64,000 nucleotides of DNA, taken from positions 868,001 to 932,000 of the forward strand of contig NZ_LR797830.1 in NCBI RefSeq assembly GCF_903064525.1, in the 5' to 3' direction. Origin of the DNA: Methylacidimicrobium sp. AP8 (GTDB lineage: Bacteria; Verrucomicrobiota; Verrucomicrobiia; Methylacidiphilales; Methylacidiphilaceae). The position numbers and the translations under genes are program-made. Within the stretch, counting starts at the first letter, position 1. The number at the start of each line of letters is the position of its first letter. Under the pieces are notes generated by a model. That model did not search any database. It had not been told where the DNA came from and saw nothing but the letters and a program-made list of their open reading frames with translations. Positions 1 through 64,000 of this stretch are shown here, in pieces.

Positions 1-631
1 CGACCATCTTTTGGACGATCTCCTTCTCTTCCACACGGGAAAGAAGCTCGATGTAACGGCGTGCGATCGTAGTCGACAGGGAGAGCTGGGCGACGGCGAA
101 CTCGGCCATGGCGGCGCGCGCCTCGCCTACGGCCGCGCGGATGCGCGCGCGGTCCTCGCCCCACAAGTCGACGTGATAGGTGAAAAAGGCGGGGCTGTAG
201 TCGGCGAACGCGAAGGAGCGGCCTCCGAAGGGCCCGAAGAAGCTCGAGCCGGGGATCTGCCAGATGCCGAGGGTGTCGTTCAAGAGCCAAGGCCGCCCTT
301 CGAGCCCGGGAAGCAGCCGTCCCCGCTCGTGAGCGGCGATAGCCCAGGAAGAGCGGATTCTGTCGGCGGCCGCCCGCAGTCCCGGATTTCCGGAAAGCGC
401 TTCGTCCAGGATCCGGTCAAGCTCGGAGGAGTGTAAGTCTTTCCACCAGAGAGGGCGGGTCCATTCCGGAGAGGGGCGGACGGGCCCCGCGGCAGCCAAC
501 GTCTTCTCCATCGGCGGAAGCGGCATCTTTTGCGCCACCGGGGTGCCCTTAGGGAGGAAGGCGCACCCCGTCAGGGCCATGGCTCCGGAGAGAAGCGGTG
601 CGGCACGGAAAGAAAAGAGGAATCGAATCAT
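1..631 (-). CDS. RND-type outer-membrane efflux lipoprotein (NodT/TolC family), 3' end beyond window
   Basis: Reading the minus strand from ATG 631 gives a protein with a short hydrophobic leader ending in a lipobox (LTGC near residue 23), so a lipid-anchored outer-membrane protein is expected. The following region fits the NodT branch of the TolC family: WW-K-DL near residue 62, LDEALSGNPGLRAAADRI near residue 80, and a coiled segment with the LWGEDRARIRAAVGEARAA pattern typical of the periplasmic helical barrel. About 210 residues are present; the rest runs off the window at base 1. The start overlaps the stop of the upstream MFS gene (ATGA), so the two are translationally coupled and probably form one export system in which the MFS pump is the inner-membrane part. 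No adaptor gene is visible here. The substrate cannot be read from sequence. Confidence 0.85.
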   Translation of the reverse strand, partial: MIRFLFSFRAAPLLSGAMALTGCAFLPKGTPVAQKMPLPPMEKTLAAAGPVRPSPEWTRPLWWKDLHSSELDRILDEALSGNPGLRAAADRIRSSWAIAAHERGRLLPGLEGRPWLLNDTLGIWQIPGSSFFGPFGGRSFAFADYSPAFFTYHVDLWGEDRARIRAAVGEARAAMAEFAVAQLSLSTTIARRYIELLSRVEEKEIVQKMV

Positions 632-2184
632 GGGTTTCCGCTTTCCTGAAGCCAGCGGCGGGCCAGGCGCACGACGGGGACCAGCGCCAGCATGGCGGCC
701 ATCACCAGAAAGCCCCAGGCTGCGAAGCGGAAGGCATCCTCGAGGCTAAGAATGTTGGCGTGGAGGAGCAGGCGGTGGTTGAGCAGCCATCCCAAGCCTT
801 GCTCTTCCCCGAGTCCCGATTGGTGCAGGCGGTCGAGAACCTCGTCGGTCATGGGTCCGAATGGGGGGAAGGTCTCGGTGAGGCGCTTCTGGTCAAAGGC
901 GGTTCTCCGGTAGAGGATCGACACGAACCCGTCGATGCCCAATCCGCTGGCCAGAGCCCGGAAGGAGGCGCTGAGCTCAAGGGCGTAAGCCTGCTTGCGC
1001 GGAGAGAGTCCGGCCACCATCAATCCGCCCAGCGGGCGCAAAAGCGTGCCCAGGCAGAGTCCCTCGAGGACTTGGGTGCCGAGGATCGGGAAGAACCAAG
1101 AGCGACGCTCGAAATAGTCGTAGTAGCTGAAGAGCCAGCAATAGAGGGAGAAGAGGAGGAGGTTTCCGCAGGCGAAGAGGCGGAGGTGGTGCGCCTTGGG
1201 CGGCAGCTGGCTGAAGAGTCCGGCAGCGGGTAGAGAAAGGAAGAGAAGGGGAACAAAGATTTGGGCGGCGAGGAACGAGGTGAAGCCGCCGAAGCTCGGG
1301 AGCTGGACGCGGACGAGCAGAGTCGTCCAGAGGCCGAAGAAAAAGAAGAAGGCGACGGTCATCGTCAGGATGCCGACGCTGAAGCCTGGCCGCAGGAAGA
1401 GGCGCAGGTCGATCAGGGGATAGCGTTCGCCGAGCTCCCAGACGACGAAGTAGGCGATGGCGATCAGCCCGCCTAGCAGGAGCCCGACGACCAAGGGAGA
1501 GTTGTACCAATCGTAATCGTCGCCCATGTTGAGGGCGGACTGGATCGAGAGGATTCCCGATCCCAGAAGGAGAGCCCCGATCCGATCCCAGGGCCGGCTG
1601 GGACGGACGTCCGGCCGTCCGGCCAGAAGCACGCAAATCTCGCCGGCCAGGAGCAGGAGCGGAGCATTCACCAAGAACCAGCTCCGCCAACCCCACCGTT
1701 CCTCCATCAAGGCTCCAGCGACCGGGCTCAGCGAGTACGGAGCGAGCCCGGCCATGCTCCAGAAAGCGGCCACGACGGGCCTCCGCTCCTCCGGATGTTG
1801 CTCGAGCAGGATCGTCTGGGCGAGCGGGACTGCGACGCCCGACCCAAAACCTTGCAGGATCCTTCCCCCCAGAAACGGGAGGAAGGTGGGGGCGGCGGCG
1901 CAGAGGAGGCTCCCGGCGGCGGCCGTCCATATCGACCCGCGAAAAACCTCCAGATAGCCGAAGCGCGCGGAAAGGGCCGGGCCGAGGACGAGGCCGAACG
2001 CTTGGGCCGCGAAAAAGTCCCCCATCGTCCACGGCCCGTGGCTGGGGCTTACTCCGAAGGCCCCCATCGCATGCGGATTGATGGCGTTGTAGGAACCGGC
2101 GTTGAAAAGCGCCAGAAAATAGGCCGCGATCGATGCGCCCGAGAGCAGTAGGGATTGACGCGGGGAAAGCGGCTCTCCGTTCAT
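628..2184 (-). CDS. MFS drug-type efflux transporter (DHA2/EmrB-like)
   Basis: About 518 residues with some 14 hydrophobic segments, the size of the 14-TM DHA2 (EmrB/QacA) subgroup of proton antiporters. The segment around residues 95-190 carries the expected motifs, including GGRILQGFGSG and, in TM5, SPVAGALMEERWGWRSWFLVN, split here as SPVAGALMEE and WGWRSWFLVN, with the motif-C-like proline and glycines. ATG 2184 is chosen over the upstream ATG 2241 because AAGGAG lies about 10 bases before it and the protein then begins just ahead of the first membrane helix. The gene ends in an ATGA overlap with the outer-membrane lipoprotein gene, which suggests a tripartite export system. Substrate is unknown. 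Confidence 0.85.
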   Translation of the reverse strand: MNGEPLSPRQSLLLSGASIAAYFLALFNAGSYNAINPHAMGAFGVSPSHGPWTMGDFFAAQAFGLVLGPALSARFGYLEVFRGSIWTAAAGSLLCAAAPTFLPFLGGRILQGFGSGVAVPLAQTILLEQHPEERRPVVAAFWSMAGLAPYSLSPVAGALMEERWGWRSWFLVNAPLLLLAGEICVLLAGRPDVRPSRPWDRIGALLLGSGILSIQSALNMGDDYDWYNSPLVVGLLLGGLIAIAYFVVWELGERYPLIDLRLFLRPGFSVGILTMTVAFFFFFGLWTTLLVRVQLPSFGGFTSFLAAQIFVPLLFLSLPAAGLFSQLPPKAHHLRLFACGNLLLFSLYCWLFSYYDYFERRSWFFPILGTQVLEGLCLGTLLRPLGGLMVAGLSPRKQAYALELSASFRALASGLGIDGFVSILYRRTAFDQKRLTETFPPFGPMTDEVLDRLHQSGLGEEQGLGWLLNHRLLLHANILSLEDAFRFAAWGFLVMAAMLALVPVVRLARRWLQESGNP

Positions 2185-2316
2185 GGGTCTGGCACTCCTT
2201 GCAGCGGCGAGGCAGCGAGCTACAAGCAGATGAAATGCCAACCCACGCGCTCTCTGGGGCGGCGAAGGATAGGCTGTCCAAAGTTCTCAAATTTCGTGAA
2301 TGTCACCAAAAATAGA

Positions 2317-4179
2317 TTATTTGGATCCTGGAGAGGAGGGGAGGAGGCCGAGCTTTCTCATCCGGTATCGGAGGGTATTCGGGTGAAGGCCCAGACGGGT
2401 AGCCGCCCCCAGCGGGCCGGAGATACGCCAGCGGCTCTGCTCGAGAGCTTCGCGGATCTGCTGCTGCTCGATTTTCTGGAGGCGGCGAGCGAGGGGAGCA
2501 GGCGAAGCGGCAGGCGGGGCGAAGGAAGAGGGATTCTCGAGGGGATCGATCTCCACCAAAGGACCGGTGGAGAGGATCACGGCCCGCTCGATAATGTTCT
2601 GCAGCTCCCGAACGTTCCCGGGCCAGGAATAGGCCGCGAGTCGTTCCAGCGCGCCGGCGCCCAAGGCGACGGCGGGCTTCCCCAGCTTAGCCGAGAAGCG
2701 CCGGAGGAAAGCGTGGGCCAGAAGGGGAATATCTCGGGGTCGCTCCCGCAGGGGAGGGATTTCGATCGGGAAGACGTGGATCCGGTAGAAGAGGTCGGAG
2801 CGGAAGCGCCCCTTCCGGACGTCCTCTTCAAGGCGGCGGTTGGTCGCGGCGATGAGGCGCACGTCGGTCCGCAGTGTCCGGGTGCCGCCGACCCGCTCGA
2901 ATTTTCCGTCTTGAAGGACGCGGAGAAGCTTGGCTTGCGTCGAAAGCGGGAGCTCCCCGATCTCATCGAGGAAAAGCGTCCCTTGATCCGCGAGCTCGAA
3001 TCTTCCCTTGCGCTCCTGTACCGCTCCGGTAAACGCACCTTTCTCATGGCCGAAGAGCTCGCTTTCGACCAGCTCCGAAGGGAGCGCGGCGCAATTGACG
3101 CTAACGAGGATCGCCCCGCTGCGCCGGCTTTTGCGGTGAATGGCACGCGCTAAAAGCTCCTTGCCGGTGCCCGTCTCCCCTTGGAGCAGGACCGTGGCGT
3201 CGGTCGGAGCGACCTGCTCGATTTGCCGGAGAACCGCGCGCCCGTTGGGGGATTCCGTGAGAAACTCTCCGATCTCCTCTTCCCGGGAGAGCTTCTCCTG
3301 CAGATACTCGTTCTCGAGCCGCAGGCGTTGAATCGCTTTCTCGGCGCCGCGGAGCGCGCCCACGTCGCGGACGCTCAAGGTGAAGAGCGGGTGGCCGCCG
3401 ACGCGGGTTGCCGTCAGGGTGGCTTGAATCGGAAACTCTTCCCTACCTTCCCGGAGGCCGTGGAGCCCCTCCGGGATCCAGATCGGCTCCGGATCGCTCT
3501 CGGCACCGCAGAGGGTCAAAAACCGGCAAAAGACCGGGCGGCATCGCGGGGAGAGAAAGAAATCGACAGGCCGCCCGAGCGCATCGGCCCGGCCGATGCC
3601 GAAGAGGCGCTCGGCCGCCCTGTTGAAGAGTTGAAGGCGGAGATCCTCCCGAAAGCAGAGGAGCGCATCCATCGAAGAGCCCAGGATGGCGGACAGACGC
3701 GCCTCGCTCTCCGCCAGGCGTTCCTCGGAAAGGCGCGGAGCGGTCCGGTCCCTGTGGGTCTGGACGGCCGCCACGACCTTTCCGGACGGATCGGAAAGGA
3801 GCACCGCCTGGGTCGCCAGGTAGCGCCGTTCCCCGGAAGGGAACGAGCACCAGTGATCGATGCGGATGTTGTCCGTGGAAAAGCGAGTCGGAATCGCTGC
3901 CGGGTAAAGCTCGGAAAGGCGGTCGAGCTCCTGGTCGAGAAGAAGATCGGCCAGCGTAGGTAGGCGCTCGGGAGAAAAGGCTTCCCGATGCCGATCGGTG
4001 TGCAGAACCTCCTCGGCGCAGAGGCCGGTCATGCGCGCGCACGCCCGGTTCCAGAAGAGGACCCGGTGGCCGGGATCGAGGATGAAGAGAGCTTCCGGAA
4101 GCTGGTCGAGAAGGAGGTCGGTCCAGGGGAAGGGAAGGGTGCTCGAAGAAAAGCTCCGATCGGATCTGCTCATCCCCAT
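2317..4179 (-). CDS. sigma-54-dependent transcriptional activator with PAS domains
   Basis: 620 residues. Two PAS-like sensor regions (about 20-145 and 155-275) precede a linker coiled coil and an AAA+ sigma-54 interaction domain. Walker A is GETGTGK at 334-340 and the sigma-54-binding loop GAFTGA is at 381-386; Walker B ([10 protein letters not shown]) follows. The C-terminus is a Fis-type helix-turn-helix ending in [19 protein letters not shown]. There is no receiver domain, so it is likely a one-component sensor acting through PAS ligands or redox state. It is transcribed away from the nnrS-nirK locus, and control of that locus is a reasonable but unproven guess. A second in-frame ATG lies at 4173; neither has a clear ribosome binding site. 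Confidence 0.93.
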
Positions 4180-4855
4180 CCGCCCGGATCAACCGCGGCC
4201 GCCCGCCGTTTCCCGCGCGCCATAACCAAGGTCCATCGCTCTCCCCGGCGACCATACTCCACCGGGGGGCTCCCGCTCCAGCCCGAATCTCCTGGAGCGG
4301 CTGTCCGTGCTCGATGCCGTAGCGAAAAGCTCCGGGTGCCGTACCTCCAGGAGAATGCGTCCGGCACCACTCCCGGAAAGAGGCGTGCGTTCCTGCCGGA
4401 TGGCCTTCGGCCGGCGATGGTGGATGTCCCGCCGGCGGGAAGCTTCACCAGTGCCCCCGGTGCGGAAGGTGAGGCCGACCGAAACGAAGAGGATCGCCAG
4501 GAGCGTCAACGCTACGATATGGACGCCGAGCATCGGCAGCAAGGCGAGGGAGAACCCGAAGCAGAGCGTGTGTGGCAGAGCCGGCGGTCAAACCGACCAA
4601 AGCGAGCTCGCCCATGTCGATCGGCTCGCATGGCGAGGCATTCCGTTTTTGCTTGTCGACGGCCTTTCTTTCTTTGCGTGCGAGAAGGCTTGGCAAAGCA
4701 AGGGCCGGCCACCAATCTTCTCCTAAATACAGCCGGGGCCGGCGCTCGGCCGGCGGGCGAAGGGACGTCGTCGCCGGGCCGGGGAAAGCGGGGCCCCGGA
4801 CGGGAGGAAGCAAGGGCATAGGCGACGCCGAGCGGACCGCCGCGGCGAAGACAGT
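4180..4855. other. 676-base gap with a possible degraded membrane-protein fragment
   Basis: No convincing intact gene. On the minus strand about 4590-4430 encodes a hydrophobic stretch (TLCFGFSLALLPMLGVHIVA followed by LTLLAILF) that resembles the membrane part of DUF2062-type proteins, but the frame has a stop close upstream and then runs into arginine-rich nonsense sequence to 4189. This looks like a remnant rather than a gene. The gap must also carry the promoters of the minus-strand regulator and the plus-strand nnrS-like gene; I could not find a clean -24/-12 sigma-54 promoter. Confidence 0.35.
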
Positions 4856-6117
4856 ATGGAAACGGATGCGACCCCCGAGCTGACCGGACCACTTCCGCCG
4901 GCCGCCTACCTCCGCCGCTGTGTCCGGGAGCCCTATCGGCTCCTCTTTCCGCTGGGCACGGTCTTCGGGTTCCTCGGAGTGGCGGTCTGGCCGCTGGCGG
5001 CTTTGGGATGGGCGCCCTGCCCGCCGGCGCAAAGCCATCCCCGGCTCATGATCGAAGGATTCGTCGGTTCCTTCCTTATCGGATTCCTTGGAACCTCGGT
5101 GCCCCGCCTCCTCGAGATCCAGCCGCTGAGCGGAAACCTGCTCCTGCTTCTCTCCGTCACGCTCTTCACGGGAAGCATCTTCCAGCTCCTCGGCGGACAG
5201 TGGGCGGGGGACCTGCTCTTCTGCTTCGCTCTCCTTCTACCCATGACCTTTTTTGCTTTGCGCTTTCGCGAACGGAAGGGCAGCGCGCCTCCGAGCTTGC
5301 TCCTGGTGCTCTTGGGCGCGGCAGGAGGGGTGGCCGGAGCCTTCCTGCAGGCGGAGAAGGCGGCCGGAACCCGGATGAGCCCGCTCCTGCAACAGTTCAG
5401 CGCGCTGCTGCTTTTTCAAGGGCTGCCTCTCTTTTCGCTTCTTGGCTTAAGCGCCTTCTTCCTGCCGCGGCTCTACGGCGGGGAGGGCGAAAACATCGAC
5501 CCGGCCGCGTGCCGACGTTCGGGTCGAGGGCTTGGGCCGGCGCTGCTCGCCGCGGGGGCGGGACTGCTGATCCTCGCCAGCTTCTTTCTGGAAGCGGCGG
5601 GGCAGCGCCTCGGGGAGGGCTTCTCCGGGTGGGAACGGCCGCGGGGTATCTCGCGCTCAGCTTACCTTCCGCGCCCGAGCTTCTCGGCCGGGGAACCGTC
5701 GCTGCCGCCGCCCGGCTGGCCCTTGCGCTTTCCCTGCCGGGCTTGCTCCTCGGCGCCTTTTTCGCCCCGGCGGGCTTTCTCCACCTTTTCTTCCTGGGCG
5801 GCGCCGGCTTGATGATCCTGGCCATCGGCGTCCGCGTCGTCTACGGCCTGAGCGGGAGAGGCTTTCTCCTCCGATTCCGCTTCATCCCGTTCGAGTTCGC
5901 CATCCTCGGAGTGATGGCGGCGCTGGTCGCCCGGATCGCCGCCGACTATCTTTCTTCCTGGAAGTCCCCGCTGCTTTCCGTCTCTGCCGTTCTCTGGTTG
6001 GCATCCCTGGCCCTTTGGATGGTGGTCGTGCTCCCCTTCGTCCTCTGCCCGGATAGGGAAGAGACGGCTGCCGGAGATGGAGGAGCCGCGTCCTCGGCCC
6101 GGAGTGAGCAGGAGTAG
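4856..6117 (+). pseudogene. NnrS-like haem/copper membrane protein gene, apparent frameshift
   Basis: The first part, from ATG 4856, encodes membrane segments with features of the NnrS family, including HPRLMIEGFVGSFLIGFLGT near residue 65. The homologous reading then leaves this frame: from about base 5640 the family-like sequence (FLHLFFLGGAGLMILAIGVR, VVYGLSGRGF and further helices) is in the frame one base earlier, ending at TAG 6117. The switch lies in about 5600-5645, a G/C-rich stretch with short G runs, and fits loss of one base. If intact the protein would be about 420 residues with about 12 helices. NnrS proteins protect against nitric oxide stress. The gene lies directly before nirK. 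It may be a true pseudogene or a base error in the assembly. Confidence 0.7.
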
Positions 6118-6178
6118 CGGTGCGGGGCGGGAAGAGGTTTCCCGCAGAAGCATGCTTGGGAAACGGGCAGGCCGCATT

Positions 6179-7222
6179 ATGGTAAGAACCGTGAAGGGAG
6201 AAGGGACGCCCCCAAGGTCTTCCTGGCCGGCCGCCGGGATTCTCCGGCTATTCCTGGGCCTCCTCCTTGCCGGGCTGCCGGTCATCTGCAGGGCTGGGGA
6301 GAGCGCGGCAGCCGATATCAGCCGCGACCCCTCGGACCTTCCCGGCCCTCTGCCGCGCCGGGGCCCGAAGCTCCTCCGGATCGATCTGTTGGCCCTGGAA
6401 ACCGAAGGTAGGCTTACCGATGGGTCTACCTTTCGATATTGGACTTTCGGCGGGAAGGTCCCGGGCCCCTTTTTGCGTGTCCGCGTCGGGGACACCCTGG
6501 AAGTCCACCTCCGTAACGATCCCGGTTGCCGGATGGTCCATTCGATCGATCTTCACGCGGCGTGGGGCGATTCGGGCGGCGCGATGCTCAGCCAGACCTT
6601 GCCGGGCGGGGAGAAGACGTTCACCTTTCGGGCGCTCAATCCGGGGCTCTACCTTTACCACTGCGGGACGCCCGTGGTGGCGCAGCACATCGCCAACGGG
6701 ATGTACGGCCTCATCCTGGTCGAGCCTCCCGGCGGGCTGCCGAAGGTGGATCGGGAGTTCTACATCATGGAAGGGGAAATCTACACTTCGGGAGGCTTCG
6801 GCGCATCCGGCTTCCAGGAACCCGACTTCAGGAAGATCCTGGAGGCGCGGCCGGATTACTTCGTCTTCAACGGCTCGGTCGGCGCTCTGGTCCGGCACCC
6901 TTTGCGAGCCAAGGTCGGCCGGCGGATCCGGATCTTCTTCGGCAATGCCGGACCGAGCACTTCCGCCAACCTTCACGCCCTAGGGGCCATCTTCGAAAAG
7001 GTCTACGAGGACGGAAGCCTGGCAAGCCCTCCCATGGAGAACAGCTGCTCGATCTTCGCTCCATCGGGAGGAGCGGGATTCGTCGAGTTTGTTCCCAAGG
7101 TTCCCGGAAGCTATCCGCTGGTCGACCACTTTTTCTTCAAGCAGGAAAAGGGGCTAGGCGGGAGTCTGGTGGTCGAGGGGCCGGCCGATCCCTCGATTAT
7201 TCATGAAGGGGCCGTCCGATAG
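6179..7222 (+). CDS. nirK: copper-containing nitrite reductase (NO-forming)
   Basis: Two-cupredoxin-domain enzyme that reduces nitrite to nitric oxide in the periplasm; about 347 residues with an N-terminal signal sequence. Domain 1 has HSIDLH, which gives the type 1 His, the catalytic Asp and a type 2 His, followed by YHCGTPVVAQHIANGMYG with the type 2 His, type 1 Cys, His and Met ligands in family order. Domain 2 has NLHALGAIFEKVYEDG with the second catalytic His, and PGSYPLVDHFFFK with the third type 2 His. The spacing is closest to AniA-type enzymes. The start is uncertain: ATG 6179 puts the leader at the N-terminus, while ATG 6152 and 6077 are also in frame. It follows the nnrS-like gene and overlaps the next small gene, so the three probably form one transcript. 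Confidence 0.92.
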   Translation: MVRTVKGEGTPPRSSWPAAGILRLFLGLLLAGLPVICRAGESAAADISRDPSDLPGPLPRRGPKLLRIDLLALETEGRLTDGSTFRYWTFGGKVPGPFLRVRVGDTLEVHLRNDPGCRMVHSIDLHAAWGDSGGAMLSQTLPGGEKTFTFRALNPGLYLYHCGTPVVAQHIANGMYGLILVEPPGGLPKVDREFYIMEGEIYTSGGFGASGFQEPDFRKILEARPDYFVFNGSVGALVRHPLRAKVGRRIRIFFGNAGPSTSANLHALGAIFEKVYEDGSLASPPMENSCSIFAPSGGAGFVEFVPKVPGSYPLVDHFFFKQEKGLGGSLVVEGPADPSIIHEGAVR

Positions 7223-7709
7223 CCTGAGGAAACGCCGCCTGCGGCCGTTTCTTCGACTCGGGATCTGGATCTCCGTCTTTGCCGCCTTCGCCTTCCCTCT
7301 CCGGGCGGGGAGCGTACGGTGGGTGGCCGAGGAGAAGCCCATCCCGGGGCCGGTATTCACCTTGGGCCCTCCCGCCTCGTCCTTCGAAAAGCATGAGGGG
7401 GTCTCCTTCTACGCCGCCGCGCCTCCCTTTCCTTGGAAGGTTCTCGGGAAGCTCTACTACCGGGGCGCGACCGAGATCTGGGCATCTCCCTTGGGGCGGG
7501 GCCGGCTCTGCGCGGCGGCTCACGAGCACCGGTGCGATACCTTGATGCTCGTCAACCGGAACCTTACCTATCTGGGGAGCCCCGGCAATCCGCGCGACAT
7601 TCCTCTCTCTTCCGGGATGAGCGGATGGCGCCCGATGGAGGAGTTCGGTCCTGCGCACCCGCATTACCGGGTCGACGCCGTCTTCCTCGCCGGCCGGCGG
7701 GAACGGTAG
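7203..7709 (+). CDS. secreted protein of unknown function downstream of nirK
   Basis: 168 residues with a basic start and hydrophobic segment (about 13-36, ending FPLRAGS) typical of a signal peptide. The mature part has two Cys (LCAAAHEHRC, residues about 102-110) in a His-containing stretch, which could bind a metal or form a disulfide, but I do not recognise the family. It overlaps the end of nirK by 20 bases, which strongly suggests co-expression, perhaps as an accessory of nitrite reduction. That role is an inference from position only. Confidence 0.7.
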   Translation: MKGPSDSLRKRRLRPFLRLGIWISVFAAFAFPLRAGSVRWVAEEKPIPGPVFTLGPPASSFEKHEGVSFYAAAPPFPWKVLGKLYYRGATEIWASPLGRGRLCAAAHEHRCDTLMLVNRNLTYLGSPGNPRDIPLSSGMSGWRPMEEFGPAHPHYRVDAVFLAGRRER

Positions 7710-7726
7710 GCGTTGGAGGCCGTTCT

Positions 7727-8287
7727 TCAATGCGGGGCCGGGCTCGATCCGGGCTCCGGCGCCAGGAAGAGATAGATGGCCCGGTAGGGAACCCGGGCGA
7801 TCTCGCCCGCCCGGGTAGGCGGCGTCGCCGGCGCGGCTCCGCCCAAGGTGTCGATCCGAAGGGCGCGGGTCACGGCGGAGAGCACCCCGGCGGGGCCGGT
7901 GCTTTTGACCGGGACCACCAGCCAAGGGACATCCGCCGCAGTGCGGCCCGGCACCTGGGCTAGCGGGGGCCCCGCCCCCTCGATGCGGCTTCCGTCCGCC
8001 GCCTCCCAGCAGGGACCGCGAAAATGGCGGCCGATCTTATTCCCCGCGGGATCCTCGAGGGTCGCCTCCGGTTCTTGGAAGACCCAGCGGAGAGCGCCGG
8101 GAGACCCTGCGGGCCCCTGCGCCTTGTAAATCTGGACGCCCGTCGCGCGGGCGACCCACACGAGCCGGGCGGAGTGCGGCAGCGGAAGGCTCGGCTGCGG
8201 GGGAAGTTGCGCGGCCCGGGAAAGCGGGGCGATAGGGAAAAACAGACCGAGCCCGGCCAAGAGAAGCCGGTACAGGCGCTTGGGCAT
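7727..8287 (-). CDS. secreted DUF3455-family protein
   Basis: 186 residues with a signal peptide (about 1-26, ending LSRAAQ). The mature protein shows the DUF3455 pattern: GVQIYKAQ near residue 50, WVFQEPEA, a G-K-HF-GP-W segment near 85, then VPWLVVPVKSTGPAGVLSAV and RIDTLGGAAP near 120-150, and a C-terminal YRAIYLF strand. The function of DUF3455 is not established. The start has AAGGAAG seven bases upstream. It converges on the nirK transcript with 17 bases between the stop codons. Confidence 0.82.
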   Translation of the reverse strand: MPKRLYRLLLAGLGLFFPIAPLSRAAQLPPQPSLPLPHSARLVWVARATGVQIYKAQGPAGSPGALRWVFQEPEATLEDPAGNKIGRHFRGPCWEAADGSRIEGAGPPLAQVPGRTAADVPWLVVPVKSTGPAGVLSAVTRALRIDTLGGAAPATPPTRAGEIARVPYRAIYLFLAPEPGSSPAPH

Positions 8288-8543
8288 CGAGACTTCCTTT
8301 TTGGCCGAAACCTTTTTTTTCTCCGTTGAGGAAAGCGAAAGAAGCGCCGCGGTGTCAAGCCGTTCGCCGCCGCAACGATCCCTTTCTGATCCTCGACGCG
8401 CTCATTTTCGCCGACAGGCAAAGCCGTGCGTTTACAACTTTTTCTTTCTAAGACAAGGAGTTCTGTTACAATTAAATGCAAGTCAAGCCGTTCCTTTCGC
8501 AACGGAAGGGAGCGATCACAACAGCTGATGGGAGGCAGAAAAC
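8288..8543. promoter_or_regulatory. divergent intergenic region, AT-rich
   Basis: 256 bases between divergent genes. The part from about 8420 to 8540 is clearly more AT-rich than its surroundings (TTACAATTAAATG near 8465), as expected for promoters of the secreted proteins on either side. I cannot assign -35 and -10 boxes with confidence. Confidence 0.35.
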
Positions 8544-8954
8544 ATGAAAAACATGAAAAAAATGACGTTGCTCGTGGCTGCTATCGTGCTGCTGGGATTC
8601 GGGGCGGGCGTCCGCCCACTCCATGCGCAAGAGCACCATGAGACCTCGATGGAGCTCCACCATATGCACTTGGTCATCAACCATGCGGTGGAGATGGCGA
8701 CCGAGGGCTGCAACCTCGCTATGCTGGGAGAGATGAACATGGCCCCCGGTGTCGACGAACAGGCGGTCGAGCATGGGAGAGGGATGATGCGGGAAGGCAA
8801 GGCGCTCATAAAGAGCGTGTTGCAAAGCAAGGCGATGACCAAGCTCCACGAAAAGGGAGCAGGGGAAAGCAAGGAGATGGCCTATACCCACAAATTAGCG
8901 GAGGCTGCGCTCGCCTACATCGACCGGCTGGAGGAGATGCATTCGGTTCGATAA
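8544..8954 (+). CDS. small secreted His/Met-rich protein, unknown function
   Basis: 136 residues; signal peptide about 1-29 ending PLHAQ. The mature part is helical and rich in His, Met and Glu, starting EHHETSMELHHMHLV, and has one Cys (GCNLAM). His and Met clusters of this kind are common in periplasmic copper-binding proteins, and the gene stands between a copper nitrite reductase locus and copper-dependent methane monooxygenase, so a copper-storage or buffering role is plausible but only inferred. GGGAGG lies about ten bases before ATG 8544. No homologous family is recognised. Confidence 0.75.
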   Translation: MKNMKKMTLLVAAIVLLGFGAGVRPLHAQEHHETSMELHHMHLVINHAVEMATEGCNLAMLGEMNMAPGVDEQAVEHGRGMMREGKALIKSVLQSKAMTKLHEKGAGESKEMAYTHKLAEAALAYIDRLEEMHSVR

Positions 8955-9031
8955 GGCCGTCGGCCGGAATGGGAAAGAAGGGGCTCGGGCGTCCTGTCCG
9001 GCGACGGACGGCGCTCGGGCCTCTGCCGTTC

Positions 9032-9598
9032 TCACCGCCGCGGCTTTTTCAGGGTAAGCGCCGAAAGGTCCTGCTCGGCCGTCTTCAAGTTCTCCCGGTC
9101 GAGGGTGTCCATCTGGTGGCGGCAGTAGAGCATGCAGCGCAGGACGATCACTTGGCGCATCAGGCTCCGGGTCAGGGCCAGCTTCTTTTGCCACGTCTGA
9201 AATTCGGGCGCCGTGCCTGCGTTCTCCGCCAGGGCTCCTCCCTGCGTGGGGAAGTGCGCTTCGCCGGGCAGAGTCTCGAAGAGAATGATCGTGGGCGGAT
9301 GGAAGAGAGGGTGGAAGTGTCGCCCGTCGTCGATCAGGCGAACCTCCCATCGCGCCGCGACCCGGGACTGCTCCGGCTCCGGGACGACCGTCAGCCTTTC
9401 GATCTTTTCTCCGGGATAAAGATCCTTTTCGATTAGTGCCCGAATCTGGGCCTCAGGGGAACCGCGACCCGTCGGCGGAAAGGAGGACGGGCCGGCTTGC
9501 GAGCAGGAAAGGGTCCCCAAGAGGCAGAAAACCGCAAGGAGGGCGCGTGCTCCATTGAACCGGAGGCGCTCCGCACGAAATTCCAGCGGGCCGGCCAT
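9032..9598 (-). CDS. putative lipoprotein of unknown function
   Basis: 188 residues from ATG 9598, which has AAGGAG about six bases upstream; the open frame extends further but that part is not protein-like. The leader (about 10-34) ends in LGTLSC, a lipobox. The mature part has a mixed alpha/beta segment with RVAARWEVRLIDDGRHFHPL and a helical tail with two Cys (RCMLYCRHQMD). I do not recognise a family. It converges on the small His/Met-rich gene. Confidence 0.7.
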   Translation of the reverse strand: MAGPLEFRAERLRFNGARALLAVFCLLGTLSCSQAGPSSFPPTGRGSPEAQIRALIEKDLYPGEKIERLTVVPEPEQSRVAARWEVRLIDDGRHFHPLFHPPTIILFETLPGEAHFPTQGGALAENAGTAPEFQTWQKKLALTRSLMRQVIVLRCMLYCRHQMDTLDRENLKTAEQDLSALTLKKPRR

Positions 9599-9708
9599 AG
9601 GGACTCCTTCGTTTCCACGCCCATCGTCATTGTCGCTCCGCGGCGCAATATAAGCCCGTTTCCGCCTGACGCAATTCCTCCGGCGGAGTTTGCCGCTGCC
9701 GCCGGCCG

Positions 9709-9885
9709 TCAATGCCCGTGAATGTTGACGGTATCGTGGTTGAGGACCGAGTAGAAGAGGTAGAGGAAAAATAAGGAGGCCAGCGCTACAACCCAATAGA
9801 AGGCCTTGTTGCCGGACTTGGCCTCCTTCGGCGGTTTGTCGCGCTCCGATTCACCCCGGTTCCCGGAAAATGTGTTGCCGCTCAT
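9709..9885 (-). CDS. small single-pass membrane protein
   Basis: 58 residues from ATG 9885 (a TTG at 9900 would add five). A hydrophilic charged N-terminal half is followed by one helix (AFYWVVALASLFFLYLFYSV, about 30-50) and a short tail ending NIHGH. The composition, with charged residues before and His after a single helix, looks like a genuine small inner-membrane subunit, but no family is recognised. The downstream neighbour on the same strand is the lipoprotein gene. Confidence 0.6.
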   Translation of the reverse strand: MSGNTFSGNRGESERDKPPKEAKSGNKAFYWVVALASLFFLYLFYSVLNHDTVNIHGH

Positions 9886-9945
9886 AATAACACCATTCAA
9901 CGCGAATGCGCCGGCGGCAACCGATTTTTCGATTCGAAGGCTGCC

Positions 9946-10578
9946 TTACCGCCGGGCCCGCACGAAGAAGATCGGGACCACCCCCCGTACACCCGCGGAA
10001 CTTTCCGCCTGGCACGTTTCTCCCAGAGGGCCTGTCTCCACTTCGGCGAAGCCCGCCGCGCGGAAGAGGGAAGCTACCTCGGCGGGGGAGAACCCCGGCC
10101 AGCGGTCGTAGTACTCGGTCAGGAAGAAATCGAAATTATGGCGCTCGAAATCGGTAAGGACCGCTCTACCGCCGGGCTTCAGGATCCGACGGAGCTCGCG
10201 GATCATCTCTTCGGGGCTCTCGACGTGGTGGAGCACCATGTTGGCGAAGGCGCAATCGAGCGTGCCCGACTCGATCGGCAACGCTTCGGTCTCTCCCGCC
10301 AGGCAGCGGAAGCCTGCCCTCCCGCCGAACTTCTTCTCCAGCTGGGCGAGCATGGCCGCGGAGCGGTCGACGGCGATGACCTCCAGGCCGCGTGCCAAAA
10401 GAGCTTCGGTGAGAAACCCGGTCCCGGCGCCGATATCCGCCGCGCGTTCCCCAGGGCGGACCGCCGCCAGATCGAGCGCCTTTTCCCGAACCTCGTCTCG
10501 AAAGTATCCCTTTCGAAGCGTGTCCCATTCCGCGGCGACCTCTTCGAAGTAGCGCGCAGACGACCTACTTCCGCTCAT
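9946..10578 (-). CDS. class I SAM-dependent methyltransferase
   Basis: About 210 residues. Motif I is AADIGAGTGFLTEALLARG, motif post-I is EVIAVDRS, and motif II/III are DCAFANMVLHHVESPEEMI and LKPGGRAVLTDF, the Methyltransf_11/UbiE-like pattern. The N-terminal ARYFEEVAAEWDTLRKGYF resembles the catalytic part of ArsR-methyltransferase fusions, but the DNA-binding half is absent. The substrate is unknown. ATG 10578 is preferred to the upstream TTG 10620. It is transcribed divergently from pmoC1. Confidence 0.85.
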   Translation of the reverse strand: MSGSRSSARYFEEVAAEWDTLRKGYFRDEVREKALDLAAVRPGERAADIGAGTGFLTEALLARGLEVIAVDRSAAMLAQLEKKFGGRAGFRCLAGETEALPIESGTLDCAFANMVLHHVESPEEMIRELRRILKPGGRAVLTDFERHNFDFFLTEYYDRWPGFSPAEVASLFRAAGFAEVETGPLGETCQAESSAGVRGVVPIFFVRARR

Positions 10579-11055
10579 GAAAGGAAGGATAAGCGCACCG
10601 TCCCGCTTCCTTCTAGCCAAAACCGTATCCGCATCAGGGAAGCCCTGTAGCCGGATAGGGGAAACAGGGCAGGAGATGTCCGCGGAAGAGTGGAGGCCGG
10701 GGTGGAAACGGCAGGCGACGGCCGAACGGGGAAAAGTCGTAAACAGGCGCTTTCCGAATTCGTCGATACCAGAGGATATTCGCTATCGGCCTAAGGGGGC
10801 GGGCCTAGGCTTCTTTCGCGGGAATGCCTCCACAGGAAGAGATGAAAAGTACCTAATCATTGATGAGGGAATGCCTTATATGAAATACAGGAAAATTACT
10901 TGCCAACGGGGGCTTTTGTACTACGATCTCCGCTAGAAGGTCGTTAGGGGCAAACCCCGATGATCTTCTGCCTCCTAACCCCGGAGGTTAGGGGCCGTGC
11001 CCCGGGTGATGCATCCGGGGCATGGGAAAGAGCAGAAAGGGAGAAAGAAAAAGAT
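10579..11055. promoter_or_regulatory. upstream region of the first pmo operon
   Basis: About 480 bases without a gene. From 10830 to 10930 the sequence turns markedly AT-rich, which is where the pmo1 promoter probably lies. No promoter boxes are assigned. The last 110 bases carry the hairpin leader listed separately. Confidence 0.5.
10945..11022 (+). promoter_or_regulatory. pmo1 leader with competing hairpins
   Basis: GTTAGG at 10945-10950 can pair with CCTAAC at 10975-10980, which can instead pair with GGTTAGG at 10986-10992. GGGGC at 10991-10995 can pair with GCCCC at 10999-11003, which can instead pair within TGCCCCGG at 10998-11005 and CCGGGGCA at 11015-11022. Only some of these stems can form at once. 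The last stem lies just before the ribosome binding site of pmoC1, so the leader could control translation or transcript stability. Confidence 0.45.
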
Positions 11056-11898
11056 ATGGCACAAACACAAACGACGACGGCAACGGCTGTCGCGCGCCCG
11101 CCGGTCTCCGCCTTTTCGTGGAAAAGCGCGGGGATCGCGATCGGCGCGCTGGTGGTCTTTGACGTCCTGATCAACGTCTACGAGAGGCTCTACGCGTTTT
11201 CGAAGGGTCTCGACTACACGTCGCCGGAATACAACACCTACTGGATGGGCATGCTCTTTGCGGAGCTTGTCATGGAAGCGGTCACGGCGGCTGCGCTCTG
11301 GGGCTGGCTCTGGATGACGCGGGATCGGGCGCTCGATCGCCTCTCTCCGGCGGAGGAGCTCAAGCGGTATTGGGCCTTGGGACTCTTCGTCCTGACCTAT
11401 ACCTACGCGGCGTACGCCGGCGCGAGCTACTTCACGGAGCAGGACGGGACGTGGCACCAGACGGTGATTCGGGATACCGACTTCACCCCGAGCCACGTGA
11501 TCGAGTTCTACCAGAGCTATCCCATCTACATCATCTTCGGTGTGGGCTCGCTGGTTTATGCGATGACCCGACTGCCGCAGTTCGCGAAGGCGTTTTCCTT
11601 GCCTTATGCGGTGCTGGTGGGCAGCCCGTTGATGATCTTCCCGAACGTCGGGCTCAACGAGTTCGGCCACACCCGGTGGTTCATGGAGGAGCTTTTCGTG
11701 GCTCCGCTCCACTGGGGCTTCGTGACGTTCGGATGGGGTGCGCTGGCGATCCTCGGGACCTGGCTGCAGATCTGCCCGCGGGTGATGGCGCTCATCAACC
11801 ACATCTACTACGGGAAGCCGATCCAGAGCCCGGCCGAGGTGATGCGGGATCCGCAGAGCTCCTGCAATCCTGCCGCTTGCGCGGCCTGCGCGGTGTAG
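11056..11898 (+). CDS. pmoC1: particulate methane monooxygenase subunit C, copy 1
   Basis: 280-residue integral membrane subunit of pMMO, which oxidises methane to methanol. The CuC site residues are present: Asp130, His134 (DGTWH) and His147 (TPSH), matching D156/H160/H173 of the Methylococcus enzyme. The CuD residues are also present: Asn201, His205 (NEFGH) and His219 (APLH). The start ATG 11056 follows AAAGGGAG by about 13 bases, and the upstream in-frame extension is not protein-like. The C-terminus is unusual, with Cys270, Cys275 and Cys278 in the last 11 residues. First gene of pmoCAB; pmoA follows after 100 bases. It differs from copy 2 only at residues 61 (Thr/Ser) and 79 (Ala/Gly). 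Confidence 0.97.
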   Translation: MAQTQTTTATAVARPPVSAFSWKSAGIAIGALVVFDVLINVYERLYAFSKGLDYTSPEYNTYWMGMLFAELVMEAVTAAALWGWLWMTRDRALDRLSPAEELKRYWALGLFVLTYTYAAYAGASYFTEQDGTWHQTVIRDTDFTPSHVIEFYQSYPIYIIFGVGSLVYAMTRLPQFAKAFSLPYAVLVGSPLMIFPNVGLNEFGHTRWFMEELFVAPLHWGFVTFGWGALAILGTWLQICPRVMALINHIYYGKPIQSPAEVMRDPQSSCNPAACAACAV

Positions 11899-11998
11899 GT
11901 CCGGAAACGGGAGAAACGGAAGAAAGAAAAACACGCAAGCAAGGTGAGGGGCGGGATTGGCAACCCGCCCCCACTCTTGCCGAGGGGGAAAGCAACCA

Positions 11999-12763
11999 AT
12001 GCAATATTCGCAAGTAGACGCGGAGGCGAAGGCGATCGCGCGCAAGTTCGACTGGGTGGTGATCCTGTCGACCTTTCTGGCGCTGATCGCCGGCTTCCAT
12101 GTCCACCAGATGCTGGTGGCCGGAGACTGGTCGTTCTGGATCGACTGGAAGGATCGGAACTGGTGGCCGATCGTGGCTCCGATTCTGGAGATCACCTTCC
12201 CGGCGGCGGTGCAGGCGGTCTTCTGGACGAAGTTCCGGATGCCGATCGGAGCGACGTTCTGCTGCCTGGGCCTGCTCTTTGGACAGTGGATGAACCGGTA
12301 CATCAACTTCAACGGTTGGACCCACTATCCGCTCAACTTCGTCTTTCCGGAGACGTTCATTCCGCAGGCGGTCGTGCTCGACGTGGTGCTGATGCTGACC
12401 GGCAACTGGATTGTGACGGCCCTGGTGGGCGGCGAGCTCTGGGGCTGGCTCTTCTATCCGACCAACTGGGTGATGATCGCACCCTATCACCTGCCGGTTG
12501 AGTATCAGGGCGCGCTGATGAGCATCGCGGATGTGATCAACTACATGTACGTCCGCACCTCGACGCCGGAGTATCTCCGGATCGTGGAGACGGGAACGTT
12601 GCGGAGCTTCGCGGGAGGGGTGACCGGTGTGGCCGCCTTCTTCTCGGGGTTCGTCTCGGTCTGCATGTACGTGCCGTGGTGGCTGATGGGCGCTCATTTC
12701 TTCGGCAGCACGAAGTTCTTCAAGACCTATGAGGCGGCTGCGGTGGAGGTGAAGCGCGCCTAA
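11999..12763 (+). CDS. pmoA1: particulate methane monooxygenase subunit A, copy 1
   Basis: 254-residue membrane subunit of pMMO with about seven helices. The family is clear from AGDWSFWIDWKDRNWWP near residue 41, the NRYINFNGWTHYPLNF segment near 100 and the LMLTGNWIVTALVGGELWGW block. ATG 11999 is chosen because the protein then starts at the family position; the in-frame upstream ATG at 11957 lies in the spacer. It differs from copy 2 at Asn/Tyr in NFNGW, Ile/Met in ETFIPQ, Ala/Ser in YQGAL, Leu/Met in GTLRS and Val/Ala near the end. Confidence 0.97.
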   Translation: MQYSQVDAEAKAIARKFDWVVILSTFLALIAGFHVHQMLVAGDWSFWIDWKDRNWWPIVAPILEITFPAAVQAVFWTKFRMPIGATFCCLGLLFGQWMNRYINFNGWTHYPLNFVFPETFIPQAVVLDVVLMLTGNWIVTALVGGELWGWLFYPTNWVMIAPYHLPVEYQGALMSIADVINYMYVRTSTPEYLRIVETGTLRSFAGGVTGVAAFFSGFVSVCMYVPWWLMGAHFFGSTKFFKTYEAAAVEVKRA

Positions 12764-12787
12764 GCCTAAAGAGGAGGAAGGAAGACG

Positions 12788-14038
12788 ATGAGAAAAGGCG
12801 TAATGCGGGTGATCGGAAGAGCGGGGGCGCTGGTCCTGCTGGGGATGCTCCTGGCGGGACCGGCGACGAGCCGGCTCTGGGCCTTGGGCGAGAAATCGCA
12901 GGAGGCCTTCCTTCGGATGCGGACGGTGATCTTCTACGACACCAAGTTTTCCGGAAGGAAGTTCAAGGTCGGGGACGAGATGACGGTGACGGGGAAGTTC
13001 CAGATTTTGCCGATCTGGCCGAAGGAGATCGCCTTTACGGGGATCTCGTGGCTGAACTTCTTCGTTCCGGGGCCGCAGTTCCTGCGGGTCGGCTCATGGA
13101 TCAACAACCGGTTCATGTCCTGCTCGCAGCTGCTGGAGCTGGGCGGTACCTACGAGTACAAGACGATCACCAGGGCGCGGTACCCAGGCCACTGGCCGGT
13201 CGGGGTGATGCTGAGCATGAAGGATGCGGGGCCCTTGATCGGGCCGTCGATCTACGTCGACGTGGAAGGAAGCCATGCGGGCTTCACCAACCCGATCAAG
13301 ACGCTCGTGGGCACCACGGTCGACCTGGAAACCTACGGGGTGGCCCGGATGCTCATGTGGACCCTGGTGACCACCTTGATCGGGGTGGCTTGGCTCGGGT
13401 TCTGGCTGGGGAGGCCTTTTGTCTCTCGGCTGGGCATCGTGGCGGCCGGAAGGGCCAAGGAGCTGATCAGCGGTGCGGACAAGACCGTGGCGGTGATCTT
13501 TGCCCTTGGGACCATCGGCCTGATCGCGATCGCCAACGCGATGACTGCGGCGCAGTTCCCGCACACGATTCCGATCCAGGAGACGATCATCAAGAACGAG
13601 CCGCTTCCGCCCGAGCCGACCCACGTGGAGGCGAAGGTGCTGGACGCGACCTACGATGTGCCGAGCCGCACGCTCTCCTTCCGGCTCGAGGTGCATAACA
13701 CGGGGGATCGTCCCTTGGTGCTCAAGGAGTTCACCACGGCCAACGTCCGCTTCTTCAACGAGCAGGTTCCGGGGAACGTCTGGAATCCTGACTTTCCGGA
13801 AGTGTACGGGGGCCCGATGAAGATCACTCCTTCGGAGCCGGTGGCGCCCGGGGAGACCAAGGTGCTCGAAGTGGTGCTGGCGAGCGCGGAGTGGGAGAAC
13901 CAGCGGCTGACGATGTACCACGAGACGACGAACCGTTTCGGGGGCCTGCTCTTCTTCAGCGACCCAAGCGGAGCGCGGAGCATCATCGCCGTCGCCGATC
14001 AGCTCGTCATTCCGCGTTTCGGCGCGACGCAGATGTAA
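12788..14038 (+). CDS. pmoB1: particulate methane monooxygenase subunit B, copy 1
   Basis: 416 residues: signal-like helix 7-30, a first cupredoxin-like periplasmic domain, two membrane helices (about 187-210 and 230-260) and a second cupredoxin-like domain. Numbering matches the Methylococcus protein, but all its copper ligands are replaced: Leu33 (for His33, in LGEKSQ), Ile48, Gln72, Pro137 and Gly139. This loss is known for verrucomicrobial PmoB. AGGAGGAAGG stands about six bases before ATG 12788. Copy 2 differs at residues 9 (Ile/Met), 73 (Ile/Leu) and in LETYGVARM versus LEDYGVNRM near 185. Confidence 0.97.
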   Translation: MRKGVMRVIGRAGALVLLGMLLAGPATSRLWALGEKSQEAFLRMRTVIFYDTKFSGRKFKVGDEMTVTGKFQILPIWPKEIAFTGISWLNFFVPGPQFLRVGSWINNRFMSCSQLLELGGTYEYKTITRARYPGHWPVGVMLSMKDAGPLIGPSIYVDVEGSHAGFTNPIKTLVGTTVDLETYGVARMLMWTLVTTLIGVAWLGFWLGRPFVSRLGIVAAGRAKELISGADKTVAVIFALGTIGLIAIANAMTAAQFPHTIPIQETIIKNEPLPPEPTHVEAKVLDATYDVPSRTLSFRLEVHNTGDRPLVLKEFTTANVRFFNEQVPGNVWNPDFPEVYGGPMKITPSEPVAPGETKVLEVVLASAEWENQRLTMYHETTNRFGGLLFFSDPSGARSIIAVADQLVIPRFGATQM

Positions 14039-14068
14039 GCAGCGGTTCCTGCAAAAGAGCCGACTTCC

Positions 14069-14122
14069 GGCGCGCCCTTCTTCCTCCCGATCCGGGAGAA
14101 GAGGGGCGCGCCCTTCTCTTTT
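14069..14122 (+). terminator. rho-independent terminator of pmoCAB copy 1
   Basis: A long stem with GGCGCGCCC at its base and CTCCC-GATC-CGGGAG at its top, closed by GGGCGCGCC, then CTTCTCTTTT. The same stem recurs after pmoB2. Confidence 0.85.
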
Positions 14123-14395
14123 GAGCGGGAGGCGATCCCGACGGCTGCAGGCCGTCCGGTGATTCACTTATGCTCACTCATCAACACCATTGCCACTGTA
14201 ATGGGTAAAACACCGTATTCGGCTATAGTAGTTTCCCTGATTGTGACCATGCGGCTCCCTTTGTTACGGTTGCTGCTCGAGGACCGATTGGCGAAATGCC
14301 GACCGGCCTTTGTCGGCATCCCGGGAGGATGACGGCCCCAACCCAGGTGGTGCATCTGGGGCATGGGAAGTGCAGAAAGGGAGAAAGAAAAAGAT
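14123..14395 (+). promoter_or_regulatory. promoter and hairpin leader of the second pmo operon
   Basis: This spacer is unrelated to the pmo1 upstream region until about 14346, so the two operons have different promoters. It contains an 8-bp perfect stem, ATGCCGAC (14296-14303) with GTCGGCAT (14312-14319), and then GCCCCA (14335-14340) pairing with TGGGGC (14357-14362). The second stem occupies the same place before the pmoC ribosome binding site as in pmo1. Promoter boxes are not assigned. Confidence 0.5.
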
Positions 14396-15238
14396 ATGGC
14401 ACAAACACAAACGACGACGGCAACGGCTGTCGCGCGCCCGCCGGTCTCCGCCTTTTCGTGGAAAAGCGCGGGGATCGCGATCGGCGCGCTGGTGGTCTTT
14501 GACGTCCTGATCAACGTCTACGAGAGGCTCTACGCGTTTTCGAAGGGTCTCGACTACACGTCGCCGGAATACAACAGCTACTGGATGGGCATGCTCTTTG
14601 CGGAGCTTGTCATGGAAGCGGTCACGGCCGGTGCGCTGTGGGGCTGGCTCTGGATGACGCGGGATCGGGCGCTCGATCGCCTCTCTCCGGCGGAGGAGCT
14701 CAAGCGGTATTGGGCCTTGGGACTCTTCGTCCTGACCTATACCTACGCGGCGTACGCCGGCGCGAGCTACTTCACGGAGCAGGACGGGACGTGGCACCAG
14801 ACGGTGATTCGGGATACCGACTTCACCCCGAGCCACGTGATCGAGTTCTACCAGAGCTATCCCATCTACATCATCTTCGGTGTGGGCTCGCTGGTTTATG
14901 CGATGACCCGACTGCCGCAGTTCGCGAAGGCGTTTTCCTTGCCTTATGCGGTGCTGGTGGGCAGCCCGTTGATGATCTTCCCGAATGTCGGGCTCAACGA
15001 GTTCGGCCACACCCGGTGGTTCATGGAGGAGCTTTTCGTGGCTCCGCTCCACTGGGGCTTCGTGACGTTCGGATGGGGTGCGCTGGCGATCCTCGGGACC
15101 TGGCTGCAGATCTGCCCGCGGGTGATGGCGCTCATCAACCACATCTACTACGGGAAGCCGATCCAGAGCCCGGCCGAGGTGATGCGGGATCCGCAGAGCT
15201 CCTGCAATCCTGCCGCTTGCGCGGCCTGCGCGGTGTAG
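14396..15238 (+). CDS. pmoC2: particulate methane monooxygenase subunit C, copy 2
   Basis: 280 residues, identical to copy 1 except Ser61 and Gly79. The CuC set (Asp130, His134, His147) and CuD set (Asn201, His205, His219) are conserved, and the Cys-rich tail (Cys270, Cys275, Cys278) is kept. Ribosome binding site and start context are identical to copy 1. Since the upstream promoter region differs from that of the first operon, the two copies may be expressed under different conditions. Confidence 0.97.
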   Translation: MAQTQTTTATAVARPPVSAFSWKSAGIAIGALVVFDVLINVYERLYAFSKGLDYTSPEYNSYWMGMLFAELVMEAVTAGALWGWLWMTRDRALDRLSPAEELKRYWALGLFVLTYTYAAYAGASYFTEQDGTWHQTVIRDTDFTPSHVIEFYQSYPIYIIFGVGSLVYAMTRLPQFAKAFSLPYAVLVGSPLMIFPNVGLNEFGHTRWFMEELFVAPLHWGFVTFGWGALAILGTWLQICPRVMALINHIYYGKPIQSPAEVMRDPQSSCNPAACAACAV

Positions 15239-15339
15239 GTCCGGAAACGGGAGAAACGGAAGAAAGAAAAAACACGCAAGCAAGGTGAGGGGCGGGATTG
15301 GCAACCCGCCCCCACTCTTGCCGAGGGGGAAAGCAACCA

Positions 15340-16104
15340 ATGCAATATTCGCAAGTAGACGCGGAGGCGAAGGCGATTGCCCGGAAGTTCGACTGGGTGG
15401 TGATCCTGTCGACCTTTCTGGCGCTGATCGCCGGCTTCCATGTCCACCAGATGCTGGTGGCCGGAGACTGGTCGTTCTGGATCGACTGGAAGGATCGGAA
15501 CTGGTGGCCGATCGTGGCTCCGATTCTGGAGATCACCTTCCCGGCGGCGGTGCAGGCGGTCTTCTGGACGAAGTTCCGGATGCCGATCGGAGCGACGTTC
15601 TGCTGCCTGGGCCTGCTCTTTGGACAGTGGATGAACCGGTACATCAACTTCTACGGTTGGACCCACTATCCGCTCAACTTCGTCTTTCCGGAGACGTTCA
15701 TGCCGCAGGCGGTCGTGCTCGACGTGGTGCTGATGCTGACCGGCAACTGGATCGTGACGGCCCTGGTGGGCGGCGAGCTCTGGGGCTGGCTCTTCTATCC
15801 GACCAACTGGGTGATGATCGCACCCTATCACCTGCCGGTCGAGTATCAGGGCTCGCTGATGAGCATCGCGGATGTGATCAACTACATGTACGTCCGCACC
15901 TCGACGCCGGAGTATCTCCGGATCGTGGAGACGGGAACGATGCGGAGCTTCGCGGGAGGGGTGACCGGTGTGGCCGCCTTCTTCTCGGGGTTCGTCTCGG
16001 TCTGCATGTACGTGCCGTGGTGGCTGATGGGCGCTCATTTCTTCGGCAGCACGAAGTTCTTCAAGACCTATGAGGCGGCTGCGGCGGAGGTGAAGCGCGC
16101 CTAA
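15340..16104 (+). CDS. pmoA2: particulate methane monooxygenase subunit A, copy 2
   Basis: 254 residues with the same membrane layout as copy 1. The five replacements relative to copy 1 (Tyr in NFYGW, Met in ETFMPQ, Ser in YQGSL, Met in GTMRS and Ala near the C-terminus) are mostly conservative. The spacer to pmoC2 has one additional A in a poly-A run. The start corresponds to that of copy 1, in AACCAATG. Confidence 0.97.
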   Translation: MQYSQVDAEAKAIARKFDWVVILSTFLALIAGFHVHQMLVAGDWSFWIDWKDRNWWPIVAPILEITFPAAVQAVFWTKFRMPIGATFCCLGLLFGQWMNRYINFYGWTHYPLNFVFPETFMPQAVVLDVVLMLTGNWIVTALVGGELWGWLFYPTNWVMIAPYHLPVEYQGSLMSIADVINYMYVRTSTPEYLRIVETGTMRSFAGGVTGVAAFFSGFVSVCMYVPWWLMGAHFFGSTKFFKTYEAAAAEVKRA

Positions 16105-16128
16105 GCCTAAAGAGGAGGAAGGAAGACG

Positions 16129-17379
16129 ATGAGAAAAGGCGTAATGCGGGTGATGGGAAGAGCGGGAGCGCTGGTCCTGCTGGGGATGCTCCTGGCGGGA
16201 CCGGCGACGAGCCGGCTCTGGGCCTTGGGCGAGAAATCGCAGGAGGCCTTCCTTCGGATGCGGACGGTGATCTTCTACGACACCAAGTTTTCCGGAAGGA
16301 AGTTCAAGGTCGGGGACGAGATGACGGTGACGGGGAAGTTCCAGCTTCTGCCGATCTGGCCGAAGGAGATCGCCTTTACGGGGATCTCGTGGCTGAACTT
16401 TTTCGTTCCGGGGCCGCAGTTCCTGCGGGTCGGCTCATGGATCAACAACCGGTTCATGTCCTGCTCGCAGCTGCTGGAGCTGGGCGGTACCTACGAGTAC
16501 AAGACGATCACCAGGGCGCGGTATCCGGGCCACTGGCCGGTCGGGGTGATGCTGAGCATGAAGGATGCGGGGCCCTTGATCGGGCCGTCGATCTACGTCG
16601 ACGTGGAAGGAAGCCATGCGGGCTTCACCAACCCGATCAAGACGCTCGTGGGCACCACGGTCGACCTGGAAGACTACGGAGTGAACCGGATGCTCATGTG
16701 GACCCTGGTGACCACCTTGATCGGGGTGGCTTGGCTCGGGTTCTGGCTGGGGAGGCCTTTTGTCTCTCGGCTGGGCATCGTGGCGGCCGGAAGGGCCAAG
16801 GAGCTGATCAGCGGTGCGGACAAGACCGTGGCGGTGATCTTTGCCCTTGGGACCATCGGCCTGATCGCGATCGCCAACGCGATGACTGCGGCGCAGTTCC
16901 CGCACACGATTCCGATCCAGGAGACGATCATCAAGAACGAGCCGCTTCCGCCCGAGCCGACCCACGTGGAGGCGAAGGTGCTGGACGCGACCTACGATGT
17001 GCCGAGCCGCACGCTCTCCTTCCGGCTCGAGGTGCATAACACGGGGGATCGTCCCTTGGTGCTCAAGGAGTTCACCACGGCCAACGTCCGCTTCTTCAAC
17101 GAGCAGGTTCCGGGGAACGTCTGGAATCCTGACTTTCCGGAAGTGTACGGGGGCCCGATGAAGATCACTCCTTCGGAGCCGGTGGCGCCCGGGGAGACCA
17201 AGGTGCTCGAAGTGGTGCTGGCGAGCGCGGAGTGGGAGAACCAGCGGCTGACGATGTACCACGAGACGACGAACCGTTTCGGGGGCCTGCTCTTCTTCAG
17301 CGACCCAAGCGGAGCGCGGAGCATCATCGCCGTCGCCGATCAGCTCGTCATTCCGCGTTTCGGCGCGACGCAGATGTAA
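16129..17379 (+). CDS. pmoB2: particulate methane monooxygenase subunit B, copy 2
   Basis: 416 residues. As in copy 1, the positions of the five PmoB copper histidines are Leu33, Ile48, Gln72, Pro137 and Gly139, so the loss is not a defect of one copy. Met9, Leu73 and the LEDYGVNRM segment distinguish it from copy 1. The intergenic AGGAGGAAGG ribosome binding site is retained. Last gene of the second operon. Confidence 0.97.
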   Translation: MRKGVMRVMGRAGALVLLGMLLAGPATSRLWALGEKSQEAFLRMRTVIFYDTKFSGRKFKVGDEMTVTGKFQLLPIWPKEIAFTGISWLNFFVPGPQFLRVGSWINNRFMSCSQLLELGGTYEYKTITRARYPGHWPVGVMLSMKDAGPLIGPSIYVDVEGSHAGFTNPIKTLVGTTVDLEDYGVNRMLMWTLVTTLIGVAWLGFWLGRPFVSRLGIVAAGRAKELISGADKTVAVIFALGTIGLIAIANAMTAAQFPHTIPIQETIIKNEPLPPEPTHVEAKVLDATYDVPSRTLSFRLEVHNTGDRPLVLKEFTTANVRFFNEQVPGNVWNPDFPEVYGGPMKITPSEPVAPGETKVLEVVLASAEWENQRLTMYHETTNRFGGLLFFSDPSGARSIIAVADQLVIPRFGATQM

Positions 17380-17409
17380 GCAGCGGTTCCTGCAAAAGAG
17401 CCGACTTCC

Positions 17410-17465
17410 GGCGCGCCCTTCTTCCTCCCGATCCGGGAGAAGAGGGGCGCGCCCTTTTTTCTTTT
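17410..17465 (+). terminator. rho-independent terminator of pmoCAB copy 2
   Basis: Same stem as after pmoB1 but with a stronger run of six T followed by CTTTT, so termination is probably more efficient here. Confidence 0.88.
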
Positions 17466-17646
17466 GGCTGCCAGGCATGCGTGATGCGCCATAAATAAGC
17501 AGGAGCATTCGAGAAAGCGGGAAAACCGAATACGTCGCGATTGCCACACTGCGCGTCGATGGATTAGCTTCGGTAGCGGATCGACCCGGTCCGCGGCAGC
17601 ATCCATGCGCCTGGGACCGGAGCGGAAAAAACAGAGGAGGAGTGCG

Positions 17647-18255
17647 ATGGAACGGAGAAGACCTGGGAAGCAGAGAGGAGAGCGCAAGCTGGCGGCGGCG
17701 CGGAGAGGGAAGTGCGGTGCTGCTTCCCGTACGGCGGAGGGAATTCTTGCGCTCCTGCTTGCTCCTTGCGCGGCGTTCGCAGCGCAGGTGCTTTCGATCG
17801 AGGGAGTCGGCATGGTTACATCCAACTACGCAGTGGAACTTTCCGAAGGCGATGTGTTGGAAGCGGGGCGGTTTATCCGCACGAACAGTTTTGCCACTTG
17901 CACACTTGGTTGGACGGGTAGCTCGGACAAGGTGGTCCTCGAGCCGTCGAGCAACGCCGAATTGGTGGGGGAAAGTCCAATCCGCTTTCGGCTCGAGACG
18001 GGCAAGATTCGCTTTACCGGCAAGGATGTGGAGGTGGCTACGGCTCTGGCGACGGCGACCAGCAAGCGGGCAGGGAGCTATGCGGTCTCGCTTCGGGAAG
18101 GGAAGGAGATCGTCGAGGTGGCCGATGGAGAGGCGGCGGTCGTGACCGCCGCGAAGAAGGAGTCATACGAGCTCCATGGCGGAGAGGAGCTGACGATCGG
18201 CGGCGACGGCTCGGCGGAGAAAGGGCCGATCGCCGCTCCGAACGCGGCGAAGTAG
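17647..18255 (+). CDS. secreted FecR-like domain protein
   Basis: 202 residues. A long, strongly basic N-terminus precedes a hydrophobic segment ending CAAFAAQ (about residue 44), so the protein is exported. The mature part is beta-rich and follows the FecR pattern: LSIEGVGMVTS, a GDVLEAGRFIRTN strand-turn, a VVLEPSSNAEL repeat strand and IRFRLETGKIRF. Here the domain is not attached to a sigma-factor regulator; such stand-alone forms are usually structural or ligand-binding. ATG 17647 has GAGGAGG directly upstream; an earlier in-frame ATG at 17605 is less likely. It lies downstream of the pmo2 terminator and has its own promoter region. Confidence 0.75.
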   Translation: MERRRPGKQRGERKLAAARRGKCGAASRTAEGILALLLAPCAAFAAQVLSIEGVGMVTSNYAVELSEGDVLEAGRFIRTNSFATCTLGWTGSSDKVVLEPSSNAELVGESPIRFRLETGKIRFTGKDVEVATALATATSKRAGSYAVSLREGKEIVEVADGEAAVVTAAKKESYELHGGEELTIGGDGSAEKGPIAAPNAAK

Positions 18256-18297
18256 CGTCTGGGGATCGGCTGCGCCGCCACGGAGCGCGAAGCACCG

Positions 18298-18495
18298 ATG
18301 AGCGAGAGGCTTTGGCGCGTCCTTATAAGCGGAGGCGGCGGTCTGCTGCTCTTTCTGTTGGCCGCATACGGGCTGCGGGCGGCCTATAGCTGGAAGCACG
18401 AACCGGGGCGGCTCCGCGGCGATCTTGCGGTCGTGCTGGCCCTTTGCTTCTTGCTCGCCTTCCTGGCGTTCCTCGCGCGAACCCACCACCCGTAA
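18298..18495 (+). CDS. small two-helix membrane protein
   Basis: 65 residues with two hydrophobic segments (about 8-28 and 42-60) joined by a short basic loop (WKHEPGRLRGD). The tail ends RTHHP. It follows the FecR-like gene by 42 bases on the same strand, so the two are probably co-transcribed. No family is recognised; it could be an accessory membrane subunit. Confidence 0.55.
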   Translation: MSERLWRVLISGGGGLLLFLLAAYGLRAAYSWKHEPGRLRGDLAVVLALCFLLAFLAFLARTHHP

Positions 18496-18551
18496 TCGGC
18501 CGCGAACCATTCTCCGAACGCGTCCGGCCGGTCACGGGCGCGACCGGTCGC

Positions 18552-18713
18552 CTACCATTGGGCGGGCGTGAAGAAGCCCAATCCGCTTGTCAAGTCGTAG
18601 GCTAACCGCATGGCCGTAAGGGCGATCACGATGAAAAGAAAGATCAGAAGATGGCGGAAATTGGTGTCGCTTCCGTCTCCTTCCGGCGGAGGCCACTTGG
18701 GATTGGCAACCAT
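18552..18713 (-). CDS. 53-residue single-helix membrane protein
   Basis: The frame from ATG 18713 to TAG 18552 encodes a proline-rich N-terminus (VANPKWPPPEGDGSD), one strongly hydrophobic helix (HLLIFLFIVIALTAMRLAYD) and a short tail ending FFTPAQW. The clean amphipathic design and the WPPPEG start look like a real small membrane subunit, for example of a respiratory or monooxygenase complex. I do not recognise it. It converges with the two-helix protein gene. Confidence 0.55.
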   Translation of the reverse strand: MVANPKWPPPEGDGSDTNFRHLLIFLFIVIALTAMRLAYDLTSGLGFFTPAQW

Positions 18714-19038
18714 GATAGGTAGCGTAGCAAAGTTTCCCGGGTTGAAAATGCAAGAATGATGCCCGTGGAGAAGAAAGTCGGCCTACCAGGGAGGCTTTGG
18801 CCCGGGCGAGAGGAAAGGATCTCCCCGAGACGATCCTCGACCGGTTTCGTGCCTTTCGGAGCCGGTTCCGTTTACCGCATTCCATTCCCTTTGTCGCTGT
18901 CCAAGAGAACAAATTTCTTGCGTGTCTTGCCGTTATCCGGCAAACTCCGGCAACTCGAACAAGGGCTGCAGCGCCGACACTCGATGTGGGGAACAAAGAG
19001 GAAGGCGTGCAACCGGAAGAGGAGGAGAGATAGATATT
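18714..19038. other. 325-base intergenic region
   Basis: Lies between the divergent 53-residue and 30-residue small genes and must contain their promoters. Longer plus-strand reading frames exist here but their composition is not protein-like. I see no RNA gene or repeat. Confidence 0.4.
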
Positions 19039-19131
19039 ATGGTGGGAGCAACCTGGCTTGTTCTTTGCTGGTTGTTGATTTTCGTTGCGGCTTACGCGAT
19101 TAAGGGCGATGCGCCCTCGCAAAATAGGTAG
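19039..19131 (+). CDS. 30-residue single-helix membrane peptide
   Basis: ATG 19039 is preceded by a strong GGAGGAGA about ten bases upstream. The product is nearly all one membrane helix (ATWLVLCWLLIFVAAYAIKG) plus a short polar tail. Its good ribosome binding site and a stem-loop soon after the stop support it as a real gene. Tiny peptides of this type are often subunits of oxidase or other membrane complexes, but this assignment is inference. Confidence 0.5.
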   Translation: MVGATWLVLCWLLIFVAAYAIKGDAPSQNR

Positions 19132-19141
19132 CAACGATTGA

Positions 19142-19195
19142 GCAGGCGGTCTGCCCGAATTCGGTAGGAAAGCCGGAAGCGGGCAGACCGCCTGC
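19142..19195 (+). terminator. 16-bp perfect inverted repeat, probable terminator
   Basis: GCAGGCGGTCTGCCCG (19142-19157) pairs perfectly with its complement at 19180-19195 across a 22-base loop, then GGTTTATG. It lies ten bases after the stop of the 30-residue gene. The T tract is weak, so it may be a transcript-stabilising stem or work in both directions. Confidence 0.55.
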
Positions 19196-19320
19196 GGTTT
19201 ATGTTCGGGAGCAATTCCCGAATCAATCGGCTGCGATTCGACTCGCTCGCCGGCATGCTTTTCTTTCGATACGGCGACGGGATTTCTCCGGCGCTCTTCT
19301 TCTGACAGCCGGCCTCGACG

Positions 19321-19794
19321 TTAGAACGTTTGCGTCACGTCGCCGCAGAGGAGCATCGCCGACCCGTAATACGGGTTCTTGATCTCCTTGTCGGCTTGGA
19401 TCCAGCTCGCTTGCGCCATCGGGCAGGTGCAGAGGAAGTAGCGGCCCGTTTGGACCTTGTGCTCCTGAAAGAGCGCGATCAGCCGGTCGCTGACGTCCTT
19501 GTACGCCAGCCGCGCGGTGTCGAGATCGTTCGCCCGCGAGAGCCGATCAAGATCTCCGGAGAGCTCCTTCGGGAAAAAGCCGCCTCCCGAACGTTCGACG
19601 AGTCCTTTCATAGCGGCAGCCTCGGTATCGACCCCCTTGAGCGAATCGGCCGCGAGGGCCTTTCCGATAGCGAGGTAGGGAGGCATAACGGAATCGAGCT
19701 CCGGAGGGAGGGGAGCGGCCGCGGCTAGGGAGGCCCAACCCGCCGCGACCCAGAGGATCGCGAGCATTCGATGACTTCCTCTACTTCCCGTCAT
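19321..19794 (-). CDS. secreted DUF3347-domain protein, probably copper-related
   Basis: 157 residues with a signal peptide ending LAAAAPL. The mature part fits DUF3347: PYLAIGKALAADSLKGV near residue 40, a run of helices, then CPMAQASWIQ and NPYYGSAMLLCGDV at the C-terminus, with the conserved CPM and CG. DUF3347 domains occur in periplasmic copper-efflux and heavy-metal proteins. ATG 19794 has AGAGGAG upstream at short spacing; the frame could start at 19842. It lies downstream of the multicopper oxidase on the same strand, about 145 bases after its stop, and may share its transcript. Confidence 0.85.
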   Translation of the reverse strand: MTGSRGSHRMLAILWVAAGWASLAAAAPLPPELDSVMPPYLAIGKALAADSLKGVDTEAAAMKGLVERSGGGFFPKELSGDLDRLSRANDLDTARLAYKDVSDRLIALFQEHKVQTGRYFLCTCPMAQASWIQADKEIKNPYYGSAMLLCGDVTQTF

Positions 19795-19938
19795 ACACTC
19801 CTCTCTGCGCACGTTACCCGTATCTTTGGACCGGATCCGCATCGGACGCGGGCAAGCCTTAGCCGTTAGCCGTCCGCCTCCCCGAGGCCGGCCATGAAAG
19901 AGTAACGGCGCGACCGGCGAGAGGCAAGGTTCGCCGCG

Positions 19939-21624
19939 CTAGGGAGCGACGGCGAAGGAAAACATCATCCCGCTGTGGAGATGCTCCAGGATATGGCAGT
20001 GGGCCATCCAGGTCCCGGGATTGCTCATGTCGACCAGGATATCCATGGTGTCGCCGGCGCCGACCAGCACCGTATCCTTCCAAGCCTTGTTGGGGTTCTC
20101 CTCTCCGTTCGTGTTGAGCACCAGAAAACGCTGCCCATGCAGATGGAAAGGATGCTGCATCGGGTGAAGGGAGTGAATGTCGTTGATGATCCGGATCTTC
20201 GCAAAGCTTCCCTGCTTGAAGGTCCAATCGACGTTCCCGCCCATGTCCCCCATGCCCTTGGCCATCTTCTGTCCGAGCACCTTGCCCGTATCGAGGTCGA
20301 CGATCTGCCAGTGCACCTCGCGGGAAGTCGAGGCCTTGTTCTGGTTGTACATATGGTCTTCCCATTCGACCTTGGCGCCGGTTTTGGCCAAAATGGTCAA
20401 GAGCCCCGGAAAAGCCGCACCCGCCTTCGGGGCGGCGGAAGGAGTGCTGCCGGGTTCGGCAAGGCCCTTGGCAGCCTGCTTCGAGACCGCTACCAAGAAC
20501 CGGATTGTCTTGTCCGGCGGGGTATCGCGAAAACGGGTCGCCAGCGCTTCCATCTCCTCGATGGTCGACTTGTTTTCCCGTAGGGTCGCGAACTCCTGGG
20601 CGTAGGACGGGGTCACGCCTTCGGTCCCGACATGAAAGGTCACGAGCTCGTAGGTGCGGGCGCCGACCAAGGGATCGACGGCATGGTGGATGAGCTTGTA
20701 CTCGCCCTCTTTCGGAAAGTAGCACTCGATGATCTGGCGTTCGGAGGGGGAGACGACGACCGCGTCCGCCCACTGTTCCCGTTCGTAGCGCCCTCCGTCG
20801 GTGCCGACCAGCTTCATCTGGACGCCCGGGGTCTGAATCCGAAAGGGTCGGGCGGATGCGGCGTCGACCAGGTAGAGACGCACAACCTCTCCTTTCTTGA
20901 CGTCGATGTCGATGTGAGGCTTGCCGTTGACGAGCGGAATGTTCCCGTACCGCCCCATGAACGCGAAGTTGACGTAGTCCGAATGGTATTCGGGAACGGC
21001 GCCGTCCTTGATCAGGATATCGGAGAAGACGAGCGGGATCTCCCGGTTGGCGGGACCCCAGTAGTCCTTATCGGCGGGCTCGACCATGTAGACCCCGTAG
21101 AGCCCGAGCTCCTGCTCGAAATCGTCCCGGAAGTGGGGGTGGTACCAGTAGACTCCCGGATCAGGGAAGCGGAAATGATAGACATAGCTCGAGCCTGGGA
21201 GGATCGCCGGCTGGGTGACGTCGGGAACGCCGTCCTGCGCGTTGTCTTGACGCACCCCGTGCGAGTGGATGGTAGTGGGGACCCCGGTCCGGTTATCGAA
21301 GGTGACAGTGATATGGGCACCCTGCGGAACCCAGAGGAAAGGCCCGGGAACCGATCCGTTGTAGGCGAGCTGCTTGACCTTGGTTCCGGCGATGGTCTCC
21401 TGAACCTTGACCGCGGAAAGGGAGAAGCTTTCCCCGTCCTTCAGGTGGACGACCTCGAAGGGTTTTGCGGCCGGGTAGGCGTCCGGATCGACCGAAAAAT
21501 CATAAGCCTTGGCAGGTCCGGGCCGCTTCTGCAGGAGCAGCAGGCTTGCGGCCGCAGCGGCCGCCAGCGCACCGAGCAGAAACAGCCTTCCGGACCTCCT
21601 TTTCTTTCCGACCGGTTGCAACAT
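19939..21624 (-). CDS. periplasmic multicopper oxidase
   Basis: 561 residues; an N-terminal basic region and one hydrophobic helix (about 13-31) serve as export signal or anchor. All four copper-binding motifs are present: HSHG (120-123), WYHPH (160-164), HPFHLHG near 492 and HCHILEHLHSGMM near 541, giving the type 1 and the trinuclear type 2/3 sites, with a Met axial ligand. Three cupredoxin domains fit the laccase/CueO/CopA group. A 60-residue linker with Ala and Pro (about 375-420) precedes domain 3. It probably oxidises Cu(I) or organic substrates in the periplasm. It is flanked by the DUF3347 gene and an N-terminal-His membrane protein on the same strand, which together look like a copper-handling operon. 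Confidence 0.95.
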   Translation of the reverse strand: MLQPVGKKRRSGRLFLLGALAAAAAASLLLLQKRPGPAKAYDFSVDPDAYPAAKPFEVVHLKDGESFSLSAVKVQETIAGTKVKQLAYNGSVPGPFLWVPQGAHITVTFDNRTGVPTTIHSHGVRQDNAQDGVPDVTQPAILPGSSYVYHFRFPDPGVYWYHPHFRDDFEQELGLYGVYMVEPADKDYWGPANREIPLVFSDILIKDGAVPEYHSDYVNFAFMGRYGNIPLVNGKPHIDIDVKKGEVVRLYLVDAASARPFRIQTPGVQMKLVGTDGGRYEREQWADAVVVSPSERQIIECYFPKEGEYKLIHHAVDPLVGARTYELVTFHVGTEGVTPSYAQEFATLRENKSTIEEMEALATRFRDTPPDKTIRFLVAVSKQAAKGLAEPGSTPSAAPKAGAAFPGLLTILAKTGAKVEWEDHMYNQNKASTSREVHWQIVDLDTGKVLGQKMAKGMGDMGGNVDWTFKQGSFAKIRIINDIHSLHPMQHPFHLHGQRFLVLNTNGEENPNKAWKDTVLVGAGDTMDILVDMSNPGTWMAHCHILEHLHSGMMFSFAVAP

Positions 21625-21704
21625 CGTGATCCTCTTCGTCGCGGAGTTTTTTTACTTTTAATGATTAACAATAATCCATCGGATTCGTTGACGCGAGGGG
21701 AGCT

Positions 21705-22328
21705 TCACGAGGCGCTCGCCTGGATCCCATGGGATCCAGCGAAGCTCCTGCGGCGGGCCATCCGGCGATAAACCAGGAAGCCTGCGCCGGAAGCCACGAG
21801 CAGGCCCGCCGCGCCAAGGCCTACCCAGACGATTCCCATTCCGATTGTGATCGGGAACCGGAAGATCAGCGGCTTGCTGTCCGGACCGGTCTTTCCGACC
21901 AGGGTGAGCTCGACCATGTATTGCCCTCGGTTCGGCAGATCAAGGTCCAGGGAGGCGACCCCGCTGGTATACACCTGGGCGGGGAAGTACGCCACGACCT
22001 TGCCGTCGGAAGAAAGCACGCGGCATTCGATCGGGATCTTCCGAAGCTGCGGAGTCACCAGGTCGAGCACAAGGCTCATCTTCCCGGTCGTCGGGACATT
22101 CCGGCAGTACGACTTGAAATTTCCCATGCCGCCCATTCCGGCCATGCCGCCCTGGCTGTAGACATAGACGTCCATGTGGATCGCGTAGCCTCCCTGCTGC
22201 ATCATGCCGCATTCGAGCCCGCCGCTTCCGCTTCCTCCGTGCGCCCAGGACGGGCGCGGCTGCGCGCTCCACGTGAGGGCGAGAAAAAACGCCAGGATCC
22301 GCGCCGAGATTAGCCGCATCGTTCGCAT
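21705..22328 (-). CDS. membrane-anchored protein with predicted N-terminal His, paralogue A
   Basis: 207 residues. The signal peptide should be cut after PSWA, leaving His30 as first residue. The ectodomain contains Cys40, a His51-Met-Asp53 pair, a Met/Gly-rich loop (61-69), Cys75 in SYCRNVPTTG, LVLDLVTPQLRKIPI, and strands FPAQVYTSGVASLDLDL. One helix (164-186) and a basic tail follow. It is paralogous to the protein at 22695-23342, sharing the order N-terminal His, Cys, His-x-Asp eleven residues later, SYC-NVP-TG, and the final helix. An N-terminal His with another His and Asp suggests a Cu(II) site like those of CopC or X325/BIM1 proteins; this is inference. Not recognised as a named family. 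It lies upstream of the multicopper oxidase. Confidence 0.75.
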   Translation of the reverse strand: MRTMRLISARILAFFLALTWSAQPRPSWAHGGSGSGGLECGMMQQGGYAIHMDVYVYSQGGMAGMGGMGNFKSYCRNVPTTGKMSLVLDLVTPQLRKIPIECRVLSSDGKVVAYFPAQVYTSGVASLDLDLPNRGQYMVELTLVGKTGPDSKPLIFRFPITIGMGIVWVGLGAAGLLVASGAGFLVYRRMARRRSFAGSHGIQASAS

Positions 22329-22694
22329 CCAGTGCTCCTTTTGCTGAATTTGGTTGAGTGCTCCCCGTTGCCGACCGCCGCCCTACGTGAGCAGCGAACC
22401 GAAAAAGCAGTTGATTCTTATAAAGACAAATACTGGCAATTTCACCGCGACTGCAAGAAGAAGTTCTCCCGGGCTCGCCCTCTCCAAGGGGTAGGGGAGT
22501 CCCCGATAGGCGAATTGCCGCCGTTGCTATCCCGGACGCCGATCTTCACCCCCCGGGAATCGGCCGCAGTTTCCGAAAGGCGGTTCCGGTCGCCGCCGTG
22601 CCGATCGGAGCCAATCTCTCCCCCGGATCTCCGCAAGGTTTTTCTTTTTTCTTTTGCTCCCCTCTGTCTGTCCAAGTACGCTTAGCTAAAGAAC
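22329..22694. promoter_or_regulatory. divergent promoter region between the two paralogues
   Basis: 366 bases between divergent paralogous genes. It contains an AT-rich part (about 22405-22450) and T-rich runs near 22640, but no motif I can name. A shared operator would be expected if both genes answer the same signal. Confidence 0.4.
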
Positions 22695-23342
22695 GTGAGC
22701 AACCGGCGCACTATGGAGCAAAGTCTCCCGGCGGGAGCGGATAGGAGGCTGCGGGAGATTCTTGCCTGGATGATGCGCCTCCTGTTTTGTCTCCTGGTCG
22801 GTTGCGTTTTTCTGCCGAGCGCATCTTTCGCCCATCGCCACCGGCCAAAAGGCCCCATCGACTGCGGAGTCGTCAGCGTGGACGGCTATACCGCCCACCT
22901 CGACATCTGCAAGTACGAACCGTTGAAGACGTACGAAAGCTATTGCGAAAATGTCCCTAAGACCGGGGAGGCGACCTTGGTCCTCGATCTTATGAGTCAC
23001 CCGCTCTGGAAGGTTCCCGTTGCTTTGACGGTCATCCGGGAGGCGAGCCGGGAGATTGTGGCGCAAGCCCCGCCGCATGTGTATAAAGAAGGGATCGCGT
23101 CGTTGCGTGTCTACTTTTCCTCCCCGGGCCGTTATATCCTGGAGGTCAAGCCGCAAGGGATCGTGGACGCTGCGCACCAACCGGTCGTGCTTCGCTTCCC
23201 GATCGCCGTAGGCTTGCCGACGCCGAAGAATTTCGCCTCGCTCGGCGTCGGAGAGATCGTTGCCTTGGGAATTTTGGGCTTTCTCGGCTACCGGTTCTGG
23301 CGCAAGCGGATGATGGAGAGAGCCAGAAGGCCGCGGCTCTAA
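22695..23342 (+). CDS. membrane-anchored protein with predicted N-terminal His, paralogue B
   Basis: 215 residues from GTG 22695; ATG 22713 or ATG 22770 may be the true start, giving a normal signal peptide that ends PSASFA before His47. The mature N-terminus is His-Arg-His-Arg. Cys57, His68-Leu-Asp70 (spaced 11 from the Cys as in paralogue A), SYCENVPKTG with Cys84, LVLDLMSHPLWKVPV, PPHVYKEGIASLRVYF and RFPIAVG all align with paralogue A, but the Met-rich loop is missing. A C-terminal helix (about 183-200) and basic tail anchor it. Paralogue A and this gene diverge from a common region. A periplasmic copper-binding role is inferred from the N-terminal His and the neighbours. Confidence 0.75.
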   Translation: MSNRRTMEQSLPAGADRRLREILAWMMRLLFCLLVGCVFLPSASFAHRHRPKGPIDCGVVSVDGYTAHLDICKYEPLKTYESYCENVPKTGEATLVLDLMSHPLWKVPVALTVIREASREIVAQAPPHVYKEGIASLRVYFSSPGRYILEVKPQGIVDAAHQPVVLRFPIAVGLPTPKNFASLGVGEIVALGILGFLGYRFWRKRMMERARRPRL

Positions 23343-23363
23343 CGGGCGGACAACGGAGGGGGC

Positions 23364-23861
23364 GTGTATAAGAAAATTCTGGTGGCCTACGATCGTTCGG
23401 AAGGAGCGAGGGTTGCGCTTGATGAAGGTCTCTGCCTGGCGAGGTCGCTCGGCAGCGAGTGCAAGGTGCTCTGGATCGTCCCGCCGGTACCCTACTTCTT
23501 CTTCGACATCGGCCGCGAGATCGAGATGCAGCAGGAGCGCGAGGAGGCGTTCTTCGCGGAAATAGAAAAGGACGTCGAAGCGGCCTGTCGGAGATGGAGC
23601 TATACCGCGACGCTCGCTCGCAGGGCTGGCAGCCCGGCGTTGGAGATCGTCCGCTTCGCCGAGGAAGACGGGTTCGAGATGATCGTCCTCGGCCACAGCG
23701 GCCACTTCGGGGTCTGGGGACGGGCTCTAGGTAGCGTTGCCTCCCGCGTGAGCGAGGAAGCGAGTTGCTCCGTCTTGATCGCACGGCTGCCGCAGCCGGC
23801 CGAGGAGAGCATCCAAGTCCCGGCCGGCTCCCGGGAGAAAGCCAAAACTACGCCCGCCTGA
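23364..23861 (+). CDS. universal stress protein (UspA family)
   Basis: 165 residues from GTG 23364. It starts KKILVAYDRSEGARVALDEG, the UspA first strand with its conserved Asp, and has the ATP-loop region IVLGHSGHFGVWGRALGSVASRV near 110-130, which follows the G-2x-G-9x-G-S/T pattern, then CSVLIAR. Nucleotide binding is therefore likely. It begins 21 bases after paralogue B and is probably co-transcribed with it, perhaps linking metal or redox stress to that gene. Confidence 0.9.
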   Translation: MYKKILVAYDRSEGARVALDEGLCLARSLGSECKVLWIVPPVPYFFFDIGREIEMQQEREEAFFAEIEKDVEAACRRWSYTATLARRAGSPALEIVRFAEEDGFEMIVLGHSGHFGVWGRALGSVASRVSEEASCSVLIARLPQPAEESIQVPAGSREKAKTTPA

Positions 23862-23905
23862 TCGGAATGGTAGGCCGCCGGCTTGCCGTAAGGAAATCCG
23901 TAGCG

Positions 23906-23937
23906 GCGCCTCGGCTACGAAATTTGTGAGAAATGGC
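23906..23937 (+). repeat. short intergenic repeat, related to 47905-47936
   Basis: About 32 bases (CCTCGGCTACGAAATTTG then TGAGAAATGGC) match the right end of the small element at 47761-47937. Both copies sit right at the 3' end of a minus-strand gene (recR here, phosphoketolase there). The inverted partner end is not seen here. Confidence 0.6.
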
Positions 23938-23939
23938 CG

Positions 23940-24539
23940 CTAGATCTCGCGCCGCCCGGCCAGTGCGTAGCTGAGCGTGACACTGTCGGCGAACTCGAGT
24001 CCGCCTCCGGCGGGGAGGCCGGTGGCCAGGCTCGAAATGCGCGGCCCTGTCTTTTTTAGAAGCTCGCCCAAGTAGAGGGAGGTCGCCTCTCCTTCGGCAT
24101 CGGTGCCGAGCGCGAGGATGATCTCCCGAGGGTGCTCGCGCTCGATGCGGGCGAGGAGCGGGCCGGTCGGAAGCTGTTCGGGTCCGATCCCTTCCAGGGG
24201 GGAGAGCCTATGGCCCAGGACGTGATAGACGCCGCGGAAGGCCGATGCCCGCTCGATGCGCAGGACGTCCCCGGGCGAGGCGACCAGGCACCAGAGGAGA
24301 GGGTCCCGGGCCGGATCGCGGCAGAGCTCGCAGAGATCTTCCTCGGCATAAAAGCCGCATCGGACACAGGGATGCACGCGTGTCCCCGCCGCGTGGAGCG
24401 CACGGGCAAGCCGCTCCTTCGTTCCTTTTCTCTCCTCCATCAAAAAGAGCACGAGCCGCTCGGCGGAACGCGGACCGATCGAGGGGAGCTCGCGTAAGGC
24501 CGCCAGCAGTTCGCGAAGCGTCTGGGGATAGTCGGCCAT
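23940..24539 (-). CDS. recR: recombination mediator RecR
   Basis: 199 residues, the normal length. The N-terminal helix-hairpin-helix (LRELPSIGPRSAERLVLFL) is followed by the four-Cys zinc site (CVRCGF and LCELC, about 58-74) and the Toprim domain with LALGTDAEGEATSLYL and GGGLEFADSVTLSYAL. RecR acts with RecF/RecO to load RecA at gaps. It is third in the classic dnaX-ybaB-recR cluster, 21 bases after ybaB. Confidence 0.97.
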   Translation of the reverse strand: MADYPQTLRELLAALRELPSIGPRSAERLVLFLMEERKGTKERLARALHAAGTRVHPCVRCGFYAEEDLCELCRDPARDPLLWCLVASPGDVLRIERASAFRGVYHVLGHRLSPLEGIGPEQLPTGPLLARIEREHPREIILALGTDAEGEATSLYLGELLKKTGPRISSLATGLPAGGGLEFADSVTLSYALAGRREI

Positions 24540-24560
24540 GGGGGGCGCCTCGCTTGCGCT

Positions 24561-24869
24561 TCAGGGGAAGCCGGGCATGCCGAAGCCGGCTCCGAGCTTT
24601 TGCATTTCCGAGGCGCTCGCCTCCCGGGCTTGCTGGAGAGCTTCCCGGACGGTGGCGAGGACCAGCTCGGCGAGCATCTGGGCATCACCTTCGGCGACAA
24701 GCTCGGGAGCGATCCAAAGGTCGAGGAGCTCCCCTCCGCCGCTGGCAACCGCGCGAAGCCTTCCGCCGGCGCCTTCGACCGCGAATCGCCGCCCGGCGAG
24801 ATCTTCCTGCAATTTTTGGGCCTGTTCCTGCAGCTGGCGGGCCCGTTTGAGCATCTTGTTCAGGTTCAT
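24561..24869 (-). CDS. YbaB/EbfC nucleoid-associated protein
   Basis: 102 residues. The helix KMLKRARQLQEQAQKLQEDL, the strand pair GAGGRLRAVASGGGELLDLWI and a C-terminal helix with KLGAGFGMPGF are standard for this DNA-binding family. The start overlaps the dnaX stop by four bases (ATGA), so it is translationally coupled to dnaX. Confidence 0.95.
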   Translation of the reverse strand: MNLNKMLKRARQLQEQAQKLQEDLAGRRFAVEGAGGRLRAVASGGGELLDLWIAPELVAEGDAQMLAELVLATVREALQQAREASASEMQKLGAGFGMPGFP

Positions 24870-26605
24870 ATCGTTTCCGATTGGGGAGGAGTGGCGGAAA
24901 GGATCCGGGCTTCGAAGACCCGGAGGGCTTCCTGGATGAGAGGGTCGTTCCGAAATTCTTCCTCGGTGAGCCGCTCCTGCGGGCCGATAGCCTTTTCCGT
25001 CCTCGCCGGCGGCTCCCGGCGTTCCTTCGGCTCCGGTGCGAGCGGAGGGTCGATGAGCAGGAAAGAGACGGTCACCGCTTCCCCGAGAAGCTCCCGGAGC
25101 GTATCTTCCAAGATCGGGCGGTTCCCGGGATCGGTGAAGTAGGCGGCCTTCTGGCGGAAATCCTTAGGAAGCGCGACCTCGAAGATCGATCCCCGTTTCT
25201 CGAGGAAACGGCTCTTCCGAATCGACTCCGCTTCCAAGGGCCGATTCCGGGCGAAACAGTCGACGGCCCGCCGCCAGGCTTCCTCCGGGGGAAGGACGAG
25301 AGCGGTCGCCGCGAGCCCGGAGCCGGACTTCGGAGCCGCGGGCTCCATGGGGACATCCTTTTGTGCGCCGGGAGCGGTAGAGGGAGCCGGCGATGGGGTC
25401 GGCCCCGGGGTGACGGAAACCGATTCCTTCGGGGTTCCAAGAGGCTCGGAAAAAGCGGCCGGAGGCGAGGGAGGAGCGGAACCCGATAGCTCTCGGAGAA
25501 GACGCTCGAGAGATACCTTTTCCTTATGGTGGGTAAGCTCGAGGATGCCGACTTCGAGGAGGAGGTCGCGGTTAGCGGCGACGCGCAAGCGCCCCTCCCA
25601 TTGGGTCAAGTCTTCCAGAATGGAGAGCGTCGTCTCGGGCGGCAGGATTTTAGACAGCGCTTCGACCTCGGCAAGCTCCGAAGTCGGGAGTTCTTCCCGG
25701 AGAAGGGAAGGAGCCGCCTGATAGACGGCTACGTTCCGGAAAAGGTGGACGAGCTCGCGGGAGAGAACCATCGCTTCCTTTCCGGATTCGAGCAGATCGC
25801 GCACGAGGCGGAGGGCCTCGCCGGCGGCTCCTTCGGCGATCCGGCGCGCGAGCATGGAGATGGGGCCGCTGCCCGCCATGCCGAACATCTCGAGAACCAC
25901 CCTCTCCGAAATCTCGCCGCTGTAAAAGCCGACGAGCTGGTCGAGGGAGCCCTCGGCGTCGCGGAGCGAACCCTCCGCGTTCCGCGCCAGCAGGGCTAGG
26001 GCGCTCGGATCGGCCGTAAGGCCCTCGGCGGCGCAGAGAGATGCGAGATGGCTCGCGATCTCTTTTTCGGAAATCCGCCGGAAATCGAACCGTTGGCATC
26101 GGGAGAGAACGGTGGCCGGTACCTTATGCGGCTCCGTCGTGGCAAAGATGAACTTCACGTGGGACGGCGGCTCCTCCAGGGTCTTGAGGAGGGCGTTGAA
26201 CGCGGCCTGGGTGAGCATATGGACTTCGTCGATGACGTAGATCTTGAAACGGCACTGAGCCGGAGCGAAGCGGGCGCTCTCCCGGAGCTCGCGCACCTGC
26301 TCGACGCCGTTGTTGGAGGCTCCGTCGATTTCGAGGACATCGAGGCAGCGGCCCGCGTCGATCTCGGCGCAGATGGGATCGGACGGATCGAAATCCACGC
26401 TCGGGCCGCCGGTCCACTCGAGTGCCTTTGCCAAGATCCGCGCGGTGGAAGTCTTCCCGGTCCCGCGGGGGCCGGCGAAGAGGTATGCCTGAGCGACCCG
26501 TCCCTGCCGGATGGCGCCGGCCAAGGTCCGCACGACATGAGGCTGGCCGACGATCTCGGCGAAGCGGCGCGGCCGGTATTTCCTGGAGAAAACTTCGTAG
26601 GCCAT
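24866..26605 (-). CDS. dnaX: DNA polymerase III subunits gamma and tau
   Basis: 579 residues. The clamp-loader ATPase region begins YEVFSRKYRPRRFAEIVGQ, with Walker A GPRGTGKTS (about 46-54), Walker B IYVIDEVHML, sensor 1 FIFATTEPHKVPATVLSRCQ and a clamp-loader lid. The usual four-Cys zinc module between Walker A and B appears reduced: only one Cys (DPICAEIDAGRC region holds two) is seen. A Pro/Ser-rich linker (about 385-430) leads to the tau C-terminal domain. No obvious slippery A-run for the gamma frameshift is seen. First protein gene after ffs. Confidence 0.95.
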   Translation of the reverse strand: MAYEVFSRKYRPRRFAEIVGQPHVVRTLAGAIRQGRVAQAYLFAGPRGTGKTSTARILAKALEWTGGPSVDFDPSDPICAEIDAGRCLDVLEIDGASNNGVEQVRELRESARFAPAQCRFKIYVIDEVHMLTQAAFNALLKTLEEPPSHVKFIFATTEPHKVPATVLSRCQRFDFRRISEKEIASHLASLCAAEGLTADPSALALLARNAEGSLRDAEGSLDQLVGFYSGEISERVVLEMFGMAGSGPISMLARRIAEGAAGEALRLVRDLLESGKEAMVLSRELVHLFRNVAVYQAAPSLLREELPTSELAEVEALSKILPPETTLSILEDLTQWEGRLRVAANRDLLLEVGILELTHHKEKVSLERLLRELSGSAPPSPPAAFSEPLGTPKESVSVTPGPTPSPAPSTAPGAQKDVPMEPAAPKSGSGLAATALVLPPEEAWRRAVDCFARNRPLEAESIRKSRFLEKRGSIFEVALPKDFRQKAAYFTDPGNRPILEDTLRELLGEAVTVSFLLIDPPLAPEPKERREPPARTEKAIGPQERLTEEEFRNDPLIQEALRVFEARILSATPPQSETI

Positions 26606-26630
26606 GTGGCGGATCGCCCGACGTTGGGCG

Positions 26631-26722
26631 CACCAGGAGCAGCGACAACAGCGGTCAAGTTACCGGTGCTTCCTTTCGGACCTGGCGGGGTTACCTTGCC
26701 GGCAGCTCCGCCGCTCCTGGCG
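26631..26722 (-). ncRNA. ffs: small bacterial signal recognition particle RNA (4.5S)
   Basis: On the minus strand the universally conserved SRP tip is present: GCCAGGTCCGAAAGGAAGCA, which includes the asymmetric loop and the GGAA tetraloop-like turn, followed by CCGGTAAC. The ends pair: CCAGGAGC (complement of 26713-26720) with GCTCCTGG (complement of 26633-26640), giving one long hairpin of about 90 nucleotides. Its position immediately before dnaX is the usual one. It binds Ffh to target membrane proteins. Confidence 0.92.
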
Positions 26723-26822
26723 GAATTGATCTTATGCGGCCGGCGACCGGATGCAACCTATTCTGATGCCGGAAGCCGGAGAAGCGATGCATTCTGCCCG
26801 GCTGCCCGCCGGAACAATCCGC

Positions 26823-27230
26823 CTACGGATTCTTCGGCGCGGTGGAACCTTGGCCGGAGCTTTCGCTCGGTGCCGTCGACTCGCCGGAAGAAGCAGGCGG
26901 CGCGCCTTCTCCGGCGGGGGAAGCGGAGGATGCTCCGCCGGATGAGGAGGCCTCCGGGTTGGGCTTGGCTGCTTCTCCGGATGAACCGGAAGCAGTCGGC
27001 GTGGACGGCGCACCCGTGCCCGGCGCCTCCGGAGCCGGAGGGGCGCCTTCCTCCAGGCCGGCTTCCGCCTCCGGACCATCGGAGGCATTCTTCTTGGGCT
27101 CCGATTGGGATTGCGGCTGCCCGCCCTTTTTCGGAGCATAGAAATCGCAGCCGATAAGGGCCGTCATGGTCAAAAGGCCGAGAGCCAAAGCGAGAAGAAG
27201 GGAGAAGGTCGGTTTTTTGGCGGAGTGCAT
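26823..27230 (-). CDS. small low-complexity lipoprotein
   Basis: 135 residues from ATG 27230. The leader is a clear lipoprotein signal ending TALIGC. The mature part has almost no hydrophobic core: Lys/Gln/Ser then long Pro, Ala, Ser, Gly and Glu runs, so it is probably disordered. Function unknown. It stands alone between ffs and the fusion gene. Confidence 0.65.
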   Translation of the reverse strand: MHSAKKPTFSLLLALALGLLTMTALIGCDFYAPKKGGQPQSQSEPKKNASDGPEAEAGLEEGAPPAPEAPGTGAPSTPTASGSSGEAAKPNPEASSSGGASSASPAGEGAPPASSGESTAPSESSGQGSTAPKNP

Positions 27231-27326
27231 AACCGGTTGGTGAATCGGTTTCCCGATTAAGCGCTTCCGCATTCCGCTTGTCAATCGACTCTCGAACCGG
27301 AAAGGAAGTTTCCGCACGGGTCCCGG

Positions 27327-29516
<2,190 letters not shown>

Positions 29517-29873
29517 GGATGGAACGACGACAGAATCATCCGGCCGGGCGGTGCCGGGCCTTCCGAAGGAGATGGATAAGTTGCTGGGTCAATTCAATGA
29601 GTGCGTAAGCATACTCATCCCGCTTTGTGAGTGGAAACGATTTTTTCTCCTCGGGCGAATTGGCCGAATCGGCTCGTTAAAAAAAACACTGGAGGACCGC
29701 AGAGGCCGTGAAGATGAGTCAACGGGTTGCAGAAGAGGGGTTCGGGCGGATGCGTGAGCGATATGCCGGGAGCGGAGGAAGGGGCGGATGGTCGAGGAGT
29801 TCCGCAAGCGGTGGGGTTGCCAGCAGCTAAACAATATATGGACACATAGCCAGTTTAATGGCAGTATGTCCAA
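29517..29873. other. intergenic region and left flank of the IS607-type element
   Basis: 357 bases without a gene. 29610-29700 is AT-richer, probably the promoter of the minus-strand fusion gene. At 29839-29872 TGGACA and TGTCCA form the ends of an imperfect hairpin (with GCC/GGC inside) directly before the tnpA start; it may be part of the left end or an operator of the element. The exact left end of the element is not determined. Confidence 0.45.
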
Positions 29874-30436
29874 GTGAAGTTGAGTGTCTGGGCCAAGCGG
29901 CAGGGCAGTTGCTACAAGACAGCTTGGCGGATGTGGAAGGAAGGGCGTTTGCCCGTCCCGGCCGAGCAGTTGCCGACCGGAACGGTGATCGTGCATGCGG
30001 AGCCCTCACAACCCAATGGGGTCGCCCTTTACGCACGGGTATCGAGCTCCGATCAGAAAGCGGATCTGGACCGGCAATTGGCTCGGCTGACCGAGTTCGC
30101 GCTCAAGCAAACGGTTGCCGATCGTCAAGGCCGTCAAGGAGGTCGGCTCCGGAATGAACGGCCATCGGAAGGGCCTGATCGAGCTGCTCCGTGATCCCAA
30201 TATCGGCGTCATCCTGGTCGAGCATCGCGACCGGCTGATGTGCTTCGGCTTGGAGTACGTGGAAGCGGCTTCTGTACGCGCAGAGCCGATCGGTTCTAGT
30301 GGTCGATCCGGACGAGATGACCGACGATATCGTGCGCGACCTGCATGAGGTCATCGTTTCGATGTGTGCCAGGCTTTACGGGAAGCGATCCGCCCGGAAC
30401 CGCGCCGAGAAGGCGCTCAAAGCGATCCATGAGTAA
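29874..30436 (+). pseudogene. tnpA: IS607-type serine recombinase TnpA, two frameshifts
   Basis: From GTG 29874 the frame encodes the MerR-like helix-turn-helix (KLSVWAKRQGSCYKTAWRMW) and the start of the resolvase domain with the catalytic-Ser segment ALYARVSSSDQKADLDRQL. The family sequence then continues in the next frame at about 30115 (VKEVGSGMNGHRKGLIELL, VILVEHRDRLMCFGLEYVE) and in the third frame from about 30280 (VVDPDEMTDDIVRDLHEVI, then MCARLYGKRSARNRAEKAL) to TAA 30436. Two small indels have therefore inactivated it unless they are sequence errors. It overlaps the start of tnpB. Confidence 0.85.
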
Positions 30437-32057
30437 GCGCCCTGTTTTCACCTACCAGACCCGGTTGAGGTTGACGCATGAGCAGACTTCGTGTCTTGAC
30501 GCCTATGCGGCGCTCTACGGGCGGGCGCAGCGGACTCTTTTGGCCAGGATGCGGGCGGGCGTTTCCATAAACGAACTCAAGCGGTCGTTTCTGCGCCGGT
30601 TCGGCCTCACCGCCCGGCAGTTCAACGCCATTCGGGTCGAGCTCGAGGGCAAGATCGCCTCGATCCGGGAAAGGCGGCCCGAGTTGATCGAGGAAGCCAA
30701 ATGGCGGATCCGGAAAGCGGAAGAGGCGGTCGGCCGACTGGAGAAGAAGCATCCGGGATCGAATGTCGTGCACCAGAAAAAGCGGCGGCTTGCCGTCCTG
30801 CGGGCGAAGCTCGAGGCGCTTCTGGCCGATCAGGAGTCCGGCCGGGTCCGGCTCTGTTTCGGTTCCCGACGCCTCTTCCGGAAGCAGTTTTCCCGGGAAG
30901 AGAACGGCTATGCGGACCATGCCGCATGGAAGAAGGATTGGCAGGCGGAGCGGAGCAGCCAGTTCTTCGTGCTCGGATCGAAGGACGAGGCCTCGGGCAA
31001 CCAGTCCTGCCAAGCCGCAGTCGCTCCGGACGGCGGCCTGCGGCTGCGGTTGCGGCTGCCGTACGGATGGGGAAGCACGAGCAAACACCTGGTGCTCGAG
31101 GGCGTGCGCTTGGCCTACGGCCAGGAGGAAATCCTCCAGGCCCTCTCCGCCGGCCGGGTCGTGACCGGAACAACCAAGACCGGGAAGCTCGTCCGCAAGC
31201 CGGAGGGAGCTGCCGTAAGCTACCGCTTCGTGCGGGACCGGAAGGGGTGGCGGGTATTCGCAAGCGTCGAGGCGCAACCGGTTGCCCTGGTGACACGCCG
31301 CCTTGCCGGAGCGATCGGCGTTGACAGCAACCCGGATCATCTTGCCTTGGCCGAAACGGATCGCTTCGGGAATCTCGTGGAAATCCGCCGGATCGGATTG
31401 CATCTCTATGGGAAGAGCGAGGAGCAAGTGAAAGCCGCGATCGGCGATGCGTGCCGGCAGATCGCCCGGGCCTGCGCCGAATCGGGCAAGCCGCTCGTGA
31501 TCGAGCGATTGGATCTTCGCAAGCGGAGGGCCGAGCTGGAGGCGGTCGATGGCGTCCGGGCTCGCTCGCTCTCTTCCTTCGCCTACGCCAAGACGATCTC
31601 CATGCTCAAGGCGGCTTCCTTTCGTGCCGGAGTCGAACGGATCGAAGTCGACCCGGCCTACACTTCCGTGATCGGCGCGGTCAACCACGCGCGCCGTCAT
31701 GGCATCGGTTCTCACCAGGGCGCGGCCTACGCCATCGCCCGGAGAGGATTGGGCCTATCCGAGCGCCCGTCCGTGCGGGAGGCGGTCGTGCCGACCCGCA
31801 ATGGCGGCCATCTCACCTTCGCCCTACCCGCGAGGAATCGGGCGAAGCATGTATGGTCGTTCTGGGCGGACGTTCGGAAGGGGCTCAAAGCGGCGCATGC
31901 AGCGCATGCCCGGTCGGGAGGCAACCATCTGCCTCCCGCGCCTCTGCTCCCGAAATCGCGGGCATTGGGCGCTACCCGGGCTTTGCCGGCGAAACCCCGG
32001 CACGCGAACCGTCGGCAGCACTGTTCGGCCGACGTCCTGGACGATCTTCCCTGGTAG
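30429..32057 (+). CDS. TnpB-related RuvC-fold protein of the IS607 element
   Basis: 542 residues from ATG 30429, overlapping the tnpA stop. RuvC-like residues are visible: Asp299 (AIGVDSNPDHLAL) and Glu359 (LVIERLDLRKRRAE). The third region reads VDPAYTSVIGAVNHARRHGI followed by GSHQGAAYAIARRGLG, so the four-Cys zinc finger of standard TnpB is absent and the last catalytic Asp position is taken by His429 in SHQGAA. This is the TnpB-related subgroup known from IS607/IS605 elements. Standard TnpB is an RNA-guided nuclease whose guide RNA overlaps the 3' end of its gene. Whether this subgroup cuts DNA cannot be told from sequence. Confidence 0.85.
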   Translation: MSKRPVFTYQTRLRLTHEQTSCLDAYAALYGRAQRTLLARMRAGVSINELKRSFLRRFGLTARQFNAIRVELEGKIASIRERRPELIEEAKWRIRKAEEAVGRLEKKHPGSNVVHQKKRRLAVLRAKLEALLADQESGRVRLCFGSRRLFRKQFSREENGYADHAAWKKDWQAERSSQFFVLGSKDEASGNQSCQAAVAPDGGLRLRLRLPYGWGSTSKHLVLEGVRLAYGQEEILQALSAGRVVTGTTKTGKLVRKPEGAAVSYRFVRDRKGWRVFASVEAQPVALVTRRLAGAIGVDSNPDHLALAETDRFGNLVEIRRIGLHLYGKSEEQVKAAIGDACRQIARACAESGKPLVIERLDLRKRRAELEAVDGVRARSLSSFAYAKTISMLKAASFRAGVERIEVDPAYTSVIGAVNHARRHGIGSHQGAAYAIARRGLGLSERPSVREAVVPTRNGGHLTFALPARNRAKHVWSFWADVRKGLKAAHAAHARSGGNHLPPAPLLPKSRALGATRALPAKPRHANRRQHCSADVLDDLPW

Positions 32058-32371
32058 GGGAATGGTTGTCTATGGTTTTAGGAACGGCTATTCCCCCAAA
32101 GCATGGAATCCGGCCTTGATCCGGCAGGCGGCAGAACCGATGGCCGGGAAGGGGCCGGCGGTGCCCCTGTGGCTTGCCTGCCGCCGAAACACGCTAAGCC
32201 GCTGGAGGAGGCCCATTGCCGGAGGAGTCCTGCGACGCGATCGATCGGCCTGGAACCTCATCCGCTGCGTGAGGGCCGAGCGACTTTGGCCACAGAACCG
32301 GGCGGTTCCCTGAAGAGCCGCCTTCCGCTATCATCGAAGTTTGCGGCGATGGATAGTAAGGGAGTATCCGA
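32058..32371. other. 314-base region after tnpB, possible guide RNA and right end
   Basis: Holds GGAATGG...CTATTCC (about 32059-32094) able to form a stem, and further G/C-rich repeats of GCCGG and CCGGC near 32140-32170. In TnpB systems the guide RNA scaffold lies here, with the guide taken from beyond the element's right end. I cannot fix that end. Confidence 0.35.
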
Positions 32372-32947
32372 TTAGGAGGGGAAAGCCCCTCGCGGCTCCG
32401 GTTGCACACGCGTCTGAGAACGGCAGCGGATTCCCCGCGGCGGCGATGCGGGCAGAGTCTTTGGAACGGGCCGACGAAGAAAAAGTTGCCGAGGGAACGA
32501 GGGAAGGATCCGGAGCTCAACCGGGGCCAAGCCGTCGGAGAGCATGCCGAGCCGGTCGGCGGCAGCCCGCGAGAGATCGATGATCCGCCCTTTTTTGAAC
32601 GGGCCCCGGTCATTGATGCGGACGACCGCCGTCCTGCCGGTTTTGAGGTTGCGGACCGCCACGATGGTCCCGAACGGCAGGGTCGGATGGGCGGCGGTCA
32701 TCGCGTTCGCCCGGAAGCGTTCCCCGGAGGAGGTGATGCGCGACTCCCCGTACCAGCAGGCGATTCCTTTGGCGCGGAAGGCGGAAGCCGCCGGGCTCGG
32801 AACCGGCTTCGCTTTCGAGACGGAAGCGGGCGATGCGAAGAGGAGGGCCGCCGAGAAGAAGCGGAAGCCTGCTTGTCGGGAGAGGAACGCCGAAGCCACT
32901 CTAGCATTGGGAACCATATCGATGATGGCCAATACGCTAAGGAGCAA
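32372..32947 (-). CDS. RlpA-like septal ring lytic transglycosylase family protein
   Basis: 191 residues at most; ATG 32915 would remove a poor N-terminus. After a signal-like segment the double-psi beta-barrel is evident: GIACWYGESRITSSGERF, MTAAHPTLPFGTIVAVRN, RTAVVRINDRGPF and GRIIDLSRAAADRLGM. The catalytic-type Asp and the NDRGPF motif are present, as in RlpA and expansin-like proteins that cut denuded peptidoglycan. There is no C-terminal SPOR domain; instead a basic, Pro/Arg-rich tail of about 45 residues. Confidence 0.88.
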   Translation of the reverse strand: MLLSVLAIIDMVPNARVASAFLSRQAGFRFFSAALLFASPASVSKAKPVPSPAASAFRAKGIACWYGESRITSSGERFRANAMTAAHPTLPFGTIVAVRNLKTGRTAVVRINDRGPFKKGRIIDLSRAAADRLGMLSDGLAPVELRILPSFPRQLFLRRPVPKTLPASPPRGIRCRSQTRVQPEPRGAFPS

Positions 32948-32996
32948 GGCTTCCTACCGTCAATAAAAAACGCATTAAGGCAACGGGGGCGAAGAA

Positions 32997-34508
32997 TCAG
33001 GAGCTCGTGCGGTTCTCCTCCAAGGCCCCGCTAACCGGCTGAAGATCTCCGGCCAGATAGCGGCTCACCGCTTCGGCCAGCTTGCGGCCGATGCCCTTGA
33101 CTTCGGCGATCTCGTCGACGGAAGCCTTGCGGAGCCGCTCGACCGAACCGAACCTCTGCAGCAGGAGGCGCTTGCGGTTGCGGCTGATCCCGGGGCAATC
33201 GTCGAGGACGCTCTCCCGGACCCGCTGGCGGAGCAGGAGCTGATGATAGGCATTGGCGAAGCGGTGCGCCTCGTCGCGTAGCCTCTGGAGGAGGCGGATC
33301 GCTCCCGAATCCTTCGGTAGCTGGAGCGGAAGCGGCTGGTCCGGTCGATAGATCTCCTCGTTCTCCTTGGCGAGTCCAATGATCGGAACGTCGCCCAACC
33401 CGAGGGCGAGAAGCTCCCGCCGCGCGGAAGAAAGCTGGCCGGCCCCTCCGTCGATGACAATCAGGTCGGGGGGGCGCATCCCCTCGTCCAAAACCCGGCG
33501 ATAGCGCCGGGATACCGCTTCGGCGATGCTTGCGAAGTCGTCTTGGCCAGCTACGGTGCGGATCCGGTATCGGCGGTAGCTTCCCCGCGCCGGCTTCCCG
33601 TCCTCGAAGGCGACCATCGAGGCGACCTTGTGCAAGGTCGAAATGTTCGAGATGTCGAAGCACTCCATGAGTTGCGGAGGAGCGGGGAGCCCTAAGGCGG
33701 CTGCGAGTTCCTGCAAGTCCCGGCCCGGGTCGATCGCCGGCTCGTAGGCGCGGAGGAAGCGTTTGACGGGCCGGATCGTCTGCTGCAGATCCTCCCAGAG
33801 GTTCCGCAGCTCGGCCGCTCGTTCGAAGTCGAGCCTGGCGGCCGCCTCCTCCATCTTCTTGCGGATTTCGTCGGCGGTCTCCCGGGACTTCCCCTCGAGG
33901 AAGGCGCAGGCGGCCTCGACCCGTCGTCGATACTCCTCCTGGGTCACGGTCCCGAGGCAGGGAGCGCAGCAGTTCTTGATGATCCGGTCGAGGCAGTGTT
34001 TATAATCCCGTTCGCCGGGGACCAACGGAGAGCAGGAACGGAGGCCGAAGACCTTTTTCATCCAATTGATCGTCGTCCGCAGCGCGCCGGAGGAGGCGAA
34101 GGGGCCGAAGTAGCGGCAGCCGTCGTCCTTGCGCAGACGCGTGATCTGGAAGCGGGGAAAAGGCTCCCGTAGGTTCGTCTTCACCAGGAGGAAGCGCTTG
34201 TCGTCCCGGAAGCTGACGTTGTAGCGCGGACGATAGTCCTTGATGAGCTTCCCCTCGAGCAGGATCGCCTCGGCTTCCGAGCGTACGGTGTGGTACTCGA
34301 TGTGCCGGGCGACATCGAGCATCGCCCGTACCTTGCGATCGGCCGCGCCTCGCCGCGAAGGATGGAAATATTGCGTGACCCGCTTGCGGAGGTTGCGCGC
34401 CTTTCCCACGTAGATGACGCGGTCGAACCGGTCGCGGAAGAGGTATACACCGGGCGCTTGCGGGAATTCGCGCGCCGCCTTTTCAAGCTCGGATCGGTAA
34501 ACGCTCAT
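32997..34508 (-). CDS. uvrC: excinuclease ABC subunit C
   Basis: About 503 residues from ATG 34508. The GIY-YIG nuclease domain is at the start (GVYLFRDRFDRVIYVGKARN), followed by the CAPCLG Cys region, the UVR helix pair (IRKKMEEAAARLDFERAAELR), the RNase H-like second nuclease domain (ECFDISNIS, DLIVIDGGAGQL) and helix-hairpin-helix repeats (DDCPGISRNRKRLLLQRFGS, VKGIGRKLAEAVSRYL). Family members are often near 600 residues, so this is a short version. It makes both incisions in nucleotide excision repair. Confidence 0.96.
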   Translation of the reverse strand: MSVYRSELEKAAREFPQAPGVYLFRDRFDRVIYVGKARNLRKRVTQYFHPSRRGAADRKVRAMLDVARHIEYHTVRSEAEAILLEGKLIKDYRPRYNVSFRDDKRFLLVKTNLREPFPRFQITRLRKDDGCRYFGPFASSGALRTTINWMKKVFGLRSCSPLVPGERDYKHCLDRIIKNCCAPCLGTVTQEEYRRRVEAACAFLEGKSRETADEIRKKMEEAAARLDFERAAELRNLWEDLQQTIRPVKRFLRAYEPAIDPGRDLQELAAALGLPAPPQLMECFDISNISTLHKVASMVAFEDGKPARGSYRRYRIRTVAGQDDFASIAEAVSRRYRRVLDEGMRPPDLIVIDGGAGQLSSARRELLALGLGDVPIIGLAKENEEIYRPDQPLPLQLPKDSGAIRLLQRLRDEAHRFANAYHQLLLRQRVRESVLDDCPGISRNRKRLLLQRFGSVERLRKASVDEIAEVKGIGRKLAEAVSRYLAGDLQPVSGALEENRTSS

Positions 34509-34562
34509 CCGAATCGACTCTACCATGGCATGTTTTCGGGCGTACGCCTACTATAGGTAACT

Positions 34563-36749
34563 ATGCTCGAATGGGAGAGAGGAGCTTGGCTTTTTGCGCT
34601 CGCGCTCGTTGCGGCGTCCTGGACGGGCGGGCCTTCACCCGTCCAGGCTGCGGAATCCCTTCCGGCCCGCAGCCGGCATGTCGAAGCCACGCTGCTCTCG
34701 GAGACCGACTCTCTATCTCCGGGGGTACCGGTCCTCCTGGCGGTGCGCCTCCGGATGGATCCGGGGTGGCACACCTATTGGCGGAATCCCGGAGATGCCG
34801 GATCCCCGACCCGCATCGACTGGAACCTGCCCTCAGGCTTCGAAGCAGGACCGATCCAGTGGCCGGTGCCGCAGATCATTTCGGTTCCTCCCCTGACCAG
34901 CTATGGCTACGAAGGGGAAGCTTGGCTCTTGATCACCGTGACCCCTCCGGCGTCGCTGCCGGTCGGGCAGACCCTCGCCCTCTCGGCGAAGGTGAGCTGG
35001 GTAGAGTGCGCCCAGAGCTGCCTCCCGGGGAGCGGCGAGCTGGTCCTGGTCCTTCCGGTCTTGGCGGCTCCGGGAAAGATCGATTCCTCCCTGCGGGCGG
35101 GATTCCAGCGCGCGCGGGACGCCCTGCCCCAGCGCCCGCCGCATACCGTGCAGGCGAGCACCTGGGTCGATCGGGGCAAGCTTTACCTCGAGCTCAAAAG
35201 CACCGAAAAGAAGGCGGTCATGCTCGAGTCGCCCCGCTTCCTGCCCGCGGAGGAGGGCCTGATCGCCGACAGCGCGCAGCAGTCTTTCCGCCTCAAGCAG
35301 TTCGGCATTCAGATCGAGATTCCCGAACGCCCCCGGGCTAAGCCTCTTCCCAGAACGCTGGAAGGACTCCTGCTCGCCCAGTCGACCGAATGGAAGGGGA
35401 CCCGGAAGATCGCCTGGGAGATCCGGGCGGCGCGGGTGCCGCCTCCGGTCAGCCTTCGCGCTCTCCCCGGTTCCCGGAGCTTCTGGCTGATGATGGGCTT
35501 TGCCTTCCTGGGCGGGCTGATCCTCAACTTGATGCCCTGTGTGTTTCCGGTCCTTTCCCTCAAGGTGCTCCATCTGGTGGAGCAGGGGCGGGAGGAAGGC
35601 AAGACCGCCTTCGCGCACGGGCTGGCCTTTGCGGCCGGCGTGGTCTCTTCCTTCCTCGTCTTGGCGGCGATCCTGGTCGTGCTCCGGGCGCAAGGGGCGC
35701 AACTGGGATGGGGCTTTCAGCTGCAATCCGCCCCGTTCGTCGCGTTTCTGGCCGTCCTCTTCTTCCTGGTCTCCTTGAGCCTTTTCGGGGTCTTCGAGTT
35801 CGGCGCCTCCTTCGGAAGGGTAGGGCAGGCCGCCGAGCGGATGCACGGTCTGTGGGGGAGTTTCGGAAGCGGGGTGTTGGCGACCGTGGTGGCCAGCCCG
35901 TGCACCGCTCCGTTCATGGGGGTAGCGCTCGGCTTCGCCCTGACTCAGCCGTTCTGGGTCTCCTTGCTGGTCTTCGGGGCCCTGGGGTTGGGGGTGGCTA
36001 CCCCGGTCTTGCTCTTCTGCACCTTCCCGTTCCTGTTGCGGCTGCTGCCGCGGCCGGGCCGGTGGATGGAAGATTTCAAGCAGCTCTTGGGTTTTCCCAT
36101 GATGGGGGCCGTCGTCTGGCTTCTCTGGGTCTATGGGAAGCTGCGCGGAATCGACGGGATCGGGTCTCTGCTCCTGGGCCTTGTCGGAGTCGGATTCGGC
36201 GCCTGGCTCTACGGGAGGTACGCGAACCCGAGCCGGATCCTGCCGGTGCGGCTCCTGGCGGGGCTGGCCGGGGTGCTCGTAGTCGGCTTGACGATCGGTT
36301 ATCTCCTGCGGGACGCTACTGCGGGCCGCAAGGCGGAGGAGCCCTGGGTCCCCTATTCGGCCGCGCGGTTGAGCGAGCTGCGGGCCGAAGGGGTTCCGGT
36401 CTTCCTCGATTTTACGGCGGCCTGGTGCTTGACCTGCAAGGTCAACGAGCGTGTCGCTCTGGATAATGCGGAAGTGCGCAAGCGGTTCGCCGAGCGGGGA
36501 GTGGTCTGGATGGTTGCGGACTGGACCAACCGGGATCCGGCGATCACGCAGGCTTTGACCGAGCTGGGCAGAAGCGGGGTTCCGACCTACGTGCTCTATC
36601 CCCCGGACCCCCAGTCGCAACCGAAGCTGCTGCCGGAGCTGCTGACCCCCCGCATCCTCCTGGAGGAGATCGATAGGCTCCCGAGCCCGCCGATCGCTAG
36701 GCCGGGAGCCGCACCCGCGCTCTCCGCCACGCCGCAGGTCCGGCCGTGA
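34563..36749 (+). CDS. thiol:disulfide interchange protein (DsbD/ScsB-like)
   Basis: 728 residues: signal peptide (about 1-29), a periplasmic beta-rich N-terminal domain (about 40-290, with WHTYWRNPGDAGSPT and CAQSCLPGSGEL), eight membrane helices of the CcdA/DsbD type with the Cys in NLMPCVFPVLSLK (about 325) and a second in SPCTAPFMG, then a thioredoxin domain with TAAWCLTCK near residue 622. It would pass electrons from cytosolic thioredoxin to periplasmic proteins, for example for cytochrome c or copper-protein maturation. The stop overlaps the next gene's GTG. Confidence 0.93.
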   Translation: MLEWERGAWLFALALVAASWTGGPSPVQAAESLPARSRHVEATLLSETDSLSPGVPVLLAVRLRMDPGWHTYWRNPGDAGSPTRIDWNLPSGFEAGPIQWPVPQIISVPPLTSYGYEGEAWLLITVTPPASLPVGQTLALSAKVSWVECAQSCLPGSGELVLVLPVLAAPGKIDSSLRAGFQRARDALPQRPPHTVQASTWVDRGKLYLELKSTEKKAVMLESPRFLPAEEGLIADSAQQSFRLKQFGIQIEIPERPRAKPLPRTLEGLLLAQSTEWKGTRKIAWEIRAARVPPPVSLRALPGSRSFWLMMGFAFLGGLILNLMPCVFPVLSLKVLHLVEQGREEGKTAFAHGLAFAAGVVSSFLVLAAILVVLRAQGAQLGWGFQLQSAPFVAFLAVLFFLVSLSLFGVFEFGASFGRVGQAAERMHGLWGSFGSGVLATVVASPCTAPFMGVALGFALTQPFWVSLLVFGALGLGVATPVLLFCTFPFLLRLLPRPGRWMEDFKQLLGFPMMGAVVWLLWVYGKLRGIDGIGSLLLGLVGVGFGAWLYGRYANPSRILPVRLLAGLAGVLVVGLTIGYLLRDATAGRKAEEPWVPYSAARLSELRAEGVPVFLDFTAAWCLTCKVNERVALDNAEVRKRFAERGVVWMVADWTNRDPAITQALTELGRSGVPTYVLYPPDPQSQPKLLPELLTPRILLEEIDRLPSPPIARPGAAPALSATPQVRP

Positions 36750-37483
36750 ACCGCAGCGGGCTCTCGTCGGCGCCGGAAGGAGGCCGTTCGTTTTTTCCGG
36801 GGTTCGGCGCATTCGAGACGCTGCGGGTCGAACAAGGGACCCCGCAGTTTGTCGAGGAGCATTGGCGCTCCCTCGGCTTAGCGGCCGAGGCCCTGGGCAT
36901 TGCGCGAAAGATCGACTTCCGGACTCGGGCTTCCGCGCTGCCGCCCGGGGAGACGGGCCGGTGGCGCTGGGTGATCACCTGGGAGGATCAGTGGGATGAT
37001 TTTGCCCGGGAAAAGGTTTCCGATCGGACCGCCTACTCGCTCGAACCGGCTCCCCAGCGCGTCGGCTCGGAGAATTGGGATGCCCGCTTCAAGACGCTCA
37101 GCTACTTGACCAGATGGCAGGCTCGGCGGTCGGTGACGGCCGACGAGGCGCTCCTGTGCAACGAGCGGGGCGAGATCGCTTCCGGAGCTTGCACCAATGT
37201 CTTCTGGGTGCGCGGAAAGTCGATCTACACGCCTTCCCCGGAAGCGGGCTGCCGAGCCGGTGTGATCCGCGGCTGGATCCTCGGGCGCGCGACGGTGATC
37301 GAAGGGCGCTTCCCCCTTTCCGCGCTCGACGACGCGGAGGAGATCTTCCTGACCAACAGCTGGATCGGAGTCATGCCGGTCAACCGGTACCTGGGCCGGG
37401 CCTTTCCCGTCGGTCCGGTCGCCCGCCGGCTGCGCAAGGAGCTCGAAACCGCACTGCACGGCGGAAAGAGGGATGCACGCTAA
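36746..37483 (+). CDS. class IV aminotransferase-family PLP enzyme
   Basis: 245 residues from GTG 36746, overlapping the dsbD-like stop (GTGA). The class IV fold is shown by FGAFETLRVEQG, FKTLSYLTRW (with the PLP lysine), ADEALLCNERGEIASGACTN and a TNVFWV segment. The family includes aminodeoxychorismate lyase (PabC), D-amino acid and branched-chain aminotransferases; the length and the ERGEIASGACTNVF signature fit PabC-like or D-Ala types equally. It converges with tatC, the stops overlapping in CTAA. Confidence 0.85.
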   Translation: MNRSGLSSAPEGGRSFFPGFGAFETLRVEQGTPQFVEEHWRSLGLAAEALGIARKIDFRTRASALPPGETGRWRWVITWEDQWDDFAREKVSDRTAYSLEPAPQRVGSENWDARFKTLSYLTRWQARRSVTADEALLCNERGEIASGACTNVFWVRGKSIYTPSPEAGCRAGVIRGWILGRATVIEGRFPLSALDDAEEIFLTNSWIGVMPVNRYLGRAFPVGPVARRLRKELETALHGGKRDAR

Positions 37484-38283
37484 AGCGGGAGGTCGTGCTC
37501 CTCGGGTCCGATTCGCTCCGCGGGCGGGAGGGGAGAGGAAAGCCGACCGCTCCGCTTCCGTTCGAGGCCGATCGCGAACCAGAGGGAGGCTTCGTAAAGG
37601 AGGTACATCGGGACCGCAAGCAGGGCGAGGGTGAACGGATCGGATGTAGGGGTGATGCAGGCGGCCGCGATGACGATGGCCACGATCGCGTGGCGGCGGT
37701 ACCGGCGCAGAAGCTCGGCGCGGAGGATGCCGAAGTAGGTGAGGAGGACGACGACAAGAGGGAGCTCGAAGGCGAGGCCGAAGCCGACCACCATCTGGAC
37801 GACGAAGTCAAGATAGTTGGGTAGGGTCCACTGGGTTTCGACCCCCAGGCTGTGGCTGTACTGGATGAAGAAGCGGAGGGCCTGGGGGAGGAGGACGGCG
37901 TAGGAAAAGAAGCCGCCGAGGAGGAAGAGGAAGGCTCCGGCGGAAAAAACCGGGAAGAGCGCCCTCTTCTCCGCCGGGGTGAGCGCGGGGAGAAGAAACT
38001 CGCCGACGAAGTAGAGGACGGCGGGCAGGGAGAGGACGACTCCGGTCAAGAGGCTGATTTGCAGTTGGACCGAGAAGGGATCGACGACCCCGAGGAAGCG
38101 GAGAATCTTGGCCGGGTCTTCTCCCGCCTGCTTGAGGGGTGCGAGGAGGAGTCCGAGGATCGGCTTGGTGGCGGCGAAGCCGACCGCGGAAGCCAAGGCC
38201 AGGGCGGCCAGCGCCTTGAAGATCGTCCAGCGCAGATCTTCCAGATGCTCGAGGAAGGGCTTCTCGTCGGAGGAAGGGGGCAT
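37480..38283 (-). CDS. tatC: twin-arginine translocase subunit TatC
   Basis: 267 residues. FLEHLEDLRWTIFKALAAL is the conserved N-terminal motif, with six membrane helices following and the FSYAVLLPQALRFFIQY and YLDFVVQMVVGFGLAFELP segments characteristic of TatC. TatC receives folded proteins bearing twin-arginine signals. tatA/B are not in the window. It lies two bases after queH on the same strand. Confidence 0.96.
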   Translation of the reverse strand: MPPSSDEKPFLEHLEDLRWTIFKALAALALASAVGFAATKPILGLLLAPLKQAGEDPAKILRFLGVVDPFSVQLQISLLTGVVLSLPAVLYFVGEFLLPALTPAEKRALFPVFSAGAFLFLLGGFFSYAVLLPQALRFFIQYSHSLGVETQWTLPNYLDFVVQMVVGFGLAFELPLVVVLLTYFGILRAELLRRYRRHAIVAIVIAAACITPTSDPFTLALLAVPMYLLYEASLWFAIGLERKRSGRLSSPLPPAERIGPEEHDLPL

Positions 38284-38285
38284 TC

Positions 38286-38984
38286 CTAATCGGGAGGCGC
38301 CGCCGGTGCGGCGCAGCGGGGGTCCGGCGGCGACGGACTTCCGTAAAACTTCTTTCCCAGCTCGATCTTAGGTCGCCCATGCGCGGTCCGCCAGCGGTTG
38401 GCGTCGCGCAGCGAATAGAGGCAGCCGCAATACTCCTGCTGGTAGAAGCGTTCTTGGCGGGAAATTTCGATCATCCGCTGGGATCCGCCGCGCTTTCTCC
38501 AGTTGTAGGTCCAGTAGGTCAACCCGGGATAGCGAGCGGCGGCGCGCATGCCGGCCCTGGTGACCTGGTCGAAGTCCTTCCAGCGCGAGATGCCTAGGCT
38601 GCTCGTGAACACCGGGAAGCCGTGCTCGGCCGCGTAGAGGGCGGTCCGCTCGAAGCGCAAGTCGAAGCAGACGGTGCAGCGCGCCCCCCGTTCCGGCTCC
38701 CATTCGAGGCCGCGCACCCGGGCAAACCAGCGATCGGTGTCATAATCGGCGTCGATGAACGGAACGGAGAGCTTTCGGGCGAAGGCGATGTTCTCCCGCT
38801 TGCGCAGCTCGTACTCGCGAAGGGGATGGATGTTCGGATTGTAAAAGAAGACCGTAAGCTCGCAGCCCGCCGCCAGGATGCTCTCCATGACGGCTCCGGA
38901 GCAGGGGGCGCAGCAGGAGTGGAGAAGGACCTTCCTCGCCCCCAAGGGGGGCTCGAGCGTCGGAGCCGGAGTTGGTCGGCGCAT
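38286..38984 (-). CDS. queH: epoxyqueuosine reductase QueH
   Basis: 232 residues. The iron-sulfur and active-site Cys motifs of QueH are present: [11 protein letters not shown] (about 20-30), [22 protein letters not shown] (about 101-115) and [10 protein letters not shown] (about 180). The enzyme performs the last step of queuosine synthesis in tRNA. It has an unusual C-terminal Pro/Ala tail. Transcribed with tatC. Confidence 0.95.
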
Positions 38985-39070
38985 TTTCTTTATCGTAACC
39001 CAAGCGCTGAACGGCGTCCCTTGGCAAGCGGAAGTTGCCGGAGGAATCTCCCGCTTTCCTCATTTCCGCG

Positions 39071-42389
<3,319 letters not shown>

Positions 42390-42410
42390 GGCCGGGGAGG
42401 GCCGCGACTC

Positions 42411-42740
42411 GTGGAGGGTGACGAAAAGGACGGAAAGAACCGGGAAGTCCGGCGGAAGCCGACGGAAGAAGACCGAAGGCGGCTGGCTAGCCAGGTAAGC
42501 CAGGACGTGGAGAGGATGAAGAGGGCCGAACAGGAGAAGCACCGCATTCTTTCCTCCTGGCTCACCCTCGGAACGATCGGTCTTCTCTTCATCCTTCCGG
42601 TCGTCCTCGGGGCCTTCGTGGGCCGCTGGCTCGACGAGCACCTGGCGGGCTATGCCATCCACTGGACGATCACGGGGATTCTCTTGGGGGTCATTCTCGG
42701 CGCCTGGAGCGTCTACAACCATATCCGACCCAACCTATGA
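42411..42740 (+). CDS. atpQ: AtpQ/AtpI-type small membrane subunit
   Basis: 109 residues from GTG 42411. A charged N-terminal half (RRLASQVSQDVERMKRAEQE) is followed by two helices: SSWLTLGTIGLLFILPVVLG, then IHWTITGILLGVILGAWSVY. This fits the AtpZ/AtpI-like AtpQ placed between atpC and atpB in N-ATPase operons. The usual second small gene, atpR, is absent: atpB begins in an ATGA overlap with this stop. Confidence 0.85.
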   Translation: MEGDEKDGKNREVRRKPTEEDRRRLASQVSQDVERMKRAEQEKHRILSSWLTLGTIGLLFILPVVLGAFVGRWLDEHLAGYAIHWTITGILLGVILGAWSVYNHIRPNL

Positions 42741-43417
42741 GCTCGGGAGGACTTCTTGGGCAGCCGACTTTCCGGATCGGCTCCTTCGCCGTGAGCGAGT
42801 CGGCGGTGACCGCGACGGTGTTGACGATCCTCTTGGTCGGGGCGGCCGGCTGGGCGAGGAGCCGGCTGCGCCTCCGGGATCCCGCCGGCTGGCAAGTCGT
42901 CGTCGAGGCGGCGGTCCAAGCGATGGACACTACTGTGCGCGAGTCGATTCCCAAGGCGCCGGAACGCGTCCTGCCGCTGGTCGGGGCGCTCTGGATCTAT
43001 ATTCTTTTCGCCAACCTGATCGGGCTGCTCCCCGGGCTCCATTCCCCGACGGGGGATCTTTCGGTGACGGGGGCCTTGGCGGTGATCGTCTTTCTGGCAG
43101 TGCCCTATTACGGGCTGCGCGCCGAGGGCCCGGCCGCCTACCTGCGAGAATATTTTACCCCGATGTTCTGGATGTTCCCTTTTCATGTGATGAGCGAGCT
43201 GACCCGAACCTTGACCTTGGCCGTCCGGCTCTTCGGGAACATGACGGGAATGGAGGTCGCCATCGGCATCCTCCTGCTGCTGGCCGGATTCCTGGTGCCG
43301 GTCGCCTTTCTTTTTCTCCATCTGATCGAGGCGCTCTTGCAGGCCTACATTTTCGGGATGCTGGCCCTGGTCTACATCTCCGGAGGCATGCAGGCGCTAG
43401 CGGAAAAGGAACAATAA
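42737..43417 (+). CDS. atpB: N-type ATP synthase subunit a
   Basis: 226 residues. The key rotor-facing helix is HVMSELTRTLTLAVRLFGNMTG with the essential Arg, and the last helices carry VAFLFLHLIEALLQAYIFGML. ERVLPLVGALWIYILFANLIGLLPG opens the core. It forms the ion half-channels with the c ring. Confidence 0.96.
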   Translation: MSSGGLLGQPTFRIGSFAVSESAVTATVLTILLVGAAGWARSRLRLRDPAGWQVVVEAAVQAMDTTVRESIPKAPERVLPLVGALWIYILFANLIGLLPGLHSPTGDLSVTGALAVIVFLAVPYYGLRAEGPAAYLREYFTPMFWMFPFHVMSELTRTLTLAVRLFGNMTGMEVAIGILLLLAGFLVPVAFLFLHLIEALLQAYIFGMLALVYISGGMQALAEKEQ

Positions 43418-43433
43418 CGGGAGGAATCAGACG

Positions 43434-43703
43434 ATGAGCGAGTTGGGCATGTTTACTACCCTTGTGACCGCTTTGGCGGTTCTGGCTATGGGGGTAGGCG
43501 TCATCGGGCCAGGGATCGGCATGGGGATGGCGATCGCCAAGGCCCTCGAGGCATTGGCCCGTCAGCCGGAGGCCGAAAAGTCGATCATGCGCTGGCTCTT
43601 GATCGGCCTGGCGATGATCGAGTCGCTGGCGATCTACGTGCTGGTCATCGTGCTCATCGTTCTCTTCCGCAGCCCGATGCTCGATTACCTGCTCCATAAG
43701 TAG
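43434..43703 (+). CDS. atpE: N-type ATP synthase subunit c
   Basis: 89 residues, two helices with the polar loop ARQPEAEKS. The ion-binding Glu63 sits in MIESLAIY. Compared with the Na+ site of Ilyobacter (Gln32, Val63, Glu65, Ser66, Thr67, Tyr70), this protein has Met30, Met61, Glu63, Ser64, Leu65 and Tyr68. The Gln/Glu of helix 1 is therefore lost, which suggests proton rather than Na+ coupling. Confidence 0.96.
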   Translation: MSELGMFTTLVTALAVLAMGVGVIGPGIGMGMAIAKALEALARQPEAEKSIMRWLLIGLAMIESLAIYVLVIVLIVLFRSPMLDYLLHK

Positions 43704-43736
43704 GTTCCGGGTGGAATCGAACGAGAGGCGATCGCC

Positions 43737-44483
43737 GTGAGCTTGGACTGGACGACCTTTCTTCTTCAGGTCTTCAACTTCCTGGTCCTGGTCTGGCTGC
43801 TCCGCCGGCTCCTCTTCCGTCCCGTCCTGCGGCTGATCGCGGAGCGGAAGGAAGCGACGGCAAAGGCGTGGGAAGAAGCGGAGAGGATCCGGAAGGAGGG
43901 CGAGGATCTCCGGAGCGCCTACGAGAACCGAATGGCCCTCTGGGAAGCGGAAAAGGAGAAGGCGCGCGCCAAGCTTTTCGAGGAGATCCAGGCGGAACGG
44001 AGCCGCCTCCAGGCCGAAAATGACCGGCTCATCCGGGAAGAGCGGGAGCGGGCGCGGGCGGCAGAGGCCCGCCGGCTAGCCGCGCTTTCCCAGGAAGCGG
44101 AGGCCCGGGCGCTGCGGATCGCCAGTCAGTTCGCCAGCCGCTTTCTCCGCGATCTGGCCACACCGGACCTGGAGGCGAAGCTGATCGACCGGGCGGTCGA
44201 GGAGATCGAGCGGCTGCCCGAGGCGCAGCTGGCGGAGATCCGGAGCTCGGTAGCCCGGGAAGGCGTGGAGCGGATGGAGATCCGGACCGCCTTCGCCCTG
44301 ACGGAAGAGCGGCGTGAGCGGTTGGCGAAAGCCTTGCAGAAAGCCTGCGGAAAGGAGTTGGCCTGCGAATCCTTTGTCGACGGTTCGCTCGTGGCGGGCG
44401 TCCGCGCTATCGTCGGCAGCTGGATGGTCCGTGCCAACGTGAAGGACGAGCTGGCATTCTTCGCTGCGAAAGGAGGGGGCTGA
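43737..44483 (+). CDS. atpF: N-type ATP synthase subunit b fused to a delta-like domain
   Basis: 248 residues from GTG 43737. LDWTTFLLQVFNFLVLVWLL is the single b-type membrane helix; a long Arg/Glu coiled coil follows (about 35-130). The C-terminal about 110 residues end in ESFVDGSLVAGVRAIVGSWM, resembling the delta subunit (ELIAG-type turn and final strand). N-ATPase operons lack atpH, and this fusion supplies that stator piece. Confidence 0.92.
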   Translation: MSLDWTTFLLQVFNFLVLVWLLRRLLFRPVLRLIAERKEATAKAWEEAERIRKEGEDLRSAYENRMALWEAEKEKARAKLFEEIQAERSRLQAENDRLIREERERARAAEARRLAALSQEAEARALRIASQFASRFLRDLATPDLEAKLIDRAVEEIERLPEAQLAEIRSSVAREGVERMEIRTAFALTEERRERLAKALQKACGKELACESFVDGSLVAGVRAIVGSWMVRANVKDELAFFAAKGGG

Positions 44484-44486
44484 ATC

Positions 44487-46013
44487 ATGCCGGAAGAGAA
44501 GGAGCTTTCTCCGCTCGAGCAGAAGGCGAAATGGGTCGAGCGGTACCGGTTCGCGCCGGAGGTGGCCGAATTCGGCCGGGTCATTTCCGTCGGAGATGGG
44601 ATCGCCTGGGTCGACGGTCTCTCCTCGGCCGCCATCGACGACCTGCTCGAGCTGGAGGACGGGAGCCAGGCGCTGGTCTACAGCCTGAGCGCGGAGTCGG
44701 TCGGGGTAATCTTGCTGGTGCAGACGAGTCGGCTGACGGCCGGCACGCTCGTCCACCGGACCGGGCGGCGGCTGAGCATCCCCGTCGGAGATTCGCTCCT
44801 GGGGAGGGTGGTCGATCCCGTAGGGAACCCGCTCGACGGGAAGCCGCCCCCCGCTGCCGATCGGACCGGGCTGTTGGAGGCTCCCGCACCGGCGATCATC
44901 GACCGGGACTATGTCGATCAGCCCCTCTACACGGGAAACAAGATCGTCGATGCGATGATCCCGATCGGCAAAGGGCAGCGGGAGCTGGTGATCGGGGACA
45001 ACGGGCTGGGCAAGACGACCTTCTGCCTGGATATGGTCATAAACCAGAAGGGACGGGACGTGCTTTGCGTCTACGTCCTGATCGGCCAGAAGCGATCGAG
45101 CATCGTTCAGGTCGTGGAGACGCTCCGGGCGCAGGGCGCCCTGGAATATACGGCGGTCGTGGTGGCCGAGGCGACGGCGCTTCCCGGTCTCCAATACCTG
45201 GCGCCCTTCGCCGGCTGCGCCTTGGCCGAGGAGTGGATGCGCGCCGGGAGGCAGACGCTGGTCATCTACGACGATCTTTCCCAGCATGCGCAGACCTATC
45301 GGGAGCTCTCGCTCCTCTTGCGTCGGCCCCCGGGGCGGGAGGCCTATCCCGGAGATATCTTCTATCTCCATAGCCGGCTCCTGGAGCGGTCGACGCGCCT
45401 GACCGCCGCCCAAGGAGGGGGAAGCCTGACGGCGATCCCGATCGTGGAGACCCAGCAAGGGGAGCTCGCCTCCTACATCCCCACCAACCTGATTTCGATT
45501 ACCGACGGACAGGTCTTCTTCGAGCAGAGCCTTTTCGCCGCGGGCATCCTGCCGGCGATCGACGTCACCCGATCGGTCTCGCGCATCGGAGGAGCGGCGC
45601 AGCATCCGGTGCTGCGCAAGGAGGCCGGGCGGATGAAGCTCGATTATCTCCAATTCCTCGAGCTCGAGGTCTTCACCCGGTTCGGAACCAAGCTCGAGGC
45701 ATCGCTCGAGAGGAGAATCCAGCGGGGAAGGCTGCTTCGGGAGCTTCTCAAGCAGGATAAGCTCGCTCCGGTGACTCCCGAGCAAGAGTTCGGATGGCTC
45801 TTGGCCTTCAACGAGAACCTCTTCGATCCGATCGCGCTCGACCGGGTGCGGGCCGCGCAAGCCGCGCTGTTCGCCCGCATCGACCGGTCGGGCTTGACCC
45901 TGGAAGAGCCCCGCGAACGCTGGCTTGCCTTGGCTAAGGAGGTCCTGGTCCCGCTGGTCCCCCCGCCGCCTCCGTCGCCTTCGCCGAGGCAGGCCGCCTC
46001 CGTCGCCGCATGA
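44487..46013 (+). CDS. atpA: N-type ATP synthase alpha subunit
   Basis: 508 residues. [16 protein letters not shown] starts the barrel; the P-loop is [13 protein letters not shown] instead of the more usual GDRQTGKT, and [32 protein letters not shown] and the arginine-finger region [11 protein letters not shown] and [13 protein letters not shown] follow. A Pro-rich C-terminal tail is present. Overlaps atpG by four bases. Confidence 0.95.
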
Positions 46014-46894
46014 GCCGCCGCCGGGAAGTGCTCCGCTATCGCCGCTCCCTCCGGGAGATCGGCGAGATCATGAAGGCCATGAAGAACATGGCATTGGTCG
46101 AGGTGCGCAAGCTCGCCAAATTCGCGGGTGTGCAGCGCGACCTGATCGCGGCGCTGGAGGCGATGGCCGAAGCCTTCTATGGATCCCATCCCGAGCTGCT
46201 CCCGCCGGATCGGCCCGGGGATCGGCCTATCTACCTGCTCCTGGGCTCGGAACGGGGCTTTTGCGCCGATTTCAACTCGTCTCTGGTCCGTTTTTGGGAG
46301 GAGCGGGTTCGGGAGGTCGCGGGAAAGGGGGATTACGAGCTGCTCCTGGTCGGAGCGCGGCTGGAGGCCCGCGCGGCGGGCTTTCCCAAGATCACTAGAG
46401 CTTTGGCGGGGCCGAGCGTCTGGGAGGAAGTCGCCGGCTTTCTCCCGCGCCTGATGGCTGCGATCCGGGAGCTGGTCGAGAGGGGAGCGACCGGACTGAT
46501 CGTCGTCTTCCACGAGTCCGACCGGGAGTCGATCGAGGAGCGGAGGCTCCTGCCCCTGCCGATCGCGGCCGAAAAGCTCCGGAAGCGGGTTCCGGGGCCG
46601 GCTCCCCTGCTGCAGATTCCCGCGCGGGACTTCTCGGAGGATCTGGTCGAGACCTATCTGCTGGCGGCCCTGCACGAGGCACTCTATTCGTCGCTGGCCG
46701 CCGAGAACCGGAAGCGGATGGAGCACATGCAGAACGCGCTCGACCAGCTGGACAAGCGGGTCGCCGAGCTGACGAACGCGGCAAACCGGCTCCGTCAGGA
46801 GGAGATCACCGAGGAGATCGAGGTGATCCTGCTTTCGGCCGAGGCGCTCCGGCGGAAGGAGGCGCGGAAAAGGATTCCCAGGCCGGCAGGCTAG
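46010..46894 (+). CDS. atpG: N-type ATP synthase gamma subunit
   Basis: 294 residues. The N-terminal helix [20 protein letters not shown] and the C-terminal helix [20 protein letters not shown] are the two strands of the rotor shaft; [13 protein letters not shown] marks the central domain. The N-terminus [13 protein letters not shown] is family-typical. Last gene of the operon; its stop overlaps the merR stop in CTAG. Confidence 0.93.
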
Positions 46895-47391
46895 CAAAAA
46901 GGCCGACGCTCTGCGGCTCGCGCAACGGGAGTCGCGCGTCTTTTCCCCGGCGGCCGATCGGATGGTGCCGGCCTCGTCAGGTCGGCTCTGTCTTGCAGCG
47001 ATGCGATCAGCGGACAAGAGACATGCCCGTGCTGCGAGCGGCAGGCGGATACCAGGCCGGAGAGCGTGGTTTCTATGCGTGCCAGATCGGCGATCTTTTC
47101 CCGCACGGCCTTGAGCTTGTTCTCGGCCACCTGGGCGGCTTCCTCGCAATGGGCGCCGTCGTCCAGCCGCAGCAGGTCCGCGATCTCCTTCAAGCTGAAT
47201 CCGAGCCGTTGGGCCGACTTCACGAACTTCACCCGAGCCACGTCCGCGGCGCCATAGCGGCGGACGCCCCCGTGAGGCCTGGCGGGTTCCCGCAGGAGGC
47301 CTTTGCGCTGGTAGAACCGGATCGTCTCCACGTTGACTCCGGCCGCCTTGGCAAAACCGCCGATGGTCAGCTTCTCCCCGGTGTTTTTCAT
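46891..47391 (-). CDS. merR: MerR-type mercury-responsive regulator (orphan)
   Basis: 166 residues from ATG 47391. The helix-turn-helix is [20 protein letters not shown] and QRKGLLREP, followed by the dimerisation coil. The three Hg(II)-binding cysteines of MerR are at exactly the classical numbers: Cys82 (HCEEA), Cys117 and Cys126 ([10 protein letters not shown]). It therefore should bind Hg(II). No merT, merP or merA is present nearby, so its target is elsewhere or lost. Confidence 0.9.
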
Positions 47392-47937
47392 CTCGCTCGA
47401 TCGGGGCTTGGACCCGTAACGATCAGAGGCTGCGCGTGAAACGGAACACAAAGCAGGGACGGCCGATCCGCAGCATCTACGAAGCTCTTCTCTCGTCCGA
47501 TATCCTTTTTCGGATAAGCGGTCCCCCTTTCCTTTCGAAAAATCGGTTGGTCCTGCTCCGTCCTCACTATGGCACGACTATTGCACAGGTTCATAGCCGA
47601 AAAGCCGTCCGGCTACGCCGCGGCGGATTCGGCTGAACTCATCCAATCGGAGCTCGAAGAATTCCTGGTCCTCGTTGTATCCCCCGTGGCCGGCTCCCAC
47701 GCAGGCGAAATCGGAAAGAAACTCGATAGCCGCAATCCACTTGAGTTGCTTGAAGCCAAGCCGCCATTTCTCACAAGCTTTCTCCTACGGCTTGCAAAAC
47801 GGTCTCGGTCTGCTTCGCTCCCGCTTGGTTTTCCTCGCACTATGTCTTCCTGCAGCTCCGGTGGAAAACCTGCGCCCCGCCTCGCACCCAAGCCCATTTG
47901 CGGTGCCTCGGCTACGAAAGTTGTAAGAAATGGCGGG
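47392..47937. other. 546-base gap between merR and phosphoketolase
   Basis: No credible gene. 47392-47560 should hold the merR promoter. No clear MerR operator dyad with 19-base spacing was found. The right part is the inverted-repeat element listed next. Confidence 0.5.
47761..47937. repeat. MITE-like element with 21-22 bp inverted ends
   Basis: CCGCCATTTCTCACAAGCTTTC at 47761-47782 is matched in inverse by GAAAGTTGTAAGAAATGGCGG at 47916-47936 with one mismatch and one gap, and the enclosed about 130 bases have no coding potential. The right end, extended by CCTCGGCTAC, recurs at 23906-23937. This fits a small non-autonomous element; no parent transposase is seen. Confidence 0.5.
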
Positions 47938-50304
47938 CTAGCCGACCGCCGGGCGCGGGGCGCTCCACGTCCAATTCTGGATTTCCGGCATGTCGTCGAG
48001 ATGGCTTTTCACGTAGATGCGGTGTTCCGCCAGCTTGGCTTCGAAAAGATCGATCGCCGGCTGGGCGCGCGAGGCGAGCCGGGGGACGCGGCGGAGCGCT
48101 TCGATGGCGAGGTGGTACCGGCTTATCTCGTTGAGGACGACCATGTCGAAGGAGGTCGTCGTCGTCCCTTCCTCGACGTAGCCCCGCACGTGGAAGCGCG
48201 CCGGATTGGGCCGTCCGTGCACCAGGTCGTGGACCATCCGCCGATAGCCGTGGAAGGCGAAGATCACCTCCTTCTCCTCCGTGAAGAGGTTGACGAAATC
48301 CTGATTATCCATTCCATGGGGGTGGTAGGCGGGGGGAGAGAGGACCATCAGGTCGACGACGTTGACGACCCGCACCCGCAGCTCCGGCACGTGGGTCTGG
48401 AGCAGCCAGGCGGCGGCGACCGCTTCCAGCGTCGGGACATCGCCGGCGCATCCGAGAACAATGTCCGGATCCCCTCCATCGTTTCCGGCCCAGCTCCAGA
48501 CGGAAGCGCCGCGGGCGCAATGCACCCGGGCCTCCTCGATGGTCAACCATTGGAGCGCCGGCTGCTTCTCGGCGATGATCAGGTTGATGTAGTGCCGGCT
48601 GCGCAGGCAGTGGTCGAGTGTCGAGAGAAGGGTGTTTGCGTCGGGCGGAAGATAGATCCGGACGACGTCCCCCTTCTTGTTGATTAAGGTGTCGATGAAT
48701 CCCGGCCCTTGGTGGGTGTAGCCGTCGTACTCCTGCCGCCAGACATGGGAAGTGAGCAGGTAGTTGAGGGAAGCAATGGGATGGCGCCAAGGAATCTCTT
48801 TGTAGAGCTTAAGCCATTTCGCATGCTGGCTGGCCATCGAGTCGAGCACGGTGGCGAAGGCCTCGTAGGAGACCAGGAGCCCGTGCCTCCCGGTCCACAG
48901 GTAGCCTTCGAGCCAGCCCTCGCAGGCATGCTCGCTTAAGACCTCCATCACCCTTCCGTCCGGGGAGAGGTTGTCGTCTCCCGGCAGGACCTTGGAAACC
49001 CAGCAGCGGTCGGTCACCTCGAAGACCGCACCCAGCCGGTTCGAATCGGTCTCATCCGGGCAGAAGACCCGGAAGTTGTTGGGATTGCGCCGGAGGACGT
49101 CGCGGATATAGTTGCCCGCCACCCGCGTGGCTTCCGCATCCACCGTCCCGCGCGGCTTGATCGCCACCGCGTAGTTGGCGAAGTCGGGCAGATCGAGATC
49201 GACCAGGAGCTTTCCTCCGTTGGCGTAGGGGCTCGCGCCCATCCGGAGGTCGCCTTTCGGCGCGAGCGCCTCCAGATCGGGCCGGAGCCTTCCGTTCTCC
49301 AGGAAGAGCTCTTCGGGCTTGTAGCTCCGCAGCCAGCTTTCGAGCAGCCGGAGGTGCTCAGGGTTCTCGCGCGCGTCCATCAAGGGCGAACGGTGGGACC
49401 GGTAGGTGCCCTCAAGGGGAACGCCGTCGACCTCCTTGGGACCCGTCCAGCCGTCCGGGGTCCGCAACAGGATCAGGGGCCAGCGGGGACGCCCCTTGAC
49501 CCCGCTTTCCCGAGCCTCCTTTTGGATGGAGCGGATCTGCCCGTAGGCCTCGTCCAGCGCTTGCGCCAATTCGGGATGCACCTTGACGGGATCGGAACCG
49601 GCGACCGTGAGCACCTGGTATCCAAAGCCCGCGAAAAGCAGGCGAAGCTCCTCGTCCTCCATCCGGCCGAAGACCGTCGGACCGGAGAGCTTGCCGTCGT
49701 TGACGTGGAGGATCGGCAGCACCGCCCCGTCCCGTTTCGGGTTGAGGAAGTTGATCGACTGCCAGCTTCCGGAGAGGGGGCCGGTCTCCGCCTCGCCGTC
49801 GCTCACGACGGCGACCGCGATCAGCTCCGGATTGTCGAAGGCCGCTCCGAACGCATGGAGCAGGGAATAGCCGAGCTCTCCGCCTTCGTGAATCGACCCC
49901 GGGGTCATCGCCGATACGTGGCTCGGCACGCCTCCCGGCGAGGAAAACTGCCGGCAGAACCGGGTGAGTCCCGGCAAATCGCGGGTCATCTCGGGATAGA
50001 ATTCGGTATAGGTGCCCTCCAAGTAGACGTTGGCCAGGACGGCGGAAGCGCAGTGGCCCGGGCCGGTGAGGAAGAGGAAGCGAGCACCGGTATCCTGGAT
50101 CAGCCGATTGAGGTGGACGTAGATCAAGTTGAGGCCCGGCGCGGATCCCCAGTGGCCGCGGATCCTCGGCTTGAGATGCTCGGGGCGCAGCGGTTCCCGG
50201 AGCAGGGGATTCTCCTTGAGGTAGAATTGAGCCGCGGCCAGGTAGTTGGCGGCGCGCCAGTAGGAGTCGAGCTTTGCCAGTCTTTCGGCGGAGAGCGGGG
50301 TCAT
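47938..50304 (-). CDS. xylulose-5-phosphate/fructose-6-phosphate phosphoketolase
   Basis: 788 residues. YWRAANYLAAAQFYLKENPL, GHWGSAPGLNLIYVHLNRLI and TGPGHCASAVLANVYLEGTY are N-terminal signatures; the ThDP site has VSDGEAETGPLSGSWQ (about 168-183) and an HVNDGKLSGPT Asn; the C-terminal part has HQGPGFIDTLINKKGDVVR and GVD-like GCAGDVPTLEA. The enzyme splits xylulose-5-P or fructose-6-P with phosphate to acetyl-P. In a methanotroph it could make acetyl units from ribulose or Calvin cycle sugars. Stands as a single gene. Confidence 0.96.
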   Translation of the reverse strand: MTPLSAERLAKLDSYWRAANYLAAAQFYLKENPLLREPLRPEHLKPRIRGHWGSAPGLNLIYVHLNRLIQDTGARFLFLTGPGHCASAVLANVYLEGTYTEFYPEMTRDLPGLTRFCRQFSSPGGVPSHVSAMTPGSIHEGGELGYSLLHAFGAAFDNPELIAVAVVSDGEAETGPLSGSWQSINFLNPKRDGAVLPILHVNDGKLSGPTVFGRMEDEELRLLFAGFGYQVLTVAGSDPVKVHPELAQALDEAYGQIRSIQKEARESGVKGRPRWPLILLRTPDGWTGPKEVDGVPLEGTYRSHRSPLMDARENPEHLRLLESWLRSYKPEELFLENGRLRPDLEALAPKGDLRMGASPYANGGKLLVDLDLPDFANYAVAIKPRGTVDAEATRVAGNYIRDVLRRNPNNFRVFCPDETDSNRLGAVFEVTDRCWVSKVLPGDDNLSPDGRVMEVLSEHACEGWLEGYLWTGRHGLLVSYEAFATVLDSMASQHAKWLKLYKEIPWRHPIASLNYLLTSHVWRQEYDGYTHQGPGFIDTLINKKGDVVRIYLPPDANTLLSTLDHCLRSRHYINLIIAEKQPALQWLTIEEARVHCARGASVWSWAGNDGGDPDIVLGCAGDVPTLEAVAAAWLLQTHVPELRVRVVNVVDLMVLSPPAYHPHGMDNQDFVNLFTEEKEVIFAFHGYRRMVHDLVHGRPNPARFHVRGYVEEGTTTTSFDMVVLNEISRYHLAIEALRRVPRLASRAQPAIDLFEAKLAEHRIYVKSHLDDMPEIQNWTWSAPRPAVG

Positions 50305-50394
50305 GATCGGGCCAAACCTCCCAATAGAGTGTTACGGTGGATTACGCCGGTCCCGGCGTGACGCCAGCATGGCAAAACGGCCGGCCCGATGGCA

Positions 50395-50421
50395 AGCCCG
50401 CCTCCAGTGCGGCGGCGGGCG
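50395..50421. repeat. GC-rich direct repeat downstream of topB (second copy at 50530-50556)
   Basis: GCCCGCCTCCAGTGCGGCGG followed by CGGGCGC occurs here, just after the topB stop, and again about 135 bases away inside the topB C-terminal coding region (Ala-rich residues). Each copy can fold into GCCCGCC/GGCGGGC. The one here may act as the topB terminator stem. Confidence 0.45.
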
Positions 50422-50423
50422 CG

Positions 50424-52997
50424 CTACTTTTTGTCGTTCTTCCCGGACGCCCGGCGGGAGGGCTTCTTCTCCGGGGTCTTCTTGGCACGGGCGGGCGCTC
50501 GCTTGTTGCTGCCGGCCGAAGCGGGGGAGCCCGCCTCCAGTGCGGCGGCGGGCGCCCGCTTTGCGAACGTGAAGCCGATCTTTCCCCCGTCCTTGAGCTC
50601 CAGGAAAGCCGAGAAGCGGCGCTTGGTCTTCCGGGAGAGAAAGCCCGAGAGCAGTCCGGTCTTCCGGTCGCGCAGCAGCTGGGCGATCTCGGCGCGGGAA
50701 ATCGGCCGACCGAGGATCTGCTTTCCGATCCGGAACGAGCAGCTCGGACTTTCCTTGAGGGCGTGCTCGCAGGCGTAGGCGGCGGCGGTCTCGACCACGC
50801 CGCCGCCGTCGACCGGACAGGAGCCGAGGGGTTCCGGATCGATGATCCGCGGGGGATCTTCCTCGGAGCCCTCTTCGGCGAAGACGAAGGCGACCTTGCC
50901 GTCGGGGCCGAGCTTGAGCCGAGCCGAAAAAGGCCGGCCCGAGCGGCTGCGAAAGCCCGAGAGGGGGCCGATCTCTCCCTCTCTCAGGAGCACGGCCACC
51001 TCCTCCCGGGAAAGAGGCCGGCCGGCCAGAAACTTCGGAATCCGGAAGCCTTCGGCCGAACGGTAGTCATAGAGAGTCTCCACGAGAGGGGAGCCGTCCG
51101 GAGCCTGGACCTCCATCGGCTTGACGTAGGCGTCGGCCGAGCCGAAGCGGCGTGCCTGGTCGACGATCTGGCGGGTCAGCCGGCGGATCTCTTCCATGAA
51201 GCGAGGCCGGGTGAAGGATCCCCGCTCGATCTGCTGGAGCTTCCATTCCCAGTCGCCCGTCATCTCCGGGGAGGAGAGCACGGGGATTCCCGCGGCCTGC
51301 AGCAGGTCGAAGAGCGCAAAGGCCTTCGGCGTGGCCAGAAGCTCCCGCCCCTCGCGGCGAAGGTACTCTTCCTCAACGAGGCCGTCGATGATGGCCGCCC
51401 GGGTGGCGGGCGTGCCGAGCCCCTTCTTGGCCATCGCCTCCCGGAGCTGCTCCTCTTCCACGAGCTTTCCGGCATTCTCCATGGCCGAGAGGAGGGTCGC
51501 TTCGGTGAAGTGAGGCGGCGGCTTGGTCGAGAGCGTGACGACTTCGACGGCTTCCGCGCGTGCGCTCGCCCCGGGAGGAAGGGGGGCGAGGTTCGCGTCT
51601 GGCTCCGCTCCCATCTCCTCCGCCGCCTCTCTCCCGTAGACGGAAAGCCAACCGGGATCGCGGAGGATCTTCCCTTCGGTCCGGAAGCTCTCTCCTTCGA
51701 CCACCGTGATCCGGGTGAGCGATTCGAAGCGGGCCTGGGGATAGAACACGGCCAGGAAGCGCTTGCAGACCAGGTCGTAGATCCGCCGCTCGGCCGGATC
51801 CAGGCCGCCGGGCAGGGTGCCCGTCGGGATGATCGCGAAGTGATCGGAGACCTTGGCGTTATCGAAGATCCGCCTGTTGGGACGGATCCAGCCGTTCTCG
51901 AGAATCGCCCGGGCCGCGCCACCCCAAAGCCCTACGAGCTTTTCGATTACGCCGCGGACGGTCGCCGGGAAGTCTTCGGGAAGGTGGCGGGAATCGGTTC
52001 TCGGATAGGTGAGGACTTTGTGGACTTCGTAGAGGGCCTGAGCGATCTGCAGGGTCCGCTTGGCGCTGAAGCCGAAGCGTCCGTTCGCTTCCCGCTGGAG
52101 GGAGGTCAGGTCGAAGAGGGGCGGAGGAGATTGCAGGACGGCCTTCCGCTCCTCGCTGACGGAGCCGCTTTTCCCGAGGCACTTCTCCCGGATCGCCCGG
52201 GCCCGCGCCTCATCCCAGATTCGCTCGGGCCTCTCTTCCGAGGAGTCGCCTCGCCGGCCGGAGGCGGAGATCCCGGGATCGAACCAGCGGCCGGTGTAGG
52301 AGTGGGCGTCCGCCTGGAAGGTAGCGTGCAGCTCCCAGTAGTTGCGGGGGCGGAAATCCTGGATCTCCCGGTCCCGCTGGACGACGATCGCCAGCGTCGG
52401 CGTCTGCACCCGGCCGACCGGGGTAAGGACGAAGCCGCCCGGCCTCGAGTGGATGCCGGTCAGCGCTCGGGTTGCGTTGATCCCGATCAGCCAGTCGCTT
52501 TCGGAGCGGCAGAGGGCCGCCTGGGCCAGAGGCTCCATCTCCTCTTGGGGACGAAGGCGGCTCAGGGCTTGACGGATCGCCTCCGGCGTCATCGATTGGA
52601 GCCAGAGACGGTCTACCGGCTTCCGGACGCGGGCGTACTCGATCAAGTAGCGGAAGATGAGCTCGCCCTCCCTCCCCGCGTCGCAGGCGTTGATAATCCG
52701 CTCGACATCGCTGCGCCGGAGCAGCTGGAGAAGCAGATCGAGCCGCCGCTTGGTCTGGGGGATCGGGCGCAGCCGGAAGGAAGAAGGGAGGATCGGGAGA
52801 TGCTCGAGCGACCACTCCTTGTGCTTCTCGTCCATCTCGCCCGGCCTGCAGAGCTCGACCAGATGGCCGATCGCCGAGGAGATGACATAGCGGTCGTTCT
52901 CGTAGACGTCCTGGCGTCCCTGGGAAAATCCGCCGATGGCCGAGGCGAGATCGGCGGCCACGCTCGGCTTTTCGGCAATGATCAGGGTCTTAGCCAT
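50424..52997 (-). CDS. topB: DNA topoisomerase III (type IA)
   Basis: 857 residues from ATG 52997. Toprim domain: KTLIIAEKPSVAADLASAIG and INACDAGREGELIFRYLIEY; active-site region with TYPRTDSRHLP holding the catalytic Tyr; GLGTPATRAAIIDGLVEEEY is the type IA central motif. The C-terminal third has two to three repeats of a Gly/Lys domain (RPLSREEVAVLLREG, SGFRSRSGRPFSARLKL and RPISRAEIAQLLRDRK, SGFLSRKTKRRFSAFLEL), then an Ala/Lys basic tail. Last gene of the lptB-topB run. Confidence 0.94.
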   Translation of the reverse strand: MAKTLIIAEKPSVAADLASAIGGFSQGRQDVYENDRYVISSAIGHLVELCRPGEMDEKHKEWSLEHLPILPSSFRLRPIPQTKRRLDLLLQLLRRSDVERIINACDAGREGELIFRYLIEYARVRKPVDRLWLQSMTPEAIRQALSRLRPQEEMEPLAQAALCRSESDWLIGINATRALTGIHSRPGGFVLTPVGRVQTPTLAIVVQRDREIQDFRPRNYWELHATFQADAHSYTGRWFDPGISASGRRGDSSEERPERIWDEARARAIREKCLGKSGSVSEERKAVLQSPPPLFDLTSLQREANGRFGFSAKRTLQIAQALYEVHKVLTYPRTDSRHLPEDFPATVRGVIEKLVGLWGGAARAILENGWIRPNRRIFDNAKVSDHFAIIPTGTLPGGLDPAERRIYDLVCKRFLAVFYPQARFESLTRITVVEGESFRTEGKILRDPGWLSVYGREAAEEMGAEPDANLAPLPPGASARAEAVEVVTLSTKPPPHFTEATLLSAMENAGKLVEEEQLREAMAKKGLGTPATRAAIIDGLVEEEYLRREGRELLATPKAFALFDLLQAAGIPVLSSPEMTGDWEWKLQQIERGSFTRPRFMEEIRRLTRQIVDQARRFGSADAYVKPMEVQAPDGSPLVETLYDYRSAEGFRIPKFLAGRPLSREEVAVLLREGEIGPLSGFRSRSGRPFSARLKLGPDGKVAFVFAEEGSEEDPPRIIDPEPLGSCPVDGGGVVETAAAYACEHALKESPSCSFRIGKQILGRPISRAEIAQLLRDRKTGLLSGFLSRKTKRRFSAFLELKDGGKIGFTFAKRAPAAALEAGSPASAGSNKRAPARAKKTPEKKPSRRASGKNDKK

Positions 52998-53047
52998 ACG
53001 TTCCCGAGTGAAGGGCCCGAGATGCTTTTTAGCCGCCGCCCGCATCG

Positions 53048-54136
53048 CTAAGCGACGCGCACGAAGACGTTGCCCGGAAGACGACGGACGAGCCGCTTCA
53101 ACTCGAGTCGGAGCAACGTAGAAGAGACGGTGGGCGATGGCAAACCCGTTCTCGCGACGATCGCATCGAAAGGGCTTTCCTCCAGGCCGAGAGCGGTAAA
53201 GACCGCGCGCTCTTCCTCGGACAGAGAGGAGGGGAGCGGCCGCTCCCCGGTCGCAGGGACCGAAGGGAGCCAGAGCGCCAGCTCCGATGCGATGTCCCCG
53301 GCGTCCATCACGAGCTTGGCTCCTTGCTGGATGAGCCGGTTGGAGCCGGCGGCCAGGGGGTTGTCGATCCGTCCCGGAACGGCGAAAACCTGGCGCCCCT
53401 GCTCGAGGGCGCACTGTGCGGTCAAAAGAGCGCCGCTGGCGCTCGGCGCTTCGACCACGAGCACCCCGGACGAGAGGCCGCTGAGGATCCGGTTGCGCTG
53501 CGGGAAGGTGTGGCGCGCGGGGGCGGTCCCGAGCGGGAGCTCGCTCAAAAGGCAACCGGACTGCTCGATCCGCCGGGCCAGCGCCTCGTTTTCCGGCGGG
53601 TAGAGGCGATCGATCCCGGAGCCGAGGACGGCCCAGGTCGTCCCCTGAGCGGCCAAGGCCCCCATGTGGGCGGCGGTGTCGATGCCGCGCGCCAGACCGG
53701 AAATCACCGGAATGCCGGAGTAGGCGAGCTGGTAGGAGAGCCGGCGGGCCGCTTCGATCCCGTAGACGCTCGTGCGGCGCGATCCTACGACGGCCACCCC
53801 GCGCAGCCAGCGCTCGGGCCGCTTGCCGCGCAGATAGAGCAGGAGGGGCGGATCGGGGATCTCGGCGAGCGCCTCGGGATAGCCGGGCTCTCCGAGGAAG
53901 AGGAGCGCAATCCCCTGGTCCCGGCACCGGGCGGCCTCCTTTTGCGCCCTGGCGGGATCGGCGCGGACGATTTCCGCGGCGAGCTTGGGTCCGATCCCCG
54001 GCAGGCGAGCCAGTTCGGCTTCTTTGGCGGTGAAGACGGCTTCGGTGGAGCCGAAGGCTTGGGTGAGGCGGCGCGCCCGGGCCGGCCCGATTCCCGGTAG
54101 GAGGTGAAGGAGAAGCGCCGCTTCGCGATGGGTCAT
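53048..54136 (-). CDS. dprA: DNA processing protein DprA
   Basis: 362 residues. Helix-hairpin-helix at the start (LLHLLPGIGPARARRL, LARLPGIGPKLAAEIV), Rossmann-like domain with AVVGSRRTSVYGIEAARRL, SGLARGIDTAAHMGAL, WAVLGSGIDRLYPPEN, FPQRNRILSGLSSGVLVVEA and GSNRLIQQGA. C-terminal winged-helix domain present. Loads RecA on incoming DNA in natural transformation. Overlaps the aroB stop (ATGA). Confidence 0.95.
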   Translation of the reverse strand: MTHREAALLLHLLPGIGPARARRLTQAFGSTEAVFTAKEAELARLPGIGPKLAAEIVRADPARAQKEAARCRDQGIALLFLGEPGYPEALAEIPDPPLLLYLRGKRPERWLRGVAVVGSRRTSVYGIEAARRLSYQLAYSGIPVISGLARGIDTAAHMGALAAQGTTWAVLGSGIDRLYPPENEALARRIEQSGCLLSELPLGTAPARHTFPQRNRILSGLSSGVLVVEAPSASGALLTAQCALEQGRQVFAVPGRIDNPLAAGSNRLIQQGAKLVMDAGDIASELALWLPSVPATGERPLPSSLSEEERAVFTALGLEESPFDAIVARTGLPSPTVSSTLLRLELKRLVRRLPGNVFVRVA

Positions 54137-55212
54137 TCCGGCGGATCGAGGATGAGGCCGAGCGCCCGCTCGACTTCCTCCTCGGGGACTCGGCAAACGA
54201 GCGGATCGCCCAGTGCGCGAAGCAGCACCCAGTGATTGATCCCCCGCTCCCGCTTCTTGTCGGCCTGGAGCGCCTCCCGAATCCGGACCCGGGAGACGCC
54301 CGGCAGAATCCGGGGAAGGCCGTGGCGGAGGAGCAAGCGGTCGAGGAGAGCCCCAGCCGATTCCGGAAGCCCGCAGATCCGCTGGGAGAGGCGGACCGCC
54401 ACCCGCATGCCGAGCGCGACCGCTTCCCCATGGACGAGCGTCTCGTAGGCCAGGGCGGCTTCGAGGGCGTGGCCGGCCGTATGGCCGAAGTTGAGGATCG
54501 CGCGCCGCCCGCGGGTCTCCCGTTCATCCTCACGGATGACCGCCGCCTTAATTTCCGCCGAGCGTCCGACGAGCTCCTGCCAATCGAGCGGGCTCTCCTC
54601 CAGGCGCGCAAGGAGGGAGGGATCGACGATCATGCCGTATTTGATCACCTCGGCCAGGCCCGCACGGATCTCCCGCTCCGGCAGGGTCGCGAGCGTCCGC
54701 AGATCGGCGAAGACCTCCCAAGGCTGGTAGAAGGTTCCCACCAGGTTCTTTCCTTGCGGAAGGTTGACGCCGGTCTTCCCTCCGATCGCGCTGTCCACCA
54801 TGGAGAGAACGGTCGTCGGCAGATGGAAGAGCGCGATCCCCCGGAGGAAGATCGAAGCCGCCAAGCCTGCGAGATCGCCGACCACCCCTCCACCCAAGGC
54901 GAGCACGGCTCCCTGTCGGTCGATCCGGTGCTCGGCCATCGCTTCCAGGAGCCGGCCGAGCTGTTCCAGGCTTTTCGAGCTTTCTCCGGATGGAACCCAG
55001 AGGACCACCGGATCGAAGCCCGCCTCCGAGAGCGAAGCCAGAACCGCTTCCGCATAGAAGGAGAGACGGGCGTCGGCGACGAGCGCGACGCGCGCGCTAA
55101 AGTCGTAGTCGGAGGAGAGCCGCTGCCCGATCGTCTCCAAAAGGCCGTTGCCGATCCGGACCGGATAGGAGCGGCTGGCGGCCGAGACGGTGAGAGAGCG
55201 GATGGGATTCAT
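54133..55212 (-). CDS. aroB: 3-dehydroquinate synthase
   Basis: 359 residues from ATG 55212, which overlaps the dnaE stop. VLALGGGVVGDLAGLAASIF is the NAD-binding motif, then FHLPTTVLSMVDSAIGGKTG with the conserved Lys, NLVGTFYQPWEVFADL, GLAEVIKYGMI and the zinc ligands in FGHTAGHALEA and LVHGEAVALGM. Second step of the shikimate pathway. Confidence 0.96.
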   Translation of the reverse strand: MNPIRSLTVSAASRSYPVRIGNGLLETIGQRLSSDYDFSARVALVADARLSFYAEAVLASLSEAGFDPVVLWVPSGESSKSLEQLGRLLEAMAEHRIDRQGAVLALGGGVVGDLAGLAASIFLRGIALFHLPTTVLSMVDSAIGGKTGVNLPQGKNLVGTFYQPWEVFADLRTLATLPEREIRAGLAEVIKYGMIVDPSLLARLEESPLDWQELVGRSAEIKAAVIREDERETRGRRAILNFGHTAGHALEAALAYETLVHGEAVALGMRVAVRLSQRICGLPESAGALLDRLLLRHGLPRILPGVSRVRIREALQADKKRERGINHWVLLRALGDPLVCRVPEEEVERALGLILDPPE

Positions 55213-58200
55213 GCGGGAGAAGGGAGAGAAGAGGGAGAGAGGGAGCGAGAAGAGGTGCGCGGCTGCTCTTCTCTGTTTCTTCGGCGGGACCCGACGCGCG
55301 TCGGAATCCGGCCGGAGACGAGAAGCTCGACCGCTTCCGGGCCCAGCGCCTGCTCGAGGGCGGAGAGGAGCGGCGCGGTCACCTCGACGAAGAACTTTCG
55401 GGACGGCTCGATCTCGACGAAGGCTCCGTCGGCTCGCCGGCAGCGGAGGCGCACGGCGACCTTTCCCGGCCGGCTTCGGAGGATGGCGGCGAGCCCTTGC
55501 CACCGCTCCGCCGACCACCGGTCCAAGGAAATGTGGAGAAGAACGGCCTCCACCAGACGCTCCCGGGCCTCCGGCAGCGAGAGAAGCTCGGTGGCCCGCA
55601 CGCTGACCCCGTTGTCCCGCCGGGAGACCGTGCCGGCCAGGATCGCGATCTCGCCCGGTTCCCACCCTTTGGAAAGGGAGGTGTAGAGGTCGGGAAAGAC
55701 GATCGCTTCGACCGAACCGGTCGCATCTTCGATCTGGAGACGGGCGAAGGGACGCTTGTCGCGGCTCGAGACCCGCACCTCGACCCGCGTCAGAATCCCG
55801 GCCAGCCGAACGGGGGTGGCGTCGGCCAGGGCTGGGAGCGCGCTGATTTCGGTCGCGCGGAACGGCCGGAGCTGGCTCTGGTATTCCTCGACCGGATGGC
55901 CGGAAAGATAGACGCCCAGAAGTTCTTTCTCGAAGCGGAGCTTCTGGGAGGCAGGAAACTCGGGAAGATCCGCCTCCTTTTTCGGGGGCGCCGGAACGGA
56001 CACGAGGTCGAAGAGCGAGCCCTGCCCTTCGGCCCGCTCCCGGGCGGCCGCCGCCGCCGAGGCGAGGGCCAGATCGATTTCGGAGCAGAGCTGGGCACGC
56101 GAGCGGCCGAAGCCGTCGCAGGCTCCCGCCTGGATCAGGCTTTCCAGGACCTTGTGATTCAGTGTCCTGCCCGTCACGCGCAGGCAGAGATCGGCCAAGG
56201 ACGAAAAGCTCTTCTGCTTCCGAGCCGCAACGAGGCTCTCCGCCACTCCGACGCCGACGTTCTTGATCGCCGCCAGGCCCCATCGGATGCCGCCGCCTTC
56301 GACCGTGAAGCGGGCTTCGCTGCGGTTGACGTCCGGGCCGAAGATGGGGATACCCAGCCGACCCGCTTCGGCGACCAGGGAGGCGATCTTGTCGGTGTCT
56401 CCCATTTCGTTGGACAGCAGGGCGCTAAGAAAATAGACCGGATAATGGGCTTTCAGGTAAGCGGTTTGGTAGGCGAGGAGCCCGTAGCAGGCGCTATGGG
56501 CCTTGTTGAAGCCGTAGCCCGCGAACTTTTCAAGCGTGTCGAAGATCCTTCCGGCCTGCTCCTCGGGAATGCCGTTCTTCTCCCGGCAGCCGCGGACGAA
56601 GAGATCCCGGTGCAGGCGCATCTCTTCGGGTTTCTTCTTCCCCATGGCCCGCCGCAGGAGATCGGCTTCTCCTAAGGAGTACCCGGCAAGCACGCTGGCC
56701 GCCTGCATGACCTGCTCCTGGTAGATCATCACCCCGTAGGTATCCTTGAGGATCGGCTCGAGGAGGGGGTGCGCATACTCGATGGGGATCTTGCCGAGCT
56801 TCCGGTCGGCGTAGGCCGGAATGTTCTCCATCGGCCCCGGGCGGTACAGGGCCACCAGCGCGATCACGTCCTCGATGTTGCGCGGCTTGAGCCGGCGGCA
56901 GAGATCGAGCATTCCCGGAGATTCGAGCTGGAAGATCCCCACGGTCTTCCCGGCGGAAAGCAGTTCGTAGGTGGGAGCGTCGTCGAGCGGGATCGAGCCG
57001 GGCTCCAGAGAGAGACCGGTGTGCTCGCGGATCGCTGCGAGCGCATCGGCGATCACCGTGAGCGTCTTGAGGCCGAGAAAGTCCATCTTCAGAAGGCCGA
57101 TCTCGGCCAGCGGCTCCATCGACCACTGGGTGACCGTTTCGCCCTGCTCCCCCCGGGCGAGCGGGACGAACTCGACCAGGTCGCCGGGGGCGATGACCAC
57201 CCCGGCGGCATGCACGCCCGGCTGGCGCGTCAAGCCCTCCAGGCATCCCGCCAGCCGCAATACCTCCCGGGCGTCCGCGTCATGCTCGTTCTCGAAGCGA
57301 AGGTCGGCGCTCTCCCGCAACGCCCGCTCCAAGGTCATCGCGGGATCGGCCGGAATCATCTTGGCCAAGCGGTCGGCCTGCCCGTAGGAGAGGCCGAGAA
57401 CGCGGGCGACGTCGCGCACGGCCATCTTCGCGCCGAGCGTGCCGAAGGTGATGATCTGGGCTACCGACCCTGTGCCGTACTTCTTCCGCACGTATTCGAT
57501 CACCTCCGGGCGCCGGTTGTAGCAGAAGTCGATGTCGATATCGGGCGGAGAGATCCGTTCCGGATTGAGAAACCGCTCGAAGACAAGCCCATAGCGAATC
57601 GGGTCGATGTCGGTGATCCCGAGCGCGTAGGCGACGAGGCTGCCGGCGGCGCTTCCGCGGCCCGGTCCGACGGGGATCCCCCGCCTCTTGGCGTAATCGA
57701 TGAAGTCCCAAACGATGAGAAAGTAGCTGACGAATCCGGTCTTCTCGATCACTCCCAGCTCGTAGTCGAGCCGCCGCCGCAGCTCCTCGCTCGGGTTCCC
57801 GTAGCGAGCCGCCAGGCCCTTCTCGCAGAGCTCCCGCAGGAACTCGGCCTCGCTCCGGCCGGCGGGCGGGGTGAAGGAGGGGTACCGGTTGCCTCCGAGG
57901 GCGATCTCCAGACGGCAGCTTTCGGCGATCCGGACCGTGTTGGCCAAGGCTTCGGGGTGGTCGGGGAAGAGCGAGGCCATCTCCTCGGCCGACTTGAAGT
58001 AGAACTCGGCGGCGCCGTACCGCTTGCGATCGCTGTCGGTCAGGCGGGCGCCGGTCCCGATGCAGAGGAGGGCGTCGTGGGCGGCGGCGTCCTCCTTACG
58101 GAGGTAGTGGACGTCGTTGGTGGCGACGAGAGGATGGCCCGTCTCGCGGGAGAGCTGTGCGAGCCCTGCCCGGACGATATCCTCCCCGGGAAGCCCGTGG

Positions 58201-58733
58201 TTTTGGATTTCGAGGTAGAAACAGCCGGGCTCGAAGCAGGCGGCGAGAGTCTCGATCGTGCGCCGGGCGCCGTCGCGGTCCCCCTCGAGCAGGTGCTGCG
58301 CCACCTCGCCCTTCAGGCAGCCGCTCAATCCGATCAGCCCTTTGCCGTGCTCGCGCAGAAGCTCCTTGTCGATGCGCGGCTTGTAGTAGAAGCCTTCCAA
58401 GTAGGCGAAGGTCGCCAGGCGGAGCAGGTTGCGGTATCCCTCCTCGTTCCGGACCAGGATGGTCAAGTGGCTCGTTTCGGATCGGCCGCCCTTCCGGGAA
58501 AAGCGGCTCTCCCGAGCCAGATAGGCTTCGTATCCGAGGATCGGCGTGATCCCGGCCGACCGGCAGGCCTTGTAGAATTCGATGGCGCCGAATAGGTTGC
58601 CATGGTCCGTCAAGGCGACCGCCGGCATGCCCGCCTCGCGGGCGGCCAGCGCCAGCCCAGGGATCCGGCAGGTGGCGTCGAGCAGGCTGTAGTCGGAATG
58701 GACGTGGAGATGAACAAAATCGGAAGAGGCCAT
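55209..58733 (-). CDS. dnaE: DNA polymerase III alpha subunit
   Basis: 1174 residues, the usual DnaE1 size. The N-terminal PHP domain ([29 protein letters not shown]) is followed by the palm with the catalytic pair in [15 protein letters not shown] and PDIDID-type Asp, the thumb, fingers [14 protein letters not shown], the beta-binding and HhH region ([20 protein letters not shown]) and an OB fold near 1000. Overlaps aroB by four bases, in the middle of a long minus-strand run. Confidence 0.97.
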
Positions 58734-58804
58734 GGCTCGTCCTTTTCAACGTACTCGATCGGACGGCGATCGCCGAAGCGCTTTTTCGCCGAACGATGGG
58801 CGGG

Positions 58805-60697
58805 CTAGCCGGGACGGAGATCGGTGTAGAGCTCGCGGGGAATTTCCGCAAGAAAGCGGGAAGGGCGGAGCGAGTTTTCGCCGTATTGGGACGCCCGGTA
58901 TCGCGGATAGACGAGGAAGAGGCGGTCCCGGGCACGGGTCGTCGCCACGTAGAAAAGCCGGCGTTCCTCTTCTTCCCCCATGAGGGATTCGGCCGAGCGG
59001 CCCGAAGGGAAGAGACCGTCGGCTAGCATGATCACGAAGACCGCCTGCCACTCGAGGCCTTTGGCCTGGTGAATGGTGGAAAGCTGGACCCCTTCCCGGG
59101 AGGCGGCGCGGTCGGTGTTCGTCAGGAGGGTGAGCTGGGTCAGCAGGCTTTCGGTATCCGGGAATCCGGCGGCGAAGGAGACGAGCTGAGAGAGGTCTTC
59201 CAGCCGGTGCGCGGCATCCGCATGCTGCGATTCGAGGTAAGTGCGGTAGAAGGTTTCGATCACCTTCTCGATCTGCGCCCCGGGCCGGCATCGCAGCTCG
59301 GGCGAGGAGATCTCCCGGTGGAGCTTGACCCACTCCTGCCATGCCGTGCCGCAGGACTTGGGCGGGACGACCGAGGCGAGATCGCCCTTGCGGGCAAACT
59401 CTTCCCAAAGGCGTCCGGCGGTCTTCTCCCCGATGCCCGGAAACATCCGGACCACTCGGGAAAACGCAACGGAGTCGCGAGGATTGACGGCCAGCCGCAG
59501 GAAGGCGGCAACATCCTTCAAATGGGCCTGCTCGAAGAAGCGGAGACCGCTGGTGATTTCGAAGGGAATGCCCGTCCGGGTCAGCTCGAGCTGGATCTCG
59601 AGGGCATGGAAATGAGCGCGATAGAGGATCGCGATCTCTTCCCAAGGGATCCCTTCTCGGTGCAGTTCCTGGATCCGGGAAGCGACGAAGGAAGCCTGGG
59701 CGTTGGCCGTCGGACAGCAGACGACCAAGGGCTTGAGGCGCAAACCTTTGCGCACCGGGGCCAGCTCCTTCGGGAACTGAAAGCGGTTTGCCGCAATCGC
59801 CGCGTTGGCCAGGGAAAGAATTTCCGGGGTGCTGCGATAGTTGGCCCGCAGGTAGAGGGTGCGGGAGCCGGGATAGCGCTCCGGGAAGGAAAGCATGTTG
59901 CGGATGTCGGCGCCGCGCCAGGAATAGATCGATTGCGCGTCGTCGCCGACGGCCATGATCTGCCGGTGGCCCGAGGCCAAGAGATGGATGAAGTCGGCTT
60001 GCAGGCGGCTGGTGTCCTGGTACTCGTCGACCAGAATGTGATGGAAGCGGTCCTGGTATTCGGTGCGGAGCGTCTCCTGTTCCCGCAGCAGCCGGACGGT
60101 CTCCGAAAGCAGATCGTCGTAGTCGACCGCCGAAGCCTTCTGCTTCCGCCTTCGATAGAGGCGGGCAAGCTCGACGAGCCGGTCGGTCTGTTCGGAGAAG
60201 TGGGGGAACTCCTCGGCGATCAGGGTCTCCAGCGGGATCTCCCGGTTGGCGGCCAGCCCGAAGATCTCTAGCGCTCCTTCGCGCCGCGGGAAACGAAGCC
60301 CGCAGCGGGCGAGCTTGAGCTCGTCGTAGCATTCGGAGAGAAGCTCCGCCGAGTCGGAACGGTCGAGGATCGTGAAGCTCGGATCGTATCCGGCGAGGGA
60401 AGCATGACGGCGCAGAATCCGGTGGGCGAGGTGGTGGAAGGTCCCGCCCCAGATCGCCTCGATCCCGTGGGGAATCAGCTGGGCGACCCGTTCGAGCATC
60501 TGCCGGGCCGCCTTGTTGGTGAAGGTGGCCAGCAGAATGCGGGACGGCTCGACACCGTTGTCCAGAAGATAGGCGACCCGGTAGGTGAGCGCCCGGGTCT
60601 TCCCGCTGCCCGCCCCCGCCACCACCAGAATCGGTCCCGGGGGCGCGGTCACCGCTTGGCGCTGCTCTTCGTTGAGGAGTTTTTCGTAGTCGATCAC
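58805..60697 (-). CDS. UvrD/Rep-family DNA helicase
   Basis: 630 residues, shorter than typical UvrD/PcrA (about 720). Motifs: Q and I, LNEEQRQAVTAP and VVAGAGSGKTRAL; Ia, LATFTNKAARQML; II, HILVDEYQDTSRLQ; III, MAVGDDAQSIYSWRGAD; IV, LRANYRSTPEIL; V, STIHQAKGLEWQAVFV; VI, EEERRLFYVATTRARDRLFL. A 3'-5' helicase for repair and replication restart; Rep, PcrA and UvrD cannot be separated by eye, and the long basic C-terminus is missing. Confidence 0.94.
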   Translation of the reverse strand: MIDYEKLLNEEQRQAVTAPPGPILVVAGAGSGKTRALTYRVAYLLDNGVEPSRILLATFTNKAARQMLERVAQLIPHGIEAIWGGTFHHLAHRILRRHASLAGYDPSFTILDRSDSAELLSECYDELKLARCGLRFPRREGALEIFGLAANREIPLETLIAEEFPHFSEQTDRLVELARLYRRRKQKASAVDYDDLLSETVRLLREQETLRTEYQDRFHHILVDEYQDTSRLQADFIHLLASGHRQIMAVGDDAQSIYSWRGADIRNMLSFPERYPGSRTLYLRANYRSTPEILSLANAAIAANRFQFPKELAPVRKGLRLKPLVVCCPTANAQASFVASRIQELHREGIPWEEIAILYRAHFHALEIQLELTRTGIPFEITSGLRFFEQAHLKDVAAFLRLAVNPRDSVAFSRVVRMFPGIGEKTAGRLWEEFARKGDLASVVPPKSCGTAWQEWVKLHREISSPELRCRPGAQIEKVIETFYRTYLESQHADAAHRLEDLSQLVSFAAGFPDTESLLTQLTLLTNTDRAASREGVQLSTIHQAKGLEWQAVFVIMLADGLFPSGRSAESLMGEEEERRLFYVATTRARDRLFLVYPRYRASQYGENSLRPSRFLAEIPRELYTDLRPG

Positions 60698-60707
60698 GGT
60701 CCGGCGA

Positions 60708-61589
60708 TCAAGCTAACGGGCGCTCGGTCGATTGACAATGAAGCGAGGCGCCGAAGCGGAGCATCATCCATTTGCCCTTCCGTTTTTTCCCTTGCAGGCG
60801 GAGGCCCTTTGCTTCGAAAGCCGCAATCAGCTCCGGAGCCTGTTCCCGGAGGAGGCCGCTGACCAGGAGGATACCGTCGGGAGAAAGCCAGGCCGCCAGA
60901 CGGCCGGCTCTTTGGAGCAGCGGCATGAGAAAGAGGTTGGCGACGATCCGGTCGAAGGGCGGACGGGCGTGCCAACGGGCCAAATCGGCTTGGATCCAGC
61001 GGATGGTGCTCGATGGGAAGTTGGCTTTCTCGTTCCGGCGGGCGACTTCCAGGGCAGCCGGATCGGTATCCAAGGCCCAGATGCGGGCCGCTCCCAGCCG
61101 GCGGGCGGCCAGGGCCAGGATGCCGCTTCCGGTTCCGATGTCGAGCACGCGGCTCCCCGCCCAGCCGGGGAGAGCCGCCATCTCCCTCAGGATCATCCCG
61201 GTGGTGGCGTGCCTCCCTGTGCCGAAAGCCGTGCCGGCCGGGATGACCAACAGGCGCCGCGAGCGCCGGCGAGGATCCTCGCCCGGCATTCCGGGTTCCG
61301 CCTCCGACACGATCCAGAGCTTTCCGCCGATACGGATCGGTTCGGCGGGCTCGGAAGAAACCGGGGCCGCCATGGGGACCGTGCGGAGCTTCCCGCCGTA
61401 GCGGTCGAGAAGCGAGTGGCCCATGTCCTGGTCGGGCAGATAGGCTTCCAGCCTGACGGTCCGGCGGCCGGCCAGCTGGTGGAGGGCGAGCCTGCCTTCC
61501 CCAAGGAAGCGCAGACGCTCGGCCCAGCAGTCCGCCATCTTGGCGGAAGCCAGCCGACTCCATACCCAAAGGACCGGCGGTTTGTTCAC
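60708..61589 (-). CDS. prmA: ribosomal protein L11 methyltransferase
   Basis: 293 residues. GTAFGTGRHATTGMIL is the PrmA-specific motif; the SAM site is VLDIGTGSGILALAARRLG and ALDTDPAALEVARRN, with DRIVANLFLMPLLQ for the NL(F) catalytic motif. The N-terminal substrate-binding domain is short and divergent. Overlaps the lptB stop. Confidence 0.93.
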   Translation of the reverse strand: MNKPPVLWVWSRLASAKMADCWAERLRFLGEGRLALHQLAGRRTVRLEAYLPDQDMGHSLLDRYGGKLRTVPMAAPVSSEPAEPIRIGGKLWIVSEAEPGMPGEDPRRRSRRLLVIPAGTAFGTGRHATTGMILREMAALPGWAGSRVLDIGTGSGILALAARRLGAARIWALDTDPAALEVARRNEKANFPSSTIRWIQADLARWHARPPFDRIVANLFLMPLLQRAGRLAAWLSPDGILLVSGLLREQAPELIAAFEAKGLRLQGKKRKGKWMMLRFGASLHCQSTERPLA

Positions 61590-62536
61590 ATCGAGAAGCG
61601 GGGGCCGAGGTAGAGCTCGCGGGTGACCGGATCGTTGATCAGGAAATCACTCGTCCCATGGCTCATGACGCGCCCCTCGCAGATCAAGTAGGCGCGATCG
61701 ACAATGGCGAGCGTCTCCCGGACGTTGTGATCGCTGATGAGCACGCTCAGGCCCCGGTTGCGGAGGCCGAGCACGATTTGCTGCAGGTCGTCGACGGCGA
61801 GCGGATCCACACCGCTGAACGGCTCGTCGAGCAGGAGCACGGTAGGGGCGGTGGCCAGGGCGCGTGCAATGGTCAGCCGCCGCTTTTCCCCGCCGCTCAG
61901 GGCGAGGGCCATGGTCCGGCGCAGATGGGCGATGCCGAAATCCTCCAAAAGGGCCTCGCAGCGGAGGCGCCGTTCCTCGGGGTCGATGTCCAGAAAGTCC
62001 AAGATCGCCATCAGGTTTTCCTCGACCGTGAGCTTGCGGAAGATCGACTCTTCCTGCGGGAGGTAGCCGAGTCCCTTTTGCGCCCGCCGGTGCATCGGCA
62101 TCCGCGTGACCTTTTCTCCGTCGATGAAGACATCGCCTTCGGTAGGCCGGATCAGGCCGACGAGCATGTAAAAGGTGGTCGTCTTCCCGGCCCCGTTAGG
62201 ACCCAGGAGCCCGACGATCTCGCCCCTTCCGATGTGCAGATCGACGCCGTTGACGACGCGCCTATGGCCGAACTGCTTGACGAGCCCCTTGGCAGAAAGG
62301 GGATAGATTCCCTCCTGCTCGTCGGCCGCGGGGGGGTGAAGAACCCGGGACGGAACCGGCTGTCCCGCCGCCTCGTGGACCGGGGCTTCGGAAACTTCGG
62401 GATTGGTTCGGTGCGGCGAGCTTCCGCCGGGGCCGAACGGCGAGGGATTGTCCCATGGCGGGAAAGAGACGCGGCCGCGGGAACCGAAGGGGTGGGAGGC
62501 CGGATCGGGAAGGCCGTCCTGGCGGGGACTGTCCAT
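61586..62536 (-). CDS. lptB: lipopolysaccharide export ATPase LptB with N-terminal extension
   Basis: 316 residues from ATG 62536. The ABC part begins near residue 75 (LSAKGLVKQFGHRRVVNGVD), with Walker A GLLGPNGAGKTTTFYMLVG, the LptB hallmark YLPQEESIFRKLTVEENL, signature ALSGGEKRRLTIARAL and Walker B VLLLDEPFSGVDPLAVDDL, and H-loop LISDHNVRETL. The first about 75 residues are Pro/Ser/Gly-rich and not part of the usual protein (about 240 residues); a later start is possible. Energises LPS transport to the cell surface. Confidence 0.94.
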   Translation of the reverse strand: MDSPRQDGLPDPASHPFGSRGRVSFPPWDNPSPFGPGGSSPHRTNPEVSEAPVHEAAGQPVPSRVLHPPAADEQEGIYPLSAKGLVKQFGHRRVVNGVDLHIGRGEIVGLLGPNGAGKTTTFYMLVGLIRPTEGDVFIDGEKVTRMPMHRRAQKGLGYLPQEESIFRKLTVEENLMAILDFLDIDPEERRLRCEALLEDFGIAHLRRTMALALSGGEKRRLTIARALATAPTVLLLDEPFSGVDPLAVDDLQQIVLGLRNRGLSVLISDHNVRETLAIVDRAYLICEGRVMSHGTSDFLINDPVTRELYLGPRFSM

Positions 62537-62653
62537 GCTTCCCGCCAAGAGTATCAGAAGTGCCGCCCTCAGGCAATGGACTCGGCGGCCTGAGAGGGGA
62601 AGAGAGACTTTCGATTGCCATCGGGCGGCGATTTCCGCAAAGATCCATAGGTT

Positions 62654-63469
62654 GTGAATCCTGCAACCGCCGGAAAGCTGGAGCCCAAGGAGGGGCTCTT
62701 CGTCCTCCACCTTTTCTACCGGTTCGAAGGAAGAGATCTCGCAGGGGCGGCGTCGTCCAAGGTGCTGCTGGGAAGCCTGGAAGCATTGCTCGCGGAGGCC
62801 CGCGAGGCGGATCGGACGCAAGTTGCTACCCTGTCCCTGATCGGGAGGGCCGACCTCGGCTTCCTTTTTTTCTGCCCCGACCTCCACCGGCTCCATCGCT
62901 GGGAGAAGCGGCTGGCCGCCCTGCTTGGCCGCAACGGGTGGGCGAAGACCTTCTCCTTCTTCTCGATGACGGAACGTTCCGAGTACACGACCTCGGAAGA
63001 AGAACATGCCGATCAGCTCATTTCCCAGGAGGGGCTCGTTCCCGGATCCCAGGAATTCGAGGAGAAGATGAAGTCCTTTCGCGAGCGGATGCGCCACTAC
63101 ACCGAGGTCCGGCTCTACCCCACCCTGCCGGATTGGCCCTTCTTCGCCTTCTATCCGATGAACAAGAAGAGGGAGGCGGGGATGAACTGGTACGTCCTCT
63201 CGCTCGCCGAAAGGAAGGAGCTGATGCGGGGCCACGCGCTGGTCGGACGGCGTTACACCGGGCGGGTCGTCCAGTATGTGACCGGATCGACCGGCTTGGA
63301 CGACTGGGAGTGGGGTGTTACCCTCTTCGCTCACGATCCCTACGAGGTGAAGGCGATCGTGACCGAGATGCGCTTCGATTCTGTAAGCGCCCGTTACGGG
63401 GAGTTCGGTCCCTTCTACACCGGGTTGCAGGCGCCCGTCGCCGAAATCCTCGACCGGCTCGCCGTTTGA
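62654..63469 (+). CDS. hemQ: coproheme decarboxylase-type chlorite dismutase family protein
   Basis: 271 residues from GTG 62654. The two-half dimeric ferredoxin fold is shown by GLFVLHLFYRFEG, FFAFYPMNKKREAGMNWYVL, the proximal-His segment LMRGHALVGRRYTGRVVQYV, and GLDDWEWGVTLFAHDPYEVK, VTEMRFDSVSARYGEFGPFY. The YPMNKKR and EMRFD segments are those of HemQ, which finishes haem b synthesis in the coproporphyrin pathway. Haem supply for cytochromes is the probable role. Confidence 0.93.
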   Translation: MNPATAGKLEPKEGLFVLHLFYRFEGRDLAGAASSKVLLGSLEALLAEAREADRTQVATLSLIGRADLGFLFFCPDLHRLHRWEKRLAALLGRNGWAKTFSFFSMTERSEYTTSEEEHADQLISQEGLVPGSQEFEEKMKSFRERMRHYTEVRLYPTLPDWPFFAFYPMNKKREAGMNWYVLSLAERKELMRGHALVGRRYTGRVVQYVTGSTGLDDWEWGVTLFAHDPYEVKAIVTEMRFDSVSARYGEFGPFYTGLQAPVAEILDRLAV

Positions 63470-63569
63470 GCTATCCTCATCGGCCGGGAACTCCTCGACT
63501 TTTCATGCGGGAAGGAAAAGCGAGCCTGAGCGACGGAAATGAAGAGGCCGTCAATCGCCGTTTGAAGCC

Positions 63570-63815
63570 ATGCAGCGAGTAACCCTATACGTGAAAACAG
63601 GTTGTCCTTGGTGTGCCGAGGCGGAGGCCGTGCTGCAACGCTACGGCATCTCCTACGATCGTTTCGACGTTTTACGGAACCCGGAGGCCTATCGCCGGAT
63701 GAAAGCGATCTCCGGACAGTCGCGAGCGCCTACCATGGAATGGGGGGACGAGGTGCTTGCGGATTTCGGGGCCGAGGAGCTCGAGGCCTTCCTTCGGGAC
63801 AAGGACTTGAAGTAA
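63570..63815 (+). CDS. glutaredoxin-like protein
   Basis: 81 residues. RVTLYVKTGCPWCAEAEAVL has the CPWC active site (Cys12, Cys15); the cis-Pro region is QSRAPTMEW, and FGAEELEAFL ends the fold. The TVP of classical glutaredoxins is APT here. A thiol-disulfide exchange role with glutathione or a reductase is expected. Confidence 0.9.
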   Translation: MQRVTLYVKTGCPWCAEAEAVLQRYGISYDRFDVLRNPEAYRRMKAISGQSRAPTMEWGDEVLADFGAEELEAFLRDKDLK

Positions 63816-63840
63816 GCCGAACGGTCGTCCCGGCCGCTTC

Positions 63841-64000
63841 TTATTCTTTCGGAGCCATGGCTGGCAGACCTTGCCGGATGCGCGCGAGCTTTTCCTTGAT
63901 CTCCTTCCGCTGAGCGGGCTTGAGGTAGTCGATGAAGAGCTTGCCGTGGAGATGATCGACCTCGTGTTGAATCACCACGGCCAGAAAGCCGCTCGCCTCG
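63841..64000 (-). CDS. def: peptide deformylase, C-terminal part
   Basis: About 52 residues reach TAA at 63841: the frame ends with [19 protein letters not shown], the HExxH-type zinc motif (QHEVDHL) of peptide deformylase, then a helix [18 protein letters not shown]. The 5' part lies beyond the window. Removes the formyl group from nascent proteins. Confidence 0.92.

Follow-up and report, generated by a model that had tools for sequence, protein, structure and literature searches.

Two divergently arranged genes of Methylacidimicrobium sp. AP8, lying within the 64,000-nucleotide window of DNA analysed here, encode the proteins P1 and P2, which are members of the already named family PmoD/AmoD and represent variation at the level of the genus. 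The link to copper made by the original prediction is real, yet the family, for which no name had been recognised, is known: the best match of both proteins, by sequence as well as by structure, is the PmoD entry 6CPD. Good support for the view that they are membrane-anchored periplasmic copper proteins tied to pMMO and the neighbouring multicopper oxidase comes from the homology to PmoD, the distribution of the genes and their order. We consider it likely that P1 and P2 are tethered PmoD-family proteins handling periplasmic copper for pMMO and the oxidase through a site other than CuA.

PmoD/AmoD was described as a family of cupredoxin-fold copper proteins (PMC6189053). In phmmer searches against solved structures, 6CPD was the first match of P1 (E 2.8e-6) and the sole match of P2 (E 1.3e-3), and it was recovered by a 26-row profile with an E value of 5.7e-13. 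The Foldseek comparison proposed as a check, run on the AlphaFold models, also placed 6CPD first, with E 2.6e-9 and TM 0.77 for P1 and E 4.2e-10 and TM 0.76 for P2 (TM values by target length); the next unrelated entries followed at 1.7e-3 (P1) and 2.4e-4 (P2), a lead of about six orders of magnitude for 6CPD. The models (mean pLDDT 77 for P1 and 81 for P2) consist of a signal helix, a beta-sandwich ectodomain, cupredoxin-like by the Foldseek match to 6CPD, and a C-terminal membrane helix; the N-terminal hydrophobic helix and the C-terminal helix are those expected of PmoD/AmoD, cleavage being predicted by rule. The alignment of 26 verrucomicrobial PmoDs showed that C40, H51 and C75, the equivalents of residues described for PmoD (PMC6189053, PMC8764830), are invariant, and both cysteines (C40/C75 in P1, C57/C84 in P2) are kept in all rows, the proteobacterial ones included. 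Neither Pfam nor NCBIfam named a family for P1 or P2, and when 20 homologues were scanned with Pfam, no shared match emerged; the PmoD family is therefore invisible to these libraries.

The PmoD of Methylocystis sp. Rockwell (PDB 6CPD; Met49242_1452) is the nearest known system and shares with P1 and P2 the signal peptide, the cupredoxin-like ectodomain, two invariant cysteines, one histidine and the C-terminal membrane helix. It differs from them in having the Cx7MxH motif and a homodimeric CuA site, whereas P1 and P2 contain Cx10H with Ala or Thr at the Met position. The AmoE/AmoD protein of ammonia oxidisers (Nitrosomonas plasmid copy) belongs to the same family, shows A/HG at the predicted signal end and is encoded beside amoC, but it carries the Cx7MxH motif and is about 29% identical to P1 over 43% of the latter. 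The features of the pair and of its surroundings are collected in the table.

Features of the P1/P2 region (positions refer to the window; a slash marks a predicted cleavage site)
Feature	Positions	Strand	Basis or remark
Two tandem pmoCAB operons, upstream	10960..17379	+	PF04744 at both pmoB genes
pmoCAB ORFs	10960-11898, 11957-12763, 12788-14038, 14363-15238, 15298-16104, 16129-17379	+	
DUF3347-like periplasmic protein	19321..19842	-	PF11827 E 2.6e-4, below cut-off; syntenic with the multicopper oxidase and P1 in both genera
Multicopper oxidase, CueO/CopA-like, downstream of P1	19939..21624	-	PF07731 7.6e-33, PF07732 4.2e-27
P1, PmoD homologue, multicopper-oxidase-linked type	21705..22328	-	207 aa; phmmer and Foldseek to 6CPD
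P1 C-terminal membrane helix, aa 167-196	21741..21830	-	AlphaFold helix 167-196
P1 Cys75, second invariant PmoD cysteine	22104..22106	-	
P1 Met/Gly-rich loop, aa 60-69	22122..22151	-	Length-variable in genus; pLDDT below 50
P1 Cys40-x10-His51, PmoD copper motif, Ala49 replacing the CuA Met	22176..22211	-	
P1 His30, predicted mature N-terminus	22239..22241	-	Kept in 7/7 orthologues of the genus and in 4/4 multicopper-oxidase-linked homologues of Methylacidiphilum
P1 signal peptide, aa 1-29, predicted cleavage SWA/H30	22242..22328	-	Hydrophobic helix 2-21 in model; S-x-A before conserved His
P2, PmoD homologue, Methylacidimicrobium-specific branch	22695..23342	+	215 aa; phmmer and Foldseek to 6CPD
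P2 signal peptide region, aa 1-46, predicted cleavage SFA/H47	22695..22832	+	Model helix 15-38; conservation step at His47
P2 His47, predicted mature N-terminus	22833..22835	+	Kept in 6/6 orthologues reaching His47
P2 Cys57-x10-His68 motif	22863..22898	+	C57 and H68 are invariant columns
P2 Cys84, second invariant PmoD cysteine	22944..22946	+	Invariant column
P2 C-terminal membrane helix, aa 186-211	23250..23327	+	AlphaFold helix 186-211

Both open reading frames were found where they had been predicted, that of P2 beginning with GTG, and their products proved to be paralogues, as had been proposed, with 32% identity over 185 aa (BLASTP, E 1e-30). The dN/dS values within the genus, 0.13-0.20, indicate purifying selection on both. 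The motifs recognised earlier were recovered (SYCRNVPTTG / SYCENVPKTG, LVLDL in both, VYTSGVASL / VYKEGIASL and a single C-terminal helix in each), as was the Met/Gly-rich loop SQGGMAGMGGMGNF in P1, missing from P2; the spacing between Cys and His, claimed to be eleven residues, is ten in both proteins (C40..H51 and C57..H68). The loop of P1 is shorter in the M. cyclopophantes orthologue and missing from the aligned Methylacidiphilum sequences, and is a variable expansion at the genus level. The intergenic stretch 22329-22694 contains genus-conserved blocks, including a T-rich stretch and the block GTGAGCAA at the P2 start, and Rfam gave no match within or near the pair.

The cleavage sites were placed by the -3/-1 rule only, which is fitted by the Ser-x-Ala preceding His30 (SWA/H) and His47 (SFA/H). 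Among the P2 orthologues, 3 of the 25 columns before His47 are invariant, against 22 of 25 from His47 on; the corresponding values for P1 are 8/25 before His30 and 18/25 from it on. The predicted N-terminal His is present in all P1 and P2 orthologues but not in all PmoDs. A His following Ala occurs also in a PmoD of Nitrosomonas and in one of Methylosinus; of the four PmoD types in Methylacidiphilum, two lack the residue, as do some proteobacterial PmoDs. The N-terminal 14 residues have pLDDT below 50 in the models, which are uninformative for that region.

The gene order pmoCAB, the uncharacterised ORF 17605-18255, the DUF3347-like gene, the multicopper oxidase, P1, P2, Usp and recR is kept in Methylacidimicrobium, some contigs being too short to cover the whole stretch. 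In all six genomes of the genus that have both genes on one contig, P2 is divergent to P1; where a contig extends from the pair to pmoCAB, as in four genomes of the genus, the two lie 4-5 kb from each other. The succession of P1, oxidase and DUF3347-like gene is common to Methylacidimicrobium and Methylacidiphilum; in the latter the orthologue of P1 keeps both neighbours, but lacks the Met/Gly-rich loop and has no P2-type gene alongside, and the other PmoD types adjoin pmoC or pmoCAB. P2 is peculiar to Methylacidimicrobium. In the tree, P1 joins the oxidase-linked genes of Methylacidiphilum with moderate support (82/83). Strain Kam1 of Methylacidiphilum has four pmoD homologues; one of them adjoins a multicopper oxidase (PMC6688271), in keeping with the P1 type. 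A grouping of P2 with the CopC-linked PmoD of Methylomagnum (90/92) was set aside because of long branches.

The oxidase adjacent to P1 scores below the CueO and CopA cut-offs, and neither genus shows any variation in its copper-ligand His, Cys and Met residues (those of HPFHLHG and HCHILEHLHSGMM). The DUF3347-like protein contains the invariant TCPMAQ...SAMLLCGD; the NCBIfam function 'plasminogen/vitronectin-binding' (a Leptospira model) was rejected, the score being far below cut-off, and synteny suggests instead that the protein handles copper. Upstream of pmoCAB lies a second multicopper-type ORF (6077-7222), which is 24% identical to the oxidase and may be the copper nitrite reductase described for AP8. 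The tandem pmoCAB operons are about 3.34 kb apart and 98-99% identical in the repeats examined, which suggests a recent duplication or gene conversion. In both PmoB sequences (12788-14038 and 16129-17379) the signal region is followed by ALGEKSQ, without the His that proteobacterial PmoB has at that place. Verrucomicrobial PmoB was reported to be without the conserved copper sites (PMC6688271). Elsewhere in the window, ORF 29874-32057, judged by eye, resembles a serine recombinase and adjoins a TnpB-like ORF, the two possibly forming an IS607-type element.

The distribution of the family bore out the expected association with pMMO, homologues being found in 13/13 genomes with PmoB and in 0/27 without it among the relatives searched by profile; because the PmoB carriers all belong to one family, a single clade, these counts are not independent events. 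Two pmoB-less relatives gave matches to the C-terminal anchor only (E 0.03-0.08). Across 289 genomes of the phylum, full PmoD matches were confined to the methanotroph family, and three other members showed C-terminal-half matches inside frames of 667-790 aa. All five of these weak cases, confined to the half with the C-terminal anchor and lying in frames of 349-790 aa, were rejected. A search of 72,556 plasmids returned seven matching records, only from the methane or ammonia oxidisers Methylocystis, Methylosinus, Methylomagnum and Nitrosomonas; five of the seven loci were inspected, three being near amoC, one beside copC and one near a PQQ methanol dehydrogenase.

The AP8 genome has exactly two PmoDs, P1 and P2; in proteobacterial genomes the number can reach eleven (PMC6189053). 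Only one pmoD is given in the published account of M. thermophilum AP8 (PMC7907005), so that, if the window belongs to that genome, two are present here against the one listed. No match to CopC (Pfam) or PCuAC was found in the AP8 genome. CopC was likewise not found in the other Methylacidimicrobium genomes nor in the related genome G007, and PCuAC was absent from 14/14 genomes searched; Sco1 was found. In another related genome, G008, a CopC match is present beside a duplicated PmoD: two identical genes (contig L050, 8272-8880 and 11528-12136) occur at an interval of 3.26 kb, both with a CopC match after them, and either arose by tandem duplication or reflect an artefact of assembly.

The structure of the copper site was considered from the residues that are retained and replaced. 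Formation of CuA requires Cys41, Met49 and His51 (Cx7MxH), only members with this motif form it, and the Met49Ala change abolishes it (PMC6189053); a Met-to-Ala change, with the same loss, was noted in Methylacidiphilum PmoD (PMC8764830). P1 and P2 depart from the Cx7MxHxnC motif of the CuA subclass, their Cx10H having one loop residue more, and the Met position is occupied by Ala49 in P1 and Thr66 in P2. Because of this extra residue and these replacements CuA is unlikely, and judging from the sequences the homodimeric CuA site is probably not formed. An electron-transfer protein with a homodimeric, mixed-valent CuA, as in Methylocystis PmoD, would agree with the family, the fold of 6CPD and the retained Cys and His ligands, but the dependence of CuA on Met, set against Ala or Thr and the longer loop, makes this reading very improbable. 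A mononuclear Cu(II) carrier, in which the amine and imidazole of the N-terminal His combine with His51 and Asp53 in a CopC-like or histidine-brace site, would account for the predicted His, which every P1 and P2 orthologue shares with several other PmoDs, for the invariance of H51 and near invariance of D53 in verrucomicrobial PmoDs, and for weak fold matches to CopC and AA10 LPMO. This reading appears doubtful in view of the two Methylacidiphilum types and the proteobacterial PmoDs that lack the His, the low pLDDT of the first 14 residues, and the fact that the invariant residues are two Cys and one His, which indicates thiolate chemistry. CopC and X325/BIM1-like proteins are beta-sandwich copper proteins with an N-terminal His. 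Kinship with these proteins, to which the original prediction had likened the pair, is unsupported. Foldseek matched CopC (5ICU) weakly (E about 2e-3, TM 0.48-0.52), and membership of CopC was rejected as P1 and P2 have no Pfam CopC match. Among the 50 Foldseek rows listed in this general search there was no X325 or BIM1 structure.

It is tempting to speculate that verrucomicrobial PmoDs have swapped CuA for another site, composed of the N-terminal His and His-x-Asp and, in P1, the Met-rich loop, and that they carry most of the periplasmic copper supply to pMMO; the lineage context is a PmoB without the usual copper ligands and a genus without CopC and PCuAC, and we hold this proposal to be unlikely as a whole. 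A role apart from copper, as an accessory subunit or a substrate (ketone) carrier of a pMMO-type enzyme, was proposed for the PmoD of strain IT6, whose expression raised acetol production in Methylomonas (PMC8764830), and the SolV pmoD of the pMMO3 cluster was 233-fold up on C3 substrates (PMC12235487). However, that PmoD sits on a different, distant branch (PmoD3), and P1 and P2 adjoin the oxidase and the DUF3347-like protein; copper is therefore favoured, and an accessory role for this pair is the most improbable of the readings.

With regard to the preferred reading, copper binding is documented for PmoDs, and Methylosinus trichosporium with pmoD knocked out is defective in copper-dependent growth on methane; the roles proposed include electron supply, copper loading and structural stabilisation (PMC6189053). 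Homology, models and alignment indicate that P1 and P2 are exported proteins with a predicted inner-membrane tether of one C-terminal helix and a periplasmic cupredoxin-like beta-sandwich. Each would bind one or a few copper ions at a non-CuA site built from Cys40/57 and His51/68, which the N-terminal His and, in P1, the nearby methionines may join. P1 would partner the adjacent oxidase and the DUF3347-like protein, taking and passing on periplasmic copper, and P2 may act alongside it as a second, genus-specific carrier. Together they would supply or buffer copper for pMMO, presumably replacing in the AP8 genome the CopC and PCuAC of proteobacterial pmo clusters. The link of P1 to the oxidase could also serve copper detoxification and not the supply of pMMO.

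Methylacidimicrobium thus represents a reduced case, in which two PmoDs are found beside pmoCAB and a multicopper oxidase without a recognised CopC or PCuAC, and this small gene set therefore offers an uncomplicated system for studying the job of PmoD and whether CuA formation is needed for it.
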